A stretch of DNA of 63,031 bases from a virus: positions 1 through 63,031 of IMG/VR virus record IMGVR_UViG_3300031695_000005; one strand, 5' to 3'. Positions 1 to 63,031 of this stretch are shown one piece after another (position 1 is the first letter of the stretch; each line of letters begins with the position of its first letter). Position numbers and translations under genes: made by a program. The notes beneath the pieces are model-generated. The model was not told where the DNA came from. It did no database searches and worked only from the letters and a program-made list of their open reading frames with translations.

Positions 1-43
1 TTTACCTGTGAATAATCTATTCTTTTTTGTGTATAGAGATTAA

Positions 44-826
44 TTAAATGGTTATCCATGAATCTGGTATAATGTTATTAGTTGGTTCATTTTTACTAAA
101 CCATTGCTTAGGTCCAACTATTTTTCTATTTGGTTTATTATTTAAATAAGCACCCCACCATGAAAATGAAGAGCTTGAAATTATATTATGTGTACATTTA
201 GATTGTAGGTAAAGTTCTACATAATCCTTTTCATTTTCTATAAAAATAAATTTATCTCCAATAAAGTTTTTCTTACACCATTCTATATCATCACTAAATA
301 TTAAATATTTATTTACATCACCAATAGCAGCTATGCCTTTATTAAAATAATCCATTTCCCTAGCTACATGCAAATCATATTTTAAATAATCACCTCGCCT
401 TACATGAATTGAACATGTTGTATTATTAAATAAGTTATCATACCTTTTGAGTTTATCTTTTACAAAATCAGATGGCTGAAACAAATCTAAAATAAAATCT
501 CTATTAGGAAAGTATTTTTCTGACTGAAAAAAACCATCGTATAAAACATTATCCTTAACTACAAAACCTTCAAAGTGAAAAGGTACATCTATTTTATTAT
601 TAGGAGGATTATTTATTCTATTCCAATTAAATTTTTTAAATATCTTTTGATACTCAAATGCATGCTGTAAATCAGGATTATGATGAATATTTCCATTTAA
701 ATGATTAAAGTTTTGCTCTACGTTCCAATATCCAGTTTGAAAATTATTTGCCTTACCTTCATATTCAACAAAAGCAATCTGAAACATCATATTCCCAATG
801 CCTCCTTTTAATCTACATGTTATCAT
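44..826 (-). CDS. Glycosyltransferase family 11 (alpha-1,2-fucosyltransferase-like)
   Basis: The 260-residue protein has the two hallmarks of GT11 fucosyltransferases. A glycine-rich GGIGNMMFQ start (residues 8-16) opens the first Rossmann-like half. The nucleotide-sugar motif HVRRGDY lies at 141-147, followed by a SSSFSWWGAYLN stretch near 218-229. Length is close to a single-domain GT11 enzyme. The family transfers fucose from GDP-fucose to a glycan; the acceptor cannot be read from sequence. It is the last gene of a four-gene glycosyltransferase run (3652 to 44) that starts after a terminator, so all four probably share a transcript. No signal peptide or membrane segment is visible, which suggests a cytoplasmic enzyme. 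Family assignment is firm, the sugar specificity is inferred. Confidence 0.85.
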   Translation of the reverse strand: MITCRLKGGIGNMMFQIAFVEYEGKANNFQTGYWNVEQNFNHLNGNIHHNPDLQHAFEYQKIFKKFNWNRINNPPNNKIDVPFHFEGFVVKDNVLYDGFFQSEKYFPNRDFILDLFQPSDFVKDKLKRYDNLFNNTTCSIHVRRGDYLKYDLHVAREMDYFNKGIAAIGDVNKYLIFSDDIEWCKKNFIGDKFIFIENEKDYVELYLQSKCTHNIISSSSFSWWGAYLNNKPNRKIVGPKQWFSKNEPTNNIIPDSWITI

Positions 827-833
827 TATTCTT

Positions 834-1523
834 TTATTTTTTAATATTATCTTCTCTCATCATAATGGAATAATCTCTATTGCCATTTTGTACATTACTA
901 AAACTTCTTCTTTGCCATGCCATTGGTGGATGAAATGCATATGAATTAATTAATGGCTGGACCCTTGAAGCTAAATATGTATCTACTGCCGTATAAAAGT
1001 TAGGTTCATTTTCTAAAATTGTATTAATAGCTAAATCATAACAAGTATCTTTTATAGCATAACATGTTGTGGTTATTAATCTTTTACAACCTAATACATT
1101 TGCTGCTACTTTATCAGGAATATATTGACCACCTCTTGTTTCATGTATTCCTCCTAAATATAAAAGATCCCAATCATTAGGTACTTGTTTAACTTGTTGA
1201 CTAAATATACTTTGTAAGTTATCAACAAAATCACAATCATCTTCAATTATTAAAACATTTTTCCAATTATTAGCTTTTGCTAGTTTCCATACATTAATAT
1301 GACTCGCCATACAACCAGCAGCACCTGGCCATGATTCTGGTTTAATATGATTCATTTTATCTTTACCAGGGGTATGGACCCAACCCATAGGATTGTTTGC
1401 TATCGCATCATATCTTTCTACTGCTATACCTGCCCTTTGGCATTGGTGAGATACTTCTTTCCACCTATCAGCTCTATGCTTTAAATTTATACATATAATT
1501 TTATCAAAATAACTATTAATCAT
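834..1523 (-). CDS. Glycosyltransferase family 25 (LPS-type)
   Basis: The protein opens with a beta-strand and INLKHRADRW (residues 12-21), the characteristic start of GT25 enzymes. GCMASH follows at 70-75 and the metal/sugar-binding IEDDCDF at 93-99, which matches the acidic motif of the family. GT25 members usually add galactose or glucose to lipooligosaccharide or to hydroxylysine. At 229 residues it is a normal single-domain member. It sits 7 bp downstream of the DUF115/glycosyltransferase gene and 7 bp upstream of the GT11 gene, so it is translated from the same run. The acceptor may be a host surface glycan or a virion protein; sequence alone does not decide. Confidence 0.87.
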   Translation of the reverse strand: MINSYFDKIICINLKHRADRWKEVSHQCQRAGIAVERYDAIANNPMGWVHTPGKDKMNHIKPESWPGAAGCMASHINVWKLAKANNWKNVLIIEDDCDFVDNLQSIFSQQVKQVPNDWDLLYLGGIHETRGGQYIPDKVAANVLGCKRLITTTCYAIKDTCYDLAINTILENEPNFYTAVDTYLASRVQPLINSYAFHPPMAWQRRSFSNVQNGNRDYSIMMREDNIKK

Positions 1524-1524
1524 A

Positions 1525-3057
1525 TTATTGGTTTAATGTATTAACATCGTTTTTAAATCTCCTGCTTGCCTGGAAATGTTCTATTATAGGATCAGCTGTT
1601 GGATATATATGTTTCATACTATCAAATATAAAAGTATATTCTGGTGGAAGATTCTTTACTGCAAAGGTAGGATCTTCTCCTTTTATTGTATTAATCACAG
1701 TATCTAAATTCCACTGCTCCATCCTAGTTGATGCATTACCTTCATTTATATTAATGTCTCTCCATAATCTACATAATCGTTGTGTCTTGTGATTATTCTC
1801 CATATAAATAGTACCACTTAAACATTCATTTTTTCTCCATTTAAAATCTTGCCATCTTACTGCAATATCACAATTATAATTATTAAATAGAATAGGCATC
1901 TTGTGAAGTACTGCATCGCAGTCAACATATAATAATCTGTGGTTTGGATATTTAATAAGCATATCTAACATAAAGCTAGCTTTAAATCTAGTATTGGCTT
2001 GCCAATTACCTAAAGTATTTACACCTATTATATCTTTTTCTAATCCTAACCTATTTAAGGATTGAATTAAATTCTGAGCCTCTTGTTCATATGGAGTGTT
2101 AACTGTATAATAACCTACCACCATTAAATCTTTTGGTGCATTAACTGGTATTTTACTATTAGGTATTACATTTATTGTTTTATTGTTAGCATGATCTTGG
2201 CTAATTATATCATAAAAAGATTCTGTTTTAATAAAAGGAGATTCAGCTAAAGTACTTTGTGAAGATAAGTTTATAATTTCTTGAGATCCTTTATGAGATT
2301 CTAATGCAGAAAAAAGAATTCTTTTATAATTACCAACACTTTTTCTAAATTGTATTTTATCAAATTCTGTGTATGCTTGGTGGAAATGTGTATGTGCACC
2401 ATCTGATAAATCAAATCCTAATAAGTATATTTTTTTATAACCTAAGAGTAATGCTAATTGAATACCACAATGTCCACTATTGGATCCACTAGCAAAACCA
2501 ACTACATCATTACTAAAACCTTCTATATTATTTGATTCTATAATGCCATTACATTTATGGAGATCTTCATACTCAAGCCCTCTTGTATCTGTAATCATAC
2601 CATCTTTTAATTCCATATAAGGATGAGTCATATTAGCTACAAAATATACATGCTGTGTTTTTTGTCTAATCGATTCAATTGGTAATGTTCCTTTTGCAAA
2701 GTATGAATAATCTGTGGTTATAAAATATTTTGGGTTTTGAATGTATTCAACAGTTTTATTAATTGCAATAGTATCAAAGCCTGATAATAAATTAAAATCA
2801 AATCCACTCAACGAAGGACCTCCACCTACAACAAAACATATGTCATTAGTTATTGCTGGTAACTGATGAGCTTGTAAAAAAGAAATTGGAACTGGTAATG
2901 GAACTAATAAAGGATCCCTCCTAATTCTTTGTGAATGATTTGTAACTTTACTATGAGTCCCATCAGCTCTAACAGTTACTCTAGGAAATTGTTTCTTTTG
3001 ATCACCATAAGATTGTGGTTCATGAACAATTCTTTTTATACTTCTTCTACTTATCAT
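1525..3057 (-). CDS. Two-domain protein: DUF115/MptE-like domain plus DxD glycosyltransferase domain
   Basis: The 510-residue product combines two folds. Residues about 70-280 contain GGGPSL (78-83), FDFNLLSGFDTIAINK and, near 189-216, GSNSGH plus LLGFDL, the pattern of the DUF115/MptE-like family found in flagellin-glycosylation and related proteins. Residues about 310-510 look like a GT-A glycosyltransferase with DCD at 379-381 in LLYVDCDAVL. The N-terminal 14 residues (RRSIKRIVHEP core) closely match the start of the lone plus-strand gene at 39161, a second DUF115 protein that lacks the transferase half. The gene begins 1 bp after the GT29-like gene stops, so translation is probably coupled. 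Role in glycan building is inferred; the exact reaction is unknown. Confidence 0.75.
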   Translation of the reverse strand: MISRRSIKRIVHEPQSYGDQKKQFPRVTVRADGTHSKVTNHSQRIRRDPLLVPLPVPISFLQAHQLPAITNDICFVVGGGPSLSGFDFNLLSGFDTIAINKTVEYIQNPKYFITTDYSYFAKGTLPIESIRQKTQHVYFVANMTHPYMELKDGMITDTRGLEYEDLHKCNGIIESNNIEGFSNDVVGFASGSNSGHCGIQLALLLGYKKIYLLGFDLSDGAHTHFHQAYTEFDKIQFRKSVGNYKRILFSALESHKGSQEIINLSSQSTLAESPFIKTESFYDIISQDHANNKTINVIPNSKIPVNAPKDLMVVGYYTVNTPYEQEAQNLIQSLNRLGLEKDIIGVNTLGNWQANTRFKASFMLDMLIKYPNHRLLYVDCDAVLHKMPILFNNYNCDIAVRWQDFKWRKNECLSGTIYMENNHKTQRLCRLWRDININEGNASTRMEQWNLDTVINTIKGEDPTFAVKNLPPEYTFIFDSMKHIYPTADPIIEHFQASRRFKNDVNTLNQ

Positions 3058-3058
3058 T

Positions 3059-3652
3059 TTAAAATGTTATTTTATTATTATACAACGTAGAATATAAACT
3101 TGTCTTTTCAGGATTACGATATCGTTTAAAAAATAAATTCTCCTTAGGTCCATCATGATCAGTAACATGTAAATGCCCTAATGGATTTCTACTTTTTGTT
3201 GAGCTTTGGAAAAAGTCAAAACCTATTAAATCTAATTGTAAAAAATCACATTGAGTATTAAAGAAATTAAAAGTACTAATTCCAGTAGAAGGTTTAGTAG
3301 AACCTAAATTAGATTTAAGAGTATGGTATATTGATGGATCTATATTATAGGAATTAAAATAAGATAATTTATCACTCCATATAATTGGACTTAAAATGTA
3401 ATCTACTTTATTATCTTTAACAATATTACCTACTCTATCTGCAGACTTAATACCCATAGAAAGTATATTTGTTTTACTTCCTATAGAATCTTTATAATCT
3501 TGTGTTTGTAAATAACCGCTATTAATTCTTACTACAATATCATAAGCATCTATTAATTCTCCATGATTACTTTGGAGTAAACCAGATGAATTACCTACTA
3601 TAATAATTTTCTTTCCTTTGCAATATTGTTTTATGCTTTCTAAGGATACCAT
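3059..3652 (-). CDS. GT29/sialyltransferase-like protein
   Basis: This 197-residue protein begins with KIIIVGNSSGLL (about 15-26), followed by DIVVRINSGYL and, further on, STGISTFNFF and IDLIGFDFF-like segments. This order (an L-motif-like nucleotide-binding start, then a PSTG small motif) resembles bacterial and phage proteins placed in glycosyltransferase family 29. It also shares the GN/GG-S start and LIGFD strand with the DUF115 proteins, so it could belong to that wider group. It is the first gene of the four-gene glycan operon. A terminator lies just upstream (3683-3710) and the leader contains an AATATATAATAC box, so transcription of the operon probably starts there. Substrate unknown. 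Confidence 0.6.
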   Translation of the reverse strand: MVSLESIKQYCKGKKIIIVGNSSGLLQSNHGELIDAYDIVVRINSGYLQTQDYKDSIGSKTNILSMGIKSADRVGNIVKDNKVDYILSPIIWSDKLSYFNSYNIDPSIYHTLKSNLGSTKPSTGISTFNFFNTQCDFLQLDLIGFDFFQSSTKSRNPLGHLHVTDHDGPKENLFFKRYRNPEKTSLYSTLYNNKITF

Positions 3653-3682
3653 TTTAATACGATTTGTATTATATATTAAACT

Positions 3683-3710
3683 AAAAAAGACCCCATAAAT
3701 GGGGCCTTTT
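3683..3710 (-). terminator. Intrinsic terminator after the 3730-3996 gene
   Basis: An eight-base-pair inverted repeat (gaccccat, 2-nt loop, atggggcc; 3689-3706) is followed on the minus strand by six T residues. It separates the Hsp20-side operon from the glycosyltransferase operon. The plus-strand side also has four T residues, so it could act weakly in both directions. Confidence 0.85.
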
Positions 3711-3729
3711 AATTACTTGTGTAAATTAA

Positions 3730-3996
3730 TTACTCTCCAACTTTAGTCATTACTGGTTCTGCTGGTGTATCTCCATTTACAATAGGATCAGACTCAGTTC
3801 CTTCTTCTCCTTCTGGAGTTGGTGGAACGAATATTTTAATAGCTTTTGAAATAATCTCAGCATCTTCTAATGTATACGCGCCTTTTCCTTGTGCTATCCT
3901 AACAGCTTGAATTAAAACATTTAATGCTTGCTGACCAGTAAAATCACCTGTTGGGTTTACTTCTTCTGGGTTTTGGTTTTCTTGATTGTTATCCAT
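3730..3996 (-). CDS. Small acidic protein of unknown function
   Basis: An 88-residue protein that I do not recognise. It has a polar N-terminus rich in Asn, Glu and Pro, a short amphipathic helix-like centre (ALNVLIQAVRIAQGKGAYTL, then EDAEIISKAIKIF) and an acidic, proline-rich tail. The centre looks like a coiled or helical oligomerisation segment similar to those in small phage head or scaffold-associated proteins, but that is only an impression. It is the last gene before a strong terminator (3683-3710) and follows the Hsp20 gene by 63 bp. Confidence 0.6.
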   Translation of the reverse strand: MDNNQENQNPEEVNPTGDFTGQQALNVLIQAVRIAQGKGAYTLEDAEIISKAIKIFVPPTPEGEEGTESDPIVNGDTPAEPVMTKVGE

Positions 3997-4059
3997 GTTA
4001 ACGTGTTTTGATTTTATTTTAAAATATTTATTATTATATATCGTAATTTCTATTTAGTT

Positions 4060-4458
4060 TCACTTTACATCTATAAAACTTTCAGTATCTTCTTTAATAG
4101 GTAATGTTAATGTTAACACACCATTTTCAACCTTTGCTTTAATCTTTTTTGTATTAACATCCTTTGGTAAAGTAAAGAGTTTATCAAATGAACCTAACCA
4201 TATATTATCTTCGTTAGTAGAAATAATGCTTAATTCACCTTTTACCATTTTAACCTTTAGGTCTTCTTTAGTAAATCCTGGAACTGCCATTTCTAATGTC
4301 CAATCTTTTTCGTTTTTAATACAATGATATCCTTTAGATGGTTTAGTAAAGAAATTTTCAAAATCATCCCAAAAAGGATCTTTTAATAAATTATCAATAT
4401 TATCATTAATTCTTCTTGCTTGTGCAACGGGTTTAAATCCGTTTAAAAATGTGTACAT
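4060..4458 (-). CDS. hsp20: Hsp20/alpha-crystallin small heat-shock protein
   Basis: The 132-residue protein has a complete alpha-crystallin domain. It begins after a short N-terminal arm with the DPFWDDFENFF segment, continues with the strands around LEMAVPGFTKEDLKVKMVKGEL, and ends with the signature VENGVLTLTLP before an acidic IxV-like tail. Small heat-shock proteins hold unfolding proteins in an ATP-independent way; homologues are common in T4-like marine phages. Together with the GroES-like, cyclophilin and thioredoxin genes it suggests the phage supports folding of its own products. The 116-bp gap upstream holds a TATAAT-like hexamer but no convincing full promoter. Confidence 0.9.
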   Translation of the reverse strand: MYTFLNGFKPVAQARRINDNIDNLLKDPFWDDFENFFTKPSKGYHCIKNEKDWTLEMAVPGFTKEDLKVKMVKGELSIISTNEDNIWLGSFDKLFTLPKDVNTKKIKAKVENGVLTLTLPIKEDTESFIDVK

Positions 4459-4574
4459 ATTATTTAGTTTTTTATTAAAATAAAGATTCGTTTCCTTATT
4501 TAATATATTATACTGAAAAAACCGTGCAACAATGAGATTTCTGACATATTGTCTACTTTTTTACTTTTGCTATG

Positions 4575-4958
4575 TCAAGATGACCTTTTTTTACCACCAT
4601 GATATTCATAACCATGACCTTCTGTTATTAATGTTTGATTAACATCCCACTGAACACCATCAGCATCCATAACATAAATCTGACCTAATATTCTACCATA
4701 TTTACCTACACCCTCAGACTTAATTCTAAACATTCCTGGTTTACTACTGACTTCATTTAATAAGACCTTTAATCTCTCTTTAGCAGCTAGTCCTTTTTTC
4801 TTTTCATCTAAATCTCTAGTTCTGCTTTCCCATGTATCTATACCAGAAAACCTAATTCTTTTAAAAATCCAAATGTCAAAACCAACATCTATCATTGCAT
4901 CAATAGTGTCACCATCTATAACCCTATCAAGTTTTCCTCTGTAAATATATTTGTTCAT
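4575..4958 (-). CDS. Staphylococcal-nuclease-like (thermonuclease family) protein
   Basis: The 127-residue protein matches the SNase fold: VIDGDTIDAMIDVGFDIW at the N-terminus (residues about 13-30), IRFSGIDTWESRTRD carrying the conserved Arg and Asp/Glu region, then GLAAKERLKVLL, and GKYGRILGQIYV. These correspond to the family's catalytic Arg, Asp and Glu segments. No signal peptide is visible, unlike secreted nucleases, so it would act in the cytoplasm, possibly in host DNA or RNA breakdown. It precedes the DUF5675 gene product on the transcript by 17 bp in the reverse order (4976 gene is upstream). Family call is firm; the biological target is inferred. Confidence 0.85.
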   Translation of the reverse strand: MNKYIYRGKLDRVIDGDTIDAMIDVGFDIWIFKRIRFSGIDTWESRTRDLDEKKKGLAAKERLKVLLNEVSSKPGMFRIKSEGVGKYGRILGQIYVMDADGVQWDVNQTLITEGHGYEYHGGKKRSS

Positions 4959-4975
4959 GTTTTCTTTTATTTTTA

Positions 4976-5440
4976 TTAGCTAAAGTCTATGTATTCAACC
5001 TTAACTTCTTTACCTTCTTCAATAGCCTTAGCTATTTGTGGATATACTCTTTTATAAGCTGTTGTAGATGATCCAATAAATCCTTCCTTAGTTATATTTT
5101 GTTGAGAAGTATCTCCTAACAGAAGACAACCTGATGTATGTTCATCAGTGTTACCAGTATGCCAAAGAATATATTTAAATCCAGGTACATCTTGTACATG
5201 AATCATTCCTTTATGCATTGACCCATATCTTTTATCGTATTTTGAATTAAATCCTCCTTCGGTTCTTAACTTTAAAGTATATGTTCCTTTTGGTATTCTG
5301 GTTTCATGCATTACTTTTACTTCCCTATACTCATCTTCAAGGGTAAAACATAAAAACTTTCTACAATTATCTGTTACATCAAATAACATACCTAATGTAG
5401 AATCACTATGTGAGCTAAATCTTAATACTTCTAATTTCAT
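4976..5440 (-). CDS. DUF5675-like protein (possible cell-wall enzyme)
   Basis: This 154-residue protein resembles the DUF5675 family seen in many phages of Gram-negative bacteria. Visible features are LCFTLEDEYREVKVMHETRIPKGTY, a Gly/Lys-rich middle and the segment ILWHTGNTDEHTSGCLLLG. The HxGN...SGCLLLG arrangement, with a His upstream of a Ser-Gly-Cys, is reminiscent of the YkuD L,D-transpeptidase active site, so an action on peptidoglycan is possible. No signal sequence is present. It could serve in lysis or in infection, but no experimental role is known to me. It lies 9 bp after the thioredoxin stop codon. Confidence 0.65.
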   Translation of the reverse strand: MKLEVLRFSSHSDSTLGMLFDVTDNCRKFLCFTLEDEYREVKVMHETRIPKGTYTLKLRTEGGFNSKYDKRYGSMHKGMIHVQDVPGFKYILWHTGNTDEHTSGCLLLGDTSQQNITKEGFIGSSTTAYKRVYPQIAKAIEEGKEVKVEYIDFS

Positions 5441-5449
5441 TTTAATTTT

Positions 5450-5716
5450 TTATTTTACTAATTCTAATAGTTGAGCTAAAGTTTGTGTACCTAATTTTCT
5501 CTCTATTTGCTCGCCATCCTTTAAAACAATAAAGCATGGGATACTACGTACCCCATACTTTTGTGCTATATCAGATTCAGAATCAACATTTACCTTTTGA
5601 ACAGTAACAGAAGACTTTTCTTTAAATTCTTCTACTATTGATTTCATTGCTTTACAAGGACCACACCAATCAGCTGAAAATTGAATAAGTACTGTTCCTT
5701 TTTTTTGAATCTCCAT
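5450..5716 (-). CDS. Thioredoxin
   Basis: An 88-residue compact thioredoxin with VLIQFSADWCGPCKAM (active-site WCGPC at about 17-21), the VNVDSESDIAQKYGVRSIPCFIVLKDGEQIERKLG segment that includes the cis-proline loop (SIPCF). It is shorter than bacterial thioredoxin (about 108), lacking part of the first helix, which is usual for phage versions. It could reduce ribonucleotide reductase or other disulfides; no reductase gene is in this window. It lies between phoH and the DUF5675 gene with spacings of 13 and 9 bp. Confidence 0.92.
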   Translation of the reverse strand: MEIQKKGTVLIQFSADWCGPCKAMKSIVEEFKEKSSVTVQKVNVDSESDIAQKYGVRSIPCFIVLKDGEQIERKLGTQTLAQLLELVK

Positions 5717-5729
5717 AATTTTAATTTAG

Positions 5730-6440
5730 TTATTTATTCTTAGATTTTGTTCTTTTATAATTTTCTTCTTCATAGACTTCAATTAAATCATCTACAATTG
5801 GATCTCTGTGATTATGTAATAATGTAAGAGAAGATAGATTTTTTATTTTAGATGATTGGTTGTACAAAAATCTAAAACCTGATTCGCTCTTACCTTTTAA
5901 ATCAACTTGACCATCATCACCACATATAATCATCTTAGATCTTAAACCAACCCTGGTTACAATCATTTCCATTTGATCATTAGTTACGTTTTGAGCCTCG
6001 TCAACTATAACACAACTATCAACAAAGGTTCGGCCTCTCATAAATGAAACTGGTACAATTTCTATTTGTCCACTTTCTATATAAGGTTGTACTCTATCTT
6101 TTCCATATAAACTATACATGTTTTGATAAATTGGTTGTACCCATGGATCCATCTTGGCATGTAAATCACCAGGTAAAAATCCAATTTCTTCTTTTGAAAC
6201 TGTTGGTCTTGTTATAATTATCTTTTCATAATTTCTTCTAAATAATCCATCTAAAGCAACTTGGCATGCTAATAGTGTTTTTCCAGATCCAGCCTTACCT
6301 GCTAATAATGTAATTGTGTTTGTTAATATTACATCCTTTGCTAGTTTCTGTTCTTCATTTAGTTTTAATTTAAATGTTATTGGATTTTTAGGTTTTCTCT
6401 TTTCACGGAAAACTTCATCATCGTAAGTATGTGCAGGCAT
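5730..6440 (-). CDS. phoH: PhoH-like ATPase
   Basis: The 236-residue protein contains the Walker A loop GKAGSGKT (48-55), the ITRPTV segment, the DEAQN Walker B motif (147-151), and a later GDDGQVDL motif. This order is typical of the PhoH family, an ATPase related to RNA/DNA helicases and very common in marine phages. Its exact function is unresolved; RNA metabolism or phosphate-stress related roles have been proposed. The length is near the usual minimal PhoH domain. The gene is 13 bp upstream of thioredoxin. Confidence 0.9.
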   Translation of the reverse strand: MPAHTYDDEVFREKRKPKNPITFKLKLNEEQKLAKDVILTNTITLLAGKAGSGKTLLACQVALDGLFRRNYEKIIITRPTVSKEEIGFLPGDLHAKMDPWVQPIYQNMYSLYGKDRVQPYIESGQIEIVPVSFMRGRTFVDSCVIVDEAQNVTNDQMEMIVTRVGLRSKMIICGDDGQVDLKGKSESGFRFLYNQSSKIKNLSSLTLLHNHRDPIVDDLIEVYEEENYKRTKSKNK

Positions 6441-6492
6441 ATTCTTATTTTATTTTTAACCTTTCAACAGGTTATGCTAAAAGATTATGATT

Positions 6493-7248
6493 TTATCCCC
6501 TTACAAAAGGTCTTGAAGTCAATGCTGGCTTCACTACTTTATTAGAAGGTGATACATTGCTTGTTGGTATCACTATAGGATCTCCAACGGGGGTAATATG
6601 CGCTGCTTGAATTGGCTCTTCTACAATATCGGCAACTGCATTATCAGTATTAACTGTCTCAGGTGCGATTTGTACTTCTCCAATTGTTGCAGGAAAGTGT
6701 TTTTCTGAATTTTTTAGAATATCAATATCTGCTGACGGTTCAGTTATGGTTTCTTTAATTAAAACTTCATCACTAACATATGCAGTTGGTTGATTAGCAT
6801 CAGTATCTTCAGGTCTAATATAATCAACTAATGATTTAATAAATCCTAATGCAATCAGAGGTAGTATAGCACCACTCACTATTGCTAAAATTCTTTTTTG
6901 GTATATTGGTTCTGCCTCTTCTAATCCAAATAATTCAATCCATCCCATATAGTTTTCTAAATTAATAAAAGCATGAAATGAGTTTGCCATCATTTGAAAT
7001 GAAGTTAATAATAAAAATAAACCCCAAACCATTGTTTTGTTTGTTTTATCTAAAATAATAATAGCAGCAAGAGAAGCGGCTGCTCCTATTTCAAATCCGA
7101 TTGCTAATGACCATGACATTAAACCATCATGGCTTAAGTCAAAAAATGCAACGGAGTTTATCATTGATATTGTAGCTACTAAGAAGTAAAGGCTACAGAA
7201 TATACTGATAATTGAAATGTGTAATAATCTTTCTTTTAATGTATTCAT
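6493..7248 (-). CDS. Membrane protein with four predicted transmembrane helices
   Basis: I do not recognise this 251-residue protein. Four hydrophobic stretches are visible: about residues 10-33, 45-66, 73-92 and 122-144. The rest, from about 150, is a polar, Pro/Thr/Glu-rich tail ending in RPFVRG. There is a short amphipathic loop with NYMGWIELFG between helices 3 and 4. The topology suggests an inner-membrane protein with a cytoplasmic or periplasmic tail. It might affect host membrane physiology or superinfection; there is no motif that decides. It starts 14 bp after the stop of the Cys-rich gene and ends 52 bp before phoH. Confidence 0.7.
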   Translation of the reverse strand: MNTLKERLLHISIISIFCSLYFLVATISMINSVAFFDLSHDGLMSWSLAIGFEIGAAASLAAIIILDKTNKTMVWGLFLLLTSFQMMANSFHAFINLENYMGWIELFGLEEAEPIYQKRILAIVSGAILPLIALGFIKSLVDYIRPEDTDANQPTAYVSDEVLIKETITEPSADIDILKNSEKHFPATIGEVQIAPETVNTDNAVADIVEEPIQAAHITPVGDPIVIPTSNVSPSNKVVKPALTSRPFVRG

Positions 7249-7262
7249 AATGTTAAAGCTTT

Positions 7263-7781
7263 TTAAGAACAGCCATCAGCACAACCATTTGTGTGAATTC
7301 GTGATGGTGTTATTCTAGCAACCTGTAAACAAGGTATACCAGATGTTTCCGATGTACCAGCGGTTGTTAATTCGGTTAATAAAATTTCGGCAAATATACC
7401 ACTTGGGCTTGTTTTGGTACAGGCAGGATCTAAACATAATCTAACCAGACCTTTATTAACAATTTTTTGTGCTGAGTTTGTATATTGTAAGATGGTCATT
7501 AATAATCCTTTACACCCAGTAGGAATAGCTGGCCACCAAAAATTAGCTACTGTACAATCAAATTCATTATACAACATAATTTGAATTTCAGTATAAGTAG
7601 TTAAGTCGAGAGGTAATCCTGCTTTATCAAAAAACTGTATATCAATACAGCCATTAGTTCCTTGCATTATTACAAGAACACAATCAACTTGAGCGATAAT
7701 TCTACCACATAAAGTTAATGCACATTTTGGATCTCCGTTTGCTGGTGTTGGTACTCCAGGTATTATAGGTGTATTAGCCAC
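7263..7781 (-). CDS. Cysteine-rich protein of unknown function, possibly virion-associated
   Basis: A 172-residue protein with about eleven cysteines, spaced as CALTLCG near the start, CTV, GCKG, LCLDPACTK, and CADGC at the C-terminus. The middle (IDIQFFDKAGLPLDLTTYTEIQIMLYNEFD) looks like a beta-rich Ig-like or baseplate-upper-protein (BppU)-like sandwich seen in phage receptor-binding structures. A second Cys-rich protein with DCGGVDGC and CCDGG motifs is at 33264-35294, a clear virion-type protein, so a structural role is plausible. No signal peptide is visible. It directly precedes the four-helix membrane protein on the transcript. Confidence 0.6.
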   Translation of the reverse strand: MANTPIIPGVPTPANGDPKCALTLCGRIIAQVDCVLVIMQGTNGCIDIQFFDKAGLPLDLTTYTEIQIMLYNEFDCTVANFWWPAIPTGCKGLLMTILQYTNSAQKIVNKGLVRLCLDPACTKTSPSGIFAEILLTELTTAGTSETSGIPCLQVARITPSRIHTNGCADGCS

Positions 7782-7783
7782 AT

Positions 7784-8071
7784 TTAGTTATCTTTTTCTT
7801 CTAGTGCATTGATAGAAATTCTTTCTTTATCAGAAATTTCTTCAATTCTTAGAGTTTTCCAAGCCGGTACTTCTTTAATAAGTTTAATCATTTCGGCTTC
7901 ATTAATTAATTGTGAAGCTAATGTATCAATCTCAGCATTCATTATTCGTTGTTCTTTTTTAATTAATCCTACCTCAGAATCAATACTGCATGATTTAAAA
8001 TAAGATAATAGTAATAATACGATAATTACCTTAATACCATGATCTGCAAAAAATTTGTTAAATGTATTCAT
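7784..8071 (-). CDS. Small single-span membrane protein
   Basis: I chose the start at 8071 (MNTFNKFF) instead of the longer in-frame start at 8233. The upstream extension lies entirely inside the 8079-8372 gene in another frame, whereas the ATG at 8071 follows that gene's stop by 7 bp and is preceded by the usual A-rich leader. The resulting 95-residue product has one hydrophobic helix (about residues 13-24), an FKSC sequence just after it, and a charged helical C-terminus with coiled-coil character. It resembles small spanin- or holin-type membrane proteins in layout, but nothing specific is conserved. Confidence 0.6.
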   Translation of the reverse strand: MNTFNKFFADHGIKVIIVLLLLSYFKSCSIDSEVGLIKKEQRIMNAEIDTLASQLINEAEMIKLIKEVPAWKTLRIEEISDKERISINALEEKDN

Positions 8072-8078
8072 TTGTTTA

Positions 8079-8372
8079 TTATTTAAATTGTTGTTTTGGT
8101 TTTGCTGTGAGTTTCTCCCCTGCTGGAGCTCTGTGATAAACTTGAGTTGACCAGGGGTCCTTATCGGCACATTGGCAAGATGAGATATGCTCCCCGCACC
8201 TGGCGCAATCTTCTGAAACATCCTTGAGTTCATCTTCTATTTCTTTTTCTAATTTCTTATCTATTCCGCTATGATCACCTTCTTTATGATCTTTTTCTAT
8301 TTTATCTCCAGCCTTCTCATGAGATTTATCTCTAACTTCTAAAAGAAAATCTGCGTACGTTCTTATAAACAT
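8079..8372 (-). CDS. Small protein with capsid-targeting-like N-terminus and Cys cluster
   Basis: The start at 8372 (MFIRTYADFLLEV) is preferred over the upstream ATG at 8405: it lies 16 bp downstream of a TATATAAA box, avoids a 17-bp overlap with the nuclease gene, and gives a protein of 97 residues. Its first ten residues resemble the capsid-targeting peptide of T4 internal proteins (MKTYQEFIAE, cleaved after Glu), here RTYADFLLE. The rest is highly charged (Lys/Glu/His) with a CARCG...CQC cluster near residue 60-72 that could bind zinc. A packaged internal head protein is my inference. Function unknown. Confidence 0.6.
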   Translation of the reverse strand: MFIRTYADFLLEVRDKSHEKAGDKIEKDHKEGDHSGIDKKLEKEIEDELKDVSEDCARCGEHISSCQCADKDPWSTQVYHRAPAGEKLTAKPKQQFK

Positions 8373-8387
8373 TGAAATTTGATTTTT

Positions 8388-8398
8388 TTTATATATTC
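8388..8398 (-). promoter_or_regulatory. Putative late promoter box GAATATATAAA
   Basis: The 11-mer occurs exactly five times in the window, each 16-21 bp before a start codon of a virion-type or uncharacterised gene. It contains TATATAAA, close to the T4 late promoter consensus TATAAATA. Here it precedes the 8372 start. Confidence 0.5.
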
Positions 8399-9138
8399 GG
8401 TTCAAGTATGTACTTCTTATGAAATTCTTTTACCAACCCTAAAAACATTTTGCCATATTTAGTTATATCATCAAATGTCATTTCAAAAACTTGTGGAAAA
8501 CCATCAGCTTCATTACTTATCCAAATTTCGCCACCTTGTGGTTTTCTGTTATGCATTTCCCAATATGCTAATGAGTATGCTGCAATTTGCATTTTATAAT
8601 TTTCTATCCAATCTTCTCTTTTTGCTTTTTTAGATGATTTAAAATCTAAGATCACTAGATGCCCTTTTTCATTTTCATAAATAATATCTACCCTACCTGC
8701 ATAACCTCCCATCTGAGGTGAGAATAAGGTATCCTCAATAGACACTACATTGGCAATGCGATCAAAACATTTACCATTATAAAAATTAAAGAATAATTTT
8801 CTTCCTATATTTGTTTCTTCTTCAGTAAAACCATTTTCTTTTACAAATGGACCAATAAGAGTTTGTGCATCGATTAATCTTTCTCTAATAGTTTCCTTTG
8901 TAGATCCTAAAAAGTATTCACAAAATTGATGCATTACAGTTCCACGATTTGATGAGAACTTAGATATGGCATCAGCCTTTTCATTACCTACTCTTTTTCT
9001 CCATGCATCAATACCAGACTTATCAGTCATTGCACCTAAAATTGTTGTTACTGATGGATATTTTTTACCTAATCCAATATTATAGTATCTTTTACCATTT
9101 ATTGTTTCAGTTGTTGCTAATGATTGTTCTGTAGACAT
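8389..9138 (-). CDS. RecB-like PD-(D/E)XK nuclease
   Basis: The 249-residue protein matches the PD-(D/E)XK exonuclease (RecB C-terminal-like) family. Landmarks are RGTVMHQFCEYFLG, GGYAGRVDIIYENE (the first catalytic Asp), VILDFKSSKKAKR (the D-x-K core) and MQIAAYSLAYWEMHN, with the family's Gln in QIAAY. Similar stand-alone nucleases occur in many T4-like marine phages and are thought to act in DNA degradation or recombination. It is preceded by a 23-bp sequence identical to the leader of the sliding clamp (60911-60933), which suggests shared early control. Confidence 0.85.
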   Translation of the reverse strand: MSTEQSLATTETINGKRYYNIGLGKKYPSVTTILGAMTDKSGIDAWRKRVGNEKADAISKFSSNRGTVMHQFCEYFLGSTKETIRERLIDAQTLIGPFVKENGFTEEETNIGRKLFFNFYNGKCFDRIANVVSIEDTLFSPQMGGYAGRVDIIYENEKGHLVILDFKSSKKAKREDWIENYKMQIAAYSLAYWEMHNRKPQGGEIWISNEADGFPQVFEMTFDDITKYGKMFLGLVKEFHKKYILEPNI

Positions 9139-9142
9139 AATC

Positions 9143-9165
9143 TGTTTATTATTATATGTAAAAAT
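9143..9165 (-). promoter_or_regulatory. Leader element identical to that of the clamp gene
   Basis: These 23 bp match exactly those at 60911-60933 upstream of gp45. On the minus strand the core reads CATATAATAATAAACA. A partial copy (15 bp) lies at 58635-58649 before uvsX. An early promoter is the most likely reading; an A-rich translation enhancer is the alternative. Confidence 0.5.
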
Positions 9166-9184
9166 GTAATAAAGTTTAAGACAA

Positions 9185-9216
9185 AAAAACCGGTAACAAT
9201 TAAGCTACCGGTTTTA
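9185..9216 (-). terminator. Intrinsic terminator after the outer-membrane-like gene
   Basis: AAAACCGGTA and TACCGGTTTT form a ten-base-pair stem with a loop of about ten bases, followed on the minus strand by TTTTTTTG. It ends the transcript of the 9232-9657 gene before the nuclease leader. Confidence 0.85.
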
Positions 9217-9231
9217 ATAAGTAATATGTTA

Positions 9232-9657
9232 TTAGAATTTCATTCCGAAACCTAACATCATGTTTGTTGTTTTTTCACCTGAGTGATAAACAAGTTTTGG
9301 TTCTACAAATATTCCTTTATGAACTGTGAACATTTTACCTAAACCTAATGAAAGGTTATCAGTATCAAATTCTGGCATAGCTGCATACAAGAAAATATCT
9401 TGTCCTGCTACTGTCATAAAATATCTAGCATGTATATCAATTGCTAAATCTTGAGAAGAGTCAGCTTGTGATACAGCTAATCCAACCATTACTTTATTAG
9501 ATACTGCGTATCCTAAAGTTGGTTCTACTGACAAATCAGTCCAAGCAACGTTTGCAACGTCTCCTGTACCTACATACCAGTCTCCTTTTACATTTTGAGC
9601 TGTTGTGGATAATACCATTCCAACTACTAATGCTAAACTTAAAATTAATTTATTCAT
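9232..9657 (-). CDS. Small outer-membrane beta-barrel-like protein with signal peptide
   Basis: The 141-residue protein begins with a classical Sec signal (MNKLILSLALVVGMVLSTTA, cleavage expected before QNVKGDW). The mature part alternates polar and hydrophobic residues in strands (for example VEPTLGYAVSNKVMVGLAVS, IDIHARYFMTVAGQDIFLYAAM) and ends in a terminal Phe (GFGMKF), the signature of outer-membrane proteins inserted by BamA. The pattern resembles small Bacteroidota barrel proteins such as the PorT/OmpW-like group. A phage product in the host outer membrane could block secondary phage adsorption. It is bracketed by its own terminator and by a palindromic leader, so it is a separate transcription unit. 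Confidence 0.75.
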   Translation of the reverse strand: MNKLILSLALVVGMVLSTTAQNVKGDWYVGTGDVANVAWTDLSVEPTLGYAVSNKVMVGLAVSQADSSQDLAIDIHARYFMTVAGQDIFLYAAMPEFDTDNLSLGLGKMFTVHKGIFVEPKLVYHSGEKTTNMMLGFGMKF

Positions 9658-9691
9658 CTTTTAAAATTTTTTTTATTATTATTTAATATTC

Positions 9692-9729
9692 GGGAATTAT
9701 TCCCTAACATAGAAAACTATTTCCTATGT
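9692..9729 (-). promoter_or_regulatory. Two adjacent palindromes in the leader of the outer-membrane-like gene
   Basis: GGGAATTATTCCC (9692-9704) is a perfect 13-bp palindrome around one central base. ACATAG...CTATGT (9707-9729) is a nearly perfect hairpin with three unpaired bases. Together they lie 35-72 bp upstream of the start at 9657. Candidate operators or RNA hairpins that end the preceding transcript. No T-run follows, so a terminator is less likely. Confidence 0.4.
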
Positions 9730-9735
9730 ATGTTG

Positions 9736-9969
9736 TTAGCCTTTCGGCTCTAAAAAATCCTGTTCTTCTTCTTTCGTTGCATAACCTAAATCTCTCTTGC
9801 ATACTGAACAATATCTTTTAATAGATTTGTCTCCATTAAAGTTTATGATCACTCCTTCTTTATGACCACAGCTTGTTTGAATAATTTCTTTTTCTTTTTC
9901 TAATTCTTTTAATTTATTTTCAATTTTGTTAACATTATTTAAAATACTAGGGTTATCATCTCGTTCCAT
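9736..9969 (-). CDS. Small zinc-ribbon-like coiled-coil protein
   Basis: A 77-residue protein with a charged helical N-terminus (KIENKLKELEKEKEIIQ) followed by a possible zinc site: SCGHKEG then CSVCKRDLG. The two pairs (Cys-x-His, then Cys-x-x-Cys) are spaced as in treble-clef or ribbon folds. It overlaps the start of the 9939-10391 gene by 31 bp and so belongs to the same transcript. No specific function recognised. Confidence 0.55.
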   Translation of the reverse strand: MERDDNPSILNNVNKIENKLKELEKEKEIIQTSCGHKEGVIINFNGDKSIKRYCSVCKRDLGYATKEEEQDFLEPKG

Positions 9970-10391
9970 ATTTCTGATATTTTTTCACTGTAAGATTCTA
10001 CAAATACATAGGCAATTCTTAAAAGAAATACCAGTATTAATGTCTTTGTTAAAGATATAATTAATGGCCATGTTTTAAAATATTCTCTGTCAGGAGATAA
10101 TACTAAAAGAAATGAATCTGAATCTGGTATAGGTTCAAATTCTGGTGATACATAATCAGCTATTCCTAATTCTAAGAATAATTTATCATGTTCTCTTAAT
10201 TGCATTAACACGTATCCTTCTTGAGAGACTGGAGTATTTGCTACTTCTTCTGGTAAATTAATAACAGTATAGATTCTACCTACCCAATCAACTCGGAACC
10301 CTTTTTCTAAAAGTTTTACCTGGGCTCCTTTAGCAATCTTTTTAATTTTATTCCAGATTACTAATTCTTTATATAATTTTAATATGTACAT
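9939..10391 (-). CDS. Membrane-anchored protein of unknown function
   Basis: The 150-residue protein has a basic N-terminus, a beta-rich middle (AQVKLLEKGFRVDWVGRIYTVINLPEEVAN, an SH3-like or KOW-like look) and a single hydrophobic helix near residues 108-128 close to the C-terminus (LIISLTKTLILVFLLRIAYVF). It could be a tail-anchored membrane protein. It starts 23 bp after the sigma-like gene stops. No family recognised. Confidence 0.6.
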   Translation of the reverse strand: MYILKLYKELVIWNKIKKIAKGAQVKLLEKGFRVDWVGRIYTVINLPEEVANTPVSQEGYVLMQLREHDKLFLELGIADYVSPEFEPIPDSDSFLLVLSPDREYFKTWPLIISLTKTLILVFLLRIAYVFVESYSEKISEIWNEMITLVF

Positions 10392-10414
10392 GGTTTTGTT
10401 TGTTAGTTATGTAT

Positions 10415-11056
10415 TTATGCTTCTGAAAATACTTTCATACTTTCTAGTTGTTTTCTGACTATTTTCCTTCCTCTAAAAATCCTGTTCTTAACAGTTTGTA
10501 AGTTTATGCCTTTTTCGCTATCAGACATAATGTCTAAAATATCATTATAAGATTTTTTATTTAAGAATCTTTCTTCCATAAATCTTTTATACATTGGAGG
10601 TAAAGCCTTTATTGCTTCTGTTGTTAATCTTACCTTTTCAACTAAAAGATGTTCAGCTGCCCAGTAATCATCTTCAGTAGACCACGGCATTCCATTATTA
10701 GGTTCTGCGTTAGGTAATAAAAATGTTGGTGGATCAATACCTTTATCAGTAAATGCATTCATACTTACTTTTCTATTTCTATATCTAATCCAACCTATGC
10801 ATTCATTATAAGCAATACGATATGCCCACGTTGTAATTTGATAATCTTCATTATATTGATCAATTTTTAAATACACTGTAGTTAAAGTTGTAGATACAAT
10901 ATCTTCAGTAACATTAGGATCTTTTACAATATTATTTACATATGATCTTAAGCCTGGTCTCATCTTAGCATATAGTTCATTATAAACACTTTCTTTTCTT
11001 GTCTTTTTAAACTCTAATGCAAGTTCTTTGTACGTCTTTTTTGTTTTTTTAGCCAT
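10415..11056 (-). CDS. ECF-like sigma-70 family factor
   Basis: The 213-residue protein shows both conserved sigma regions. Region 2 is recognisable in NIVKDPNVTEDIVSTTLTTVYLKIDQYNEDYQITTWAYRIAYNECIGWIRYRNRK, including the -10-reading ITTWAYRIA helix. Region 4 (IKALPPMYKRFMEERFLNKKSYNDILDIM...TVKNRIFRGRKIVRKQL) is a helix-turn-helix. This is a full two-domain ECF architecture, unlike the much shorter gp55-like protein at 49120-49485. It may direct host RNA polymerase to a phage promoter class. Its stop is followed by the membrane-anchored protein, its start overlaps the end of the metallophosphoesterase by 8 bp. Confidence 0.82.
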   Translation of the reverse strand: MAKKTKKTYKELALEFKKTRKESVYNELYAKMRPGLRSYVNNIVKDPNVTEDIVSTTLTTVYLKIDQYNEDYQITTWAYRIAYNECIGWIRYRNRKVSMNAFTDKGIDPPTFLLPNAEPNNGMPWSTEDDYWAAEHLLVEKVRLTTEAIKALPPMYKRFMEERFLNKKSYNDILDIMSDSEKGINLQTVKNRIFRGRKIVRKQLESMKVFSEA

Positions 11057-11576
11057 TTATAAAATCTTTTAAAGTTAGGTAATTTACTGGTGAATATCCC
11101 CAAAAGTCAGTACATACGTTAAATCTACTTTCAATTGTAAGATTGGTTTTATGAGAGAATACTGTATGACCATGCATATGAATAGTTCCAGAATCTTTGC
11201 CATTCCATACCGCTAATGGATAATGACAAATAATACTATCAAAATCAATTAATTCAACAATTGATTTCTTCATAAATTCTGCCTTAGGAAATTCATCTAT
11301 GATTTCTTCCAATGCTTCATCTTGGCTACCTTTTAAAAAATAGATTCTACCATTTAATTTTTTAAGTACCTTACGAGCAGTTGTTGGATCCCATGCAAAA
11401 TTTCCTAAATGAAATACCACATCTTTTTTCTTTACTTTTTTATTCCAATTTTTAATTAAAGCAGAATTCATATCTTCTACATTATCAAACGGTCTGTTTG
11501 CAATTTGAAGAATCTGTGGTCTACCAAACCATGTATCGGATGTAATATAAAAATCTTTTGGTATTTCTTTATTCAT
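11049..11576 (-). CDS. Degenerate calcineurin-like metallophosphoesterase
   Basis: The fold of phage calcineurin-like phosphoesterases is obvious: ITSDTWFG (12-18), NRPFDNVEDMNSALIKNWN, HLGNFAW (56-62), GSQDE (83-87), CHYP (117-120) and MHGHT (134-138). However the standard metal ligands are changed. SDTH becomes SDTW (His16 is Trp), GDF becomes GNF (Asn59), GNHD becomes GSQD (84-85), and the final GHxH becomes GHTV (139). The protein therefore looks catalytically dead by motif reading, with a conserved scaffold only. It overlaps the sigma gene by 8 bp, so the two are co-translated. A binding or regulatory role is possible. Confidence 0.75.
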   Translation of the reverse strand: MNKEIPKDFYITSDTWFGRPQILQIANRPFDNVEDMNSALIKNWNKKVKKKDVVFHLGNFAWDPTTARKVLKKLNGRIYFLKGSQDEALEEIIDEFPKAEFMKKSIVELIDFDSIICHYPLAVWNGKDSGTIHMHGHTVFSHKTNLTIESRFNVCTDFWGYSPVNYLTLKDFING

Positions 11577-11671
11577 ATAATTAGTTTACAGTGTATTGTT
11601 TCATATAATACAGTATAAATATAAACAATTTAATTGGGATCTGAAAACTTTTTAAGAACTTTTTTCAAATA

Positions 11672-12874
11672 TTATGAAAATCTTTTCTTATCTTTAGCTA
11701 AAGTCTTAGCAATTAGCTCTTTTGAATAATTATTTAATTCTTTCATTGACTGAGAATCAATAGGTTTTTTATAAAAGTCTTCATAAATACCTTTGTACAT
11801 TTCTACTGTACTATCAAAAGGAACGCCTGGTTGAGCATTTGATTCAATAACATAAACTTTTCCATCTTTACTTTTCATTACATCAAAACATATAAAAGGA
11901 AACTTTTCATATATCTTGGAAAATCTTTCTAATACTTTAGCATAATCCTTAGGTAAATCTTTTATATCTCTTCTTTCATATTGAAATGACATTTCTTCAT
12001 TAGCTCCACCTTTACCAGTTTTAGCCTTTTCATTATCTGGTGTTCTTGCCATCCAAAAGATAGGCTTACCATTAAAATTCATAAAACGATGTTCTTCGGC
12101 TTTATCAACAAACTCTGAATATGTATCAAAGATCTTTTCATCAGCATCTTCCAATAATTCTGGTTTATCAAATATTTGAATACCCATTCCTGAATGACCT
12201 TCTGATGGTTTAGCAATAATAGGAAACTTTAAATTGCTTAATGCTTCATTTTTACTAAATACTGTTTTAGGTATTGCATCATCACCTTCAACTAATTTAT
12301 GAAATTCCTTTTTAGAACCAGATAATTTAATATCTTTAGGATGATTATAAATATTTTCTTCTTTGATCCTACCTTCTTTTAATAATTGATTAACAATATC
12401 ACTTTGGTAATTTAATATAGGATAATCAGGATTAATATCAAGCTTATCTATATTATTCTCTGTAATTTGAGTAAAGTATTTATCACCAGCAAAACCTTTA
12501 TAACTCCACCATCTTTGTCCACTGCTTCTTTTAGTTGCAAGATAAACTTTTTTTAATGCCGAATCATTTGCTGCTGATTCCTTTAGTAAATCTTCTCTAC
12601 CTAATTGTCTATATACTGCTTTTCTGGTTTTTTCCATCTTTTCAGCATACTTAGGATCACTCTTCTTATTAAAAACTACCTGTTGATTTAAAGATCCAGT
12701 TATTTTTCTTAAATCTTTATTTCTAGTTTTAATTAACCATGCGGCCAAATCCTTAATAGAAAGATCTTTAAATCTACCTTCAGCATCTGGTGCATCAGAG
12801 TCATGCCACTCTGGTGCTCCTTTAGGTTTTTTCTCTAATAAGAATTGTTCAAAAAGTTTTAGATATTTCAACAC
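11672..12874 (-). CDS. ATP-grasp domain protein with capsid-targeting-like N-terminus
   Basis: Start codon is GTG at 12874. The 400-residue protein begins MLKYLKLFEQFLLEKK, similar to the T4 capsid-targeting peptide (…TYQEFIAE) with a possible cleavage after Glu14. Residues about 17-100 form an uncommon domain (WHDSDAPDAEGRFKDL, LAAWLIKTRNKDLRKITGSLNQQVVFNK). The C-terminal half is ATP-grasp: FPIIAKPSEGHSGMGIQIF (lysine and glycine loop) and VYVIESNAQPGVPF with the Glu/Asn metal ligands. ATP-grasp enzymes join a carboxylate to an amine or thiol; the substrate is unknown. It precedes a 95-bp gap with promoter-like AT boxes. Confidence 0.72.
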   Translation of the reverse strand: MLKYLKLFEQFLLEKKPKGAPEWHDSDAPDAEGRFKDLSIKDLAAWLIKTRNKDLRKITGSLNQQVVFNKKSDPKYAEKMEKTRKAVYRQLGREDLLKESAANDSALKKVYLATKRSSGQRWWSYKGFAGDKYFTQITENNIDKLDINPDYPILNYQSDIVNQLLKEGRIKEENIYNHPKDIKLSGSKKEFHKLVEGDDAIPKTVFSKNEALSNLKFPIIAKPSEGHSGMGIQIFDKPELLEDADEKIFDTYSEFVDKAEEHRFMNFNGKPIFWMARTPDNEKAKTGKGGANEEMSFQYERRDIKDLPKDYAKVLERFSKIYEKFPFICFDVMKSKDGKVYVIESNAQPGVPFDSTVEMYKGIYEDFYKKPIDSQSMKELNNYSKELIAKTLAKDKKRFS

Positions 12875-12888
12875 GAAGATTTATTTTA

Positions 12889-13779
12889 TTATATATCGTT
12901 GCCTCTACTGTTAAGTGCTAACCATTTAAATAATGAATCATCTATTGCATCTGCATTAACATTATGGGAACCTAAATTAATATCTAATTCTAAAAGATTT
13001 AAATTATCAGTAGGATGGCCTTTTATGGTAATTAGATTTTTATTTAAAGGTGGATAAGACATATGAGAAAAAGGTGTAGTTAACATTTCTTTTACTAAAT
13101 TAAAATGTCTTTCATAAATATGTAAAGAATGAACGATATGAGTATAAGAACCCATTTTTAAATCAGGATAAGTTAATCTTAAATGTTTTAACATTTGCTG
13201 TTGTAATAAACAAAAGAATGCTACATCAGTTGCTGTACCTAATACTAAATCATTAGATCTCATATCAACTGTAAAGTTTAATCTATTATCTCTGATTTGA
13301 AATATACCATTAAGAGTACATACAAAATCTTTATTACCTTTCCATTGGTGTGATGGTTTATTAAAATGAATAATTGATTGCCTTGAGTCTTTATCTTCAA
13401 TCAAAGAATCTAATGCCCATTGGTATTGATTTCTACCATCAGAAAGAGGTTCGTTAAATATAAGATTACCATAAGCAGAATTTACAGTACCGTCACCATT
13501 ATCTAATTGTTTCCAGAATTTAGAATACTTACTTATAAAATCAATATCCTTTCTTCCTGTAAAATACCATATAGTTTCACCAGCAATATATTTAAATTGG
13601 CTACTTCTTTTTTCATTTTCATAAAGTGGAAAATAAGGATCATCAATAACTAAAGCTGCATTACAAATTTCTTTAATTTCCATACCTCTTGGTTTAGAAG
13701 TATAATCAGGATTCTCTAAAGTATCTATTAATGCTTTTTCATAAACTTCTGCAAACGTATCTCCTCTATATGTTCTCAT
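12889..13779 (-). CDS. gp42-like: dCMP hydroxymethylase-like member of the thymidylate synthase family
   Basis: The 296-residue protein belongs to the thymidylate synthase fold. The catalytic Cys is Cys154 (DFVCTLNG) and the phosphate-binding segments SRQSIIHF and MRSND (173-177) are present, as is HSLHIYERHF. The residue that selects dUMP in thymidylate synthase (Asn177 in E. coli, four after the LG) is Asp185 here (LGTATDVA). T4 dCMP hydroxymethylase gp42 has Asp at this place and shares DFxCT and MRSND. I therefore read it as dCMP-directed, making 5-hydroxymethyl-dCMP or 5-methyl-dCMP. A thymidylate synthase is the alternative. It overlaps the small 13766 gene by 14 bp, in a nucleotide-metabolism operon with kinases. 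Confidence 0.7.
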   Translation of the reverse strand: MRTYRGDTFAEVYEKALIDTLENPDYTSKPRGMEIKEICNAALVIDDPYFPLYENEKRSSQFKYIAGETIWYFTGRKDIDFISKYSKFWKQLDNGDGTVNSAYGNLIFNEPLSDGRNQYQWALDSLIEDKDSRQSIIHFNKPSHQWKGNKDFVCTLNGIFQIRDNRLNFTVDMRSNDLVLGTATDVAFFCLLQQQMLKHLRLTYPDLKMGSYTHIVHSLHIYERHFNLVKEMLTTPFSHMSYPPLNKNLITIKGHPTDNLNLLELDINLGSHNVNADAIDDSLFKWLALNSRGNDI

Positions 13780-13951
13780 TCTTTTTATTTTTACGAGCCT
13801 TGACTCTTTTATACGCTTCTTCTATACAATCGCCATATTCTGTATATTTCCATTGTGGTTCTAGTGCTCTCATTTTTTTAGATTCCTCAAAGACATCATT
13901 ATTAAGTCCTTCATAGTGAGCATCATACATTATATCTTCAGCTTTTGACAT
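13766..13951 (-). CDS. Small acidic-basic protein of unknown function
   Basis: A 61-residue protein, MSKAEDIMYDAH..., with a basic C-terminal tail (RVKARKNKKNENI). No recognisable domain. It overlaps the kinase stop by 1 bp upstream and the start of the dCMP hydroxymethylase-like gene by 14 bp, so it is embedded in that operon and probably expressed. Confidence in expression comes only from the tight packing. Confidence 0.5.
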   Translation of the reverse strand: MSKAEDIMYDAHYEGLNNDVFEESKKMRALEPQWKYTEYGDCIEEAYKRVKARKNKKNENI

Positions 13952-14562
13952 TACTTAAACATGTTTAATTGTTTACTTTCTCCTGTTATTGTATTTTTAT
14001 GTTTTAGAAATTCTGTTATAATATGAGAAACTTCTATTGCACTCATTGTACCAACATTAATATGTAACTTATTTTTAATAGTACTTAATCGATGAGCTCT
14101 TGTAAATCCATCAACCTCAGCTTTAACTTCTTCTTCATTACCATAAAAGGATTTACCATCATCTCTTTTTAATATAGTATGTGGATCATTAGTTAATGTA
14201 ATTAAATAAAGATCTTCTCTTAATGCCCTTGTATATTTTTTTTCTATATCAAAAACAAAATCACCAGAGTAACCTCGATATAATGGTGAATAAACACTCT
14301 CACCTAAATGAGATCTATTAAAAATAAGATTAATGTCTAAATCATCTTTTAAATTTCCAACTTTTGATTTCATCATTAATTGAAACATCGTTTCATATAA
14401 CTTATTTGAATAAGTTGCATGTTTTTCTTTGTCATCTTTAAAAGGTAATGATGAATAATGAAGCTTATGAAAAACATGATCACTCATATTTTTAATAATT
14501 AAATCTTGTTGTGTATCTTTGCCAACATTATCAGTACCTTCTATTATAATAAATTTACTCAT
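13951..14562 (-). CDS. Thymidylate-kinase-like deoxynucleoside monophosphate kinase
   Basis: The 203-residue protein starts with IIIEGTDNVGKDT, a P-loop of the thymidylate kinase type (8-17), and contains FNRSHLGESVYSPLYRG, equivalent to the DR(Y/F) segment. A basic LREDLYLITL...RDDGKSF lid follows. Phage versions phosphorylate dTMP or modified dCMP, so it would supply the triphosphate path after the 12889 enzyme. The C-terminus ESKQLNMFK carries a QLxMF sequence like a clamp-binding peptide. A TATATAAAAATAAA box lies 4 bp upstream of the ATG (14566-14579). Confidence 0.78.
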   Translation of the reverse strand: MSKFIIIEGTDNVGKDTQQDLIIKNMSDHVFHKLHYSSLPFKDDKEKHATYSNKLYETMFQLMMKSKVGNLKDDLDINLIFNRSHLGESVYSPLYRGYSGDFVFDIEKKYTRALREDLYLITLTNDPHTILKRDDGKSFYGNEEEVKAEVDGFTRAHRLSTIKNKLHINVGTMSAIEVSHIITEFLKHKNTITGESKQLNMFK

Positions 14563-14565
14563 TGT

Positions 14566-14579
14566 TTTATTTTTATATA
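14566..14579 (-). promoter_or_regulatory. TATATAAAAATAAA box close to start codon
   Basis: One of several copies of this element directly before DNA-metabolism genes. Only 4 bp separate it from the ATG of the kinase, so it is either a promoter giving a nearly leaderless message or an A-rich translation-initiation signal. Confidence 0.4.
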
Positions 14580-14580
14580 G

Positions 14581-15060
14581 TTAAAAGTTAGAATTGTTTA
14601 TTACAATATCATAATCAGTAAAATTATCAAAATCCAATTCATCAGCAGTAATTCTTCTTTCTATCTTATCATTAAGATCACCTCTTAGTTGTAATCTTTG
14701 CTTTCGGATTGCTAAAGGTATATCTAAATAAATGATAGTACAATCTTTTCTATCAATAGGATTAACTTCTGCAACTCCTTTAGGTGTCATTACAAATAGA
14801 TTACATGTGGTTTTGAATTGCTCATAGCTTGTACCATAAAACCATCCATTAAATTCAACATATTCATACCAATAATTATTATCAGCAAAAGCTTTAAAAT
14901 CTTTTTCAGATATAAAATAATAATCTTGGCCATCAATTTCCCCTTCTCTAGGAGGTCTAGTTGTATATGATGTACCGTATGTAAAACCTCTACCTTCTAA
15001 AACCTTTCTCATATGATCTTTTCCAGCAGCGGCCTTTCCTATTAATATAATTTTATTCAT
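14581..15060 (-). CDS. Guanylate-kinase-like protein
   Basis: The 159-residue protein has a P-loop variant IGKAAAGKD (7-15), the GMK signature TSYTTRPPREGEIDGQDYYF (31-50), then WYEYVEFNGWFYGTSYEQF, matching the GMP-binding region of guanylate kinases. It lacks the usual GxxxxGKST spelling in the P-loop (AAAGKD), an intact Walker lysine being kept. It likely phosphorylates dGMP or GMP. The gene overlaps the 15053 start by 8 bp and continues into the kinase operon. Confidence 0.82.
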   Translation of the reverse strand: MNKIILIGKAAAGKDHMRKVLEGRGFTYGTSYTTRPPREGEIDGQDYYFISEKDFKAFADNNYWYEYVEFNGWFYGTSYEQFKTTCNLFVMTPKGVAEVNPIDRKDCTIIYLDIPLAIRKQRLQLRGDLNDKIERRITADELDFDNFTDYDIVINNSNF

Positions 15061-15280
15061 CCGCTCCTACTTCTGCTATTTCAAAATTTCTTTTTAATGT
15101 TTCTAAACAATCATCAGCCTCTGCTAACGATCTAGTTAACTTTTCCATTTCTTCTATATGTTGAGGATGTTCTCCTATACCTACAGGATTAGTCATATAG
15201 ATTGTTAATGTTGCTAATGCAAGTTGTCTTTGTGCTTCAAATTGTGCCTTAAGCGCGTCGTAAATTATATTTTTATTCAT
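15053..15280 (-). CDS. Small alpha-helical protein of unknown function
   Basis: A 75-residue protein with an ALKAQFEAQRQLALATLTIYMTNP helix and a Glu-rich second helix. It looks like a helical hairpin and has no known motif. It overlaps the guanylate kinase gene by 8 bp, and begins 1 bp after the KTSC gene stop. Position in the operon is the main evidence that it is real. Confidence 0.55.
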   Translation of the reverse strand: MNKNIIYDALKAQFEAQRQLALATLTIYMTNPVGIGEHPQHIEEMEKLTRSLAEADDCLETLKRNFEIAEVGADE

Positions 15281-15281
15281 A

Positions 15282-15509
15282 TTAATCTGTTAGTAGTTGT
15301 GTATGTTCAAAATTATTTTTAATTTGTTCGTTAAAGAATTTACCAATAGAATCTGCTTTACATAAGTTATCATATAATTCAGGTTCTACATTAGCATATT
15401 CATATAAAGCTCCACCTGTAAATTCAACCTTAAGCGATTTAGTAGCAAAGTTATAAACGTATTTGTTGATCATTGATGAATCAACAGTTGATGATTGTTC
15501 TTGTATCAT
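15282..15509 (-). CDS. KTSC domain protein
   Basis: The 75-residue product covers one KTSC domain: SSMINKYVYNFATKSLKVEFTGGALYEYANVEPELYDNLCKADSIGKFFNEQIKNNF. The Ser-Ser, beta-hairpin, Y-x-Y and the A-x-S-I-G-x-F-F motif are all there. Function of KTSC proteins is not established; they occur fused to tRNA synthetases or in phages. Its ATG overlaps the stop codon of the preceding micro-gene in an ATGA arrangement. Confidence 0.8.
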   Translation of the reverse strand: MIQEQSSTVDSSMINKYVYNFATKSLKVEFTGGALYEYANVEPELYDNLCKADSIGKFFNEQIKNNFEHTQLLTD

Positions 15510-15658
15510 TTTTTATTTAATTTAATTTTATAAAGTTTTTTTACTTGTTCTATTGTAAGGTTCTTAGTCTTTGCTAACCATTTCCATGCAGCTTCTTCAG
15601 ACTCAGCCTCCAATGATAGTCTCTTATCTTTATTAATAGAAAAGTTGTAAGTGTTCAT
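15506..15658 (-). CDS. Micro-gene, 50 residues, unknown function
   Basis: A 50-residue ORF starts at ATG 15658 and ends in TGA 15506-15508, overlapping the KTSC start as ATGA, a strong sign of coupled translation. It reads MNTYNFSINKDKRLSL then EAESEEAAWKWLAKTKN, a short charged protein with two Trp residues. A TATATAAAAATAAA-type box is at 15669-15681, 11 bp upstream. No family recognised. Confidence 0.65.
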   Translation of the reverse strand: MNTYNFSINKDKRLSLEAESEEAAWKWLAKTKNLTIEQVKKLYKIKLNKK

Positions 15659-15668
15659 AAGTATTGGA

Positions 15669-15681
15669 TTTATTTTTATAT
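15669..15681 (-). promoter_or_regulatory. ATATAAAAATAAA box
   Basis: Matches the box before kinase, topoisomerase, clamp loader and helicase genes. It is 11 bp upstream of the 50-residue gene. Confidence 0.35.
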
Positions 15682-15699
15682 GTCTTTTTTTAAAAAAGT

Positions 15700-17046
15700 T
15701 TACTTAATTGATGCTTTTAATTTCTTAAGATCAGTTAAGTACATTTCTTTAGGATCAGTACCCTTTAAAGTTTTTAATTCAATAATACAATTTGCCTTTT
15801 CTAATAACAGCTTTTCATATCTCTCTTTTGTTAATGAATGAATTGCCATTGATAAAAGATAATCATAAGATCCGTTAACAGTATCATACTTATTTGTTTT
15901 AAGATAAGTAACGATGGTTTCTTTAGGTACATTATTTACTTTTAATTTACCTTTTATTATATCATTAATAAATCTAGCTTTATTTGTAACTAAGGCTAAT
16001 TGCTTTTCTGTCTTATCTATTAGGTAATCTTTTCTGGTTTGGTACCAAGCTAATCTTACAATTACAAAATGCTGTACAATATCTTCAGCTTTATTAAATA
16101 TCTTAAGTTCGCCATTTTCATCTATCGTTGTTAAATTTTCAGTTTCTTGTGTATTTAACCTAAGTGCATTATTTAACTTACCTTTTGAAACTAAGTCATT
16201 TAATATTGACCTTTTAAATTTTAATATGTACTCAATTGTTTCAGAAGAATTATCATCATAGCTTGTAATTACACCTTTTTCCATTAAAAGATTTAAAATC
16301 TCTTCATATCTTTCATAAGTATAATTTGGAGGTATTGCAGTTATCTTTACTGTTGTTGTATTAATAATTTTATACTCTCCTTTTATTTTCCAGGTTTTAG
16401 GATTTTCCAAATCTCTAGTAAAAGTACCTTTAAATTCCTGTATCCAAGGTGCTAATACTTTCATTCTTTTATTATTAAGAGTAGCAATACATGCATCTAC
16501 TACATCTTTAGGATTTCTATTTAAAATATTAGTAGCAAAACCAACAGCAATACCAGATGTTCCATTTAATATAACAGTTGGTACAATTGGTAAAAAGAAT
16601 GCAGGTTCTATTTTTTCACCTTCTTCTATTTTATTTTCTAATAAATCAAAATCCTGATACAATAATCTAAAATTAGGATGTAATTTTGCACTTATGTAAC
16701 GAGGTGCACCTGCAGCTGGACTTCTTAAAGAACCAAATTGACCTACACCTTCTAATAATGGTAATGAGTTTTTAAACTTTTGTGCCATTCCAACCATTGA
16801 AGATTCTAATGAAGTATTACCATGATGATAAAATGCCTCAGCTGCTACCCTACCTGCAAGTTGAAAAAGCTTCATTGGTTTTTCATTACCTGTTTTCCAT
16901 ATCTTATTTGCAATATAAACAACCTTTCTCTGTGTAGGCTTAAGACCGTCTATACAACTCGGTATAGCTCTGTTCTCTACAACGTATCTTGCATACTCTA
17001 AATATTCTTTATCAAAAAAGGATGTTACTGTTCTATTGCTCTTCAT
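15700..17046 (-). CDS. gp52: DNA topoisomerase II, subunit with the active-site tyrosine (gp52-like)
   Basis: The 448-residue protein is GyrA/ParC-like. The DNA-breaking domain is clear: VENRAIPSCIDGLKPTQRKVVYIANKI (20-46), HHGNTSLESSMVGMAQ, GVGQFGSLRSPAAGAPRYISAKL, with the catalytic Tyr in APRYI, then LPIVPTVILNGTSGIAVGFATNI. There is no C-terminal pinwheel of DNA gyrase, in line with T4 gp52. Its start lies 1 bp downstream of the stop codon of the large subunit gene. It would relax supercoils during phage replication. Confidence 0.93.
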   Translation of the reverse strand: MKSNRTVTSFFDKEYLEYARYVVENRAIPSCIDGLKPTQRKVVYIANKIWKTGNEKPMKLFQLAGRVAAEAFYHHGNTSLESSMVGMAQKFKNSLPLLEGVGQFGSLRSPAAGAPRYISAKLHPNFRLLYQDFDLLENKIEEGEKIEPAFFLPIVPTVILNGTSGIAVGFATNILNRNPKDVVDACIATLNNKRMKVLAPWIQEFKGTFTRDLENPKTWKIKGEYKIINTTTVKITAIPPNYTYERYEEILNLLMEKGVITSYDDNSSETIEYILKFKRSILNDLVSKGKLNNALRLNTQETENLTTIDENGELKIFNKAEDIVQHFVIVRLAWYQTRKDYLIDKTEKQLALVTNKARFINDIIKGKLKVNNVPKETIVTYLKTNKYDTVNGSYDYLLSMAIHSLTKERYEKLLLEKANCIIELKTLKGTDPKEMYLTDLKKLKASIK

Positions 17047-18921
17047 CTAAAATAATGATTTATTGTTTTTAATTATTATCTCTTCACCTAATATCTTGCC
17101 TTTACGAGGAGTAGAATCTTTCGAGAACCATATATCTAAAGTATTGTTAAATCCGTTATCCTTTGTAAGTGTGAATGTTCTCGGGCTTCTAATGATCTCC
17201 TTATACTCTGCATCTTCCAATGCGGCCAAACCTTTTTTGTATTCTATTGACCAGCTATTAAGATTTCTTTGTTTGGATTCCCATACCTTATAATCATCAT
17301 CAGAATAAAAGTTTAATGATTCTTTACCTTTCTTTGCAACCATAAGAGGTGTTTCTACTTTAAGGATCCTACCTTCACTAAATAATTCTGGCCAATACTT
17401 ACCTAAGAAATTAATTAATAATGCTGCAATAGAGTTACCGTCTACATCAGCATCGGTATACAAAAGTATTTTACCATACCTTAAATCTTTAGGTTCATGA
17501 CCGATCTTTAAACCCATAGCAGCCATCATTGATTGTACCTCTTTATTCTGTACAACCTTAGATGCAGGCAATTCTCTAACATTAATAAATTTACCTCTTA
17601 GTGGGAATGCTCCTTGATATTGTGGTTCTCTGTATCTTCTAAATGCAGATGATGCAGAATCACCTTCAAATATTGCAAGTGTACATTTTTCTCTATCACC
17701 TCGTTTCTTTGCATCTATTAATTTAAGAACTTTAGTTTTATCTAAACCTTTATTTAATTTTCTAAGCTTTGCTCTTTCATCAGCTTCCTGTTTTCGATTA
17801 ATCCAATCTAAAACAGATTCTATAATTTCAGAATTTAAAACTTGTCTTAAAACCTTTTCACTTAATACATGACTTGTACCAAAATCTTTTGGTGGAGTTA
17901 TTAATTTTTCTTTAGTTTGAGAAGAGAAAGATGGATTAATAACAGTACAATTAATAAACAGATATAAATGCTGTCTTAATTCAGAAGGTTTTACATCTAC
18001 GCGATATTTTCTTTTTATTTTATCTCTAAGATAAGATGTAATTTGCCAGTCTATATTATTAACATGAGTACCACCATCTTTAGTTTCAACAGAATTAACA
18101 AATGATATTGCCTTAAAGCCAGTTTTTGAATGACCTATTCCAATTTTCCAATGTTCTGATTGATCATAAAATACTGGAGTTACATAACGACTTGCATAAT
18201 CTTTAAAAGTTTTAAAGGCAATCGGTTTATCATTTAAAAATATTTTAAGAGTTGGATTACATGCAGCAATATCAATAAGTCTTTTAGTTATCATTAAATA
18301 ATGATTCTTATTAATACCTTTTAAACCAAATCTTTCAAAATCAGTAAGATATGTTATTTTAGTATATGCAGTTTTCTTATTGGTGATTTTTGCCTTAGTC
18401 CTTTCAGACATATTATTTTTAAAGGTTTGTGCAAAATGTTTTTGCCCATCACAAGTTTCAATTATAAATTCTTTACTGAATATATTTGTTAATGTACTAC
18501 CTACACCGTTTGTTCCAACAACAACTCTATCTTCAGTATCATCAAAATTACTACCTGCCTTTAAATTAGAAAATATCATTTCTGGTACCCACTCATCATA
18601 CTCTTTATGAATCTTTACAGGTATACCTCCATTATCCCATATAGAAATTAAACCAGTAGACATATCTATATCTACTTTAACTTTGTTAAGCTTAGTATTT
18701 CTTTTATGTTCATCAACAGAGTTAGAAACTATTTCATCAAACAGTTTAAGGAATCCAGGATTATAAGTTACTTCAGTAAGTTGAAATTGATCTTTACCTT
18801 TCATAGGTAAAAATACTTCTTCGGTATGTGGCTTAATAGAACCTACATACATACCTGGTCTTAACAATACATGTTCTGTATCTGTTAACTTTTGGTATTT
18901 CTTTTCAATACTTACTGCCAT
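17047..18921 (-). CDS. gp39: DNA topoisomerase II ATPase/TOPRIM subunit (gp39-like, unsplit)
   Basis: The 624-residue protein has a GHKL ATPase with RPGMYVGS near the start, DNGGIP, GTNGVGSTLTNIFS, and the TOPRIM half with FEGDSASSAF and TDADVDGNSIAALL, which gives the metal ligands EGDSA and DxD. T4 itself has this subunit broken between genes 39 and 60; here it is one continuous ORF, so the older, unsplit state is kept. It is immediately followed by gp52. A TATATAAAAATAAA box sits 4 bp before the ATG. Confidence 0.94.
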   Translation of the reverse strand: MAVSIEKKYQKLTDTEHVLLRPGMYVGSIKPHTEEVFLPMKGKDQFQLTEVTYNPGFLKLFDEIVSNSVDEHKRNTKLNKVKVDIDMSTGLISIWDNGGIPVKIHKEYDEWVPEMIFSNLKAGSNFDDTEDRVVVGTNGVGSTLTNIFSKEFIIETCDGQKHFAQTFKNNMSERTKAKITNKKTAYTKITYLTDFERFGLKGINKNHYLMITKRLIDIAACNPTLKIFLNDKPIAFKTFKDYASRYVTPVFYDQSEHWKIGIGHSKTGFKAISFVNSVETKDGGTHVNNIDWQITSYLRDKIKRKYRVDVKPSELRQHLYLFINCTVINPSFSSQTKEKLITPPKDFGTSHVLSEKVLRQVLNSEIIESVLDWINRKQEADERAKLRKLNKGLDKTKVLKLIDAKKRGDREKCTLAIFEGDSASSAFRRYREPQYQGAFPLRGKFINVRELPASKVVQNKEVQSMMAAMGLKIGHEPKDLRYGKILLYTDADVDGNSIAALLINFLGKYWPELFSEGRILKVETPLMVAKKGKESLNFYSDDDYKVWESKQRNLNSWSIEYKKGLAALEDAEYKEIIRSPRTFTLTKDNGFNNTLDIWFSKDSTPRKGKILGEEIIIKNNKSLF

Positions 18922-18924
18922 ATT

Positions 18925-18938
18925 TTTATTTTTATATA
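18925..18938 (-). promoter_or_regulatory. TATATAAAAATAAA box before gp39
   Basis: Same 14-mer as at 14566-14579 and 60057-60070; 4 bp from the start codon. Confidence 0.4.
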
Positions 18939-18956
18939 GTCAATTTTACTATTTGT

Positions 18957-19142
18957 TTACCTGACGGATCTTTTAAGATTAACATTAAGAGAATGCAAAT
19001 AAACATCTAGCCTATTTTTATTTCTTGTTAAACTCCACTTGGTTTTAAAAATAGATATAAGATTTTTTAGTGAAGGGTAATGAATAAGCTTATTATCTTT
19101 ATTCCTTACTGCCTTTATTACATAATCGTAATCTTCTTTCAT
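18957..19142 (-). CDS. Small basic protein of unknown function
   Basis: I use the ATG at 19142, which follows the TGA of the previous micro-gene at 19144-19146 by one base (TGATATG), and not the ATG at 19172 that lies inside that gene. This gives 61 residues: MKEDYDYVIKAVRNKDNK... with a basic C-terminus (LNVNLKRSVR). The product may bind nucleic acid. No family recognised. Confidence 0.5.
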   Translation of the reverse strand: MKEDYDYVIKAVRNKDNKLIHYPSLKNLISIFKTKWSLTRNKNRLDVYLHSLNVNLKRSVR

Positions 19143-19143
19143 A

Positions 19144-19296
19144 TCAGATTGCACGGTGTCTTCTTTTAGCATCCCACTGTACCTTTTTTGTTTTACCTAA
19201 CATAGCTAACTTATCAACCTTTTGATTAAAGTTATTTCTAGCGTCGTTTACCTGACTGTTTTGGCCATTGCTAGGGTTTTGATCATTCGTACTCAT
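19144..19296 (-). CDS. Micro-gene, 50 residues, unknown function
   Basis: ATG at 19296, TGA at 19144. The protein has an Asn/Gln-rich start and a basic end (KKVQWDAKRRHRAI). It sits 10 bp after the stop of the membrane micro-gene and next to the 18957-19142 gene. Supported by position and close packing only. Confidence 0.5.
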   Translation of the reverse strand: MSTNDQNPSNGQNSQVNDARNNFNQKVDKLAMLGKTKKVQWDAKRRHRAI

Positions 19297-19306
19297 AATT
19301 ACTTAT

Positions 19307-19462
19307 TTATTTTAATTCGTCTTGTTCAGGTTGGTTATGCCTGGAATAATAACCATAATTTTCTTCTTTACTTTTTTTAGCGCTGTAACCTATGTTCCAC
19401 ACTAAACCTACAATGTAGCTAGTAAATATTACTGCTCCTACTATAAACATTACAATATTCAT
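19307..19462 (-). CDS. Micro-gene, 51-residue single-span membrane protein
   Basis: ATG at 19462 (overlapping the TGA of the upstream gene as ATGA) and TAA at 19307. One hydrophobic helix covers residues 3-24 (IVMFIVGAVIFTSYIVGLVW); the rest is charged and Tyr-rich. It resembles the many tiny phage membrane proteins that affect lysis timing or host metabolism. Confidence 0.6.
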   Translation of the reverse strand: MNIVMFIVGAVIFTSYIVGLVWNIGYSAKKSKEENYGYYSRHNQPEQDELK

Positions 19463-19629
19463 GATGCGCGTCTTTGTCTAATTGCAATTGCAAATAATAA
19501 TATTGTTCCTGACCAATGAGCAGAATATTGCGCTTCGGCAGTATAACCAAATAATCCTAATCCTATTGAATATAGCATTGCTATAAATCCTATAATAATT
19601 GGATACCATGTACTTAAAAACTTCTTCAT
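19459..19629 (-). CDS. Micro-gene, 56-residue membrane protein
   Basis: ATG at 19629 and TGA at 19459-19461. Two hydrophobic stretches (residues about 9-28 and 43-50), with a RQRRAS positive end, which sets a probable hairpin topology. It follows the tRNA-Ala gene and overlaps the next gene by 4 bp. Missed by a 60-residue length limit but well supported by the ATGA coupling. Confidence 0.6.
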   Translation of the reverse strand: MKKFLSTWYPIIIGFIAMLYSIGLGLFGYTAEAQYSAHWSGTILLFAIAIRQRRAS

Positions 19630-19658
19630 AATCTATATATATTTAATTTTAATTGTTG

Positions 19659-19732
19659 TGGAGAATAACGGAGTCGAACCGTTGACCTCCTGCGTGCAAG
19701 GCAGGCGCTCTAGCCAGCTGAGCTAATCCCCC
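19659..19732 (-). tRNA. tRNA-Ala (UGC)
   Basis: The minus strand starts GGGGGAT, has the D-arm TAGCTCAGCTGGCTAGAGC, anticodon loop C-TTGCA-C with TGC, and T-arm ACGGTTCGACTCCGT. The acceptor pairs GGGGGAT with ATTCTCC (two G-T wobbles), discriminator A. The 3' CCA is not encoded. Reads GCA and related Ala codons. Confidence 0.93.
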
Positions 19733-19747
19733 TTTTTAATAATATTG

Positions 19748-19820
19748 AGCGAAAGACGGGATTCGAACCCGCGACCCTCAGCTTGGTAAACTGATGCTCT
19801 ACCGACTGAGCTACTTTCGC
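19748..19820 (-). tRNA. tRNA-Gly with anticodon ACC
   Basis: Acceptor GCGAAAG pairs with CTTTCGC and the discriminator is U73, as in bacterial tRNA-Gly. D-arm TAGCTCAGTCGGTAGAGC and T-arm GCGGGTTCGAATCCCGT are normal. The anticodon stem TCAGT/GCTGA closes the loop TTACCAA, so bases 34-36 are ACC. That would read GGU with an unmodified or inosine A34, which is unusual for bacterial Gly tRNAs (normally GCC, TCC or CCC). Confidence 0.88.
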
Positions 19821-19824
19821 ATTG

Positions 19825-20168
19825 TGGAGGTGGTGGGATTCGAACCCACGTCCAATAAGTATCCTTAAAAACATTTCTTACAGCTTAGGATAAGTTTCTT
19901 TAAACTTCCAAAATCAGATTTTGATGTTCCATGGCCACAAAATCATAAAGGCTCTATTGGTTGTAATGTTTAACGGGTACATTACTAAACCACATCTTGC
20001 TTCCTTTTACATCTCGATTATTTACAAGCATACTAATAATATGATGAGCACTGCTTACCTACTTAGGCAGCCATTGCTAACTCAGCGTTGTCGGCTAAGA
20101 TTGATGTAGGTCATCACCCAGTACTGTAGTTTTTATCTCAATCTAATTGTCAAAAACCGGTCACCCCC
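19825..20168 (-). ncRNA. ssrA: tmRNA (ssrA)
   Basis: The 344-nt RNA has a complete tRNA-like end. It starts GGGGGTGACCGGTTTTTGACA (the typical tmRNA beginning), and ends with T-arm GTGGGTTCGAATCCCAC and CACCTCCA. GGGGGTG pairs with CACCTCC. The tag reading frame is GCC GAC AAC GCT GAG TTA GCA ATG GCT GCC TAA at 20095-20063, giving ADNAELAMAA, with a hairpin (CTGCCTAAGTAGGTAAGCAG) just after it. tmRNA rescues stalled ribosomes and tags the nascent chain for ClpXP-type proteolysis; the C-terminal Ala-Ala fits. It is 28 bp from the preceding ORF and 4 bp before the tRNA-Gly, so it is processed from a longer transcript. Confidence 0.93.
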
Positions 20169-20196
20169 AATAAATCAAAGAACGTAATTATAATCT

Positions 20197-20526
20197 TTAT
20201 ATATTATACTCAATTTTTGGATGTAAATGAAATCCTCTTTTTAATTCCTCATAACCTTTCTTTGAACCAAATCTATTACCTGATGCTATATGCCATCTAA
20301 TCTTTTCAGTTTTATCATATTCACGATATTCTTTAAAGTCGTAGATAGTAAATGGAGTTCCATCCTCTGTCATCATCTCCCATTCATTTTGAGTCTTTTC
20401 ATCAACATCTGGATCTGTGTACATTACTGGGCCACATACTTTTTCTATATCTTCCATTGCTGCTTTAAAATCATGGTTATGAAAAGTAAGGTTCTCAGCC
20501 AAACTCGAATTTTCTAATCTATTCAT
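20197..20526 (-). CDS. Conserved-looking hypothetical protein
   Basis: The 109-residue protein contains ENEWEMMTEDGTPFTIYDFKEYREYD and IRWHIASGNRFGSKKGYEELKRGF. I recall similar short proteins in T4-like marine phages but cannot name a function. The strongly conserved-looking aromatic segment (TIYDFKEY, IRWHI) suggests a small binding domain. It shares the leader sequence TATTATTATA near 20549-20564 with the RNase H gene (37956-37971). Confidence 0.6.
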   Translation of the reverse strand: MNRLENSSLAENLTFHNHDFKAAMEDIEKVCGPVMYTDPDVDEKTQNEWEMMTEDGTPFTIYDFKEYREYDKTEKIRWHIASGNRFGSKKGYEELKRGFHLHPKIEYNI

Positions 20527-20548
20527 CTTATCTTTATGTTTAGTATAT

Positions 20549-20564
20549 TATAATAATAACAAAT
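20549..20564 (-). promoter_or_regulatory. ATTTGTTATTATTATA leader element
   Basis: The same 16 bp are found at 37956-37971 upstream of the FEN-like nuclease. Minus-strand reading ATTTGTTATTATTATA. It lies 23 bp from the start. Possibly a further promoter class. Confidence 0.4.
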
Positions 20565-20583
20565 CTTTTCTATTTCTGAAAGA

Positions 20584-21387
20584 TTAATATGGCATTTCTA
20601 TATTTTTATTTTCTTCAGCTTTAAACTTAGCAATTAATTTAGTTAATATAATCTTAAGCTCTTTAGAAAATTCGCCTTTTTCAATTATCCATGTAAGATA
20701 GTTAAAATCATTTTCAAATATTTCTCTAAAAGGTTTTCCTTTATGTTTACCAAAATTAAATACAATAGTTCTTTTACCGTCTACATCAGCAAATTTTAAT
20801 TTACCACCTAAATCAACCTGATCAGCTCTACGAGTATTTACTTCCTTATCTATTTCTTCTGCAGTATCAGCCATTTGGTATACTTCTCTTTGTTTTTGAA
20901 ATATTTCCATTGTAGCTCTAACATCAGCCTCAGCTCTATGCGCACCTTCTAAATCTTTACCAGTATACTTTTTGTAAGTACTAGTTAAATCTCTCTTTTC
21001 ATAATTGCTATAAATAAGGAAAGGATCCATTACTGCTCGACCTCTATGATTAAATGCTATACCACATCTCATAAATTCCTCACATAAGAATGGTACATCA
21101 AAGAATAAGGCATTATACCCTCCTAAGTCGCAATCACCAATAAAATCGTTTATTTCAGATGCTATCATTTCAAAGGTAGGTTTATCCTTTAACATCTCTA
21201 AAGATATGCCATGCTTTTCTTCAGCTTCGGCTCTCATCTCTACATTACCTGGGTTTACTAATTGATTATAAGTCTCAATCTCATTACCGTCAAAATCGGT
21301 TTTAATCATGCATATCTCTATGATACGATCTGATGATGTACTTATTCCTGTGGTTTCTAAATCAAACCAAACTATATTTTTCTTCAT
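20584..21387 (-). CDS. DnaQ-like 3'-5' exonuclease with ExoX-type C-terminal domain
   Basis: The 267-residue protein is a DEDDh exonuclease: FDLETTG (8-14) with Asp9/Glu11, GYNALFFDVPFL, and GAHRAEADVRATM with the His-x4-Asp. After about residue 200 follows a second domain with FNFGKHKGKPFREIFENDFNYLTWI, the small FGKxKG domain also seen in exonuclease X-like proteins. It could proofread or trim replication intermediates, compensating for a split polymerase. It precedes the tmRNA region on the transcript. Confidence 0.87.
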   Translation of the reverse strand: MKKNIVWFDLETTGISTSSDRIIEICMIKTDFDGNEIETYNQLVNPGNVEMRAEAEEKHGISLEMLKDKPTFEMIASEINDFIGDCDLGGYNALFFDVPFLCEEFMRCGIAFNHRGRAVMDPFLIYSNYEKRDLTSTYKKYTGKDLEGAHRAEADVRATMEIFQKQREVYQMADTAEEIDKEVNTRRADQVDLGGKLKFADVDGKRTIVFNFGKHKGKPFREIFENDFNYLTWIIEKGEFSKELKIILTKLIAKFKAEENKNIEMPY

Positions 21388-21456
21388 ACTATACTTTTTT
21401 ACCTTAACTGTTATATAATTTATATAGCTAAAGTTAAAGTTAGTTTTAAGAAATTG

Positions 21457-21924
21457 TTAAGTAAGTGAAATAATTATATTATTAACAGTATCGCCTTCTG
21501 CAATCTGCTCAATTAATTCCATTCCATCAATGACATGACCAAATGTTGTATGACCTGGGTCTAAATGTTGAGTTCCTCTTCGGCTTAAACAAATAAAGAA
21601 TGCACCCATTGCAGTATGCGGTGATCCAGTATTAGCAGCACTTAAAACGCCATAAGCATGAAAGTTATTATTCTTTTTTCTTCTAGGCATTTCTAATTCA
21701 TCATATAAATATGGATAATCACCATTGGGGAGATCGCCTTCTTTATTCTTTGGGCCTAGCTGTACCATAAAGCCTGGTATAACTCTATCAAAACTTTGGC
21801 CATTATATTTACCATCCTCTGCTTTAGCAATAAAATTTCCAGTGTTTATTGGAGTTTCATCATAAAGACGGAATGTAATATCTCCTTTATCCATTTTAAA
21901 GGTAGCGGTGTATTTAGTATTCAT
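21457..21924 (-). CDS. Cyclophilin-type peptidyl-prolyl isomerase
   Basis: The 155-residue protein shows the cyclophilin core: ITFRLYDETPINTGNF, GKYNGQSFDRVIPGFMVQLG (catalytic Arg in FDRVIPGFM), YGVLSAANTGSPHTAMGAFFICL and FGHVIDGMELIEQI. All usual active-site positions (Arg, Phe, Met, Gln, Ala, Phe, Leu, His) are present except that the Trp/His positions could vary. A phage-borne cyclophilin is uncommon; it may help virion protein folding. The gene starts 17 bp after the tape measure gene. Confidence 0.9.
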   Translation of the reverse strand: MNTKYTATFKMDKGDITFRLYDETPINTGNFIAKAEDGKYNGQSFDRVIPGFMVQLGPKNKEGDLPNGDYPYLYDELEMPRRKKNNNFHAYGVLSAANTGSPHTAMGAFFICLSRRGTQHLDPGHTTFGHVIDGMELIEQIAEGDTVNNIIISLT

Positions 21925-21941
21925 GTTTATTTATTTAGTGA

Positions 21942-24866
21942 TTAAGAATATACAGAACCGTTTTGTCCAGTATCTAAGTTTGAAATACCAGTAGTTATAC
22001 TTACAGGTAATTGTTTCAGTGTAGAATTCAATGCTATTAATGTAGTATTTAATTTTTTAAAGTCAGCACTACCAGAATCACTAGATGGTGATTTTGAAGT
22101 ATTACCTGTTAATGAATCTATTCCTCGACCTATTGCTCCTTTAAGGCCACCTCCAGTGTTAGGAGATTCAGCCATTATATCTCTAATTTCTTCAACTGCT
22201 CTTGCTAAAGCTACATAACCATCTCTTCTTCTAGGTAACTCGGAACCAGATTTAAATAAATCACCAAAGGCAACTGTCTTTTCAATATCTATTTTATTAA
22301 TTGCATCTGCAATTTTAGTAATACCATCTGCCGCCTTATCTAATAATCCTTTTTCTGCTACATCTCCTAATGTTACTATGAATGATTTAAAGTCACTTAA
22401 CTGCGTAGAGATAAATGGATTTGATGCATATAACGTTGCAAACGAAGTTCCAATAGAAGTTAATAATCTTCCAATTGATTTTGAAACCTTTTCAGGTTTT
22501 AATCCATCTTGTGAAAATGCTTTAAGTCCACCGGCTATATCTGTTAATGCAGCACCTGCACCATCAACGGCATCAATACCTTTTTCAACTAAATTTTCAT
22601 CCCAGCTAATTAAACCAAAGAAACCAGAATCTTTTTGTTCCATTCCACCAACAGCAGCAAATGCGTTACCTACCATACCTATTACGGCTTTAATCTTTCC
22701 AGCAACTGCTTTTGGATTTTCAATACCTGCAAAGGTACTTAAACCTCCTGCTATTTTACTTAATTCATCGCCTGCACCTTGGACTGATTGTATACCTTCT
22801 TGTACTTTATTCTTTTTAATTCCAAACAAAGATCCAAAGAAACCACCAGCTTCTACATTACCTTCTGTTGCAATAGCTGAAAACGCTTCTTGTACAAAAC
22901 CAATTGATTTAGATATAGCAGCACCAACTACATCAAAATCTACTTCAGAGTCAACTAATTTTTGAAATTCAGTTAAACCAATTGCAATATCCTTTAAAGC
23001 CGAGCCTGCGCCTTGCACCGAAGCTAAACCTTCAGCTACTTTATTCTTTTTAATTCCAAATAAAGATCCAAAGAATCCACCTGCATCAACATTACCTTCT
23101 TCAGCAACGGCAGCAAATGCTCTTTGTATAAATCCAACTGTTTTAGCTATAGCATCTCCTAATACGACAAAGTCTACTTTACTATCTACTAATTTTTGAA
23201 ATTCAGTTAAACCTCCTGCTATATTAGTTAATGCTTTACCTGCATCCATTACAGAACTAATACCTTTTTTAGTGGCATTAGGACTAAATGCATTTCCAAA
23301 TACTGAACCAAATATACCTGTTGGTGTTGCAGCTTCACCACCTGCTTGCGCAAATGCTGTACTGATTCCTGATAATACTGTTGCTAATTGTAAACTTTCA
23401 TCAGAAGTCCAACCTAATTTTTGATATGCTTTTAAACCTTTTGATAATACTATTAATGATAATCCTGCTGCACCAAATCCTGCGGCTGCTGCTATCATTT
23501 TAACAGAATCAACTGCTCCAGTTAAAGCTCCACCAATAGAACTAAAGAATCCACCAACACCACCTCCACTAGGCGGTCCTATAAATGCTGCTTTTACACC
23601 AGCTAATGTAGTAGTTAATTTAAGAGCATCATCTTCAGTAAAGTCAACCTTTTTAATTGCTGTTAATCCTGGGGCAAGTGCCAATAGTGCAACACCTATA
23701 GCGGCAAATGCAGCTGCACCTGGTATAATAGCTACTGCACCAAAACCGGCAGCAGCAAACAATAATCCCATTGCTGTTAATAATGCAGACTGTATACCAA
23801 TATCTTCTAATGTAGTATCTTTAGTTGCCTGTGCAAATGGTATATAACCTATTCCAAATACTAATAAACCTAAACCCATAGAAGCTAATGAAGCTGCACC
23901 TTGAATAATTAAACTAAATGCAGAACCTAAAATAGCAGTTACTATACCAATACCTACTAAGACTCCTGCTTGTAACGCAATAGCTTCAGGTGTTGGTGCT
24001 GTCTTAGCAACAGCGAATGCAAATAGAGCATAACCTAAACCAAATATAACTAATCCTATTCCCATCATTGCTAAAGCAATAGAACCGTTTGATATCTGTT
24101 TATCAAATAATCCTAATAAAGCAACAGCACCACCTATTAAAACTAATGAAGCAACCATTCCTACTAATATAGCAGGTGCCATTAAAATAAAGAATGTAGT
24201 TAATGCAAATAAAGCTAAGCCTACTGCAAATGATTTTAAACCATCACCTATCGTATCCAATGCTTTTGAACCTTTGGCTATTTGTTTTTCACCCATACCT
24301 AGTAAAAGGAATAGAGGAACTACTAAAGCAGTAGCTATGTATAATAATGGAAGACCTATTGCAGCTGGTATTAATAAAAGAGCAGATAGAGCTAAGGCTT
24401 TAGAGAATTTCAGAATTGAATCACCTATAGTCATCATAGCGTTAGCACCTGCATTCATTTTCTTTGGATCTGATTTAGACCATAACTCTATTTGAGTTTT
24501 AACAAAGTCATTATACTTCTTAATAGTCTTTACAGGAACTAGCATAAAGATTAATAAACCTTTAGCCATATCGACAGTACCAGCACCTAACATTTTAAAT
24601 GCATTACCACCATCAACCATTCCTTTTGAACCCTTACCGCCACTACCGCCTAATAAACCAGCAAGACCACCACCAGAGTCTTTTTTCATTAACGCGGTTT
24701 GTATTTTTAATTCTTTTAGAATTTGTGTTTGTACTGCACCACCAGATGATTGGCCAGTAGATGCAACAGCTACAGTTAATGCGTCTAATGATTCTGCGGT
24801 AGATTCTGTCGCAGCCTGGATCTTAGTTAAAGGATCCATTAAGTCTTTTAAAGTTACAACAGCCAT
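21942..24866 (-). CDS. Tail tape measure protein with internal repeats
   Basis: The 974-residue protein is the probable tape measure. It has a coiled helical N-terminus, a very hydrophobic central part (residues about 150-400 with many predicted membrane-type helices), and a C-terminal region with a module that recurs. The module (…AxxIAxGLTEFQKLVDSxVDF…GFFGSLFGIKKNKVxEGxxSVQGA) is exactly tandem at 23240-22773 (two copies of 78 residues) and diverged copies lie on both sides. Position next to tail tube and gp26-like genes, length and composition support a gp29-type tail protein. The exact T4 homology cannot be proven from motif alone. Confidence 0.72.
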   Translation of the reverse strand: MAVVTLKDLMDPLTKIQAATESTAESLDALTVAVASTGQSSGGAVQTQILKELKIQTALMKKDSGGGLAGLLGGSGGKGSKGMVDGGNAFKMLGAGTVDMAKGLLIFMLVPVKTIKKYNDFVKTQIELWSKSDPKKMNAGANAMMTIGDSILKFSKALALSALLLIPAAIGLPLLYIATALVVPLFLLLGMGEKQIAKGSKALDTIGDGLKSFAVGLALFALTTFFILMAPAILVGMVASLVLIGGAVALLGLFDKQISNGSIALAMMGIGLVIFGLGYALFAFAVAKTAPTPEAIALQAGVLVGIGIVTAILGSAFSLIIQGAASLASMGLGLLVFGIGYIPFAQATKDTTLEDIGIQSALLTAMGLLFAAAGFGAVAIIPGAAAFAAIGVALLALAPGLTAIKKVDFTEDDALKLTTTLAGVKAAFIGPPSGGGVGGFFSSIGGALTGAVDSVKMIAAAAGFGAAGLSLIVLSKGLKAYQKLGWTSDESLQLATVLSGISTAFAQAGGEAATPTGIFGSVFGNAFSPNATKKGISSVMDAGKALTNIAGGLTEFQKLVDSKVDFVVLGDAIAKTVGFIQRAFAAVAEEGNVDAGGFFGSLFGIKKNKVAEGLASVQGAGSALKDIAIGLTEFQKLVDSEVDFDVVGAAISKSIGFVQEAFSAIATEGNVEAGGFFGSLFGIKKNKVQEGIQSVQGAGDELSKIAGGLSTFAGIENPKAVAGKIKAVIGMVGNAFAAVGGMEQKDSGFFGLISWDENLVEKGIDAVDGAGAALTDIAGGLKAFSQDGLKPEKVSKSIGRLLTSIGTSFATLYASNPFISTQLSDFKSFIVTLGDVAEKGLLDKAADGITKIADAINKIDIEKTVAFGDLFKSGSELPRRRDGYVALARAVEEIRDIMAESPNTGGGLKGAIGRGIDSLTGNTSKSPSSDSGSADFKKLNTTLIALNSTLKQLPVSITTGISNLDTGQNGSVYS
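22773..23240 (-). repeat. Two tandem 234-bp coding repeats in the tape measure
   Basis: Codon-exact tandem units at 23007-23240 and 22773-23006 encode 78-residue modules that agree over most positions (shared GLTEFQKLVDS and GGFFGSLFGIKKNKV). Diverged units continue on both sides (22772 and below; above 23240). Confidence 0.75.
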
Positions 24867-24879
24867 TTAGATTTTATTT

Positions 24880-25083
24880 TTAAAATTTAGGCATGGAGAT
24901 TTTTGGCATTGTAGGGGTTTTAAATTTACTAGCCATCCCATCCATATTGTATTTATCGTTGGTGTCTTTAGTATTTTGTTGCTCTTGCTTATTGCGCTCT
25001 TTCAACAAGTCATTATAGATTTCTAATGTGTACTCATATTCATAGAAAGGAAGCAAATCCAACTCTGAAGGTTGGAGATGCAA
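24880..25083 (-). CDS. Small tail-assembly-chaperone-like protein, possibly made by frameshift
   Basis: No ATG begins this frame; the first usable codon is TTG 25083. The frame remains open upstream to within about 25160, overlapping the end of the gp26-like gene. The 67-residue product contains LDLLPFYEYEYTLEIYNDLLKERNKQ, a short YEY segment like the second half of tail assembly chaperones. Phage tail chaperones are often made by a programmed shift between two such overlapping frames just before the tape measure. Here a +1 or -2 shift would fuse them. Whether it is a real separate protein or a fusion is open. Confidence 0.45.
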   Translation of the reverse strand: MHLQPSELDLLPFYEYEYTLEIYNDLLKERNKQEQQNTKDTNDKYNMDGMASKFKTPTMPKISMPKF

Positions 25084-25108
25084 CTTTTCTAATAATAATA
25101 CTCTAACT

Positions 25109-26104
25109 TTAAAGAAGTTCAGTAGAGATATCTGGAATAAGGAACAAAGCCTTGATACCGCCGGGAAACGTTAGCGGAACGGTGACCCCCTCACCGCAGC
25201 TTTTACATGGAAATACCATCTCCGGTTTAACACCGACTTTCATATCTTCAGCTAATCTGTAGACAATTGTATATTTTGTAGCATCCCATCCTTGAAAAGA
25301 TGTAATCTTAGAGAATATATCTTTTTCATTCCAACCTCTCCATTCTCTCTGTAGATAAGGTAAGATAGCTAGAGTAGATTTATCCCAGCTTTGGTTTTTC
25401 TCTTCTCTATCTCTGATATAATCAGTTATCGCCCTCATTACACCTATTGTCGGTGGAGCCATTTTAATAATACCATAATTTTTTGTTGCAACCGAATAAC
25501 ATTTATCAGCTTCATCATAGTATTTTTCAAATCTTTCTACAACAGAATTAAACTGTAAATTATCTGTTCTTAATTCTACAGATTCTTGAGAATTACAACT
25601 AGAAGTCTTACATGATTTTCTACTTATTGGCATCATTAATGTTTGCTCACCAGTTTTAAAGGTTAACTCTCTAATTGATAGTATTAAATAAATTCTATCT
25701 TCTTCAAGAATATCCTTATAAGATCCTCTTTGCGTACCATACGTTACTTTAGAACATGATACTACAATGTTATTTAAACCTTCGTCTACTTCCTTTAGGT
25801 TATTTTCATCAATTGTAGAAAAGGTTCTAACCTCAGCAACCTTTGCAGGTCTAATATGAATTTCAAAATCTTCTCTATAAAATTTACCTTTTGACGGAAA
25901 GCTGTTAAGATCCAAACGAGTATAACCTACCATTGCATTTAATCTCTGAACTTCAGGATCATCATTAGTAACTTTATTCATTTGTCTAGCAACATCAACC
26001 TTTCCTAAACCTGTAACTACATCTCTAGGAGTTTCTGTAGCTTCTACTGGTATACCTTCAGCTGCTGCAAATTCCTTCTTAATATTTTCTTCGTGCTCTG
26101 ACAT
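25109..26104 (-). CDS. Baseplate-hub/tail-assembly protein, gp26-like
   Basis: The 331-residue protein has an ENIKKEFAAAEG start, LNSFPSKGKFYREDFEIHIRPAKVAEVRTFSTID, and at the C-terminus a zinc-ribbon-like FPCKSCGEGVTVPLTFPGGIKALFLIPDI. Sequences of this type with the CxxC...PLTFPGGI ending occur in the gp26 hub region of T4-like phages, which I take as a tentative identity. The C-terminal coding stretch is abnormally GC-rich for this genome. It lies directly before the tape measure unit, matching tail assembly. The stop codon at 25109 is inside the possible frameshift zone. Confidence 0.55.
   Translation of the reverse strand: MSEHEENIKKEFAAAEGIPVEATETPRDVVTGLGKVDVARQMNKVTNDDPEVQRLNAMVGYTRLDLNSFPSKGKFYREDFEIHIRPAKVAEVRTFSTIDENNLKEVDEGLNNIVVSCSKVTYGTQRGSYKDILEEDRIYLILSIRELTFKTGEQTLMMPISRKSCKTSSCNSQESVELRTDNLQFNSVVERFEKYYDEADKCYSVATKNYGIIKMAPPTIGVMRAITDYIRDREEKNQSWDKSTLAILPYLQREWRGWNEKDIFSKITSFQGWDATKYTIVYRLAEDMKVGVKPEMVFPCKSCGEGVTVPLTFPGGIKALFLIPDISTELL
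25180..25196 (-). other. GC-rich hairpin within the gp26-like gene
   Basis: CGGTGA-GGGGG-TCACCG forms a perfect six-base-pair stem with a G5 loop on the minus strand. A CCC triplet 20 bp downstream could pair with the loop. The surrounding 60 bp are far more GC-rich than the rest of the window. Possibly an RNA structure or a recent import. Confidence 0.5.
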
Positions 26105-26107
26105 TAT

Positions 26108-26578
26108 TTAATTGTTTTTTATTAATTTTTTCTCTGTGGTTGTTTCTTCAACTATATGCTCTACTATTAACTGTCTAACATATCTTGAAATGGCAACAGG
26201 TTTAATTCTATTTTCCATTGATTTTTGTATAATAATTGCATTAAGACTATCTTCATCACTAGGAGTTAATAATACTTGCAATTTTTTAGTTAATCTTTTT
26301 CTTTGTGGAATAAGCTCCTGTACAGTTTCATTAAAACCATATTTAGGATTATCAGATTTAAATTTATTAATCCAATGCTCTACTCTTTTTAAAACATCAC
26401 TTAACGATTCATCAGCTTTAAAGACTTCCATAACTTCTCGCTTAAATGCTCTAGTTCCAAAATCCTTTACTGCTCGTTTAATGTATTTTCCTGTACCAAA
26501 GTTATTAGGGTTATCATTTACTGAATAACCTATATAAACTTTGTTTGTTTTTTCTTGTTGTAATTTATAGATAATCAT
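26108..26578 (-). CDS. GIY-YIG family endonuclease (homing-type)
   Basis: The 156-residue protein begins IIYKLQQEKTNKVYIGYSV, the GIY-YIG core with IYK and VYIG, then GTGKYIKRAVKDFGTRAFKREVME, which resembles Seg-type homing enzymes, and a long helical, basic C-terminus (possible DNA-binding NUMOD/helix). The first motif is degenerate (IYK for GIY). It sits between the tail tube and gp26-like genes, a typical insertion place for free-standing phage homing endonucleases. It lies between two terminator/promoter regions. Confidence 0.72.
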   Translation of the reverse strand: MIIYKLQQEKTNKVYIGYSVNDNPNNFGTGKYIKRAVKDFGTRAFKREVMEVFKADESLSDVLKRVEHWINKFKSDNPKYGFNETVQELIPQRKRLTKKLQVLLTPSDEDSLNAIIIQKSMENRIKPVAISRYVRQLIVEHIVEETTTEKKLIKNN

Positions 26579-26626
26579 GTTTCTATATTATATAATTTAT
26601 ATTATATATTAAGGCGAAGGTAAAAA

Positions 26627-26657
26627 AACTGGGATAGCTATAAAAACAATCCCAGTT
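26627..26657 (-). terminator. Intrinsic terminator after tail tube gene
   Basis: AACTGGGAT and ATCCCAGTT pair over nine bases with a 13-base loop; the minus strand continues TTTTTTTACC. It separates gp19 from the homing endonuclease. Confidence 0.85.
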
Positions 26658-26676
26658 TATATTAAATTAATTTATA

Positions 26677-27231
26677 TTACGATCCTACGTTCTCTTCAAC
26701 CCAATGATCACAACGATAAGTCATTGTTAAATCAACTGCGTCTGGAGTAGTATAGTTTAGTTCATCCACAAAATCCATTTGCAAAATTGGGAATACATCT
26801 TTAAATGTAATCTTTCTGAAAATATCTCCTGCTCTATTATATTGAACAATTATCATACTACCTACGTAATCTTTCTTTAATCCCATTTCACCAGTTAATG
26901 GATCATAGATTATATTACTCCAATTACGGAATGTATTATAGATATAGTTTTCATTAGCTTCATTCAAGTTAAGACTGAAGTTAAGAGCTAGATCAACAAA
27001 AGTTTGACCTGGCATACCTGCGTATGACCTATCGGCAAATTTATATTTTTGACCTACTGGATCAATCGATGGGTTTAAGTTATTTAAACCTCCAATTGAG
27101 TTTACTTGCTCTAAGATAAGTCCTGTATCATCCCCTAATGGTGAAAATACAGTTACCTCAAAAAGGTTCGCCTGTATAGGTTCGTACCTTTGGCTACTGG
27201 CCCTTGACTGGGTATAATGTGGTAACGGCAT
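26677..27231 (-). CDS. gp19: Tail tube protein, gp19-like
   Basis: The 184-residue protein resembles T4 gp19: N-terminal ANLFEVTVFSPLG, then the GQKYKFADRSYAGMPGQTFVDLALNFSLNLNEANENYIYNTFRNW segment and the C-terminal YRCDHWVEE. Length matches the family (about 163-190). It stands right after the sheath gene, which is normal T4 order, and has its own terminator. A TATATAAA box is 16 bp upstream (27247-27257). It forms the inner tube of the contractile tail. Confidence 0.88.
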   Translation of the reverse strand: MPLPHYTQSRASSQRYEPIQANLFEVTVFSPLGDDTGLILEQVNSIGGLNNLNPSIDPVGQKYKFADRSYAGMPGQTFVDLALNFSLNLNEANENYIYNTFRNWSNIIYDPLTGEMGLKKDYVGSMIIVQYNRAGDIFRKITFKDVFPILQMDFVDELNYTTPDAVDLTMTYRCDHWVEENVGS

Positions 27232-27246
27232 AATTTATTTTGTTTT

Positions 27247-27257
27247 TTTATATATTC
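27247..27257 (-). promoter_or_regulatory. Putative late promoter box GAATATATAAA before gp19
   Basis: Exact copy of the 11-mer, 16 bp upstream of the ATG. Confidence 0.5.
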
Positions 27258-27272
27258 GTCTTAACTAACCTC

Positions 27273-30200
27273 TTATTGGAAGTTTCCTGTACTAATTGCA
27301 CCGGTTCTTAGAATAGTTGTTCTTTGTACAAGAATTTCCATTCCTCTTACTGGTTCAATATATGTATCTAGGATACCTACATTCTGATCAATAACTTCTG
27401 GTGTATTATTAGTTTCATCCATTATATTTCTATAATCAAAAACTCCATCATCATTTTGAACAGTTGATAAGAAATTATCAGCTAATGTTTTTATCTCTAA
27501 TCTTGTTTGAGCTGTATTAAATTCAAATAAGTAGTTTTTAAGAATTGCATCTATACCATCTTGGATATAAATTACAACCTCTCTAACGTTAATAGAACTT
27601 AAAGCAGATTTTGGAACCTGTTGAGCAGTTTTATTTGCAAATATAGTTGGTCCTGTTCCACTTTGGAATACAATTGGATTTAATCCGAATGGTTCCAAAA
27701 AGTTACGATCTGTTGTATCAAGATTTATTTCTAAACCTACAACCCCATTTCCACCAATAACTCCACGTCTTACACCAGCCACGATTGACCAAGGTAATGC
27801 GTTTTCATATTTAAGTATAAAATTATTAGATACGTTTGCAGCAGGAGGTACGTTTATATTCTTACCTAAATCTCTAACTGTTACAAATGGATAATAATAT
27901 CCACCATAAGAACCATCGCTTGTTGCTGATGGTAACGAATATCTAATCGTTGGGTTTTTACTAAGATCTCCACCTTCTGCAATAAACTTAGAAGATAGTT
28001 GGCCAGTTATTGTTGTAAACACTGGATTTGTATTAGTTCTAAAATCTTTTGCTGATGGTGCATTAACAATTGCAAATGCATTTTTCCTTGCTCCACATAA
28101 TTTAGTAAATATAGATTTACAATTTGCTTCTATACCATTTCCGAATGTATCTACTAAATAACGGAAGTTAATAGTTTCTCTATCAGTTAAGGCGTTAGCT
28201 AATTGTGTACCTAACAGAATTGGACTTAATATTTCATTTTGTCTTGAATTAGTACCATTTGGTAATTTAGTTAATGGATATGCATATCCAGGTAATTCAA
28301 AGATATTTAAAAAATCTATCCATCTGTCAATTGGTCTATATAGTTCCACGTATAATATAGAGTTTACAGTATTAATATCAATCTCTGATTGAGTTGTTAC
28401 TAATACACCAGATCCAGCTGCAGGAATTGATAATGGAAATTCAGCAGGAGTTGCTGTTCTTACAGAATTAATTCTTGTTAATCTTGATGGCGCCGTTGAA
28501 CTACCTTCAGAATGTACTAAGTAATTTCCTACGATTACTTTTGCAATTTGAGGGTTTGTTGAATCTATTACAACTTGATTAGGTAAGATAGCAGTTTCTT
28601 TATTAGAATCACCTAAAATAGCTATTGTTAAATTATTTGATCCTTTTAATGTTTGTACGTTTAAAGTATTTGCTGCTACTGCAACTGCCTTAGATGTTAG
28701 GAATAATCCTGCACCATCTAAAGTAAAATTAGCATGATCTTGTAAAGTTGTAAAATCAGCATCTTGGTAAGGTATTATTCTTACAGCAGATGGAAAATAA
28801 GCTGAATCAGATATTGCATAAGGCGTTCCTGCAGGAGTTCCTGTTGGAACAGCACTTGGAATAAAACCATATGTTGTAGAAACAAATCTTAAGAATGATG
28901 TTTGTTGAACTCCACCTACATTGTAAACTGCTTCATCTCCATCGGTTAATGTTCCTATAGAAAATGCAGCTAATGGAGCAGAACCGTAACCACCTATAAT
29001 ACCGGCTGTTGCGTTTGCTAATGGAAATTCATCAGCTATAAAGTCAATTGCAGATTCATTTACAAATGTATATGTTGCTTTTAACATTATTGCTGGCGTT
29101 ATACCTCCAACTGCTGAAACTTGTATACTTGTAACAGTACCACCTGCGGCAGCTGCTGTAACTAAAGTAACTGGAACCCAAAATGTTGTAGCCCCTACTG
29201 TTCCTTGTATAAATGATCCTACTGTTGTAGCAGTATTTGCTGTCATAGTTTTCATTGCAGTAAATATTGCATCTTTAGCAGCATTTGAATTTGTTGCTAC
29301 TATTTGTACGTCAGTTCCACCAGATATTATTGATGTTGTCATAGTACTAGTCGTAACAGCCGCTACAGTTCCAGCTTCTACCGTTCTAGCATAAGCTAAA
29401 TCAGAAACGATTGTTCCACTATATGATAACATATTAATATCAGTTTGAGAACTTGCAGTTTGAGTATATTCAAGATTATGTCCTATTAGATCAATTCCAC
29501 CAGCAACACCATCAATAAGTATATCTCCACTAAATAAATCTTCATTTACAGTACAGAATAAACCAGTCGATGCAGTATCAGCATTAATAACTTTTTCAAC
29601 GAAAAGGTTATTACCTAATAGATCTACAAAATCAGGAATTAAACATGCAGTATAAGTTGCAACTAAGTTTACTTCCGGTTCATTAAAAAATTGTGCAATT
29701 TTTGTATCAGTAGCATCGTTATCTAATACTCTTCTTTTTAATCCTTCTGTTGCACTAAAATATTGTTGGAATGTTGGATCTGATTCAAATCTTTTATAAG
29801 GTTCAACATCTGCAAATTTACCACCAAAGTTACCGTCTATCACAAAGACGTCAACAAAGAAGTCAGATATTAAACTATCTTTATCCAAAAAGCCTGGTAC
29901 ATTAGCAGAACCATACCATTCTTCAACTGTTACTTGGTAAGGTAAAACATTTCCAGGTGCAGATTTTTTTGCAATTACAGATATAGGATTTTGTCCTAAA
30001 TTAACAATATCAAAGAAATCATTTACTTTATCTGAACCTAATACGCTAGTGTTAGCGTTCATGTTAGTTAAGAATGAATCAGTATCTGGATACCAGAATT
30101 TGTCTGTATTATAAAACTTACTGAATTCATAACCGTCTGTTCCAGAAGGATATCCTAAGTTACGTTGAACATCTGGCGTAGCCGATGTTGCAAACCTATT

Positions 30201-30512
30201 AGCATATACTAAATCAGTTGAAGTTAATGTAAGTAAATTTAGTGCAAGAATTGGTCCTCTTTCCAATGCTGTCAAGCAGCTTCTGTGGAAAAAAGAATCT
30301 TTTCTTTCTAAGGTTCTATCAATATCACCATATACTTGCTTAAAGAAAGCTGTATCTGGAATAAAGACAGGAGTATTAAACGGGCCTGTCCTAGAGAAAC
30401 CGACTATAAGTCGTGTTTGATTTGCAGGAATACTTACTACTTGACTTTTGTCAAATTCGAAACGATATGTACCTGCAGCTTTAAGAGAAGCGATTTTTGG
30501 ATCTAGTGCCAT
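27273..30512 (-). CDS. gp18: Tail sheath protein, gp18-like, oversized
   Basis: The 1079-residue protein is a T4-type sheath: N-terminal TRLIVGFSRTGPFNTPVFIPD, ALERGPILALNLL, and C-terminal REVVIYIQDGIDAILKNYLFEFNTAQTRLEIKTLADNFLSTVQND. T4 gp18 is 659 residues, so about 400 extra residues are present. The excess lies roughly at 330-650: low-complexity, Thr/Ala/Val-rich, with a beta-rich decoration look. The sheath contracts to drive the tube through the cell surface. It follows gp17 and precedes gp19, as in T4. Confidence 0.9.
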   Translation of the reverse strand: MALDPKIASLKAAGTYRFEFDKSQVVSIPANQTRLIVGFSRTGPFNTPVFIPDTAFFKQVYGDIDRTLERKDSFFHRSCLTALERGPILALNLLTLTSTDLVYANRFATSATPDVQRNLGYPSGTDGYEFSKFYNTDKFWYPDTDSFLTNMNANTSVLGSDKVNDFFDIVNLGQNPISVIAKKSAPGNVLPYQVTVEEWYGSANVPGFLDKDSLISDFFVDVFVIDGNFGGKFADVEPYKRFESDPTFQQYFSATEGLKRRVLDNDATDTKIAQFFNEPEVNLVATYTACLIPDFVDLLGNNLFVEKVINADTASTGLFCTVNEDLFSGDILIDGVAGGIDLIGHNLEYTQTASSQTDINMLSYSGTIVSDLAYARTVEAGTVAAVTTSTMTTSIISGGTDVQIVATNSNAAKDAIFTAMKTMTANTATTVGSFIQGTVGATTFWVPVTLVTAAAAGGTVTSIQVSAVGGITPAIMLKATYTFVNESAIDFIADEFPLANATAGIIGGYGSAPLAAFSIGTLTDGDEAVYNVGGVQQTSFLRFVSTTYGFIPSAVPTGTPAGTPYAISDSAYFPSAVRIIPYQDADFTTLQDHANFTLDGAGLFLTSKAVAVAANTLNVQTLKGSNNLTIAILGDSNKETAILPNQVVIDSTNPQIAKVIVGNYLVHSEGSSTAPSRLTRINSVRTATPAEFPLSIPAAGSGVLVTTQSEIDINTVNSILYVELYRPIDRWIDFLNIFELPGYAYPLTKLPNGTNSRQNEILSPILLGTQLANALTDRETINFRYLVDTFGNGIEANCKSIFTKLCGARKNAFAIVNAPSAKDFRTNTNPVFTTITGQLSSKFIAEGGDLSKNPTIRYSLPSATSDGSYGGYYYPFVTVRDLGKNINVPPAANVSNNFILKYENALPWSIVAGVRRGVIGGNGVVGLEINLDTTDRNFLEPFGLNPIVFQSGTGPTIFANKTAQQVPKSALSSINVREVVIYIQDGIDAILKNYLFEFNTAQTRLEIKTLADNFLSTVQNDDGVFDYRNIMDETNNTPEVIDQNVGILDTYIEPVRGMEILVQRTTILRTGAISTGNFQ

Positions 30513-30571
30513 CTTGTATTATATTTTTTTTGTTTATTAGTTTTTTTATATATCTACCAAGTATCTACTTT

Positions 30572-32386
30572 TTATACTAAGTCATAGATATCAAAATTCA
30601 GATTCCCACCCTTTGAATCTTTTTCTAAAATTTCTTCAATTTTAATTTGTATGCTTGGATCTATTACATCATAAATCTCCTCAACAAAATCAGAGAAATC
30701 TAAGGTAGTGAAGAACTCTGAACTGTTTATACAAGTCATAATTAAATCATCATTACCTAATTGCCCTGCATATGAACCGTTAGGTAGCTTTCCAAATGTA
30801 GAAGATTCTTTTACAGTTTCTTTATCAAATATTTGAATTTTATTTTGCGAAATGTATTTTTTAAAATTTTGACAAAAAATTGGTTTATTGTCTTTCTTTA
30901 CCTTAAGGCCAAATTGTTTTATCTTAGCATCTACTCTGTGTTTAAATTTAACGATTGATTCTTCATCAAATTCATTTCTTTGAGGAAATACTGTTTCCAT
31001 CCTTTTTATTAATTCACCACCAAACATATTCCATTCTATAATTAGTTTTACATTTTCTGAGAAAAATAAATCAAATGATAAAATATACAATGATTTTGCA
31101 AATTCTTCAATAGTATGAGAATTACTTCTAAATCTACCTACTTGGCTTATTCCAAAAAAGTCAACAAAACTTCCTGGTGTTGTTACACCATTCCAATCTT
31201 TAAAATCTAGCATTTTTACTTGAAAGATATTAATAACAGAATAATCACCACCTACACCTTCTGCAATATCTACAGAGAATACCCAATAATTATAATCTTC
31301 TTCAATTTCATCTAAATTAAAACCTGGCTTCCATAATAAACCAGAGTAATCAATTTCAGCATCATCAAATTCTGGTATTTCTTTATGTTCAAATTCTATT
31401 TGATTTTCAGTAAGCTTTTTTAAACTAGCGGCCCCTAATAATAAAGAAGAGCCTGCTATAAATTGATTTCCGTATTGTCTGTTAAAAGCTTCATCACTAC
31501 CTAAATTAGCAATTTCTTGTTGTGCCCATTTATCATCCCTACCTGGAACATCCCACCAATCAACTCGGAATGGTGTATACTCACTTAACCCTTTATCAGC
31601 GGCAGTATAAATATCATAAAATTTATTAAAGCCATTAGGTGTACTGGTAATTATTACTTTAGAATTAGTTGATGCTGAAACTGTAGGATATACATTTTCA
31701 TAAAAAGTATCTACAAAATTTGCAGGTATATGGGCAAACTCATCCATAAATAATAAATGAATAGTAAAACCAATTGCTGCTTTCTTAGTTGTAGTTTGAC
31801 CTATGATCCTACAACCATTATCAAACTTGGAGTTAAACACATCCCATTTAAGAGTACCGGGCTTTATAAAGAAGGGTAAATGTTCTAATATAGTTTTACC
31901 TTTATCAATAATTTCTCTTGTTGTAGCACCCTTATTTGAAAGTATTAGCGAATTTTTATCAAAGTTAAATACTGAATACCATGCAATAAAAATAGATGAA
32001 CATATAGTTTTACCAACTTGCCTACTTGCAAGACAAACATTAAATCGCTCTGCTTGAAATTGCCTTAGCATTTCTTCTTGGTAAGGTCTTAGATTAATTG
32101 TCTGTAAACCATGATCTGTCATTACAGTACAATAGGTATTAGCAAAGTATACAATATCTTTTGCGCACCTTTTGATTTCTCTTAATTCATCTGGTGTATA
32201 ATTAAATACAATGTTTCCTTTTCTTAGATTAGGATTACCTTCATAGAATGGCGTGGACTTAGGCTTATAACCTTCATCAATAGCTAGCATTAATTGTTCC
32301 ACTTTCTTTGAAGTCCATGAAAATTGTTCTTGGCCTTTAGATATCTTTAGTTCAAATCCTGCTGATTCTGCTTGTGGTTTAGCCAT
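30572..32386 (-). CDS. gp17: Terminase large subunit, gp17
   Basis: The 604-residue protein has the ATPase and nuclease halves. Walker A SRQVGKT (121-127), Walker B MDEFAH (214-219) and coupling motif TSTPNGFNKFYDIY are clear. The RNase H-fold nuclease begins around residue 370 with SVDIAEGVGGDYSVINIFQ, followed by IIEWNMFGGEL and a later GNDDLIM. It packages DNA into the prohead. The gene overlaps the GroES-like gene by 8 bp. Confidence 0.95.
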   Translation of the reverse strand: MAKPQAESAGFELKISKGQEQFSWTSKKVEQLMLAIDEGYKPKSTPFYEGNPNLRKGNIVFNYTPDELREIKRCAKDIVYFANTYCTVMTDHGLQTINLRPYQEEMLRQFQAERFNVCLASRQVGKTICSSIFIAWYSVFNFDKNSLILSNKGATTREIIDKGKTILEHLPFFIKPGTLKWDVFNSKFDNGCRIIGQTTTKKAAIGFTIHLLFMDEFAHIPANFVDTFYENVYPTVSASTNSKVIITSTPNGFNKFYDIYTAADKGLSEYTPFRVDWWDVPGRDDKWAQQEIANLGSDEAFNRQYGNQFIAGSSLLLGAASLKKLTENQIEFEHKEIPEFDDAEIDYSGLLWKPGFNLDEIEEDYNYWVFSVDIAEGVGGDYSVINIFQVKMLDFKDWNGVTTPGSFVDFFGISQVGRFRSNSHTIEEFAKSLYILSFDLFFSENVKLIIEWNMFGGELIKRMETVFPQRNEFDEESIVKFKHRVDAKIKQFGLKVKKDNKPIFCQNFKKYISQNKIQIFDKETVKESSTFGKLPNGSYAGQLGNDDLIMTCINSSEFFTTLDFSDFVEEIYDVIDPSIQIKIEEILEKDSKGGNLNFDIYDLV

Positions 32387-32645
32387 CGTTTTCCTCTAGT
32401 ATAGCAATAATTTCATTAATGTGGATTATCTCGTACTCAATATCATCCAATGTTGTTATTGTACCATTGCCTATATTTTTTAAAATAACATCGCCTTCTT
32501 TTAAATGCTCAGCTTCACCGGCATTAATAACCCTAGCCTTTCGGTTATGTTTTTCCTTAGGTATAATAATACCTGATGATGTTTTTTGTTCTTGCTGCTC
32601 AATTTCTTGAATTAGCAAATAATTATTCTTCATTTTCATTTCCAT
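32379..32645 (-). CDS. GroES-like co-chaperonin
   Basis: The 88-residue protein has the Cpn10 layout: YLLIQEIEQQEQKTSSGIIIPKEKHNRKARVINAGE with the GroEL-binding mobile loop (about 14-28), EGDVILKNIGNG, and the C-terminal INEIIAILEE strand. T4 gp31 replaces host GroES for capsid folding; this is a shorter, more GroES-like version. The gene overlaps gp16 by 23 bp and gp17 by 8 bp. Internal ATGs at 32639 or 32633 could also serve as starts. Confidence 0.88.
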   Translation of the reverse strand: MEMKMKNNYLLIQEIEQQEQKTSSGIIIPKEKHNRKARVINAGEAEHLKEGDVILKNIGNGTITTLDDIEYEIIHINEIIAILEENDG

Positions 32646-33234
32646 CGACGTCTTGTATATCTTCTTCGTTAATTGTATCTTGTAAAGCTCTCATTAAATC
32701 CTTTGTCCCTCGAGATTTAATACCACTTTGTTTATTGGATGATGAGGAGCTTTCAGTATTATGGTAAATATCAACATCACGTGATATCTTTTTAGCATTT
32801 TCTTCAATTGCCACCATATACATTGTTTGACTTTTAATAATATCCAAAAGAGTTCTTTGTAAATCACTAAGTACTTCAAACATCCTCGGTGAAACATCAC
32901 CTTCATGTATAGTTTCCATTAATAAGGTAATTGCTATTTCACTATTTTGCATCTGTCTTATTAACATAGATAATGCAGATTCATCTAATTGAGCCTTAGC
33001 TCTAATATATTCATGCTCTGCAATAATCTCTTCACTTAAATAAAAAGTTAATAGACTATTCATTACCTTTTCAGCCTTATTCTTAGCCCTAACTAATTGA
33101 GCACCTTGTCCACTATCACTACTGACAGGTTTAAGGTCTAATTGGTTTTCTCCTAATCCTTCTACCTCATCAGGTAAATCATTTAAGAGATCTCCTAAAC
33201 TATCACGAAACTTGTCTTTCGATGTTTCTTTCAT
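32623..33234 (-). CDS. gp16: Terminase small subunit, gp16-like
   Basis: The 203-residue protein is acidic and helical. The region SPRMFEVLSDLQRTLLDIIKSQTMYMVAIEENAKKI resembles the coiled segment of T4 gp16 ([32 protein letters not shown]). The order gp16, then gp17, then gp18, gp19 (with GroES-like between 16 and 17) fits T4. The small subunit recognises and regulates DNA packaging. Assignment rests on that weak similarity plus the position. Confidence 0.72.
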   Translation of the reverse strand: MKETSKDKFRDSLGDLLNDLPDEVEGLGENQLDLKPVSSDSGQGAQLVRAKNKAEKVMNSLLTFYLSEEIIAEHEYIRAKAQLDESALSMLIRQMQNSEIAITLLMETIHEGDVSPRMFEVLSDLQRTLLDIIKSQTMYMVAIEENAKKISRDVDIYHNTESSSSSNKQSGIKSRGTKDLMRALQDTINEEDIQDVDGNENEE

Positions 33235-33263
33235 ATAACTAAATTTATAATATATATTCCAAG

Positions 33264-35294
33264 TTACCTTGGGTTAGTAACGGTTGGTAGTAATAATTCT
33301 GGTGAAGCATTATCTAATAATAAAGCTAAATGAGAATCTTTTACTACATATTGACTTAAAATTAATTCTTGTAATCCTTCTTCTATCGGTTGGCTCCATA
33401 TTCTAATGTTAGTTAAATCAGTTTGGCAACCTAATAATTTCCATGCATAACCATCAATCATTCCTGTTTCTGGTATTGTTTTAGTCTCAGTAAAAATCCT
33501 TGTAAGATCAGAGGACTTTTCTGGATTAATTGATCCTGCTACATCTTTAGCATTATATAAGAATAATGATAATTGTTTAGCTAAATTATTTAAATTAATA
33601 GTAGCAGCATACCATTTACCTTTATTTAATGCTACTGGAGCTAAGGTTGCTTTTGATAAATCATACTTATAATAATTGTTAACTCCTGAATCCTTTAAAC
33701 TAATTATAAACCAGTTTAAAGTAAATGTAAAGCTTGCTAGTACTGTTGTAGGATTTTGGTCTGTATCATATTGTAAAAAGGTATTGCTTATTTCTTTAGC
33801 AAATTTTGCTGTTGGTGTAATTGTACTATCTATATAAGGAGTATCTAAAGTTAAAGTGTTAGTAGCTGTATCAACTGATTTAACTCTTTGTATACCATTA
33901 TACGAAGTAGTACCACTTACATTAATCCAATCACCTACTTTTATTACATCGGATGCTGGTGCAGTAGGGAAAACGTTTACATTTGTATTTAAACGAAGCA
34001 TAGGATAGGTTGCACTATTAGATATTGCATCGAACATTAGATTCTTTTGTACTGCTGTAACATATTGAGGCCTAAACCAGAATGTAAAAGCTCTATTTTC
34101 AGTATTCGTCCATCCACCTTTATAACGATATTTAACAGCAATTGATGGATCTGCATTATATGCATTAGTTAATGTTCCTAGTGAATAATGATATTTAGAA
34201 ATGATTGTCCACTGATTGTAAACATTCTCTTCTTTAATAGTCATCTTTTTATTTAAAGCTCTTCTTACATAATCATTTGCTTGGCTACCTATAGTATTAT
34301 ACTCATTAGGTTTTCTAACATCTTTAAATTCATTTTCTCTTTCAACTCTAAACTTTTCTTCAACATTTGAAACTAAGGCTTCAGTAGAAGCTTCAGCTGC
34401 ATCTCCTAATACAGTATCTTCATAACCAACATTCGTTCTTTGTTGGTACGTAACTAAACTTACTCTCCAATAAGATCCAGTATACATAAAATCATCAGCT
34501 TCTGCTATTGCATCAACTTCATACATCCTATTCATAAATTGTTTAAAATATAAATAGTCTCTCATTTGCGGTTTAGAACCTATTCCAAAGATTGCTTCGA
34601 ATGCAGACTTAACAATATGAATTTCAAATTGAACAGGAAAATCCATCATTAATGGATTAAAGGCAATATCCCTAGTAGGTAATTCATTATCAGGAATTAA
34701 TATCTTAACTTCACCTTCTTTTATAACATCAAATAATGAATACTCTTTTAAGATAACATCTCTACTTCTTTGATCTGCTTTAGTTTTGTAATAGTCAACA
34801 CAAAAACCGAATAGATTAGATGCCATTGCAGACAACTGAGTATACATTTGACCAGCTCTAGATATGTCATATGGATTCCAACCACCATCACAGCAATCAA
34901 ATGCTAAGTTTAATGCGCCTGAACAACCGTCAACTCCACCACAATCAATTTGTGGTATTTTACATATTACTCCACCATCAGTAACAATCTCTAAAGCAAT
35001 TGAAACAAAAGTTAATGTACAATCACCAACTTGTGTATATCTATATTCAATCCAAAATTTATTTGCTGGGTTTAATACTAAAGATTTCAGGTTAGCATCT
35101 GTTAATGTAACCCAATCAGAATAAGTTACACCATCAATACCCCATCTATAATCCTTGTTATAAAAACAAGAAGTATCCTCACCTGTAATAACATCAGTAA
35201 ATCCTAATACTTCGGTTACATTTTCATAAGGTGTCTTAAGACTAACTAATAGTTGATCTCCGCTAGCATCTGTTGATGATCCTGTTACTGCCAT
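33264..35294 (-). CDS. Virion protein with Cys-rich N-terminus and LamG-like C-terminal domain
   Basis: The 676-residue protein contains IDCGGVDGCSGALNLAFDCCDGG in the N-terminal third, a middle with EFKDVRKPNEYNTIGSQAND, and a C-terminal concanavalin/LamG-type beta sandwich (FTFWFRPQY, KGKWYAATINLNNLAKQLSLFLYN, NIRIWSQPIEEGLQ). The LamG-like domain would suit glycan binding. It lies between a holin-like gene and gp16, so neck, baseplate or fibre function is possible. No exact T4 counterpart was recognised. Confidence 0.65.
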   Translation of the reverse strand: MAVTGSSTDASGDQLLVSLKTPYENVTEVLGFTDVITGEDTSCFYNKDYRWGIDGVTYSDWVTLTDANLKSLVLNPANKFWIEYRYTQVGDCTLTFVSIALEIVTDGGVICKIPQIDCGGVDGCSGALNLAFDCCDGGWNPYDISRAGQMYTQLSAMASNLFGFCVDYYKTKADQRSRDVILKEYSLFDVIKEGEVKILIPDNELPTRDIAFNPLMMDFPVQFEIHIVKSAFEAIFGIGSKPQMRDYLYFKQFMNRMYEVDAIAEADDFMYTGSYWRVSLVTYQQRTNVGYEDTVLGDAAEASTEALVSNVEEKFRVERENEFKDVRKPNEYNTIGSQANDYVRRALNKKMTIKEENVYNQWTIISKYHYSLGTLTNAYNADPSIAVKYRYKGGWTNTENRAFTFWFRPQYVTAVQKNLMFDAISNSATYPMLRLNTNVNVFPTAPASDVIKVGDWINVSGTTSYNGIQRVKSVDTATNTLTLDTPYIDSTITPTAKFAKEISNTFLQYDTDQNPTTVLASFTFTLNWFIISLKDSGVNNYYKYDLSKATLAPVALNKGKWYAATINLNNLAKQLSLFLYNAKDVAGSINPEKSSDLTRIFTETKTIPETGMIDGYAWKLLGCQTDLTNIRIWSQPIEEGLQELILSQYVVKDSHLALLLDNASPELLLPTVTNPR

Positions 35295-35295
35295 G

Positions 35296-35556
35296 TTATG
35301 AGTTTATTTGTTGATCTTCTGATTTATCAATTTTCTTAGCCCATATTTTATCAGCAGAAGCTAATCCTAAACCACCAATGCATATTGCAGCTACAGCATT
35401 TATTAAAGCTGGCTCTACTGGTTGTTCAGTATAAAGGTTAATGAAAAGTGCTGCGCATAAGGATAAGCCTGCAGTTATTCCTATAAATCTTTTTGAAGAA
35501 GGTGTACCTTTTTCATCTCTTAAAAGGCCACTAATCCAACTTATTATCTTTTTCAT
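35296..35556 (-). CDS. Holin-like small membrane protein
   Basis: I use ATG 35556 (MKKIISWISG) instead of a TTG at 35562. The 86-residue protein has an amphipathic N-terminal helix, then two hydrophobic helices (GITAGLSLCAALFINLY, about residues 27-43, and LINAVAAICIGGLGLAS, about 53-69), a basic-charged tail. This two-helix layout is common for phage holins and for small Bacteroidota phage membrane proteins. A late-type box is 17 bp upstream. No endolysin is seen next to it, so the role is inferred. Confidence 0.55.
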   Translation of the reverse strand: MKKIISWISGLLRDEKGTPSSKRFIGITAGLSLCAALFINLYTEQPVEPALINAVAAICIGGLGLASADKIWAKKIDKSEDQQINS

Positions 35557-35572
35557 ATACAAACATTATTTG

Positions 35573-35583
35573 TTTATATATTC
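35573..35583 (-). promoter_or_regulatory. Putative late promoter box before the holin-like gene
   Basis: Exact copy of GAATATATAAA, 17 bp upstream of the ATG at 35556. Confidence 0.5.
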
Positions 35584-35588
35584 ATGTT

Positions 35589-36260
35589 CTAATACGGTGT
35601 ATAATCAGTCTTAACTAATAAAATTGGATTGTCTTCTTCTATTTTAGGATCTACTGAAGTAATAATTTCAAATGTATCTACTTTATGAGATTCATCCATT
35701 TCAGCAAGAATGTCAAACAAGGTAACTGCGTGAATATAAAAATAAGGATTTCTTTCTAAATATTTATTGTTTATTATACCAACATCTATAAACCCTTTAT
35801 TAAAAATATCTAATTGCTCTCTATCTAATATTTTAGTTAAATCAAAAAGACCTTCTATAATATTAAAATGAAAACTTACAATTTCATGACCGCTTTCAAT
35901 TTTTATTAATCTAGAAAAATCTTTTTCATCTGATATTTTAAATGTAATCTTTTCAAGGTTTGATAACCTTTTTATAATAGATTGTAAAAAGAAAATGGAA
36001 TTAGGCTTAAAGTTAGGATTAGGCAATAAGTCTTGTTCTACTGTTTTTTGTAGCTGTGCACGTAAAAATGCAGAGGTTTGTATTGCCCTTTCAAATTGAT
36101 CTAATGAAACAATAAACTCTTCTAATTTATTAGATTCATTTTTACACTCCTTTTTTACTCTAGATATAATCAGATTATCAATATAATCATTCTTATATAA
36201 AGTAAATGCAATATGGGTTGGTATTTCTAATTCAAATTTATTATCAATTAACATCATCAC
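35589..36260 (-). CDS. Hypothetical protein
   Basis: The 223-residue protein begins MMMLIDNKFELEIPTHIAFTLYKND and has no motif I know. It is alpha/beta-like with alternating charged segments and an FEIITSVDPKIEEDNPILLVKTDYTPY end. It overlaps the gp62-like gene by 17 bp and lies in the clamp-loader neighbourhood, hence a replication or late-transcription role could be guessed; I do not claim one. Confidence 0.6.
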   Translation of the reverse strand: MMMLIDNKFELEIPTHIAFTLYKNDYIDNLIISRVKKECKNESNKLEEFIVSLDQFERAIQTSAFLRAQLQKTVEQDLLPNPNFKPNSIFFLQSIIKRLSNLEKITFKISDEKDFSRLIKIESGHEIVSFHFNIIEGLFDLTKILDREQLDIFNKGFIDVGIINNKYLERNPYFYIHAVTLFDILAEMDESHKVDTFEIITSVDPKIEEDNPILLVKTDYTPY

Positions 36261-36654
36261 TCATCTGTTTTTCTAATACATTTATTGCATTCTTAATTTC
36301 AGATGGGTGGTGCTTCATTGCTTCTTTAAAATCGCGTTCACCTATTTCATTAATCTTTAAATATAGATCTAATGCTTTAGGATTAGGGTCCCACGCTTTT
36401 ACTTTTTTAGGTGCCTTAGTTTTAGTATAAATAAATCCAGGTACTCTATTAAATTTTGATGCAACCATTCTCCACGCTTCTGCTTGACCTACTGGATCAA
36501 TCTTCAGTGCATTAAACATATTTGCTTGAATAGGAAATTTAATACTCATAAATCTATTTGTCATAAATGAATTTTTAGATTTATCATATCCTTTTAATTT
36601 TTCCCATTGCGGATCTCGACCAAACAAGACCTTTATGTAATCAAATAACTTCAT
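36244..36654 (-). CDS. Clamp-loader small subunit, gp62-like (tentative)
   Basis: The 136-residue protein has SFMTNRFMSIKFPIQANMFNALKIDPVGQAEAWRMVASKFNRVPGFIY, similar in pattern to T4 gp62 ([22 protein letters not shown]...). It is shorter than T4 gp62 (187). The position after the FEN-like nuclease and gp44 on the same transcript supports a clamp-loader partner. A TATAAATA box lies upstream (36664-36671). Alternative: a phage-specific protein of unknown role. Confidence 0.5.
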   Translation of the reverse strand: MKLFDYIKVLFGRDPQWEKLKGYDKSKNSFMTNRFMSIKFPIQANMFNALKIDPVGQAEAWRMVASKFNRVPGFIYTKTKAPKKVKAWDPNPKALDLYLKINEIGERDFKEAMKHHPSEIKNAINVLEKQMSDDVN

Positions 36655-36663
36655 TACTTTTAT

Positions 36664-36671
36664 TATTTATA
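36664..36671 (-). promoter_or_regulatory. TATAAATA late-promoter-like octamer
   Basis: This is the exact T4 late -10 consensus, 10 bp before the start at 36654. Confidence 0.35.
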
Positions 36672-36701
36672 CGACTGATTGATACAATTGTTTTCTAGTT
36701 T

Positions 36702-37940
36702 TTAGAAAATCTTTCCTTTGGATTTTTTATTAGTAATAAATGACATATCATTGTTATCATCATCTTTATCACCTTTAAAGAAACTTGCCTTAAATGCAGA
36801 GTTATCATCACCATCATACTCTGTACCTTCTACTATTTTTTTCATAGTTGATACATTAGGTAATTTTAATTCATTAATGTTTATTTTAGATTCTACTGAT
36901 TTAAACATTTCATCCAAAATACCTTCTGGTATAGTATGAGAACTAAGTACCATTAGATTAACATTGGATTTAAGATTAGTTATAATCTGTTCTCTGCTCA
37001 TATGTTTAGCTTTCATATGTCTAATAGTTATATTTGCTAAATCAGTAATATAACCTTCTTCATATAAATACATATGAGATAATGTACCATGCTTTTGTTT
37101 GAATTCATTTATAATAGCAGTTGCTTTACCTTCACTAATACCATATCTTCTTGATTTTCCATTTTTAGGAGTAGAGATATGCCAATAAGCAGGTGGAACA
37201 TTATCACCTGAATCACCAGTTAGAACTTTACGAAAACGGAATTCCTCTGGATCTACTTCTATTACAGAAACTTTCTTTTTAGCAATTATTGATGATAATA
37301 ATTTTTTAGATTGAGCTTCTGGTGTAGATGAAGATTTTAATACATCAAATATATCTTTAGAGGTTTCTTCTTCTTTGGTAGTAAGCCATTCAGAAAAACC
37401 TTGATATGTATACATTTTTTTATGAGCCGGTGAAAATAAGATTGTATGAGTACTGTTTGTTTTACTTCTGTTTACCAGTTGAACTAAATCTCTATCACCA
37501 GTAAACATAATAACTGATTTGTCATTTGCTAATGATTCAGTATTCCATGCATACATAAGATCATCTCCTTCTGCGCCATCTATTTTAGAATAGATAACAC
37601 CTTGTTTAATAAGTAGCTGAGTAAATTCTTCTGTAACTTTAGAAAAGTTTTTCCAATTAATTGAACTATCTTGTTTACGATTACCTTTATATTCTGCATC
37701 TGGATAAAAATCCTTTCTCCATGACCTTGAATCAATAGTCCACACTACCTTATCTATAAGTCCTTCGAATAATCTAATCTGATATGCAAAGTCAGTTGCC
37801 AGCTTTCTCATAAAAACGATTGCGTCTTCATCAGTACCTAGCATTTCATCTTTTTTGGATTTTCTTGGTAAAACGTATAATGTTCTAAAAAGAAAATAAT
37901 TACCGTCTATTACGAATGTATGCCTTCCTGTTTTTCTCAT
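36702..37940 (-). CDS. rnh: FEN-like 5'-3' exonuclease (T4 RNase H type)
   Basis: The 412-residue protein has FVIDGNYFLFRTLY with the first Asp, KVVWTIDSRSWRKD, KIDGAEGDDLMYAW with the Asp cluster, MFTGDRDLVQL, and the helix-3-turn-helix LTGDSGDNVPP. The last 100 residues are longer than T4 RNase H (305 residues) and end in an Asp/Lys-rich tail (GDKDDDNNDMSFITNKKSKGKIF). It removes RNA primers and flaps during lagging-strand synthesis. It follows a small protein at 37973-38128 on the transcript from gp44. Confidence 0.88.
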   Translation of the reverse strand: MRKTGRHTFVIDGNYFLFRTLYVLPRKSKKDEMLGTDEDAIVFMRKLATDFAYQIRLFEGLIDKVVWTIDSRSWRKDFYPDAEYKGNRKQDSSINWKNFSKVTEEFTQLLIKQGVIYSKIDGAEGDDLMYAWNTESLANDKSVIMFTGDRDLVQLVNRSKTNSTHTILFSPAHKKMYTYQGFSEWLTTKEEETSKDIFDVLKSSSTPEAQSKKLLSSIIAKKKVSVIEVDPEEFRFRKVLTGDSGDNVPPAYWHISTPKNGKSRRYGISEGKATAIINEFKQKHGTLSHMYLYEEGYITDLANITIRHMKAKHMSREQIITNLKSNVNLMVLSSHTIPEGILDEMFKSVESKININELKLPNVSTMKKIVEGTEYDGDDNSAFKASFFKGDKDDDNNDMSFITNKKSKGKIF

Positions 37941-37955
37941 TGTATTAGTATTTAA

Positions 37956-37971
37956 TATAATAATAACAAAT
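37956..37971 (-). promoter_or_regulatory. ATTTGTTATTATTATA leader element (second copy)
   Basis: Identical 16 bp to 20549-20564; here 16 bp from the exonuclease start. Confidence 0.4.
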
Positions 37972-37972
37972 T

Positions 37973-38128
37973 TTAGTTATTACTGAAAGTAGATTTTAAT
38001 GTTTTTTCTTCGCATTCTTCTTTTGTTAGTTTATTCTTTCTTAAGTAATAATAGTTACTAACAGCTTGTCCTAATTGATAATGATTAGGAAACTTTTTTA
38101 TTAATGCTTCTAGGAATTGTGATCTCAT
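37973..38128 (-). CDS. Micro-gene, 51 residues, unknown function
   Basis: ATG 38128 overlaps the TGA of gp44 (ATGA), stop TAA at 37973. The product (MRSQFLEALIKKFPNHYQLGQAVS then NYYYLRKNKLTKEEC) is helical and Tyr-rich. In T4 the gene after 44 is 62, but this protein is not recognisably gp62. It might be a truncated or unrelated clamp-loader partner. Confidence 0.6.
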   Translation of the reverse strand: MRSQFLEALIKKFPNHYQLGQAVSNYYYLRKNKLTKEECEEKTLKSTFSNN

Positions 38129-39087
38129 GCTCCATTTAATATTGATTGCAGTTCATAAATACATGCAAGCATTGATACCGCAGGATCTATTACTTGTTGT
38201 CTTTGTGATTGGTACTTAGCTACTGTTATAATTATTTGTGGAATAAACTGAATGTATGATTGTCTTTCTTGTTGAACAAATTCTATAAACTCTGCACCTA
38301 GAGAAGATAAAACATCATCAGATCTATTTGCATAATTTGATAACATATATTGATAATTTTTTACTGGATCTGTCCCATCTATAACTAAATCATAAATATC
38401 TCTATAAACCGAACTAAATTGTTTTATATCATCAACAGTTATTGTATCTTTACCTTGTGATTGAAAACCTTGTAACTGATTAAGCATATTTCTTAAATCA
38501 GGAAATTTTCTTTTTACTAACTCTACAGCTGCATGTTTGTCTATACCAATTTCTTCATCCTTACAGATTTTCAGAATCCTCATAATGTAACTTTTCATTA
38601 TTTCAGTTTCTTCTTCTTTAGAAAAATCAAAATCAATCATTTCAAATCTTGATTGAATTGGATCTGGTACTTTATTAATATAATTACATGTTGCCACGAA
38701 TCTTGCATTTGTTGCAAATTGATCCATAGTAGCTCTTAATGCTTTAAAGAATTGATCAGATACACCGTCAATCTCATCTAATATAATTACTTTTAGTTTT
38801 CCTGGCTCATCCATTATAGAACGATTAGCACAGAAGTCAGTTATTCTATTTCTTACAACATCTACAGAAGTATCGGTTGATGCATTAATATAAAGATATG
38901 GATGTTTAAAATGTTTTACTAAAACTTTAGCAGCAGATGTCTTACCTGTACCTGGACTACCGTGTAATAATAAATGTTGATAAACGCCCTTACTCAATTT
39001 CTCACCTACTCTTTTAGGTGTTATTAAATCTTCTAATGCCTTTGGGCGATATTTTTCTGTAAGTAAAATGTTTTGTATATTCCGCAT
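38125..39087 (-). CDS. gp44: Clamp loader large subunit, gp44-like
   Basis: The 320-residue AAA+ ATPase contains LLLHGSPGTGKTSAAKVL (Walker A), VIILDEIDGVSDQFFKALRATMD (Walker B with the DEID box), and a sensor region FVATCNYINKVPDPIQSRF with the SRF arginine finger. It matches T4 gp44 (319 residues) in length. It opens and loads the gp45 clamp. The gene has an ATATAAAAATAAA box 8 bp upstream (39095-39107) and diverges from the plus-strand gene. Confidence 0.93.
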   Translation of the reverse strand: MRNIQNILLTEKYRPKALEDLITPKRVGEKLSKGVYQHLLLHGSPGTGKTSAAKVLVKHFKHPYLYINASTDTSVDVVRNRITDFCANRSIMDEPGKLKVIILDEIDGVSDQFFKALRATMDQFATNARFVATCNYINKVPDPIQSRFEMIDFDFSKEEETEIMKSYIMRILKICKDEEIGIDKHAAVELVKRKFPDLRNMLNQLQGFQSQGKDTITVDDIKQFSSVYRDIYDLVIDGTDPVKNYQYMLSNYANRSDDVLSSLGAEFIEFVQQERQSYIQFIPQIIITVAKYQSQRQQVIDPAVSMLACIYELQSILNGA

Positions 39088-39094
39088 GAATTGA

Positions 39095-39107
39095 TTTATT
39101 TTTATAT
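39095..39107 (-). promoter_or_regulatory. ATATAAAAATAAA box before gp44
   Basis: Copy of the element near replication genes; 8 bp from the ATG. A similar A-rich box lies on the plus strand at about 39137-39150 for the divergent gene. Confidence 0.35.
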
Positions 39108-39160
39108 GGTAAAGATAGTGAGTTGTTTACACTGAAATAAATATAAAAATAGCAAACTCA

Positions 39161-39985
39161 ATGCAAAGGAATAGAAGGTCTATTAAAAAGATTATACAAG
39201 AGCCAAGAGCTATACAGCATAATAGCAATGTTCATCGTAGGGAAATTATAAATAATCCTACTAAACCTGTATCTATACCACCTACTCATATAAACAACCC
39301 TAGGCATGTAATACCGGTACAAAATTCATCTAGTAACAAAATAACATATAATAGTATTCCTAGGAAATTTGAAGGAGAAACTATTTATTTAATTGGAGGT
39401 GGGCCATCTTTAAGAGATTTTAATTTTAATTTATTAAAAGGATCAAAAACTATTGCAATTAATAAAGCAATTCTTTTTTATCCAAATGCTGATGTTTTAT
39501 TTTGGACAGATACAAGATTTTATAATTGGCATAAAAATGAAGTAGATAATTATAAAGGTTTAAAGTTTACACTTAGACCTAGTAGTCAATATACTGAAGA
39601 TATTAATTTATTAAAGAAAGGCAAGCCTCATGGTTTGGAATTAGATGATCAAACACTAGCTCATGGTAATAATAGTGGATATGCTGCAATTAATCTGGCT
39701 TTTCACTTAGGAGCAAGACGTATAATTTTATTAGGATTTGATATGGGTAATCATATGGAGAATAATAAATTAATTACTCACTTCCACGATGGCTATCCTT
39801 CAAAGGCTGCACCTGATCATGTTTATAAAGATAAGTTCTTGCCTGGGTTTTCAGAATTAAAATCAGAACTTAATGATTTTAGTAATTTAAAAGGTTTAGG
39901 AATAACTGTATTAAATGCATCTCCTTATAGTAAATTAAATGTATTTCCTAAAATTACAATAGAGCAAGCTTTAAGCTTTAGATGA
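39161..39985 (+). CDS. DUF115/MptE-like protein, the only plus-strand gene
   Basis: The 274-residue protein starts with NRRSIKKIIQEPRA, nearly the same N-terminus as the 510-residue protein at 1525-3057. IYLIGGGPSLRDFNFNLLKGSKTIAINK and HGNNSGYAAINLAFHLGARRIILLGFDMG cover the DUF115 core. There is no transferase half. It is divergently transcribed from gp44 and convergent with the 39971 gene, overlapping its end by 15 bp. A plus-strand box with ATAAATATAAAAAT precedes it. It is likely part of the phage glycan machinery or a sugar-phosphate-binding protein. Orientation suggests a mobile or late-acquired gene. Confidence 0.75.
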   Translation: MQRNRRSIKKIIQEPRAIQHNSNVHRREIINNPTKPVSIPPTHINNPRHVIPVQNSSSNKITYNSIPRKFEGETIYLIGGGPSLRDFNFNLLKGSKTIAINKAILFYPNADVLFWTDTRFYNWHKNEVDNYKGLKFTLRPSSQYTEDINLLKKGKPHGLELDDQTLAHGNNSGYAAINLAFHLGARRIILLGFDMGNHMENNKLITHFHDGYPSKAAPDHVYKDKFLPGFSELKSELNDFSNLKGLGITVLNASPYSKLNVFPKITIEQALSFR

Positions 39986-40462
39986 TTTCTTTGCATAAGT
40001 CATAAACTCTCTCTGTTCTTTCTTAAGGAGGTGTTTACAGTGTTTAGTAAATTTGATAGATGTATCTATAATTCTACCGTCAACACTTCTGTTCCGTGAG
40101 TTATGGGCTTTGGTACATTTGCTGCAAACAAAATTTTCTACCTTTTTAGAATCCATTCTTGATTTAATAGGAGCTTTACAAATTCCGCAATTCCATTTAA
40201 TTAAATCAGCATCTTTTTCTATTTCCTTAAGAGTAGTAAAAGTTTCTCTAAAAGGATTCCATATAGCTTTATTAACATTCTTTTCATGACCATTCATATC
40301 TTCTACTTTAAATATAACTTCAAATGCTTGTGTATCAGAATTTAACCATTTCATATGACGGTTATTTAAAAGTAATTTTTGTTTTAATGGTGGTAAGTTT
40401 TCTAAAAGAATACCATATCTTCTTTTATACCATCCAAAATTTATTTTACGAACCTTATACAT
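39971..40462 (-). CDS. Zinc-ribbon protein of unknown function
   Basis: The 163-residue protein has a beta-rich N-terminus (KINFGWYKRRYGILLENLPPLKQKLL), then a zinc-ribbon-like pair CGICKAPIKSRMDSKKVENFVCSKC (about 101-125) and a basic C-terminus (FTKHCKHLLKKEQREFMTYAKK). It may bind nucleic acid. It starts inside the end of the glycosyltransferase gene (8-bp overlap) and ends by overlapping the plus-strand gene. No family name recognised. Confidence 0.6.
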   Translation of the reverse strand: MYKVRKINFGWYKRRYGILLENLPPLKQKLLLNNRHMKWLNSDTQAFEVIFKVEDMNGHEKNVNKAIWNPFRETFTTLKEIEKDADLIKWNCGICKAPIKSRMDSKKVENFVCSKCTKAHNSRNRSVDGRIIDTSIKFTKHCKHLLKKEQREFMTYAKKSSKA

Positions 40463-41462
40463 CTTTACGTCTAATACTTCTAATAGGGTATCTTGTTTTA
40501 TTTTCTGGCCATTCTACAACACCGTCCTTAAAATAATAGACATGAGATCTTTCTTCAGGCTCTACTAAATTTTCTGCTTGGAATAACCACAAATGATAAT
40601 ATTTTTCATAATTACTCAAATGGCAAATTTGGCTAAACCAATTAACACTGCTTAACCTACCTAAAAGATATTTAGATTTCATAAGTATAAGTAAATCTAA
40701 AACAGCATCTTGATAAAATAGCGGATCACGAAATGCAGCCTGTAAACTATTTACCCCACCACCTTGATATTCTTTTGTAGAAATATCATTAGAAGATTCA
40801 TTTAGATATTTACTATCTCGCCATACAAGTTTTTGTTTTTCATTAGAAAATTCTTTTTGTAGTAATAATGCATCTTCTCTGTTATCTGTAGCTACATAAA
40901 TATATTCCACTTCAGGATTTTCAGAAAGTGCTTTTTTAATAAGTTCTTTATATTTTTCAAATGCTTCCTTATTGTAATCTTTAAATAATTGAATTTTACC
41001 CCCTTCAGATAGATTATCGTCTGACTCTTCTCTTATTTTACTTACAGTATTAATATCAGTCATTCTTAAATGAATTCCTAAAACATTGTTAGAATTATTA
41101 AAATTATTCTCATAGAATAAATTTGCCTTTTCTATAAGCTCAGGTTTAAACTTTATTTGTTTAGAAGTTTTACGAGCAAGTTTCATATAGGAAGCTAAAT
41201 CTTCGTAATACATAACATGAGCATTTGTATATGGTCCTTGAAAATCTTTTTGATCTTGGAATAGGATAGGGTCTTGATCAATTATATTATCAAAAAAGTT
41301 ATGGTGTGATAGAGCCATAGATGAAATAGACCCACTAGTATCTGTAACCGGTCTAATAGAAAAATAAGGTTGACTTATATAAGCATCTCTCATAAGGTAT
41401 TCCATTAATATCATAAAGTGAGAAAATATACCACCCCCACCAGTTCTAATAATTTGCTTCAT
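40455..41462 (-). CDS. Fucosyltransferase-like glycosyltransferase
   Basis: The 335-residue protein has a GGGGIFSHFMILMEYL N-terminus, NVLGIHLRMTDI (HxRxxD-like nucleotide-sugar motif, cf. HVRRGDY), IYVATDNREDALLL and DLLILMKSKYLLGRLSSVNWFSQI. This arrangement fits the GT11/GT23/O-fucosyltransferase superfamily (GT-B). The HLRMTD motif replaces HxRRGD, so specificity may differ. It stands outside the main glycan operon, upstream of the zinc-ribbon gene, and is followed on the transcript by the DUF115 plus-strand region. Confidence 0.65.
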   Translation of the reverse strand: MKQIIRTGGGGIFSHFMILMEYLMRDAYISQPYFSIRPVTDTSGSISSMALSHHNFFDNIIDQDPILFQDQKDFQGPYTNAHVMYYEDLASYMKLARKTSKQIKFKPELIEKANLFYENNFNNSNNVLGIHLRMTDINTVSKIREESDDNLSEGGKIQLFKDYNKEAFEKYKELIKKALSENPEVEYIYVATDNREDALLLQKEFSNEKQKLVWRDSKYLNESSNDISTKEYQGGGVNSLQAAFRDPLFYQDAVLDLLILMKSKYLLGRLSSVNWFSQICHLSNYEKYYHLWLFQAENLVEPEERSHVYYFKDGVVEWPENKTRYPIRSIRRKDV

Positions 41463-41489
41463 ACTTGTTTATTTTAATAGGATTTTTAT

Positions 41490-41555
41490 TTAACAGTTAC
41501 AACATGTACAATCACATGATGAACCACAGTTACATACTTTACAATCGCATTTCAT
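41490..41555 (-). CDS. Metallothionein-like micro-ORF (21 residues)
   Basis: ATG 41555, TAA 41490-41492. Nine of the 21 residues are Cys, at positions 3, 5, 8, 10, 14, 16, 18, 19 and 21, with C-x-C and CC spacings as in metallothioneins. It starts 14 bp after the internal-head-protein gene stops and ends 27 bp before the glycosyltransferase, so it sits in a translated region. Too short for a normal ORF search. Expression is not proven. Confidence 0.5.
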   Translation of the reverse strand: MKCDCKVCNCGSSCDCTCCNC

Positions 41556-41569
41556 ATTAATAATTATTT

Positions 41570-42430
41570 TTACAGGTTTGGTCTTAATCTTGCAAATTTC
41601 TCAGATACAGATTCTACTAAAGGTTCTACTGATTCGCCATACTGTTTATCTGCTATTGGTTTTAATTTCTTTTTTAATAACTTTTCTTCCGTAGCAGCAT
41701 TAGTTCTATCTTCAGTTGCTTGTTGTATTTTAGTTGAGATAGCATCTACTTCAGTTTGTGATGATCTACCTGTATTTTGATTATCTTGCGCTAACTTTAA
41801 TTCAGCTTTAAATTTTTCTATAGTCTTAGATGCATCAGCTTGTATTTTATCTTGTGACTTAATCTTATCTTCTAATTGAGCAATCTTATTCTCAGCTTGA
41901 TCATCTTTTTTCTTAGGAGCATCATCTACTTTAGTTTCTGGTTCAGATTTAGTATCTTTCTTTTTAGCAGCAGTAGATTCAAAATCCTTTATACCACCAG
42001 CTAATTCAATTGCCTTTTTATTTAATTCAGTTTGTTTTACCTTTAATTGCTTAGCTTCTTCACCAGTAGCAGACTTAAGTATAGTTTTATTAGCAGCAAG
42101 AGCAGCCTTTGCTTTTGCAAGAGATGAAACCTTTTTTAATATAGGTGATGATGCTAAAGTATCCATTCTATCACTAACACCTTTGGCAACATCTTTAAGT
42201 GCTGTATTCTTGGCAGCATTAGCCTTTGTTAATACAGCATTCTTTTCTGGATCTTTTATTGAAGATTTTTGTTTCTTTTTCTCAAAATTAACATCATTGA
42301 GAGCAACTGCTACTTTAGCCTTTACTAGCTTTTTAGCATTATTCTTAATCTTTACGTATTTAATAGGACTTTTTAATACATCCATTATTCCTTCATTTAC
42401 AAATTCAGAATATGTTTTTAATTTTGCCAT
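41570..42430 (-). CDS. Probable internal head protein with capsid-targeting-like N-terminus
   Basis: The 286-residue protein begins MAKLKTYSEFVNEG, very similar to the N-terminal targeting peptide of T4 internal proteins (KTYQEFIAE, cleaved after Glu by gp21). The rest is highly charged, Lys/Ala/Asp-rich and coiled-coil like, with a KSEPETKVDDAPKKK linker and an ESVSEKFARLRPNL C-terminus. It lies directly after gp23 and a terminator. I infer a scaffold or internal protein that is packaged with DNA. Absence of a strong family name leaves a scaffold-only role possible. Confidence 0.62.
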   Translation of the reverse strand: MAKLKTYSEFVNEGIMDVLKSPIKYVKIKNNAKKLVKAKVAVALNDVNFEKKKQKSSIKDPEKNAVLTKANAAKNTALKDVAKGVSDRMDTLASSPILKKVSSLAKAKAALAANKTILKSATGEEAKQLKVKQTELNKKAIELAGGIKDFESTAAKKKDTKSEPETKVDDAPKKKDDQAENKIAQLEDKIKSQDKIQADASKTIEKFKAELKLAQDNQNTGRSSQTEVDAISTKIQQATEDRTNAATEEKLLKKKLKPIADKQYGESVEPLVESVSEKFARLRPNL

Positions 42431-42483
42431 GATCTATTATTGTTTTTAATTGTTTTATATATTTAAGCTATAAGAACAAAAAA

Positions 42484-42506
42484 GCCACTCCGAAGAGTGG
42501 CTTTTT
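42484..42506 (-). terminator. Intrinsic terminator after major capsid gene
   Basis: GCCACTC-CGAA-GAGTGGC on the plus strand reads as a stem with a TTCG tetraloop on the minus strand, followed by TTTTTTG. It separates gp23 from the internal-protein gene. Confidence 0.9.
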
Positions 42507-42532
42507 ATATAAAATATTACTATTGGTTCAAA

Positions 42533-44425
42533 TTATACAATCTGAGCACCACCAGCGAACGTAAAGTTCATTGTGTAATACATTAATTCAGGATTAAATC
42601 CAGCATCTACTAAAGCGAATCTTGATTTAACTGCAATTTTAGGAGCCATAGTTCCTTCAGCAATTGTTTCAACTGATTCAGCCATTAAGTAAGGCATAAA
42701 TACAATACCAGGAGAATTACCATCACCTTTACGTCCTACACAAATTGTATAGTCATTAAAAGCTCTGTTAGGATCTACATAAATTGTTACCCCAGCAATT
42801 GCACCGATTGGATATAAAGATCCACCAGCTTGGTTAACTGTATTAGATAACGGATATGCAATAAATCCAGCTACAGATTGAAGAGCAGTTGCCATTTCTC
42901 CACCTGTTACTGCAAACGTTGCAGGTCCTCTTCTTCCTCTAGTAGCAATTAAGTTACTTGCAGCAAGAATTTTAGTATAGATTCTACGTTGTAGAGTTCC
43001 TTGTGTATTACCACCACCAGCAGTTACAGCACCTAGAACAGCAACAGTTGCAATAGCATTGTTGACGTTGTTAGGTCCTAAAGGTAGGGCAGCATTCGCG
43101 ACAGGTGCAGCAGCAGCAGTAAATGCTTCTGATAAAACAGTACCTGAGACAGCTTGAGTATTAACAGCGTTTGTTACACCGTTTCTAAATATTCTGTCTA
43201 GAATGTATTTGTTGATAGATTGAGTTAACTCATTTACCAATACTGCTTCAACTTGAGCTACAGCATCAATACCGAATTGCTTCAGATCTTGAACTTGTTC
43301 TCTAGTTACACCGGCAGCTACTTGGAAAGTATCAGCGGCAACAGATTTGTTAAATAAAGTTAATCCCATTATGTTATCAACAGTTGATTCACCTACACCT
43401 CTAAGGTAAGGATCGTTACTGTTCATACTCTCAGTTGCAAAACCAGGAGCACCAGCAGCAGGGTTGTTAGTTGGTTGAAAAGCATTACCAGAAAAACCAG
43501 TAATATGATCTTCTAACGCTTTAACATGTCCTAAACCAGAACCACCGTTTGCAGCAGTTTGGAAAGTACCAGCGATTCCCATAGTTGCAGAACCTACACC
43601 ACCCGTTTGGACAGCACCAGCAAAACCAGCTACAGCAGCACGAGTTGCACCAGCAGCAGGAGCAGCAGGCCATCCAGCAGCACCAGATCTAAAGAAATTA
43701 CCACCAGCAACAATTGCTACGTAAATTGATTCAGCAGCACCTTCACCACCTTGGGTAAATGTATTTGCTATACCATTAAATCCAGCAGCGTTGATTGCAG
43801 CAGTTGATGATCTTACTCTAAAGATAGCTAAACCATCGATTCTAGAATAACCTACAAAAGTTAATTCGTAAGAAGCACCATTTGTTGCAACTACACCAGA
43901 TGCAGTACAATAGATGATGTCATTTACTGTAAAGTTTGTTGCAGTACCTACAGCAGGAATTGCATTAACTTTAATTAGTAAAGAAGTACCTACTACGTCT
44001 TGACCTCCAGTTAGTGGAGCTCCAGTTGTTCTACCTCCACCATAAACAAAGTCTAGGTAAGTTAAAACGCCCATTGGGCCTTGCATTGGTACTACAGGAA
44101 CTAAGTCTAAACCTACAGTCTGTGCTGCTACTTGCATTGCAAGTGGTAACAAAGAAAAAGGTCTGTCACCAGATCCAGTTACTTGTGCAGGGAATGCATT
44201 CATTGATCCAGGATTTCCTGGTAATGTTGCGTTACCCATACTTTGAACATTCATGTTCGGGTTAAGGTGTACAGTATTGTAAACACTTTCATTAAGGTTA
44301 TGGTAATGGCAATACTTAGACATCCAAGCTAACTTAGATTTTTCAGTAATTCCAGTACTTTCCTCAATAACAGGTCCCCAAGTCTTTTGAACCTCAGCCT
44401 CATTGATTAATTGATTTGCGTACAT
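42533..44425 (-). CDS. gp23: Major capsid protein, gp23-like
   Basis: The 630-residue protein is in the correct place after protease and portal genes. It starts MYANQLINEAEVQKTWGPVIE and has a TLPGNPGSMNAFPAQVTGSGDRPFSLLPLAMQVAAQTVGLDLVPVVPMQGPMGVLTYLDFVYGG segment like the gp23 N-arm and core, plus a C-terminal IAVKSRFALVDAGFNPELMYYTMNF. Candidate gp21 cleavage sites are LINE/A (9/10) and LNE/S (46/47). A Gly/Ala-rich insertion at about 240-310 has no counterpart in the T4 sequence I know. It forms the capsid shell. Confidence 0.92.
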   Translation of the reverse strand: MYANQLINEAEVQKTWGPVIEESTGITEKSKLAWMSKYCHYHNLNESVYNTVHLNPNMNVQSMGNATLPGNPGSMNAFPAQVTGSGDRPFSLLPLAMQVAAQTVGLDLVPVVPMQGPMGVLTYLDFVYGGGRTTGAPLTGGQDVVGTSLLIKVNAIPAVGTATNFTVNDIIYCTASGVVATNGASYELTFVGYSRIDGLAIFRVRSSTAAINAAGFNGIANTFTQGGEGAAESIYVAIVAGGNFFRSGAAGWPAAPAAGATRAAVAGFAGAVQTGGVGSATMGIAGTFQTAANGGSGLGHVKALEDHITGFSGNAFQPTNNPAAGAPGFATESMNSNDPYLRGVGESTVDNIMGLTLFNKSVAADTFQVAAGVTREQVQDLKQFGIDAVAQVEAVLVNELTQSINKYILDRIFRNGVTNAVNTQAVSGTVLSEAFTAAAAPVANAALPLGPNNVNNAIATVAVLGAVTAGGGNTQGTLQRRIYTKILAASNLIATRGRRGPATFAVTGGEMATALQSVAGFIAYPLSNTVNQAGGSLYPIGAIAGVTIYVDPNRAFNDYTICVGRKGDGNSPGIVFMPYLMAESVETIAEGTMAPKIAVKSRFALVDAGFNPELMYYTMNFTFAGGAQIV

Positions 44426-44534
44426 TATTTAAAATTATTTTTCGCATTTTGTGAAACATATCTTTTATGTTTCGTTTTATAATCGCCTGAGCTCTTTTCT
44501 TCTTAGCTATTCGATTAATATTGTTTAGATTAAG

Positions 44535-46355
44535 TTATCTACCTAATCTGAATTTCATTTTGTTGATTAAGTCTGCAGAGAAGCTTTCATTTAATAATGG
44601 TTCAGCTTTTACAGCAGCAGATTCACCAGCAGTTTTACTTTCATTGATTGATTCTAAACTCATTTGAGTGTTTCTTAGATCTCTTGTCTGCCAGAAATTG
44701 TTAATAGCATAAGGAGTACCTAAAGAATGGAATTTAGATTCAGCAATAATTTGTTCTTTTCTATTTTCCGAAAGAGAATTCCATTTATCAGAATATTTTG
44801 ATGGCATATCATTAATAAAATTAATTGCCTTTCTTTCAGTAATAAAACATGAATCCCAAACGTTTTCAGCTTGCATAGTTGACATAATAGAATCTTTGTT
44901 CATTGATTCAACTAATAAAGCTTTTTTGTTATCTTCTAAAGAATCAAATTGATTTCTTTTAGATTCTGATAGGAAATTCATAAAGTGCATTTCAGAAAGA
45001 TTTTTAGTTTCTGCTTTAGAAATTAAGTTTCCTAATTTTTCACTAATAGTATCTTTATAAGATTTAGATTCCTCATGCATACACTTATCACACATTTCTT
45101 TTATTGCACCTTTGTCAGCATCAGGATATTGTTCACATACTTGTTCGTATTTCATTCCTTCTCCCATACATTTAGAAACTTCTTCCAAAGTTGGAGTATA
45201 GCCTTCTTTCATTTTACCATATTCATTAACTGTAGATTCATTAATTGCTTTAGCATTAATAGTAGTTGCATTTTCAGCAATATACTCAGAGTATTTAATA
45301 GATTTGTCTAAACCTTCTCCAAGATATTCAGAGTAAGCAATATTTTGATCTACCTTTTCAGCAACATATTCAGAATATTCAATTCCTTTTTCTAAAGCTT
45401 CTCCTAAATAATTAGAATATTGAATTCCTTTGTCTGCTTGTTCAGCAACATGTTCAGAATATTGAATAGTCTTATCTAGTTCTTCACCTAAGTAAGAAGA
45501 GTAGTTTTTAATTTTATCTACATTCTCTGCTAAGTAGTCAGAGTAAGAGATACTTTTGTCAAGGTTTTCTGATAAGTATTCAGTATAATCAGTTACCTGA
45601 TTTACTTTCTCTGCAATATGCTCAGTATAATTAACTAATTTTTGAATTAGTTCATCACTGTTTGAATTTGCAGATTCCTTAACACCGTCTAATGTATTCT
45701 TTACATATTCGGTGTACTTATTGAAATCCTCAACGGTTACAAAGTTTCCTGAGTTATTTTCCATTGTTAGATCTGTTTTATTTGTTTTATTTATTTCATC
45801 TTCAGTTTCAGCCATTTCATAAATGTATAAACCTTCAGTATCTCCGAAGCCATAAGATTCATTTACTTTAGATAACTCAGCATTTTCAAATCCTGGATCA
45901 GCAACTAAATCATATGTAAAGAATTTTTTAATCTTAACTTTACCAGCCTCATCAACAGTACCAGCAGCTCTACTAGAAATATGCAATGGAATACCATCTT
46001 CTATTAATGCTTGAGCTTCTTTACCTTTTGACGTATTTAGTAATCTTATTCTTCCTAATACTTGTTTCTTTGCTTCATCGTATTTTAAATCTTCGATAAC
46101 ATGAGATACATTTGATAAACTAATATCAAAATCCTTAGGGTGGTCAAGTTCACCTAACAGTTTGTTAGTTTTTACCTTTTCCTGTAATTCTTTAATATGA
46201 GGAAGTACTTCAGCTTCTTCATAAATTCTATTATTTTTATTCTTTACTCCGATCTCAGTAAATACTCCTTCAAGTACAACAGAGCCATCGGCATCTTTAG
46301 TCATACTTAAATTAGACTTAGATCTTTCTAGAATTAAAAGTTTCTTATTAGACAT
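44535..46355 (-). CDS. gp21: Prohead core protease (gp21-like) fused to coiled-coil scaffold region
   Basis: The N-terminal 170 residues are a gp21/S21-type protease: VFTEIGVKNKNNRIYEEAEV, LLGELDHPKDF with the catalytic His72, and LHISSRAAGT with the catalytic Ser near 127. T4 gp21 is 212 residues, but here the protein continues to 606. Residues 242-367 are nine tandem 14-residue repeats (YSEYLxExLDKSI), a coiled coil. The last 200 residues include MHFMNFLSESKRNQFDSLEDNKKALLVE and may be the scaffold (gp22-like) part. A single polypeptide thus probably supplies protease and scaffold. Order portal, then protease, then capsid is as in T4. Confidence 0.87.
   Translation of the reverse strand: MSNKKLLILERSKSNLSMTKDADGSVVLEGVFTEIGVKNKNNRIYEEAEVLPHIKELQEKVKTNKLLGELDHPKDFDISLSNVSHVIEDLKYDEAKKQVLGRIRLLNTSKGKEAQALIEDGIPLHISSRAAGTVDEAGKVKIKKFFTYDLVADPGFENAELSKVNESYGFGDTEGLYIYEMAETEDEINKTNKTDLTMENNSGNFVTVEDFNKYTEYVKNTLDGVKESANSNSDELIQKLVNYTEHIAEKVNQVTDYTEYLSENLDKSISYSDYLAENVDKIKNYSSYLGEELDKTIQYSEHVAEQADKGIQYSNYLGEALEKGIEYSEYVAEKVDQNIAYSEYLGEGLDKSIKYSEYIAENATTINAKAINESTVNEYGKMKEGYTPTLEEVSKCMGEGMKYEQVCEQYPDADKGAIKEMCDKCMHEESKSYKDTISEKLGNLISKAETKNLSEMHFMNFLSESKRNQFDSLEDNKKALLVESMNKDSIMSTMQAENVWDSCFITERKAINFINDMPSKYSDKWNSLSENRKEQIIAESKFHSLGTPYAINNFWQTRDLRNTQMSLESINESKTAGESAAVKAEPLLNESFSADLINKMKFRLGR
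45255..45632 (-). repeat. Nine tandem 42-bp coding repeats in the protease-scaffold gene
   Basis: The 378 bp code for nine 14-residue units with consensus xYSEYLxExLDKxI. Period 14 is two heptads, so a left-handed coiled coil is expected. Confidence 0.85.
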
Positions 46356-46401
46356 CTTTCTAGTATTAATTTGATTTATATATTACAACTCTTAATAGTT
46401 T

Positions 46402-48048
46402 TTAGATATCCGCTAACGGATCATCATCTATACCATCACTTTTTTCCTCAGGCTTAAAATCCTTCTTGTTTGCTCCTAAAAGTATCTTTTCAATATCCTC
46501 TTCTTTAAAACCTTCAGTTCTAAGTTCTTCACGCTCTTTAGCTCGAGCATTTGCTTTGATATCATCACGTGTAAATCCACCATATCTCTTAATTAAGAAT
46601 CCTAAATCAAAATATGGTATTTCTTCCATTTCAGCATTCATTGTGCTTAATTGAGTTTTTAGATTACCAATAAAATCAACACGTTTTGTTTGGAGTTCCA
46701 TTTCCTTCATTTCTTCAAACACGTTATCCTTTATAAAATTCAATCCTAACCCAGCCTTAAATGCAATGTCATTTTTTAATTCTGGATGATTAAGACACAT
46801 TTGAAGATATACAGGCTTAACTAATATTTCTTGGAATATTGATCTTAGTCTTGAAATAAACCTTCCAAACTTAATTTCATCCCTTAACATACCACTTGCT
46901 TCCATATCATATGTATTACCACCTTCTCTATCAAATCTAGAAAATGGTATTTTAGATGCAAGTTGTAATTTATCAGAAAAGTATTTTAAAGATTCAGTAT
47001 CACCTAAATCTGGTCCATCACCACCAATTGTTTGAATCTCTGGTGATTCACCATCCTTTGAAGGTAACCAGTATTCTTTGTTAAACGGCATCATTGGTTT
47101 ACCGTTAGTTTGTATTTCACCACTTTCAAAATTAAAATCTACAACCTCGCGGTATGAATTCATTAATGTTGATAATGATTGTTTTGCTCTAGTTTTAGAT
47201 TTACCACCAACTGGGATAGTAAATTGAGTTTTAAATGAAGCATTTGACACAGCCCAGATAATTCTACTGTGTTCCATTATTCTTAATAAGTTAAATGATC
47301 TGATTAATCTTTCAACATATGATATTCTCATTGGAGAATTAACTTGTGAATATGAAAGGTATATTATTTGTGAATCCCATAACTGTCTTTCTTTTCCGCC
47401 TTCACCTTTATATTGAATCCAAACTTTTTTACCATCATCAGAATCAATACCTGGCATTAATGATATTGGATCTAATTCTTTAAATCCTATAATTTCAGTT
47501 TGTTTATCATTATAAACTATTTCAAATGCAAGATAACCATCAATCATCCATTTTCTAAAATAATTCCAAGGCTGTACTGCATCATTAAAACCAATGTAAT
47601 TGTAGATATTATTATATACATCACTAATTTCTTCTTCTATAGATTCACCAATATGACCATTAAATTCAGCATAAGCCATAAAATTTGATTCATCAAATAC
47701 AATAGCCTCATCTGTAATTACATCTAATATTTCTTCTATTTCATCTTGTACTGCAAATGTTCTAAGCTGATCTCTTTTTCTTGTATAATCTTGATCAAAA
47801 AATGCAATGTTTTTCTTTAATGTAGTATCTGTTAATGATAGTGCAGCAAATGCACCATACATATCATCGCTATCAGATCCCATAGGATTAAATGAATAAC
47901 CCATTTGATTTTCAGTAAATCCTACTGCACGAGAATTACGAATGATCATATCATCATAAGCCATTCCTAAATTAGAAAGATCTTTAAGGATTTTTCTTAC
48001 TGGATTACCTGTACTTAAAGGACCTCTTCTATCTGTAAAACCTGCCAT
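46402..48048 (-). CDS. gp20: Portal protein, gp20-like
   Basis: The 548-residue protein matches T4 gp20 (524 residues): N-terminal FTDRRGPLSTG, the LRTFAVQDEIEEILDVITDEAIVFDESN segment, FRKWMIDGYLAFEIVYND and FGRFISRLRSIFQEILVKPVYLQMCLNHPEL. These are the helical crown and stem regions. The portal forms the dodecameric vertex that links head and tail. A TATATAAA box is 19 bp before the start. It is followed by the protease gene. Confidence 0.93.
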   Translation of the reverse strand: MAGFTDRRGPLSTGNPVRKILKDLSNLGMAYDDMIIRNSRAVGFTENQMGYSFNPMGSDSDDMYGAFAALSLTDTTLKKNIAFFDQDYTRKRDQLRTFAVQDEIEEILDVITDEAIVFDESNFMAYAEFNGHIGESIEEEISDVYNNIYNYIGFNDAVQPWNYFRKWMIDGYLAFEIVYNDKQTEIIGFKELDPISLMPGIDSDDGKKVWIQYKGEGGKERQLWDSQIIYLSYSQVNSPMRISYVERLIRSFNLLRIMEHSRIIWAVSNASFKTQFTIPVGGKSKTRAKQSLSTLMNSYREVVDFNFESGEIQTNGKPMMPFNKEYWLPSKDGESPEIQTIGGDGPDLGDTESLKYFSDKLQLASKIPFSRFDREGGNTYDMEASGMLRDEIKFGRFISRLRSIFQEILVKPVYLQMCLNHPELKNDIAFKAGLGLNFIKDNVFEEMKEMELQTKRVDFIGNLKTQLSTMNAEMEEIPYFDLGFLIKRYGGFTRDDIKANARAKEREELRTEGFKEEDIEKILLGANKKDFKPEEKSDGIDDDPLADI

Positions 48049-48066
48049 ATTGTTATTTTTTATTAT

Positions 48067-48077
48067 TTTATATATTC
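48067..48077 (-). promoter_or_regulatory. Putative late promoter box before portal
   Basis: Exact GAATATATAAA, 19 bp from the ATG; overlaps the stop of the upstream gene. Confidence 0.5.
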
Positions 48078-48634
48078 TTGTAGTATAATGATTGTGCTTG
48101 GTTTATATTTCCACCAAAAAATTGATCTTCATTATTTACTGCTCCAATGTACCAATCACTATATCCTATCACATAAGGATTTTTCATTCGATCCATTCTG
48201 TACTGTCTTACACAGTATGTTAAATTGTATTTTGTACCAAGTGCTCTTTTTAAAAATTTCCACTGAAAGCTTGGAATAGGATCTTCTTTTAATGGATCTT
48301 CTTCTTTCTTACCTTCTATTTGAGTAAATAAAGTTTTTGTTAATTCAGTTAAAAATGGAATCCTAGCTTCATACGGCATATAATGTAAATTAATACCTAA
48401 TTGGTGTCCATCGTCAGATTCGCCTAAACCTATTACTAAAGGTTTTGTATCATAAAAGTATTCTTGTGTTGTATAATAATTAAAACAATACATCTTACCT
48501 GGTAATAAAGAACCTTTGCTTTTAGCACCCATTAATTTAATATCTTCAATTGATCTTTTGGATGCACCAGTCCTACCTTTACTTTCAGTAAGGTAAATAT
48601 TAAGGTCATTTGTAAATCTATGCTCTAAAGCCAT
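48068..48634 (-). CDS. Conserved virion-associated protein of unknown function
   Basis: The 188-residue protein contains LLPGKMYCFNYYTTQEYFYDTKPLVIGLGESDDGHQLGINLHYMPYEARIPFLTELTKTLF. I recall similar proteins in T4-like phages near the head completion gene but do not know the function. It is coupled to gp4 (start 48634 overlaps the gp4 end by one base). Candidate roles are DNA-end protection or neck/baseplate, neither certain. Confidence 0.6.
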   Translation of the reverse strand: MALEHRFTNDLNIYLTESKGRTGASKRSIEDIKLMGAKSKGSLLPGKMYCFNYYTTQEYFYDTKPLVIGLGESDDGHQLGINLHYMPYEARIPFLTELTKTLFTQIEGKKEEDPLKEDPIPSFQWKFLKRALGTKYNLTYCVRQYRMDRMKNPYVIGYSDWYIGAVNNEDQFFGGNINQAQSLYYKNI

Positions 48635-49113
48635 TAAAATAAATTTGATTCTTCTGTTAGTAACATTACTTTACAATTTCTTTCTTTTGCCATTTTATTT
48701 AAAGCATTAGTTTTACATAAATTTCTAACATATGATTCATATGCATATTTAAAATTTTTTAATGCCTTTGCCGTTTTTCTCTTAGGTTCTTTTGGTTTTT
48801 GCAACTGAGCCTTAGGTTTTATTTCGACTACATATTCCTGTGTAGTTCCATCTCCCTTTTTCATTTTAAAGAAAAAATCTGGATAATACTTATGCCACTT
48901 ATTATCTAGTAGACTAAAGTAAGGTATTGAAAATGGTTCTGATATCCAATAAATAACATCTATATTATGATCGCACCAATGGCAAAACTTTCTTTCCCAA
49001 CTACTTCTGTATATAATAGGATCTCCTCCTCTATACTTTTGAGGAAACTTTGGTTTATAATAACCTTGTTTAAATCCAGACTTAGATGTAGGCTTTACCT
49101 TTTTAATGCTCAT
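48634..49113 (-). CDS. gp4: Head completion protein/nuclease-fold, gp4-like
   Basis: The 159-residue protein has YRSSWERKFCHWCDHNIDVIYWISEPFSIPYFS...YYPDFFFKMK...YVVEIKPKAQL, which matches the T4 gp4 head-completion family with its PD-(D/E)XK-like core (PDF and EIK). T4 gp4 joins mature heads before tail attachment. The gene lies 6 bp downstream of gp55-like, and overlaps the next gene by 1 bp. Confidence 0.85.
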   Translation of the reverse strand: MSIKKVKPTSKSGFKQGYYKPKFPQKYRGGDPIIYRSSWERKFCHWCDHNIDVIYWISEPFSIPYFSLLDNKWHKYYPDFFFKMKKGDGTTQEYVVEIKPKAQLQKPKEPKRKTAKALKNFKYAYESYVRNLCKTNALNKMAKERNCKVMLLTEESNLF

Positions 49114-49119
49114 ACAATG

Positions 49120-49485
49120 TTATATTGTATAAATACCTTCGCTATCAGCACTACCATTAATCGAAACAGTACCATGATATTTTTTAGGATGTAATTTATT
49201 CCAACCTTTTGCAAATCCTCTTTTAGCTATTTCAGTAAAATAAGCAAATGCATTTGTACTTTTTTCTGGATTAAAATTTCTCCAATATCTATAAAGATCC
49301 ATATAAGCATAAGCAATACAATCTTGCCTATCTTCTGGGTTTCTATATGTTAGCTTCATAGAACATTTGTCTGCCAATAGCATTAAGAATTCTAAGGCCT
49401 TTGGTGTAAGTTCATCCAATTCTTTAGATAATACTATCTGATCTAGGAGGTCTCTGTTGTTTAGATAATTTCTTTTTCTTGCCAT
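49120..49485 (-). CDS. gp55: Late sigma factor, gp55-like
   Basis: The 121-residue protein resembles T4 gp55: NYLNNRDLLDQIVLSKELDELT, CIAYAYMDLYRYWRNFNPEKSTNAFAYFTEIAKRGFAKGWNKLHPKKY is the region 2-like helix with the NPxAYFTxI signature. T4 gp55 is 185 residues, so this version is shorter, lacking some of the C-terminal half. With gp45 clamp it would direct host RNA polymerase to late promoters. A perfect TATAAATA box lies 18 bp upstream, and a hairpin separates it from the upstream gene. Confidence 0.8.
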   Translation of the reverse strand: MARKRNYLNNRDLLDQIVLSKELDELTPKALEFLMLLADKCSMKLTYRNPEDRQDCIAYAYMDLYRYWRNFNPEKSTNAFAYFTEIAKRGFAKGWNKLHPKKYHGTVSINGSADSEGIYTI

Positions 49486-49503
49486 TAACTTTGATTTATT
49501 TAT

Positions 49504-49511
49504 TATTTATA
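49504..49511 (-). promoter_or_regulatory. TATAAATA late-promoter-like octamer before gp55
   Basis: Exact T4 late -10 consensus on the minus strand, preceded by GTA. Suggests self-amplifying late expression. Confidence 0.45.
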
Positions 49512-49516
49512 TACAA

Positions 49517-49552
49517 GAATGAACCGATTGTTTAAATTCAATCGGTTCATTC
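49517..49552 (-). terminator. Perfect 14-bp hairpin after the 49581-51461 gene
   Basis: GAATGAACCGATTG and CAATCGGTTCATTC form a perfect stem with an 8-base loop. The following bases (TTGTATATAAA) lack a strong T-run, so it may be a weak terminator or an RNA processing site. Confidence 0.55.
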
Positions 49553-49580
49553 AATATATTATTATAGTTAGGCTTGTTTA

Positions 49581-51461
49581 TTAGATACTTACAGAAAGAT
49601 CAGACTTAGGAAGTACTACACCTTTACCGTTTTTAGGAATAATAACACTTAACATATCCTCATCTCCTAGAGAAGCATACTCTTCAGCACTTACTAAAAC
49701 TTCTTGGCCTTTTTTTAGACCTTGTCCATTCTTTTTGATTGTTGCTTCTACGAAACCATCGTTTAAATAGTCACTCTTACTTTTTTTTTCAGAAATATAA
49801 CTATCAGCTAATTCTTTTTCTTTAACTTTATGCTCTTCAGCTAAAAGATTTAAAGCTTCAGATAATTCTTCAGTTGCACCTAATTTTTTAATTGCAGCTT
49901 CTACTTCAGATTTCTTTTCTTCTAAAAAGGTAAGAGTCTCAGAAAGTTCTTTTCTTTTATTTTCAATGATAGCCTTTTCATTATTCTCTGAAATTAATTT
50001 TTCAGAAAGAATTGGAGAAATATCAAAATTAATAAATTCCATTACCACATCAACAGTTTCTGTTGCAGTATTAAACTTTATCATTTCATTTAATTGCATA
50101 CCAGGATTTACCTTATTAATATAGATACCTTCATCTACATTAATCATAGTTAAAAATACATCAGAAAATTGTTGATTTTGAATTGTAGTAAAATCATCTA
50201 GTTCGCAAACTAAATCAACGCTTTCAAAGAATTTGCAAATTTTATCATTTTGCCATTGGTTTTTATAACCTGAAAAGTTAGTTGCCAATAATGTTTCTTT
50301 TAATTCGATTATACTTACATTAGATAAATTAATTTTACCCATGCTTAAAGTTCCTTCAGTAATATCATAAGTTAATGTTTTACCATTATCTCCATGTAGT
50401 GAAAGAATATCTCCACTTCTTGTAAACATTTTTAATCCTTCAGATACATCGAAGAATCTTGTATCAGTTACATTAGCTTCAACAATAGATTTTCCATTAA
50501 AAGTATAATTCTTATTATGTAATTGGAAAGTTAAACCATTTTCAGATTCTAAAACTGGAGAAAGAATTTTTACAATTTTTCCGTTTGCAGTAGATGCTAC
50601 TTTTTGATCTTCAGCATTCATTTCATTTACAATTTGCTTAACATCAACTGACCAAGGATTCTTAGCAGCAATTGCAGCAAATTTAGATTTAACATCTGAT
50701 TCATTTAATAAAGAAACTAAATCATTATTTAATGATTCGATTAATTTACCTTTTTTCATTGATGTTCTTTCAACAGATTCGCTAATTCTAAATTGCCATT
50801 TAGCATTATTATAAGATTCCATTATATACTCTCTTAACTCAGAAATTGGATTTAACCAAGTTGACTGAGATAGTTTAGTATACAAATTTCTTGCAATTTT
50901 AAATTTAAGATTAGGGTCAGTAGAATTTTCTAATTCTTCGCTGATTGCAGAAAGGTCAGCATTTTTTAATTTCATAGGGAATGCATTTAATGCTTCCTCT
51001 AAAACAGTTAAGGATTCTTTAACAGAATATGAAACTCTGGAATTATCATTATCCATTGCTTTCAATCCGTTAATACTATCCATAACGTTCTCATACAGAT
51101 CGGTAATTGTAAAGTTCATATTGTTATGATTTTTTTGATTATTATTTTCAGTGTATATATCGGATGGAGCTTGTTGCTGTTCTCGATATTTTGCTATTGA
51201 TGAAATTCCCATTTGCTGAGGGATGCCCATTCCAACCAAAATAGCTAATACTTGTTCATCTGTCATTGGTCCACCAGTTAAAATTTTACCTTTACCGTCT
51301 GGTTTAGATTTACCACTTTGACTGAATAACACCTGGATTATATCCATTAGCTGTTGCCTTGGCTTGTTTAAATAGGCAGCATCAGTATCAATACCTGCTT
51401 GGGGATTTATTCCACCATCAGTATATACCTGAGTTTGTCCTTCGTTCATTGTGTTTTTCAT
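49581..51461 (-). CDS. Large virion-type protein of unknown function
   Basis: The 626-residue protein has no domain that I recognise. Residues 1-110 are polar and Gln/Pro-rich, from Met114 (MNFTITDLYENVMDSING) an ordered domain follows, with an internal A-rich leader before Met114 that might serve as a second start. Residues about 480-560 are a Glu/Lys coiled coil (KRKELSETLTFLEEKKSEVEAAIKKL). Its leader has a late-type box 21 bp upstream. Position between the 333-residue protein and gp55 suggests a virion or scaffold role. Confidence 0.6.
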   Translation of the reverse strand: MKNTMNEGQTQVYTDGGINPQAGIDTDAAYLNKPRQQLMDIIQVLFSQSGKSKPDGKGKILTGGPMTDEQVLAILVGMGIPQQMGISSIAKYREQQQAPSDIYTENNNQKNHNNMNFTITDLYENVMDSINGLKAMDNDNSRVSYSVKESLTVLEEALNAFPMKLKNADLSAISEELENSTDPNLKFKIARNLYTKLSQSTWLNPISELREYIMESYNNAKWQFRISESVERTSMKKGKLIESLNNDLVSLLNESDVKSKFAAIAAKNPWSVDVKQIVNEMNAEDQKVASTANGKIVKILSPVLESENGLTFQLHNKNYTFNGKSIVEANVTDTRFFDVSEGLKMFTRSGDILSLHGDNGKTLTYDITEGTLSMGKINLSNVSIIELKETLLATNFSGYKNQWQNDKICKFFESVDLVCELDDFTTIQNQQFSDVFLTMINVDEGIYINKVNPGMQLNEMIKFNTATETVDVVMEFINFDISPILSEKLISENNEKAIIENKRKELSETLTFLEEKKSEVEAAIKKLGATEELSEALNLLAEEHKVKEKELADSYISEKKSKSDYLNDGFVEATIKKNGQGLKKGQEVLVSAEEYASLGDEDMLSVIIPKNGKGVVLPKSDLSVSI

Positions 51462-51481
51462 ATTACACTTATTTGATTTGT

Positions 51482-51492
51482 TTTATATATTC
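51482..51492 (-). promoter_or_regulatory. Putative late promoter box before the 626-residue gene
   Basis: Exact GAATATATAAA copy, 21 bp upstream of the ATG. Confidence 0.5.
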
Positions 51493-51516
51493 TAAGTCTT
51501 GACTGTTAATTGCTTA

Positions 51517-52518
51517 TCACTTTCCAAAGCCATCATCTACACTTCCTAAGCCTGATTCATCTACTTTTGGTATTGCATCTGCATTTCTATAATTTAAGCT
51601 TTCTAATGATTCAGGTACTATTGGGGCTGATGTTAATATTGATTCTGAATAAGGACCACCTGTTTGAATAGAATCTGGGTTAATGTATCCTTTATTACTA
51701 AACGTTCCGCTAGGTTGTACTTTTAATAAGCTTTCTTGTGACAGCTGGAATTTTTGGAATACTCCACCGAAGTAAATACCTATTTCATTATCAATACCTG
51801 ATCTTAGCATACCTACACCTTGTGCAGTAGGGTTAGCTTTAATTGCAGCCTTAGTCATAAGACTAACCTCAGGTATTAAAATACCCTGTTCAAACACTGG
51901 CATAAATGAAGAAACTTCTATTGGAAAGGTTACGCTCCATTCTTTTTTATCATTTAATTGGAATTCAAATAATCTATTTTGTGTATAATCCTCAGGAACT
52001 GCAAAAGATGCCTGTACCCTCATCATACCTAAATCTACTTGAAACAAATTATTTTTATATAATTTGCTCATAAGTGATTCAGTTACTTTTAACATTTCTA
52101 AATTCGATGAACATACAACTGTACAATCAAAAGATATATTTAAAGGTAAGAAATTTGTTTCTAAAGAAAATGTTTTTAATACACCTTCCCACTCTTGAAC
52201 AAATTCACCTCTAGCAAACTTATTTGTTTGATTACCCGAATCTATGGATATACCATTTAATTGTATTATACCTCTTGGTACAACTTCATAATCACCTATA
52301 GCTTTACCTTTAGCTTCTGCATCAAAAAGAAAATTATCCATTAAAAACCTGCCATCTCCTGTTATTGAATAAAAGAAAGGGACTGGTATTTTCTTTAAAG
52401 TATCTTCATCTATTTGATTATAATAGTAAACTTTATCTTTTAGATCTGCTAAAAGAGCTACTATCATATAACGTAAGATTGTGTTGTCCTTATTATATTC
52501 CTGATTATATGCTGACAT
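51517..52518 (-). CDS. Virion-type protein of unknown function
   Basis: The 333-residue protein begins YNQEYNKDNTILRYMIVALLADLKDKVYY and contains FLPLNISFDCTVVCSSNLEMLKVTESLMSKLYKNNLF, a beta-rich layout similar to tail or neck proteins. There is no motif that gives a T4 gene number. It is the first gene in the head/late block, next to gp46. The promoter region has a modified box (GATAAATATAC). Confidence 0.6.
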   Translation of the reverse strand: MSAYNQEYNKDNTILRYMIVALLADLKDKVYYYNQIDEDTLKKIPVPFFYSITGDGRFLMDNFLFDAEAKGKAIGDYEVVPRGIIQLNGISIDSGNQTNKFARGEFVQEWEGVLKTFSLETNFLPLNISFDCTVVCSSNLEMLKVTESLMSKLYKNNLFQVDLGMMRVQASFAVPEDYTQNRLFEFQLNDKKEWSVTFPIEVSSFMPVFEQGILIPEVSLMTKAAIKANPTAQGVGMLRSGIDNEIGIYFGGVFQKFQLSQESLLKVQPSGTFSNKGYINPDSIQTGGPYSESILTSAPIVPESLESLNYRNADAIPKVDESGLGSVDDGFGK

Positions 52519-52547
52519 CTATGATATTAATTTTTCTTGTAGTATAT

Positions 52548-54218
52548 TTATCCAATAGATTCAATTGTAAATTCGCTAAATCCACCATCTTTTGTAATTT
52601 CTAATTTTTTATCAAAGTATTCACTAGGTAATACTGTATGATTAATAACAAATGTATTAAGCCCGATATCCTGGATTGTATTATGAAGTATGTTAACTAT
52701 ATGATGTACACCATCTGAATCAATGGAAGAAAAGATTTCATCTAAGAATAAAATATTAAGAGATGGGAATCTAACTTTAATCATTTTCATTAATGCCATG
52801 ATAATTACAAAATCTACTTTTTTCTTTTCACCAGTACTTAATGTCTTTGGGCTTATCTCTGTTCCTAGATGATGTAATGTACAAAAGAATTTTTCATTAA
52901 ATCGTATACCAAAAGGAATTCCCATTTCCCTACCCATTAAAAGAATATGATTATTAAATGACGGAAGAATAGATCTTACTGCTAGATTTTTAATACCATC
53001 CTCGCCCATTAAATTTTCTAAGATAGTTAAATAATAATCTTCTCCTTCACTTTTTAACTTATCTGTTGACTTTTCTGTTTTACGAGTATTAAAATCTTTT
53101 ACTAAATGTTTTAAATCAGATGAAGAATCGGATTCATCTTTATCTGCTAATTCAATTAACTTAGATTTAATATTTTCCATAGAAACTTCTAATTGACCAG
53201 CCTTTACATGTATTTGTCTACCTTTAAGCCTTAGGTCATTTAATTTACTAATAGAATCTTCATATGCAATTTTAACGCTTTCATATTGTTCATTAAGACT
53301 TATTAAAGAACCTTCTTTTTCTTTTTTAATTTCCAAATGAAAATCAGAAGTTAATGGTGCAGTACATGTAGGGCATGTTGAATTTTCAAACAATTTTAAA
53401 TCTTGCTTAATATTAGAAATTTTATTAGTCAATGTAGAATGTTCTGATGACTTATTTCTAGATTCTTTATCTAAAGACTCTAGTTTTGTTTTAGTTAATT
53501 CAGTAAAGTTATTTAATTTTTTTCGGTTTTCATTCAATGCAATTAAATCCTCCTTTAATTTTTTAACCTTAGAAGCATCTTTTTCTGCTGTTAATAATTC
53601 TATTTGTTCTATTTTATCATATACTGAACCTATAGATTCATTAAGAGTTCTTATCTCATCTTCATAAGTTCTAATTTCTCCAATAATACCTCTACGCTTT
53701 TCCTTAATAGCTTCAGCCATTTCATTAATAATAGAAAAACCAAATATCTTATCTATGATTCTTTTTTTATCATAAGGAGACATTGTTATAAATGATTTAA
53801 AATCATTAACGGATAAAATAATTACATTCTTAAAAACATGATAAGGTATTTCATATATCTCTGTTTCTAAAAAATCTTGTAGGTTTACTTTACCAGCAAC
53901 ATCATAATCTTCACCATTAATTTTTACATTAAATATTCCTGGATTAATTCCACGCTCTATTTCAATTGCATTACCTTTAGATTCTAACCAAATCTTTCCA
54001 TACAGTGCGCCATTAACTCTATTTGGTAAATCCTTTAAAGAACTACCTTCTACTTTACCATAACATAAATATGTAATTACCTTTGCTAAAGTACTCTTAC
54101 CAGCACCATTACCACCTAAGACTAAATATAAATTACTTTTTTCTTTTTCAAAGTCTATTACCTGCAGCCTGTTACCATAGCTTGCAAAATTCTTAAACTC
54201 TACTTTTTTAATCTTCAT
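52548..54218 (-). CDS. gp46: Recombination nuclease subunit, gp46-like (Rad50/SbcC type)
   Basis: The 556-residue protein has Walker A GGNGAGKST (35-43), a coiled-coil arm with the zinc hook CPTC near residue 285, signature LSTGEKKKVDFVIIMALMK and Walker B LNILFLDEIFSSIDSDG. It matches T4 gp46 (560 residues). With gp47 it resects DNA ends for recombination-dependent replication. It overlaps gp47 by 11 bp. Confidence 0.94.
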   Translation of the reverse strand: MKIKKVEFKNFASYGNRLQVIDFEKEKSNLYLVLGGNGAGKSTLAKVITYLCYGKVEGSSLKDLPNRVNGALYGKIWLESKGNAIEIERGINPGIFNVKINGEDYDVAGKVNLQDFLETEIYEIPYHVFKNVIILSVNDFKSFITMSPYDKKRIIDKIFGFSIINEMAEAIKEKRRGIIGEIRTYEDEIRTLNESIGSVYDKIEQIELLTAEKDASKVKKLKEDLIALNENRKKLNNFTELTKTKLESLDKESRNKSSEHSTLTNKISNIKQDLKLFENSTCPTCTAPLTSDFHLEIKKEKEGSLISLNEQYESVKIAYEDSISKLNDLRLKGRQIHVKAGQLEVSMENIKSKLIELADKDESDSSSDLKHLVKDFNTRKTEKSTDKLKSEGEDYYLTILENLMGEDGIKNLAVRSILPSFNNHILLMGREMGIPFGIRFNEKFFCTLHHLGTEISPKTLSTGEKKKVDFVIIMALMKMIKVRFPSLNILFLDEIFSSIDSDGVHHIVNILHNTIQDIGLNTFVINHTVLPSEYFDKKLEITKDGGFSEFTIESIG

Positions 54219-55296
54219 AGTTAGGAGATAAGGTTCTTTTATATAATTCTTGTACTGATACTTTTAGTCTTTCTTTTAAATCATTATCATAATCTAAAGA
54301 ATTAATATGCTCTGCTGCTATATTCATTAAATTTAACTCTCCATTAAAATCTGACATTTCGCCATCTTCTCTATCATAAGGATTCTCTTCATCATAAATT
54401 CTTGGTTCTAATTTTCTAGCTAAACCATCTAAATAATCCATAAACATATTAATATTATACTTACCTAATACATTTGATGGTATAAAAATATCAACAAAGT
54501 TATTTTTAATTTCATTTTCAATTTCTTCCATTCTCATTTCCAAAATTTCATTAATATAATATCTAATAAAAACAGGACTTATATGATTCTCAAAAAAGGT
54601 ATGATTACCTGATTCTAAATCTAATAAGTAAATTCCTTTTTGATTATCCCTATCTGATCTTGTCATTTGATATGGATTACCGACTAATACAAAATTTTCT
54701 TTATCTTGTCTATAATGAATATGCCCTGAGTATACTCTCTTAAATCTTTTAAAGATAGTTACTTCATTTCCACTATCATGTAAATGCTTTGTACTTGGAC
54801 TAGTTTGAACACCACGCGTTTCAGTATGACAAAACATATAATCAACATCATCCTTAATATTATCTAAAGTTTCTTGTTCATGTTCATGATTTCTTCTCCA
54901 TGGCATTAATAAACAAGATGCATCTTTATATTTTAAAACTTTAGGTTCTTTTAATACTGTTACATTAGGAAGATATTTAAGACAATCAACAGATGATATT
55001 TCATTTGAATTCTTTCTCATTATATCATGATTACCAACAATGATATGAATATCTGGAAATACCTTTCCTAATTCTTCAAATATTCTGATTGCTAAATCCT
55101 GTGCTGCTAGATTTACACTTTGTCTGTTATCAAATACATCTCCTAAATGATAAAGAACATCACCTTCTTTATATTCCTTTTTAACTAATGGAATAAAGAA
55201 TTTAAAAAAATAATCTTCAATAATCTGGAGCCACAAAACAGAATTTGATCTACAGCCTAAGTGCGAATCGGACACCATCCATATTCTCTTTGCCAT
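54208..55296 (-). CDS. gp47: Recombination nuclease subunit, gp47-like (Mre11/SbcD type)
   Basis: The 362-residue protein shows the complete phosphoesterase motifs: MVSDSHLG, YHLGDVFDNRQSVN, IHIIVGNHD, CHTETRG and YSGHIHYRQ. All metal ligands are present, in contrast to the degenerate relative at 11049-11576. It forms the nuclease with gp46. Confidence 0.94.
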   Translation of the reverse strand: MAKRIWMVSDSHLGCRSNSVLWLQIIEDYFFKFFIPLVKKEYKEGDVLYHLGDVFDNRQSVNLAAQDLAIRIFEELGKVFPDIHIIVGNHDIMRKNSNEISSVDCLKYLPNVTVLKEPKVLKYKDASCLLMPWRRNHEHEQETLDNIKDDVDYMFCHTETRGVQTSPSTKHLHDSGNEVTIFKRFKRVYSGHIHYRQDKENFVLVGNPYQMTRSDRDNQKGIYLLDLESGNHTFFENHISPVFIRYYINEILEMRMEEIENEIKNNFVDIFIPSNVLGKYNINMFMDYLDGLARKLEPRIYDEENPYDREDGEMSDFNGELNLMNIAAEHINSLDYDNDLKERLKVSVQELYKRTLSPNYED

Positions 55297-55297
55297 A

Positions 55298-55792
55298 TTA
55301 AAATAATTTTCTGATTTTTCTTTTTTCTAGGATATTGTATTTTTTATCTAATTCATTAATTAATTCATCCTTAAATTTATTTGACAATGAATTATAGAAT
55401 TTATTTGGAAATACATCAAAGTAATCTGAAAGAACACTAAATAAATCTATTCTTGTATATGAAGAACCTGTTTTTTCTATAAGATAAAAGAATACCTTAT
55501 TAATTTGTACTTTGTTTAGTTTTTTAATAACACCATCTGGGGTTGCTTCATTAAGATGTTCAAATTCACTACCTTTAATTAATGCATCAACACGTTCAAA
55601 TAAAGAATCATAATGTTGCTTATCATCAGGATCCATTCCATCTAACCAAGATGCAGAAACTGTAAAGTTTATTTTACCTTGAGATAAATCTTGTTCACCG
55701 TATGTATTATTAAATATTTTATCTTTTTCAACATGGCCTGATTTTTTATCATCCTCACCTTTAGTTAAAACTTTTTTCTTTTTTCCCCACAT
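55298..55792 (-). CDS. Hypothetical protein between helicase and gp47
   Basis: The 164-residue protein has a charged N-terminus (MWGKKKKVLTKGEDDKK) and an SYTRIDLFSVLSDYFDVFPNKFYNSLSNKFKDELINELDKKYN C-terminal helical part. The position between gp41 and gp47 suggests a replication role such as helicase loading, but no known motif is visible. It ends 1 bp before gp47. Confidence 0.6.
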   Translation of the reverse strand: MWGKKKKVLTKGEDDKKSGHVEKDKIFNNTYGEQDLSQGKINFTVSASWLDGMDPDDKQHYDSLFERVDALIKGSEFEHLNEATPDGVIKKLNKVQINKVFFYLIEKTGSSYTRIDLFSVLSDYFDVFPNKFYNSLSNKFKDELINELDKKYNILEKRKIRKLF

Positions 55793-55811
55793 ATTGTTTT
55801 ATTTTATTTTA

Positions 55812-57098
55812 TTATGCTGATATATCATCAGTCTCAGTTAATCTCATATGTTCATAATCAATATCAAATCTACATCGAGATCCTTTACCTTGACCGTCTC
55901 TAATTTTTAAAACCTTTAACCAATATTCTCGCTCAGCGTGCATTACAGAATCCTGTATCAATGCATACATTACATCAGCGGTATGCGCAAGACCTGCAGA
56001 TTCTGCAATATTTTCCATTCTTACTTCAGTTGCATCCCATGCACCACGATTAATTTGCGTTGCCGATATAACTAACATATCCCTTTTAACTGCTAATGCT
56101 CTAAGATCTTCTGCTATTTGTTTAATCTTCATATAAGTATTCTCAGTATTAGGATTTCTATAATTTGCAAGAATATTAATATAATCTACAACTAATACAT
56201 TTACTTTATGATCTTGGTTTTCTTCTAAATCTTTTAAGTATGCTTCTATATCTGGTATAGTACCTTGTGATGTTGGATATTCTTTAACAAATAATTTTCC
56301 TGGTGGTAATAAACCTCGAGATACTTTTTCTAATCTTCTTTTCATGTAATCTCTATTACCTGAATTTTTATCATATTCACTCATTGGAATATGTAAAAGA
56401 TTAGATCCTATTCTTTTTAATACTTTTTGAGCTGACATCTCTGCTGTAATGAAAACTACATTATGACCCATCCTTACAAAATTAGCTGCATCGTTTGCTA
56501 ACCATATTGATTTACCAATATTTTGTTCTCCTGCATAAACAATTAATGATTTAGTATCATAACCTCCGCCGGATACTCTGTCAACAAAACTCCACCCTGT
56601 TTCTATTTTCTTTGATGTTCTCTGTACGTGAGATTCAGGATTAAAGAAATCTAAACCTACATCAGTATCAAAATTAATTGAACCATCAGTAGATATCATT
56701 CCTATTGCACGTTGTACTACATCCTCTACGTTTTCTGGAGAAACATCTTGAGTTTTTACATATTCAATTGTTCTTACTAATTGTTTATCAAAATGTTTCC
56801 ACTTAACCCATGCTTCACCAGTTCTTTTTAACCAATCCTGATCATACTCCTTAATATTAATATCATAAACAGAATTTACAATATCACCAGAAATTTCATT
56901 AGGATCATCTTTAACTAAAGCATTCATCTGTTGTTTAGATGGGCTTTCACCAAACTTTAAATAAAAATCTTTTGATAATTTTGCAATTTGATCTAAATCT
57001 CTATTTGCAAAAAAACCATTACTTGTTCCTTTTAAGTAATGTGGTTTTGTTAAAAAATAGTTAAAGAAAATCTTTTCGTGGTCTATGCTTGATTTCAT
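55812..57098 (-). CDS. gp41: Replicative DNA helicase, gp41-like (DnaB family)
   Basis: The 428-residue protein has an N-terminal helical domain and a RecA-like helicase core with GEQNIGKS (Walker A near residue 195), VVFITAEMSAQKV, VNVLVVDYINIL (Walker B) and VISATQINRGAW. It lies with gp45, gp43 and UvsX in the replication block. It unwinds duplex DNA at the fork. A TTATATTT box precedes it (57104-57116). Confidence 0.93.
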   Translation of the reverse strand: MKSSIDHEKIFFNYFLTKPHYLKGTSNGFFANRDLDQIAKLSKDFYLKFGESPSKQQMNALVKDDPNEISGDIVNSVYDINIKEYDQDWLKRTGEAWVKWKHFDKQLVRTIEYVKTQDVSPENVEDVVQRAIGMISTDGSINFDTDVGLDFFNPESHVQRTSKKIETGWSFVDRVSGGGYDTKSLIVYAGEQNIGKSIWLANDAANFVRMGHNVVFITAEMSAQKVLKRIGSNLLHIPMSEYDKNSGNRDYMKRRLEKVSRGLLPPGKLFVKEYPTSQGTIPDIEAYLKDLEENQDHKVNVLVVDYINILANYRNPNTENTYMKIKQIAEDLRALAVKRDMLVISATQINRGAWDATEVRMENIAESAGLAHTADVMYALIQDSVMHAEREYWLKVLKIRDGQGKGSRCRFDIDYEHMRLTETDDISA

Positions 57099-57103
57099 GT
57101 ATT

Positions 57104-57116
57104 TTTATTTTTATAT
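57104..57116 (-). promoter_or_regulatory. ATATAAAAATAAA box before gp41
   Basis: Copy of the replication-gene box, 5 bp from the ATG. Confidence 0.35.
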
Positions 57117-57136
57117 GCTAAAAAACATAATTAGTT

Positions 57137-57436
57137 TTATTCGTAAGGATTATAAATTACTTCATATGTAGTGTATGCAGAATTTTGTAATGAAATATTA
57201 ACAATCTTATGTTTAAGTAAGGTAGTTAAAATAGTATTACATTGTTCTTTTGTAAGGCTCCATCTTTTTGCCATAGAGATATCTGTAAATTTAATCTCCT
57301 TTGCAACTTTAGCACAGTAATCACGTATTAGTTCAAAAATAACATCTTCGGCATCAGGGTATGAATGCAATGTGGTGTGATTTCCTAATACGTACTTTAC
57401 CTTAAGCTTTGCCGTATTAAGAGTTTTCGGTAACAT
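57137..57436 (-). CDS. Small winged-helix-like protein
   Basis: The 99-residue protein ends SLTKEQCNTILTTLLKHKIVNISLQNSAYTTYEVIYNPYE, which has the look of a winged-helix: helix-turn-helix followed by a beta wing. No catalytic motif. It overlaps the end of uvsX by 20 bp, and lies before gp41, so it might help recombination or helicase loading. Function unknown. Confidence 0.55.
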   Translation of the reverse strand: MLPKTLNTAKLKVKYVLGNHTTLHSYPDAEDVIFELIRDYCAKVAKEIKFTDISMAKRWSLTKEQCNTILTTLLKHKIVNISLQNSAYTTYEVIYNPYE

Positions 57437-58625
57437 CGTCTACTGTTGTTTCAGTAATTATATCGGATAATTCCTCTTGCTCTAATTCATCACCATAAGT
57501 AAATTTTGCTGCTACTGTTGGTTCTAGTAATTTTAATACATCATCAGTTAAAACTTGAGGTGTATATAATTGATTAAGATCAACTGCATCATTTAAATGT
57601 TTTACACAAATTTTACGTGCGGTTGGTGACGGTTGAAAATATACAGTAATATCTTTACCTTCTTTTTTAAATTTATGGATTCTACATTCTGCTTTACCTG
57701 GATCTGGTAATTTACCAAATGCACCTTCAGTAATAAATCTACCTCTTTCGATACCACAGATATCCCAGCCAATGTATTCTTCTAAACCTACATAAGGATT
57801 CATACCTTTATTAAAAGATATATGAAACTTAATTGGTGTTGGTTTTGCAAAACGATTCTTATTTGGTTTAGCCGTTACAATAATTCCAGTCTGTTCGATA
57901 CCTTCTTTAAGTTTTGCTTTACCTAAGAAAAGAATAATTGATGCTGCATATTCTGGACCAGTTCCACCACCACCTACTTGTCTTGAAAATAGATCTTGTG
58001 TTTGGTATGTATGATTTGTGAATAAGAAAGGTATTTTACATATACCAAATTGAGTCATAATGATTCTAAATGTAGACTTAAGTAATTTAGCTCTTGTCAT
58101 ATCAGCTTTACTACTTCCTGTTTTTGCATCATCGATTTCTTTTTGAGTTGCAAGATTACCTGCAGAATCTAAGACTACCATAATTTTTGGTAATTTTATA
58201 CCTTTTTTCTTTTGTTCGATTAATACATCAGTAATAGCAGTTACTGAACTTCTAAATTCCTGAACAGTATTACATGGTTCATATCGGAATGTTTTAGGAT
58301 CAATTCCAAATTTTTCTACTAATGATTTATCTACAGCATTTTCAGAATCATAAAATACAATACTGTATCCTTGCTTTTGTGCTTGTTTAATTGCATTAAG
58401 AATAAGATAAGTTTTACCAGTACCTGATGGTCCTGCTAATGCAACTGCTCTGTTATTTGGATAACCACCAAATAAAGATCCAGTTAAACATGCATTAAGA
58501 TGAAAATTCCCAGTTGGAATATAATGATCAATTTCTGAAATTGTTGATTTATCTAAAGTTTCTCCGTATTCGGATATCTTTGACATTTCCTTGTTTAAAT
58601 CTGCGAATGAAAATTCTTTTGCCAT
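57417..58625 (-). CDS. uvsX: RecA-like recombinase, UvsX
   Basis: The 402-residue protein has Walker A GPSGTGKT (65-72), VFYDSENAVDKSLVEKFG, a KIMVVLDSAGNLA Walker B and the L2-like region around FLFTNHTYQTQDLFSRQVGGGGTGPEYAASIIL. T4 UvsX is 391 residues. It mediates strand invasion in recombination-dependent replication. A leader element shared with the clamp gene is at 58635-58649. Confidence 0.94.
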   Translation of the reverse strand: MAKEFSFADLNKEMSKISEYGETLDKSTISEIDHYIPTGNFHLNACLTGSLFGGYPNNRAVALAGPSGTGKTYLILNAIKQAQKQGYSIVFYDSENAVDKSLVEKFGIDPKTFRYEPCNTVQEFRSSVTAITDVLIEQKKKGIKLPKIMVVLDSAGNLATQKEIDDAKTGSSKADMTRAKLLKSTFRIIMTQFGICKIPFLFTNHTYQTQDLFSRQVGGGGTGPEYAASIILFLGKAKLKEGIEQTGIIVTAKPNKNRFAKPTPIKFHISFNKGMNPYVGLEEYIGWDICGIERGRFITEGAFGKLPDPGKAECRIHKFKKEGKDITVYFQPSPTARKICVKHLNDAVDLNQLYTPQVLTDDVLKLLEPTVAAKFTYGDELEQEELSDIITETTVDDVTENS

Positions 58626-58634
58626 ATTAGTTTT

Positions 58635-58649
58635 TGTTTATTATTATAT
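58635..58649 (-). promoter_or_regulatory. Partial leader element shared with clamp and nuclease genes
   Basis: First 15 bp of the 23-bp sequence at 9143-9165 and 60911-60933. It lies 10 bp from the uvsX ATG. Confidence 0.4.
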
Positions 58650-58671
58650 TGTTTTTTTGCTTTTTGTTTAC

Positions 58672-59796
58672 TTAGAACAAGCTTGTAGTATAAATTAAGT
58701 TTCGATTAAATCCTTTAAATCCCATTGCTGTTACTACACGATTTATTGGATCTAATATTGTTTTTTCAAATTGTCTATCATGATCGATCTGTGGTGCAAA
58801 CTCATAAGGATATTCTCCTGGAGCAAATGCAAATACCTCACATGATTTATCAGTTGAAAAATACATTTTACATTTTTCACCATTTCCTAAAGGTTGATAT
58901 TTACCTTTAGATGTAGAATTATTTAATAAGTAATTATGATAACCTGCAGATCTTACGCCGATTGGACATCTTGATGCAAATTCAAAAGTTTCATAATCAT
59001 TAACAATATACTTTTGATAATTATTTACTTTTCTTGAGAAACATATTTGATCTACATTTGCTAATTTAAATTGCCTTTTAATATCTTTAAGTAATGAGGC
59101 AAAATCTTTCATATCTAATTTTTCAACAGAAAAGATATATGTTAATAAATCTTTTAGTTTTTCTCTAGCAAATATTGGAGTTGACGATTGAATAATTTCA
59201 AATCCTTTAGAACTAATTTTAGATAGATCTTCATAATGAATATCTGGATCTTTCCATACAATATTTTGCATGTACTTTTTCTTTGCTAACCATATTGCAT
59301 TTTTAGCAATACTTTCTAATTCAAAAGATAAAAAGTTTTCAGAATTATTATCGTCTGCATATCTTTGGAGAATCTTTTCTAAATAACCATTTACTCTAAC
59401 TTTATATAACTTTAGAATAAATTCCTTATCATCTCCATCAAAACCTTCTGATTTTGCTATGACTTCATCAAACTTAACATAAACTGAATCTGTATCAATA
59501 TAAATACCTACTGGGTTTTCTATTCTACCGGTTACAGTAATTCCCATTTCTTTATGAGCAGCAAGATCTTTATGCCAATATTGACTGAAGTATCTATTTA
59601 ACAATTCCTCGGTATAAAGAATTGCATCTTTACCTTGTAATGTTATTGTTTCTGCAATGTCTATATTAAAGAAATAGAAATAAGGATTACCAAATGCACC
59701 ATAGATAGAGTTAAGCATTAACTTAACAGCTTGTTCATAATTGTAAAACTTACTAGCTTCTTTGTTTATTTGTTGTAACTCAGTTAGTTCATTCAT
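58672..59796 (-). CDS. gp43: DNA polymerase, C-terminal part only (gp43B)
   Basis: This 374-residue protein contains polymerase motif B (KLMLNSIYGAFGNPY, 25-39) and motif C (YIDTDSVYV with DTDS at 101-104) of family B polymerases, followed by the thumb (SKGFEIIQSSTPIFAREKL). It starts only about 24 residues before motif B, so the exonuclease domain, motif A (DxxSLYP) and most of the palm are absent. No N-terminal partner is found elsewhere in this window. It must be a split polymerase (as in some Aeromonas T4-like phages) or the other part lies outside. Both ends are clean: it overlaps the 59796 stop region by one base. Confidence 0.88.
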   Translation of the reverse strand: MNELTELQQINKEASKFYNYEQAVKLMLNSIYGAFGNPYFYFFNIDIAETITLQGKDAILYTEELLNRYFSQYWHKDLAAHKEMGITVTGRIENPVGIYIDTDSVYVKFDEVIAKSEGFDGDDKEFILKLYKVRVNGYLEKILQRYADDNNSENFLSFELESIAKNAIWLAKKKYMQNIVWKDPDIHYEDLSKISSKGFEIIQSSTPIFAREKLKDLLTYIFSVEKLDMKDFASLLKDIKRQFKLANVDQICFSRKVNNYQKYIVNDYETFEFASRCPIGVRSAGYHNYLLNNSTSKGKYQPLGNGEKCKMYFSTDKSCEVFAFAPGEYPYEFAPQIDHDRQFEKTILDPINRVVTAMGFKGFNRNLIYTTSLF

Positions 59797-60047
59797 TATA
59801 CTAAGTTCAGAAGTTCTAGTGAAATAACTGAATATTCTTCATCAATTACTAAATTACTCATTTCACCAAAGACAAGAACTGTTTTTGAAGTATCGAATAA
59901 ACCTGTAACAGGATTAAAATATTCAACTGCAAATTGAACTAAAGATTGTTGATATGTAACAGTAGTTGCTATAAATTCTATAGTTTCTGTTCCGTTCTTG
60001 GTTATTACATTTGGCTTTAAGCCAGGTTTTGAGATAAATGTTGCCAT
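59796..60047 (-). CDS. Small protein of unknown function
   Basis: The 83-residue protein has a beta-rich composition (TVTYQQSLVQFAVEYFNPVTGLFDTSKTVLVFG) with no motif that I know. It sits between the clamp and the polymerase half, 49 bp after the clamp terminator, and its stop overlaps the polymerase start by one base, so it might be connected with the polymerase in some way. The box 60057-60070 precedes it by 9 bp. Confidence 0.5.
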   Translation of the reverse strand: MATFISKPGLKPNVITKNGTETIEFIATTVTYQQSLVQFAVEYFNPVTGLFDTSKTVLVFGEMSNLVIDEEYSVISLELLNLV

Positions 60048-60056
60048 GAGTTATAG

Positions 60057-60070
60057 TTTATTTTTATATA
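60057..60070 (-). promoter_or_regulatory. TATATAAAAATAAA box
   Basis: Exact copy of the element in front of gp39 and the kinase; 10 bp from the start at 60047. Confidence 0.4.
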
Positions 60071-60096
60071 GCTAAAAAGATAAAAAGTTTAAGAAA

Positions 60097-60124
60097 AAAG
60101 GCGCCTCGATTAAGAAGCGCCTTT
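60097..60124 (-). terminator. Intrinsic terminator after the clamp gene
   Basis: AAAGGCGC and GCGCCTTT pair over eight bases with a 12-base loop; on the minus strand the stem ends CGCCTTTTTTC. Confidence 0.85.
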
Positions 60125-60147
60125 GTTTTAATTAAGGATGGTGTTGA

Positions 60148-60897
60148 TTAATCCTCGTCAGTAATTGCAACAGCAACAGTTAAGTGAGTATTTGTATCTA
60201 AAGATCTAAACACAACTTTATTACTACAAACTACAACCTTATAATTTTCTTTATCTAAAAGATTAATATATTTTTTGTAGATTACAACTTTTTCTCCTAC
60301 TGCGTTGTCTCCTTCGTATGAATGCGCTAAAGTAGCATCATATGATGGTCCTTGTACAGCAACACCTTTATCGGTTACAGCTAATGTAAATGTATCTTCA
60401 TCTCTTTCTAGATTAAATAAAGATTTCATTTTATCAACATGAGTTGTAAGGAGGTCAAATTGAAATATACTTCCTTCAACACTAAATGCACGATCTGTTT
60501 CATCTTTACTCATTTCCATAAAAGATAAAGATGGATCTGCACATGCTAAATTGATCTTAAGATCAGAATTCTCAATAGTAAAATCACTTGCCATTAATTC
60601 TCCATCAATCTCAGAATATTTAATCTTTCCTTGAATATCACCATTGAAATGAGATAATGCATCTATAACTTTTGTACCATTGTAAAAACTTACCTTTACT
60701 GAATCTGTAATATCTGTATCAAAAATATCAGATGTTGGTGTTGATACAAGTTTTACTGCGTCCCTCTCAGGAAAGTATACAGATGAAACCGTTCCTTCTT
60801 GACCAATCTTCATAAATATGAATTTATCAATTGGTAAGAGTTTTTTGACGAAGGTACTTAATTCGTAACCATCGATCTTTTTAATTTTTGCTTCCAT
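60148..60897 (-). CDS. gp45: Sliding clamp, gp45-like
   Basis: The 249-residue protein resembles T4 gp45 (228 residues): KFIFMKIGQEGTVSSVYFPERDAVKL, SFYNGTKVIDALSHFNGDIQGKI, and the C-terminal FTLAVTDKGVAVQGPSYDATLAHSYEG and VVIYKKYINLLDKENYKVVVCSNKVVFRS. It forms a ring around DNA, tethering polymerase, and also activates late transcription with gp55. It has its own promoter element and terminator. Confidence 0.92.
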   Translation of the reverse strand: MEAKIKKIDGYELSTFVKKLLPIDKFIFMKIGQEGTVSSVYFPERDAVKLVSTPTSDIFDTDITDSVKVSFYNGTKVIDALSHFNGDIQGKIKYSEIDGELMASDFTIENSDLKINLACADPSLSFMEMSKDETDRAFSVEGSIFQFDLLTTHVDKMKSLFNLERDEDTFTLAVTDKGVAVQGPSYDATLAHSYEGDNAVGEKVVIYKKYINLLDKENYKVVVCSNKVVFRSLDTNTHLTVAVAITDED

Positions 60898-60910
60898 TAA
60901 TTTTTGTATT

Positions 60911-60933
60911 TGTTTATTATTATATGTAAAAAT
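60911..60933 (-). promoter_or_regulatory. Leader element of clamp gene (23-bp repeat)
   Basis: Identical to 9143-9165. It is 14 bp upstream of the ATG at 60897. Confidence 0.5.
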
Positions 60934-60944
60934 TTAATTTAGTT

Positions 60945-62216
60945 TTAAAAAGTACCATTAACTTTATACTTTTTCTTTGGTGTTGCGCCAAGTTCTTCAG
61001 TTACTAATATTTTATGAGTGGTATTATCTTGCTTCATGAATTTAAAGTTTGTCATTTTAGCATTACCTTCACAAAACTTCTTAACCTCAACCGCCATATC
61101 CATTGCAGTAGTTGCTGGTACGTTTTGAGCAATATGATTAACTTGCCTTGCATTTTTAATACCAAAGTCTAATGGTAATCCCATAAGATGTAACATTTCT
61201 CTAATATTTAAGTACCTATTTTCTGTTGGGTGTACACCATTAAACATATTTCTACCAATAAGAGCTGAAAAACTTTCATCAAAGAAGTGTGGAGATGCAT
61301 CCCAATAACCCATCCCTTGGCCTGTTTTAAATTTTTGATGTTCTAACATATCACCAAAAGATTTTGTTGATTTTTTATTAGAAAAACCTTGCTTATGATA
61401 TTTCTTATCTAACCACTGTATGCATTCATCCAATAATTCATTCTTTTCTAAATATTGCGCAATTGTACCTTTACCAAATTTCTTAGCAAAGTCAGCATGA
61501 TTTAATCCTTCTTTTTCTAAAACAAATTCATAAGGTTTATAATGATCGGTTACTTTACCTTCAACCATAAACATATCTTGTAAGGTTGCATCTTCTGGTA
61601 CTTCAGCAAGATAATCTATAAGATGTTTCTTTTCTCTAAACTTCCATCCTAGCATAGGTACTGTTGGGGTATTCCAAAAGAAATAAAATGTTCTTATTCT
61701 TCTTTGTGGTATTCCATGCAATTCCGTATTAGTTTTAATTAAAGAAAAACTATAACCATATTTTTCACCGATGGCTTTAAGATTATTAACTACACCTTCT
61801 CCCATTTTAGTAAAAAGCCCTGGAGCATTTTCTCCCCACAATACTTTAGGTTTAACATTCTCTAAAACATATTCTGCTGAATTATACATCCATTGATTTT
61901 GAACTGCATCAGATCCTCTAGATGATGCACTACCACTAGCAGAATTTAATTGTGATAAACCTGCACAAGGGCAAACAGAATTTACAAAATCTACTTGTTC
62001 AAATGTTTTATTAGGAATATCTAATTCTTCATGGTCTATTCTATACATAGGTACGTCAGGCCAATAATCTTCTATATGGCTTTCGTTAGCAGCAAAAGCT
62101 TCATAGCTTAAATGAAATGCTGGTAAATTACCTGTTGCTTTATTACAACCTATTGCACTACCTCCAATTAATGGAATCATAGTACCCCATTTTAATTCTT
62201 CTTTTTCTTTATTCAT
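60945..62216 (-). CDS. DNA cytosine-C5 methyltransferase
   Basis: The 423-residue protein contains the C5-MTase core: CPCAGLSQ (catalytic Cys84 in motif IV), GENAPG (motif VI ENV-type), PQRRIRTFYF (motif VIII QxRxR), YLNIREMLHLMGLP (motif IX) and QNVPATTA (motif X, QxxNxVP). The glycine-rich motif I is unusual (LIGGSAIG). Long insert between VIII and IX (about 200 residues) is the target recognition region. It methylates cytosine in a site I cannot predict, either to protect phage DNA or for regulation. It is 5 bp downstream of the epimerase. Confidence 0.88.
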   Translation of the reverse strand: MNKEKEELKWGTMIPLIGGSAIGCNKATGNLPAFHLSYEAFAANESHIEDYWPDVPMYRIDHEELDIPNKTFEQVDFVNSVCPCAGLSQLNSASGSASSRGSDAVQNQWMYNSAEYVLENVKPKVLWGENAPGLFTKMGEGVVNNLKAIGEKYGYSFSLIKTNTELHGIPQRRIRTFYFFWNTPTVPMLGWKFREKKHLIDYLAEVPEDATLQDMFMVEGKVTDHYKPYEFVLEKEGLNHADFAKKFGKGTIAQYLEKNELLDECIQWLDKKYHKQGFSNKKSTKSFGDMLEHQKFKTGQGMGYWDASPHFFDESFSALIGRNMFNGVHPTENRYLNIREMLHLMGLPLDFGIKNARQVNHIAQNVPATTAMDMAVEVKKFCEGNAKMTNFKFMKQDNTTHKILVTEELGATPKKKYKVNGTF

Positions 62217-62221
62217 TAGTT

Positions 62222-63031
62222 TTATATTTTTACTTTTTCAATTTCTAAATCTTCCATAAAGGTAGACGGATTAATATTACCTTCTTTTACTTCATTTTCT
62301 AAATACGTTATAGTTTCTTTTATTGTATCTGTTATATCTTTCTTAGGCTCCCATCCCATTGATTTTGCTTTAGAAATATCTCCATAAGAATTTAATGCTT
62401 CTCCTGCAATTGCATCATAATGATCAAAATCAACCTTTACTCCCATTTCATCTGCAATCATATTTTTAAGATCCATTAAATTAGTCATTTTACCAGTTCC
62501 TAAATTAAATGTTTGATTAGCAGTATCCTCATTTTCCATACATAAGATATGGAATGCATTAACATCCGATACATCAATATAATCTCTAGCTTTCATATAA
62601 TCTCCAAATACAATAGGATTATGCTTACCCATTATTCTTAAAATAAATCCAGCAAATACTGGTGGTATAGTTCTTTCATAATCTTGTAATGGTCCTGCTA
62701 CATTAAAATATCTAAGTGCAGTATAATTTAATCCTTTTGTTCTACTATAAGATTCTGCTAAAAGTGCTAAGCATGCTTTGGTTGTAGAATATATTGTTGT
62801 TGGATCTGATTGATTTTCATTAAAACCACCCCATGTTGGCATTTCACAATTTTCATAAACAGCAGAAGTTTCACTAAAAATAATTCTTTTTACATTTGCC
62901 TTAACACAACCATTCATTATATTTATGCTTCCTAAAATATTATTATCTACGGCTTCATAAACATTTTCATGGCAATCATATATTGATACCAGGCCTGCAA
63001 AATGATAAACATAATCAGGTGCAAAGTTTTT
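62222..63031 (-). CDS. NAD-dependent sugar epimerase/dehydratase, N-terminus beyond the window
   Basis: The frame is open to the window edge, so the N-terminal Rossmann start (GxxGxxG) is outside. Visible motifs are FAGLVSIYDC, SETSAVYE, the catalytic YSTTKA, RYFNVAGP, GDYMKARDYIDVSDV and FNLGTG, as in UDP-glucose 4-epimerase/GalE-type extended SDR enzymes. It would supply a nucleotide sugar for the glycosyltransferases. A start at Met62917 is inside the protein and is not the true start. It ends 5 bp before the methyltransferase. Confidence 0.88.
   Translation of the reverse strand, partial: KNFAPDYVYHFAGLVSIYDCHENVYEAVDNNILGSINIMNGCVKANVKRIIFSETSAVYENCEMPTWGGFNENQSDPTTIYSTTKACLALLAESYSRTKGLNYTALRYFNVAGPLQDYERTIPPVFAGFILRIMGKHNPIVFGDYMKARDYIDVSDVNAFHILCMENEDTANQTFNLGTGKMTNLMDLKNMIADEMGVKVDFDHYDAIAGEALNSYGDISKAKSMGWEPKKDITDTIKETITYLENEVKEGNINPSTFMEDLEIEKVKI

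What the first reader, a model, noticed from the sequence alone, without database searches (positions are those of the whole stretch)
58672..59796. DNA polymerase is split: only the C-terminal part is present here
Motif B and C of a family B polymerase are intact but exonuclease, motif A and fingers are missing. The gene starts cleanly with its own ATG right next to a small unknown ORF. Split gp43 genes are known in some T4-like phages (Aeromonas phages), where both parts together work. The breakpoint here is just before motif B, so the active site must be made from two chains.
Basis: partly seen in the sequence, partly recalled or inferred. Interest (0 to 1): 0.72.

Follow-up and report, generated by a model that had tools for sequence, protein, structure and literature searches.

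The report
DNA polymerase made from two genes
This virus of bacteria makes its DNA-copying enzyme as two separate proteins cut at the same spot as a rare split already known from Aeromonas phages, and the cut is shared by a broad group of giant phages, so it is an old, stable design and not a broken gene.

Summary
Confirmed and extended. Window 58672-59796(-) encodes the C-terminal half (374 aa: second fingers helix, motif B, motif C, thumb, C-terminal tail) of a T4/RB69-type family B DNA polymerase. The N-terminal half is not in the window, which is a 63-kb fragment ending 3.2 kb upstream. A contig 99.9% identical over 14.4 kb carries it 15.9 kb further upstream: 471 aa with exonuclease, motif A and the first fingers helix. 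In all 40 other genomes where both halves were recovered, they are separate genes. These include cultured Bacteroidota phages (PAU, MA9V-1/2), Lak megaphages and 413-735-kb phages; pT24 is split too. Every catalytic motif is kept, both halves are under strong purifying selection and they co-vary (r = 0.98). The break is at the tip of the fingers, the same place as in Aeromonas phage 44RR, whose lineage was split independently (AU test p = 5e-22). No intron, intein or homing gene marks this break. In four relatives a second break lies at motif C and carries a split intein. Best reading: two chains assemble without a covalent bond into one polymerase, with a composite active site. Assembly is inferred from Aeromonas split enzymes, not shown here. 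New variant of a known kind.

The parts
58672..59796 (-). C-terminal half of a split family B DNA polymerase (374 aa): second fingers helix, motif B, palm with motif C, thumb, C-terminal tail
   Evidence: dN/dS 0.03-0.08
59725..59796 (-). start of the chain (residues 1-24): far end of the second fingers helix; the break lies just before it, at the fingers tip (between T4 residues ~505 and ~533)
   Evidence: alignment with T4, 44RR and contiguous relatives
59698..59724 (-). motif B, KLMLNSIYG (residues 25-33), dNTP-binding side of the fingers
   Evidence: conserved in 41 of 41 rows
59485..59496 (-). motif C, DTDS (residues 101-104), catalytic aspartates; the site of a split intein in four relatives, uninterrupted here
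59272..59283 (-). KKKY (residues 172-175), conserved KKxY motif
58675..58683 (-). C-terminal tail ending SLF, aligned with the clamp-binding tail of T4 gp43 (role inferred)
59796..60047 (-). 83-aa unknown ORF that overlaps the polymerase start by one base (TAATG); only in the closest relatives, so not part of the split design
60148..60897 (-). 249-aa gene just upstream of the C-half; its homologues sit just upstream of the C-half in basal relatives and in PAU, with a further weak homologue in pT24; position and size suggest the sliding clamp, but identity with gp45 was not confirmed
   Evidence: negative 75, 96
57417..58625 (-). UvsX/RecA-like recombinase directly downstream
55812..57098 (-). 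DnaB/gp41-like replicative helicase in the same replication gene block

Best explanation
The virus encodes its replicative family B DNA polymerase in two genes. Chain 1 (about 470 aa, just off the end of this contig) holds the N-terminal region, the 3'-5' exonuclease, motif A with one catalytic aspartate, and the first fingers helix with its RxxxK dNTP-binding residues. Chain 2 (this ORF) holds the second fingers helix, motif B, motif C with the other catalytic aspartates, the thumb and the C-terminal tail. The chains are proposed to associate without a covalent bond, their two fingers helices pairing as they do in contiguous gp43, and so rebuild one proofreading polymerase whose active site has residues from both. 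Shown: two intact, conserved, co-inherited open reading frames that together supply every motif once, with no intron, intein or homing gene at this break. Inferred: the physical assembly and activity, from the tested split gp43 of Aeromonas phages, which is broken at the same place.
For: C-half identified by Pfam, PDB sequences and PHROGs. Matching N-half on a 99.9%-identical contig and in 38 of 50 records (one of them a weak, sub-threshold match, and one, G044, contiguous); by the match coordinates the others appear to end before the N-half would be reached. All catalytic motifs kept in 41 of 41 paired sets: DIE, DxxSLYP, RxxxK, KxxxNSxYG, DTDS, KKxY. dN/dS 0.03-0.08 (C) and 0.09-0.10 (N). 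N and C distance matrices agree, r = 0.98, Mantel p 0.001. No contiguous polymerase in complete Lak-A2 and MA9V-1. No group I intron at or near the break; no homing endonuclease among the intervening genes. 44RR is broken at the same place, and split 43A and 43B of an Aeromonas phage co-purify and have polymerase activity (PMC2988022, citing Petrov 2010).
Against: No complex was modelled or tested. Single-chain models are of low confidence (mean pLDDT 66 and 49). The window itself lacks the N-half, which is placed by a near-identical overlapping contig. In G043 the gene order is C then N, and in the 636-, 642- and 735-kb phages and Lak the halves are far apart on opposite strands, so a co-translational assembly model cannot hold in general.
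Confidence: 0.9

Rival explanations
1. The ORF is a decaying fragment, or an assembly artefact, of an ordinary contiguous polymerase.
For: Only half of the gene is in the window, and the window is a fragment.
Against: About 78 independent loci show a relative of the same short chain; the N-half is separate in all but the distant outgroup G044; dN/dS is 0.03-0.10; catalytic residues are invariant; no second full polymerase is seen.
Confidence: 0.02
2. The halves are joined covalently, by an undetected split intein or by trans-splicing of RNA, into one full-length polymerase.
For: Relatives do carry a split intein in this same polymerase, at motif C, as Pseudomonas phage MIJ3 does (PMC6892783).
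Against: At the fingers-tip break the N-half ends ..LEQELKNTDKV-stop and the C-half begins MNELTELQQ, with no Hint sequence on either side in any relative examined. Rfam finds no introns there. The halves can be reversed in order or far apart on opposite strands.
Confidence: 0.04
3. Each half works alone: the N-chain as a free exonuclease and the C-chain as an accessory, with replication done by another polymerase.
For: The exonuclease domain lies complete on the N-chain; group 2.2 jumbo phages are reported to carry also a split, minimal Pol III alpha (PMC7824862).
Against: Motifs A, B and C are kept on both chains, which makes sense only if the active site is assembled. The polymerase-core parts of each single-chain model have low confidence, while the thumb is well predicted; shallow alignments weaken this point.
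Confidence: 0.04

Closest known systems
Split gp43 (43A/43B) of Aeromonas phages 44RR and 25 (Petrov, Ratnayaka and Karam 2010)
   Same: T4-type family B polymerase in two genes; break at the same fingers-tip position; N-chain with exonuclease and motif A, C-chain with motifs B and C
   Different: Separate origin: one clade with the present group is rejected, p 5e-22. In 44RR the genes are adjacent, 49 bp apart, and in phage 25 a homing gene and an intron are present (PMC2988022, PMC2993671); here the halves are mostly kilobases to hundreds of kilobases apart, with neither
Sphingomonas (Sphingobacterium) phage PAU gp105/gp110, Chryseobacterium phages MA9V-1/2, Tenacibaculum phage pT24, Prevotella Lak phages
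   Same: Homologous halves, same break, same or related lineage
   Different: Lower identity (about 28-37%) and other intervening genes; annotated as two polymerase ORFs or not at all, with no discussion of a split found in the texts read
PHROG families phrog_2062 (502 positions) and phrog_1918 (382 positions)
   Same: Database clusters that match the N- and C-halves respectively
   Different: Only labelled 'DNA polymerase'; the pairing is not stated
Pseudomonas phage MIJ3 PolB with a split intein and HNH gene (PMC6892783)
   Same: Same kind of break as the second, motif-C break in relatives L002, L006, L076, L077
   Different: The window's own gene has no motif-C intein; its only break is at the fingers tip
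Split PolB3 of Methanobacteriales and Nanoarchaeum equitans (PMC4104785)
   Same: Family B polymerase in two genes
   Different: Archaeal; those splits are explained by inteins; none is seen at the break here

Membership tests
T4/RB69-type family B DNA polymerase | exonuclease motifs, motifs A, B, C and KKxY all present in the gene product(s) | tested here: met
   41 of 41 paired sets carry DIE, DxxSLYP, RxxxK, KxxxNSxYG, DTDS and KKxY, allowing small variants; RB69/T4 gp43 are the best PDB relatives of both halves
T4/RB69-type family B DNA polymerase | DNA synthesis and proofreading activity | not testable with these tools
   needs purified chains
Split gp43 of the Aeromonas phage kind (43A + 43B) | two separate cistrons, broken at the fingers tip before motif B | tested here: met
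   44RR 43A ends and 43B starts at the same aligned place, T4 ~505-533
Split gp43 of the Aeromonas phage kind (43A + 43B) | common descent with the Aeromonas split | tested here: not met
   AU test rejects all split polymerases as one clade, p 5e-22; without 44RR one clade is not rejected, p 0.555
Split gp43 of the Aeromonas phage kind (43A + 43B) | both chains copurify and polymerise together | not testable with these tools
   reported for the Aeromonas pair (PMC2988022); not tested for this group
Fractured gene with split intein | IntN and IntC Hint sequences on the two sides of the break | tested here: not met
   absent at the fingers-tip break; met only at the second, motif-C break of L002, L006, L076, L077
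Group I intron or homing-gene interruption | intron or homing endonuclease at the break | tested here: not met
   no Rfam intron in the window or around the halves; no endonuclease among the intervening G001 genes

The most novel reading that the evidence does not exclude
A two-chain, non-covalent replicase is the ancestral and stable state of a whole lineage of jumbo and huge Bacteroidota phages, including Lak megaphages. The fingers-tip junction has become a true subunit interface, perhaps used to time or control replication because an active site exists only when both chains are made. Some members then broke the second chain again at motif C and rely on protein trans-splicing, giving a three-gene polymerase.
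Probability: 0.35. Interest if true: 0.72.

Novelty: new variant of a known kind. Interest (0 to 1): 0.52.

Why it matters
Split replicative polymerases were known as oddities of a few Aeromonas phages and some archaea. Here the same split is fixed across a diverse group of giant phages, with the two genes free to move far apart. That points to the fingers tip as a place where a family B polymerase can be cut without loss, reached at least twice. It gives a natural two-component polymerase to test for assembly, fidelity and control, and it matters for annotation: half-length polymerase genes in such genomes should not be read as fragments or used alone as markers.

Tried and rejected
Looked for the N-half inside the window by six-frame motif search and PF00136: none. 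Looked for introns by Rfam: none at the break in the window and relatives (the one group I intron found, in L005, lies elsewhere). Considered an intein origin for the fingers-tip break: no Hint remnants on either side. Considered the 83-aa ORF as a lost piece of the polymerase: no Pfam or PHROG match, and only close relatives have it. Tried to confirm the 249-aa neighbour as the sliding clamp: negative by profile against the PDB and against T4 gp45. Single-chain structure prediction gave low-confidence models, so no interface claim rests on them. Four genome-search runs failed on list-size limits.

Full report
What is in the window. The ORF at 58672-59796 on the minus strand is real and exactly as placed. 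It matches only the second part of the family B polymerase profile, positions 143-384 of 453, and residues 553-813 of RB69/T4 gp43. It carries motif B (KLMLNSIYG), motif C (DTDS), KKKY and a C-terminal tail ending SLF, aligned with the clamp-binding end of T4 gp43 (the clamp-binding role is established for T4 and inferred here). A six-frame search of the window found no exonuclease motifs or motif A in a polymerase context, and PF00136 hits only this place. The ORF sits in a replication block: a 249-aa gene and an 83-aa ORF upstream, then downstream UvsX, a gp41-like helicase and an SbcC/gp46-like ATPase.

Where the other half is. The window is a linear 63,031-base virus record that ends 3.2 kb upstream of the ORF. 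A contig found through the protein search (L008, genome handle G001) is 99.9% identical to the window over 14,357 bases and continues further upstream. There, 15.9 kb upstream of the C-half start, lies a 471-aa ORF with DIE, GWN..FD and YNVVD exonuclease motifs, DFASLYPS (motif A) and QRKEYKK (first fingers helix), ending ..LEQELKNTDKV. Between them are ribonucleotide reductase genes, sugar-modification genes, a cytosine methyltransferase, the 249-aa gene and the 83-aa ORF. None matches a homing endonuclease.

How general it is. A protein search gave 78 loci in viral contigs, and a phage-record search gave closest relatives among huge phages. Searched as whole records, all 50 tested match the polymerase profile and 38 match the exonuclease profile of the N-half, one of them weakly. 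From the match coordinates, the IMG/VR records without one end within about 17 kb upstream of the C-half. The only contiguous polymerase among these 50 is the distant G044 (862-aa frame). The split occurs also in cultured phages: PAU gp105/gp110, MA9V-1 and MA9V-2 and pT24 gp165/gp168. The PAU host is a Sphingobacterium (PMC3738902). In basal relatives (L155, L067) the halves are separated only by the reductase genes and the 249-aa gene. In G043 the order is reversed, C then N with a 13-base gap. In Lak-A2 and the 636-, 642- and 735-kb phages the halves are on opposite strands and far apart.

Why it is functional. All 41 paired sets keep every catalytic motif. Both halves are under strong purifying selection: dN/dS 0.03-0.08 for C and 0.09-0.10 for N. 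Their distance matrices agree at r = 0.98 over 38 genomes, which shows co-inheritance but does not by itself prove contact.

Where exactly the break is. In an alignment with T4, 44RR and contiguous relatives, the N-half ends and the C-half begins between T4 residues of about 505 and 533. That is the tip of the fingers: the first fingers helix with RxxxK stays on the N-chain, the second with KxxxNSxYG on the C-chain. An active site built from these chains would need motif A and RxxxK from one and motifs B and C from the other.

Relation to known splits. Aeromonas phage 44RR has 43A and 43B, adjacent genes, broken at the same place. For that group, split chains are reported to co-purify with polymerase activity (PMC2988022). 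On the tree, 44RR groups with T4, away from the present set, and the AU test rejects one clade of all split polymerases (p 5e-22). Without 44RR, one clade is not rejected (p 0.555). Long branches limit certainty near the base, where contiguous Flavobacterium phage MaF61 falls; one split followed by a re-fusion, or MaF61 as the sister group, cannot be told apart.

A second break in some relatives. In L002 (462 kb), L006 (Lak-A2), L076 and L077 the C-half is itself broken between DTD and S of motif C. The upstream ORF ends with an intein N-part, the downstream ORF starts with an intein C-part ending HN before the serine, and L002 and L077 have a further ORF between them, nuclease-like by Pfam in L002 (below that family's cut-off). 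Pfam Intein_splicing matches these places. A split intein in PolB is already reported for phage MIJ3 (PMC6892783). The window's gene does not have this break.

Structure. AlphaFold models of single chains had mean pLDDT 66 (C) and 49 (N). In the C-half the thumb is confident while the fingers and palm are not. This fits halves that need each other, but the alignments were shallow, so it is weak evidence. Foldseek finds RB69 gp43 first for both. Complexes could not be modelled here.

Literature. In the texts read, the split is not discussed for MA9V-1, Lak phages or pT24; Jug phages are reported to have polymerase genes often split by endonuclease sequences (PMC12363816). The library is open-access only, so an earlier mention elsewhere cannot be excluded.

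Verdict. Observation confirmed, interpretation supported. It is a new variant of a known kind: the Aeromonas-type split, independently evolved, old, clade-wide and mostly unlinked.

Noticed in passing
L002 5416-8816; L077 7975-10816; L076 9124-10867; L006 7917-10059: Split intein at motif C (DTD/S) of the polymerase C-half, with a separate ORF between the intein parts in L002 and L077; the polymerase would then come from three genes.
   Followed up: partly
L148 11886-14694 (genome G043, 413 kb): The two polymerase halves are adjacent but in reversed order, C-half first, then N-half after a 13-base gap.
   Followed up: partly
60148-60897: 249-aa gene with homologues just upstream of the polymerase C-half in PAU and, more weakly, pT24; a candidate sliding clamp, but no profile match to gp45 was obtained.
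   Followed up: partly
19658-20168: tmRNA gene with tag peptide DNAELAMAA next to tRNA-Gly and tRNA-Ala genes in the phage genome.
   Followed up: no
39161-39985: The one long plus-strand gene among otherwise minus-strand genes; it matches a PHROG annotated as alpha-2,3-sialyltransferase.
   Followed up: no
60945-62216: C-5 cytosine DNA methyltransferase gene lying between the polymerase halves in this species.
   Followed up: no
L005 16667-16898: Group I intron in the 735-kb phage about 7 kb from its polymerase C-half.
   Followed up: no
L181 42342-43991: Tenacibaculum phage PTm1 ribonucleotide reductase gene annotated with an intein splicing domain.
   Followed up: no
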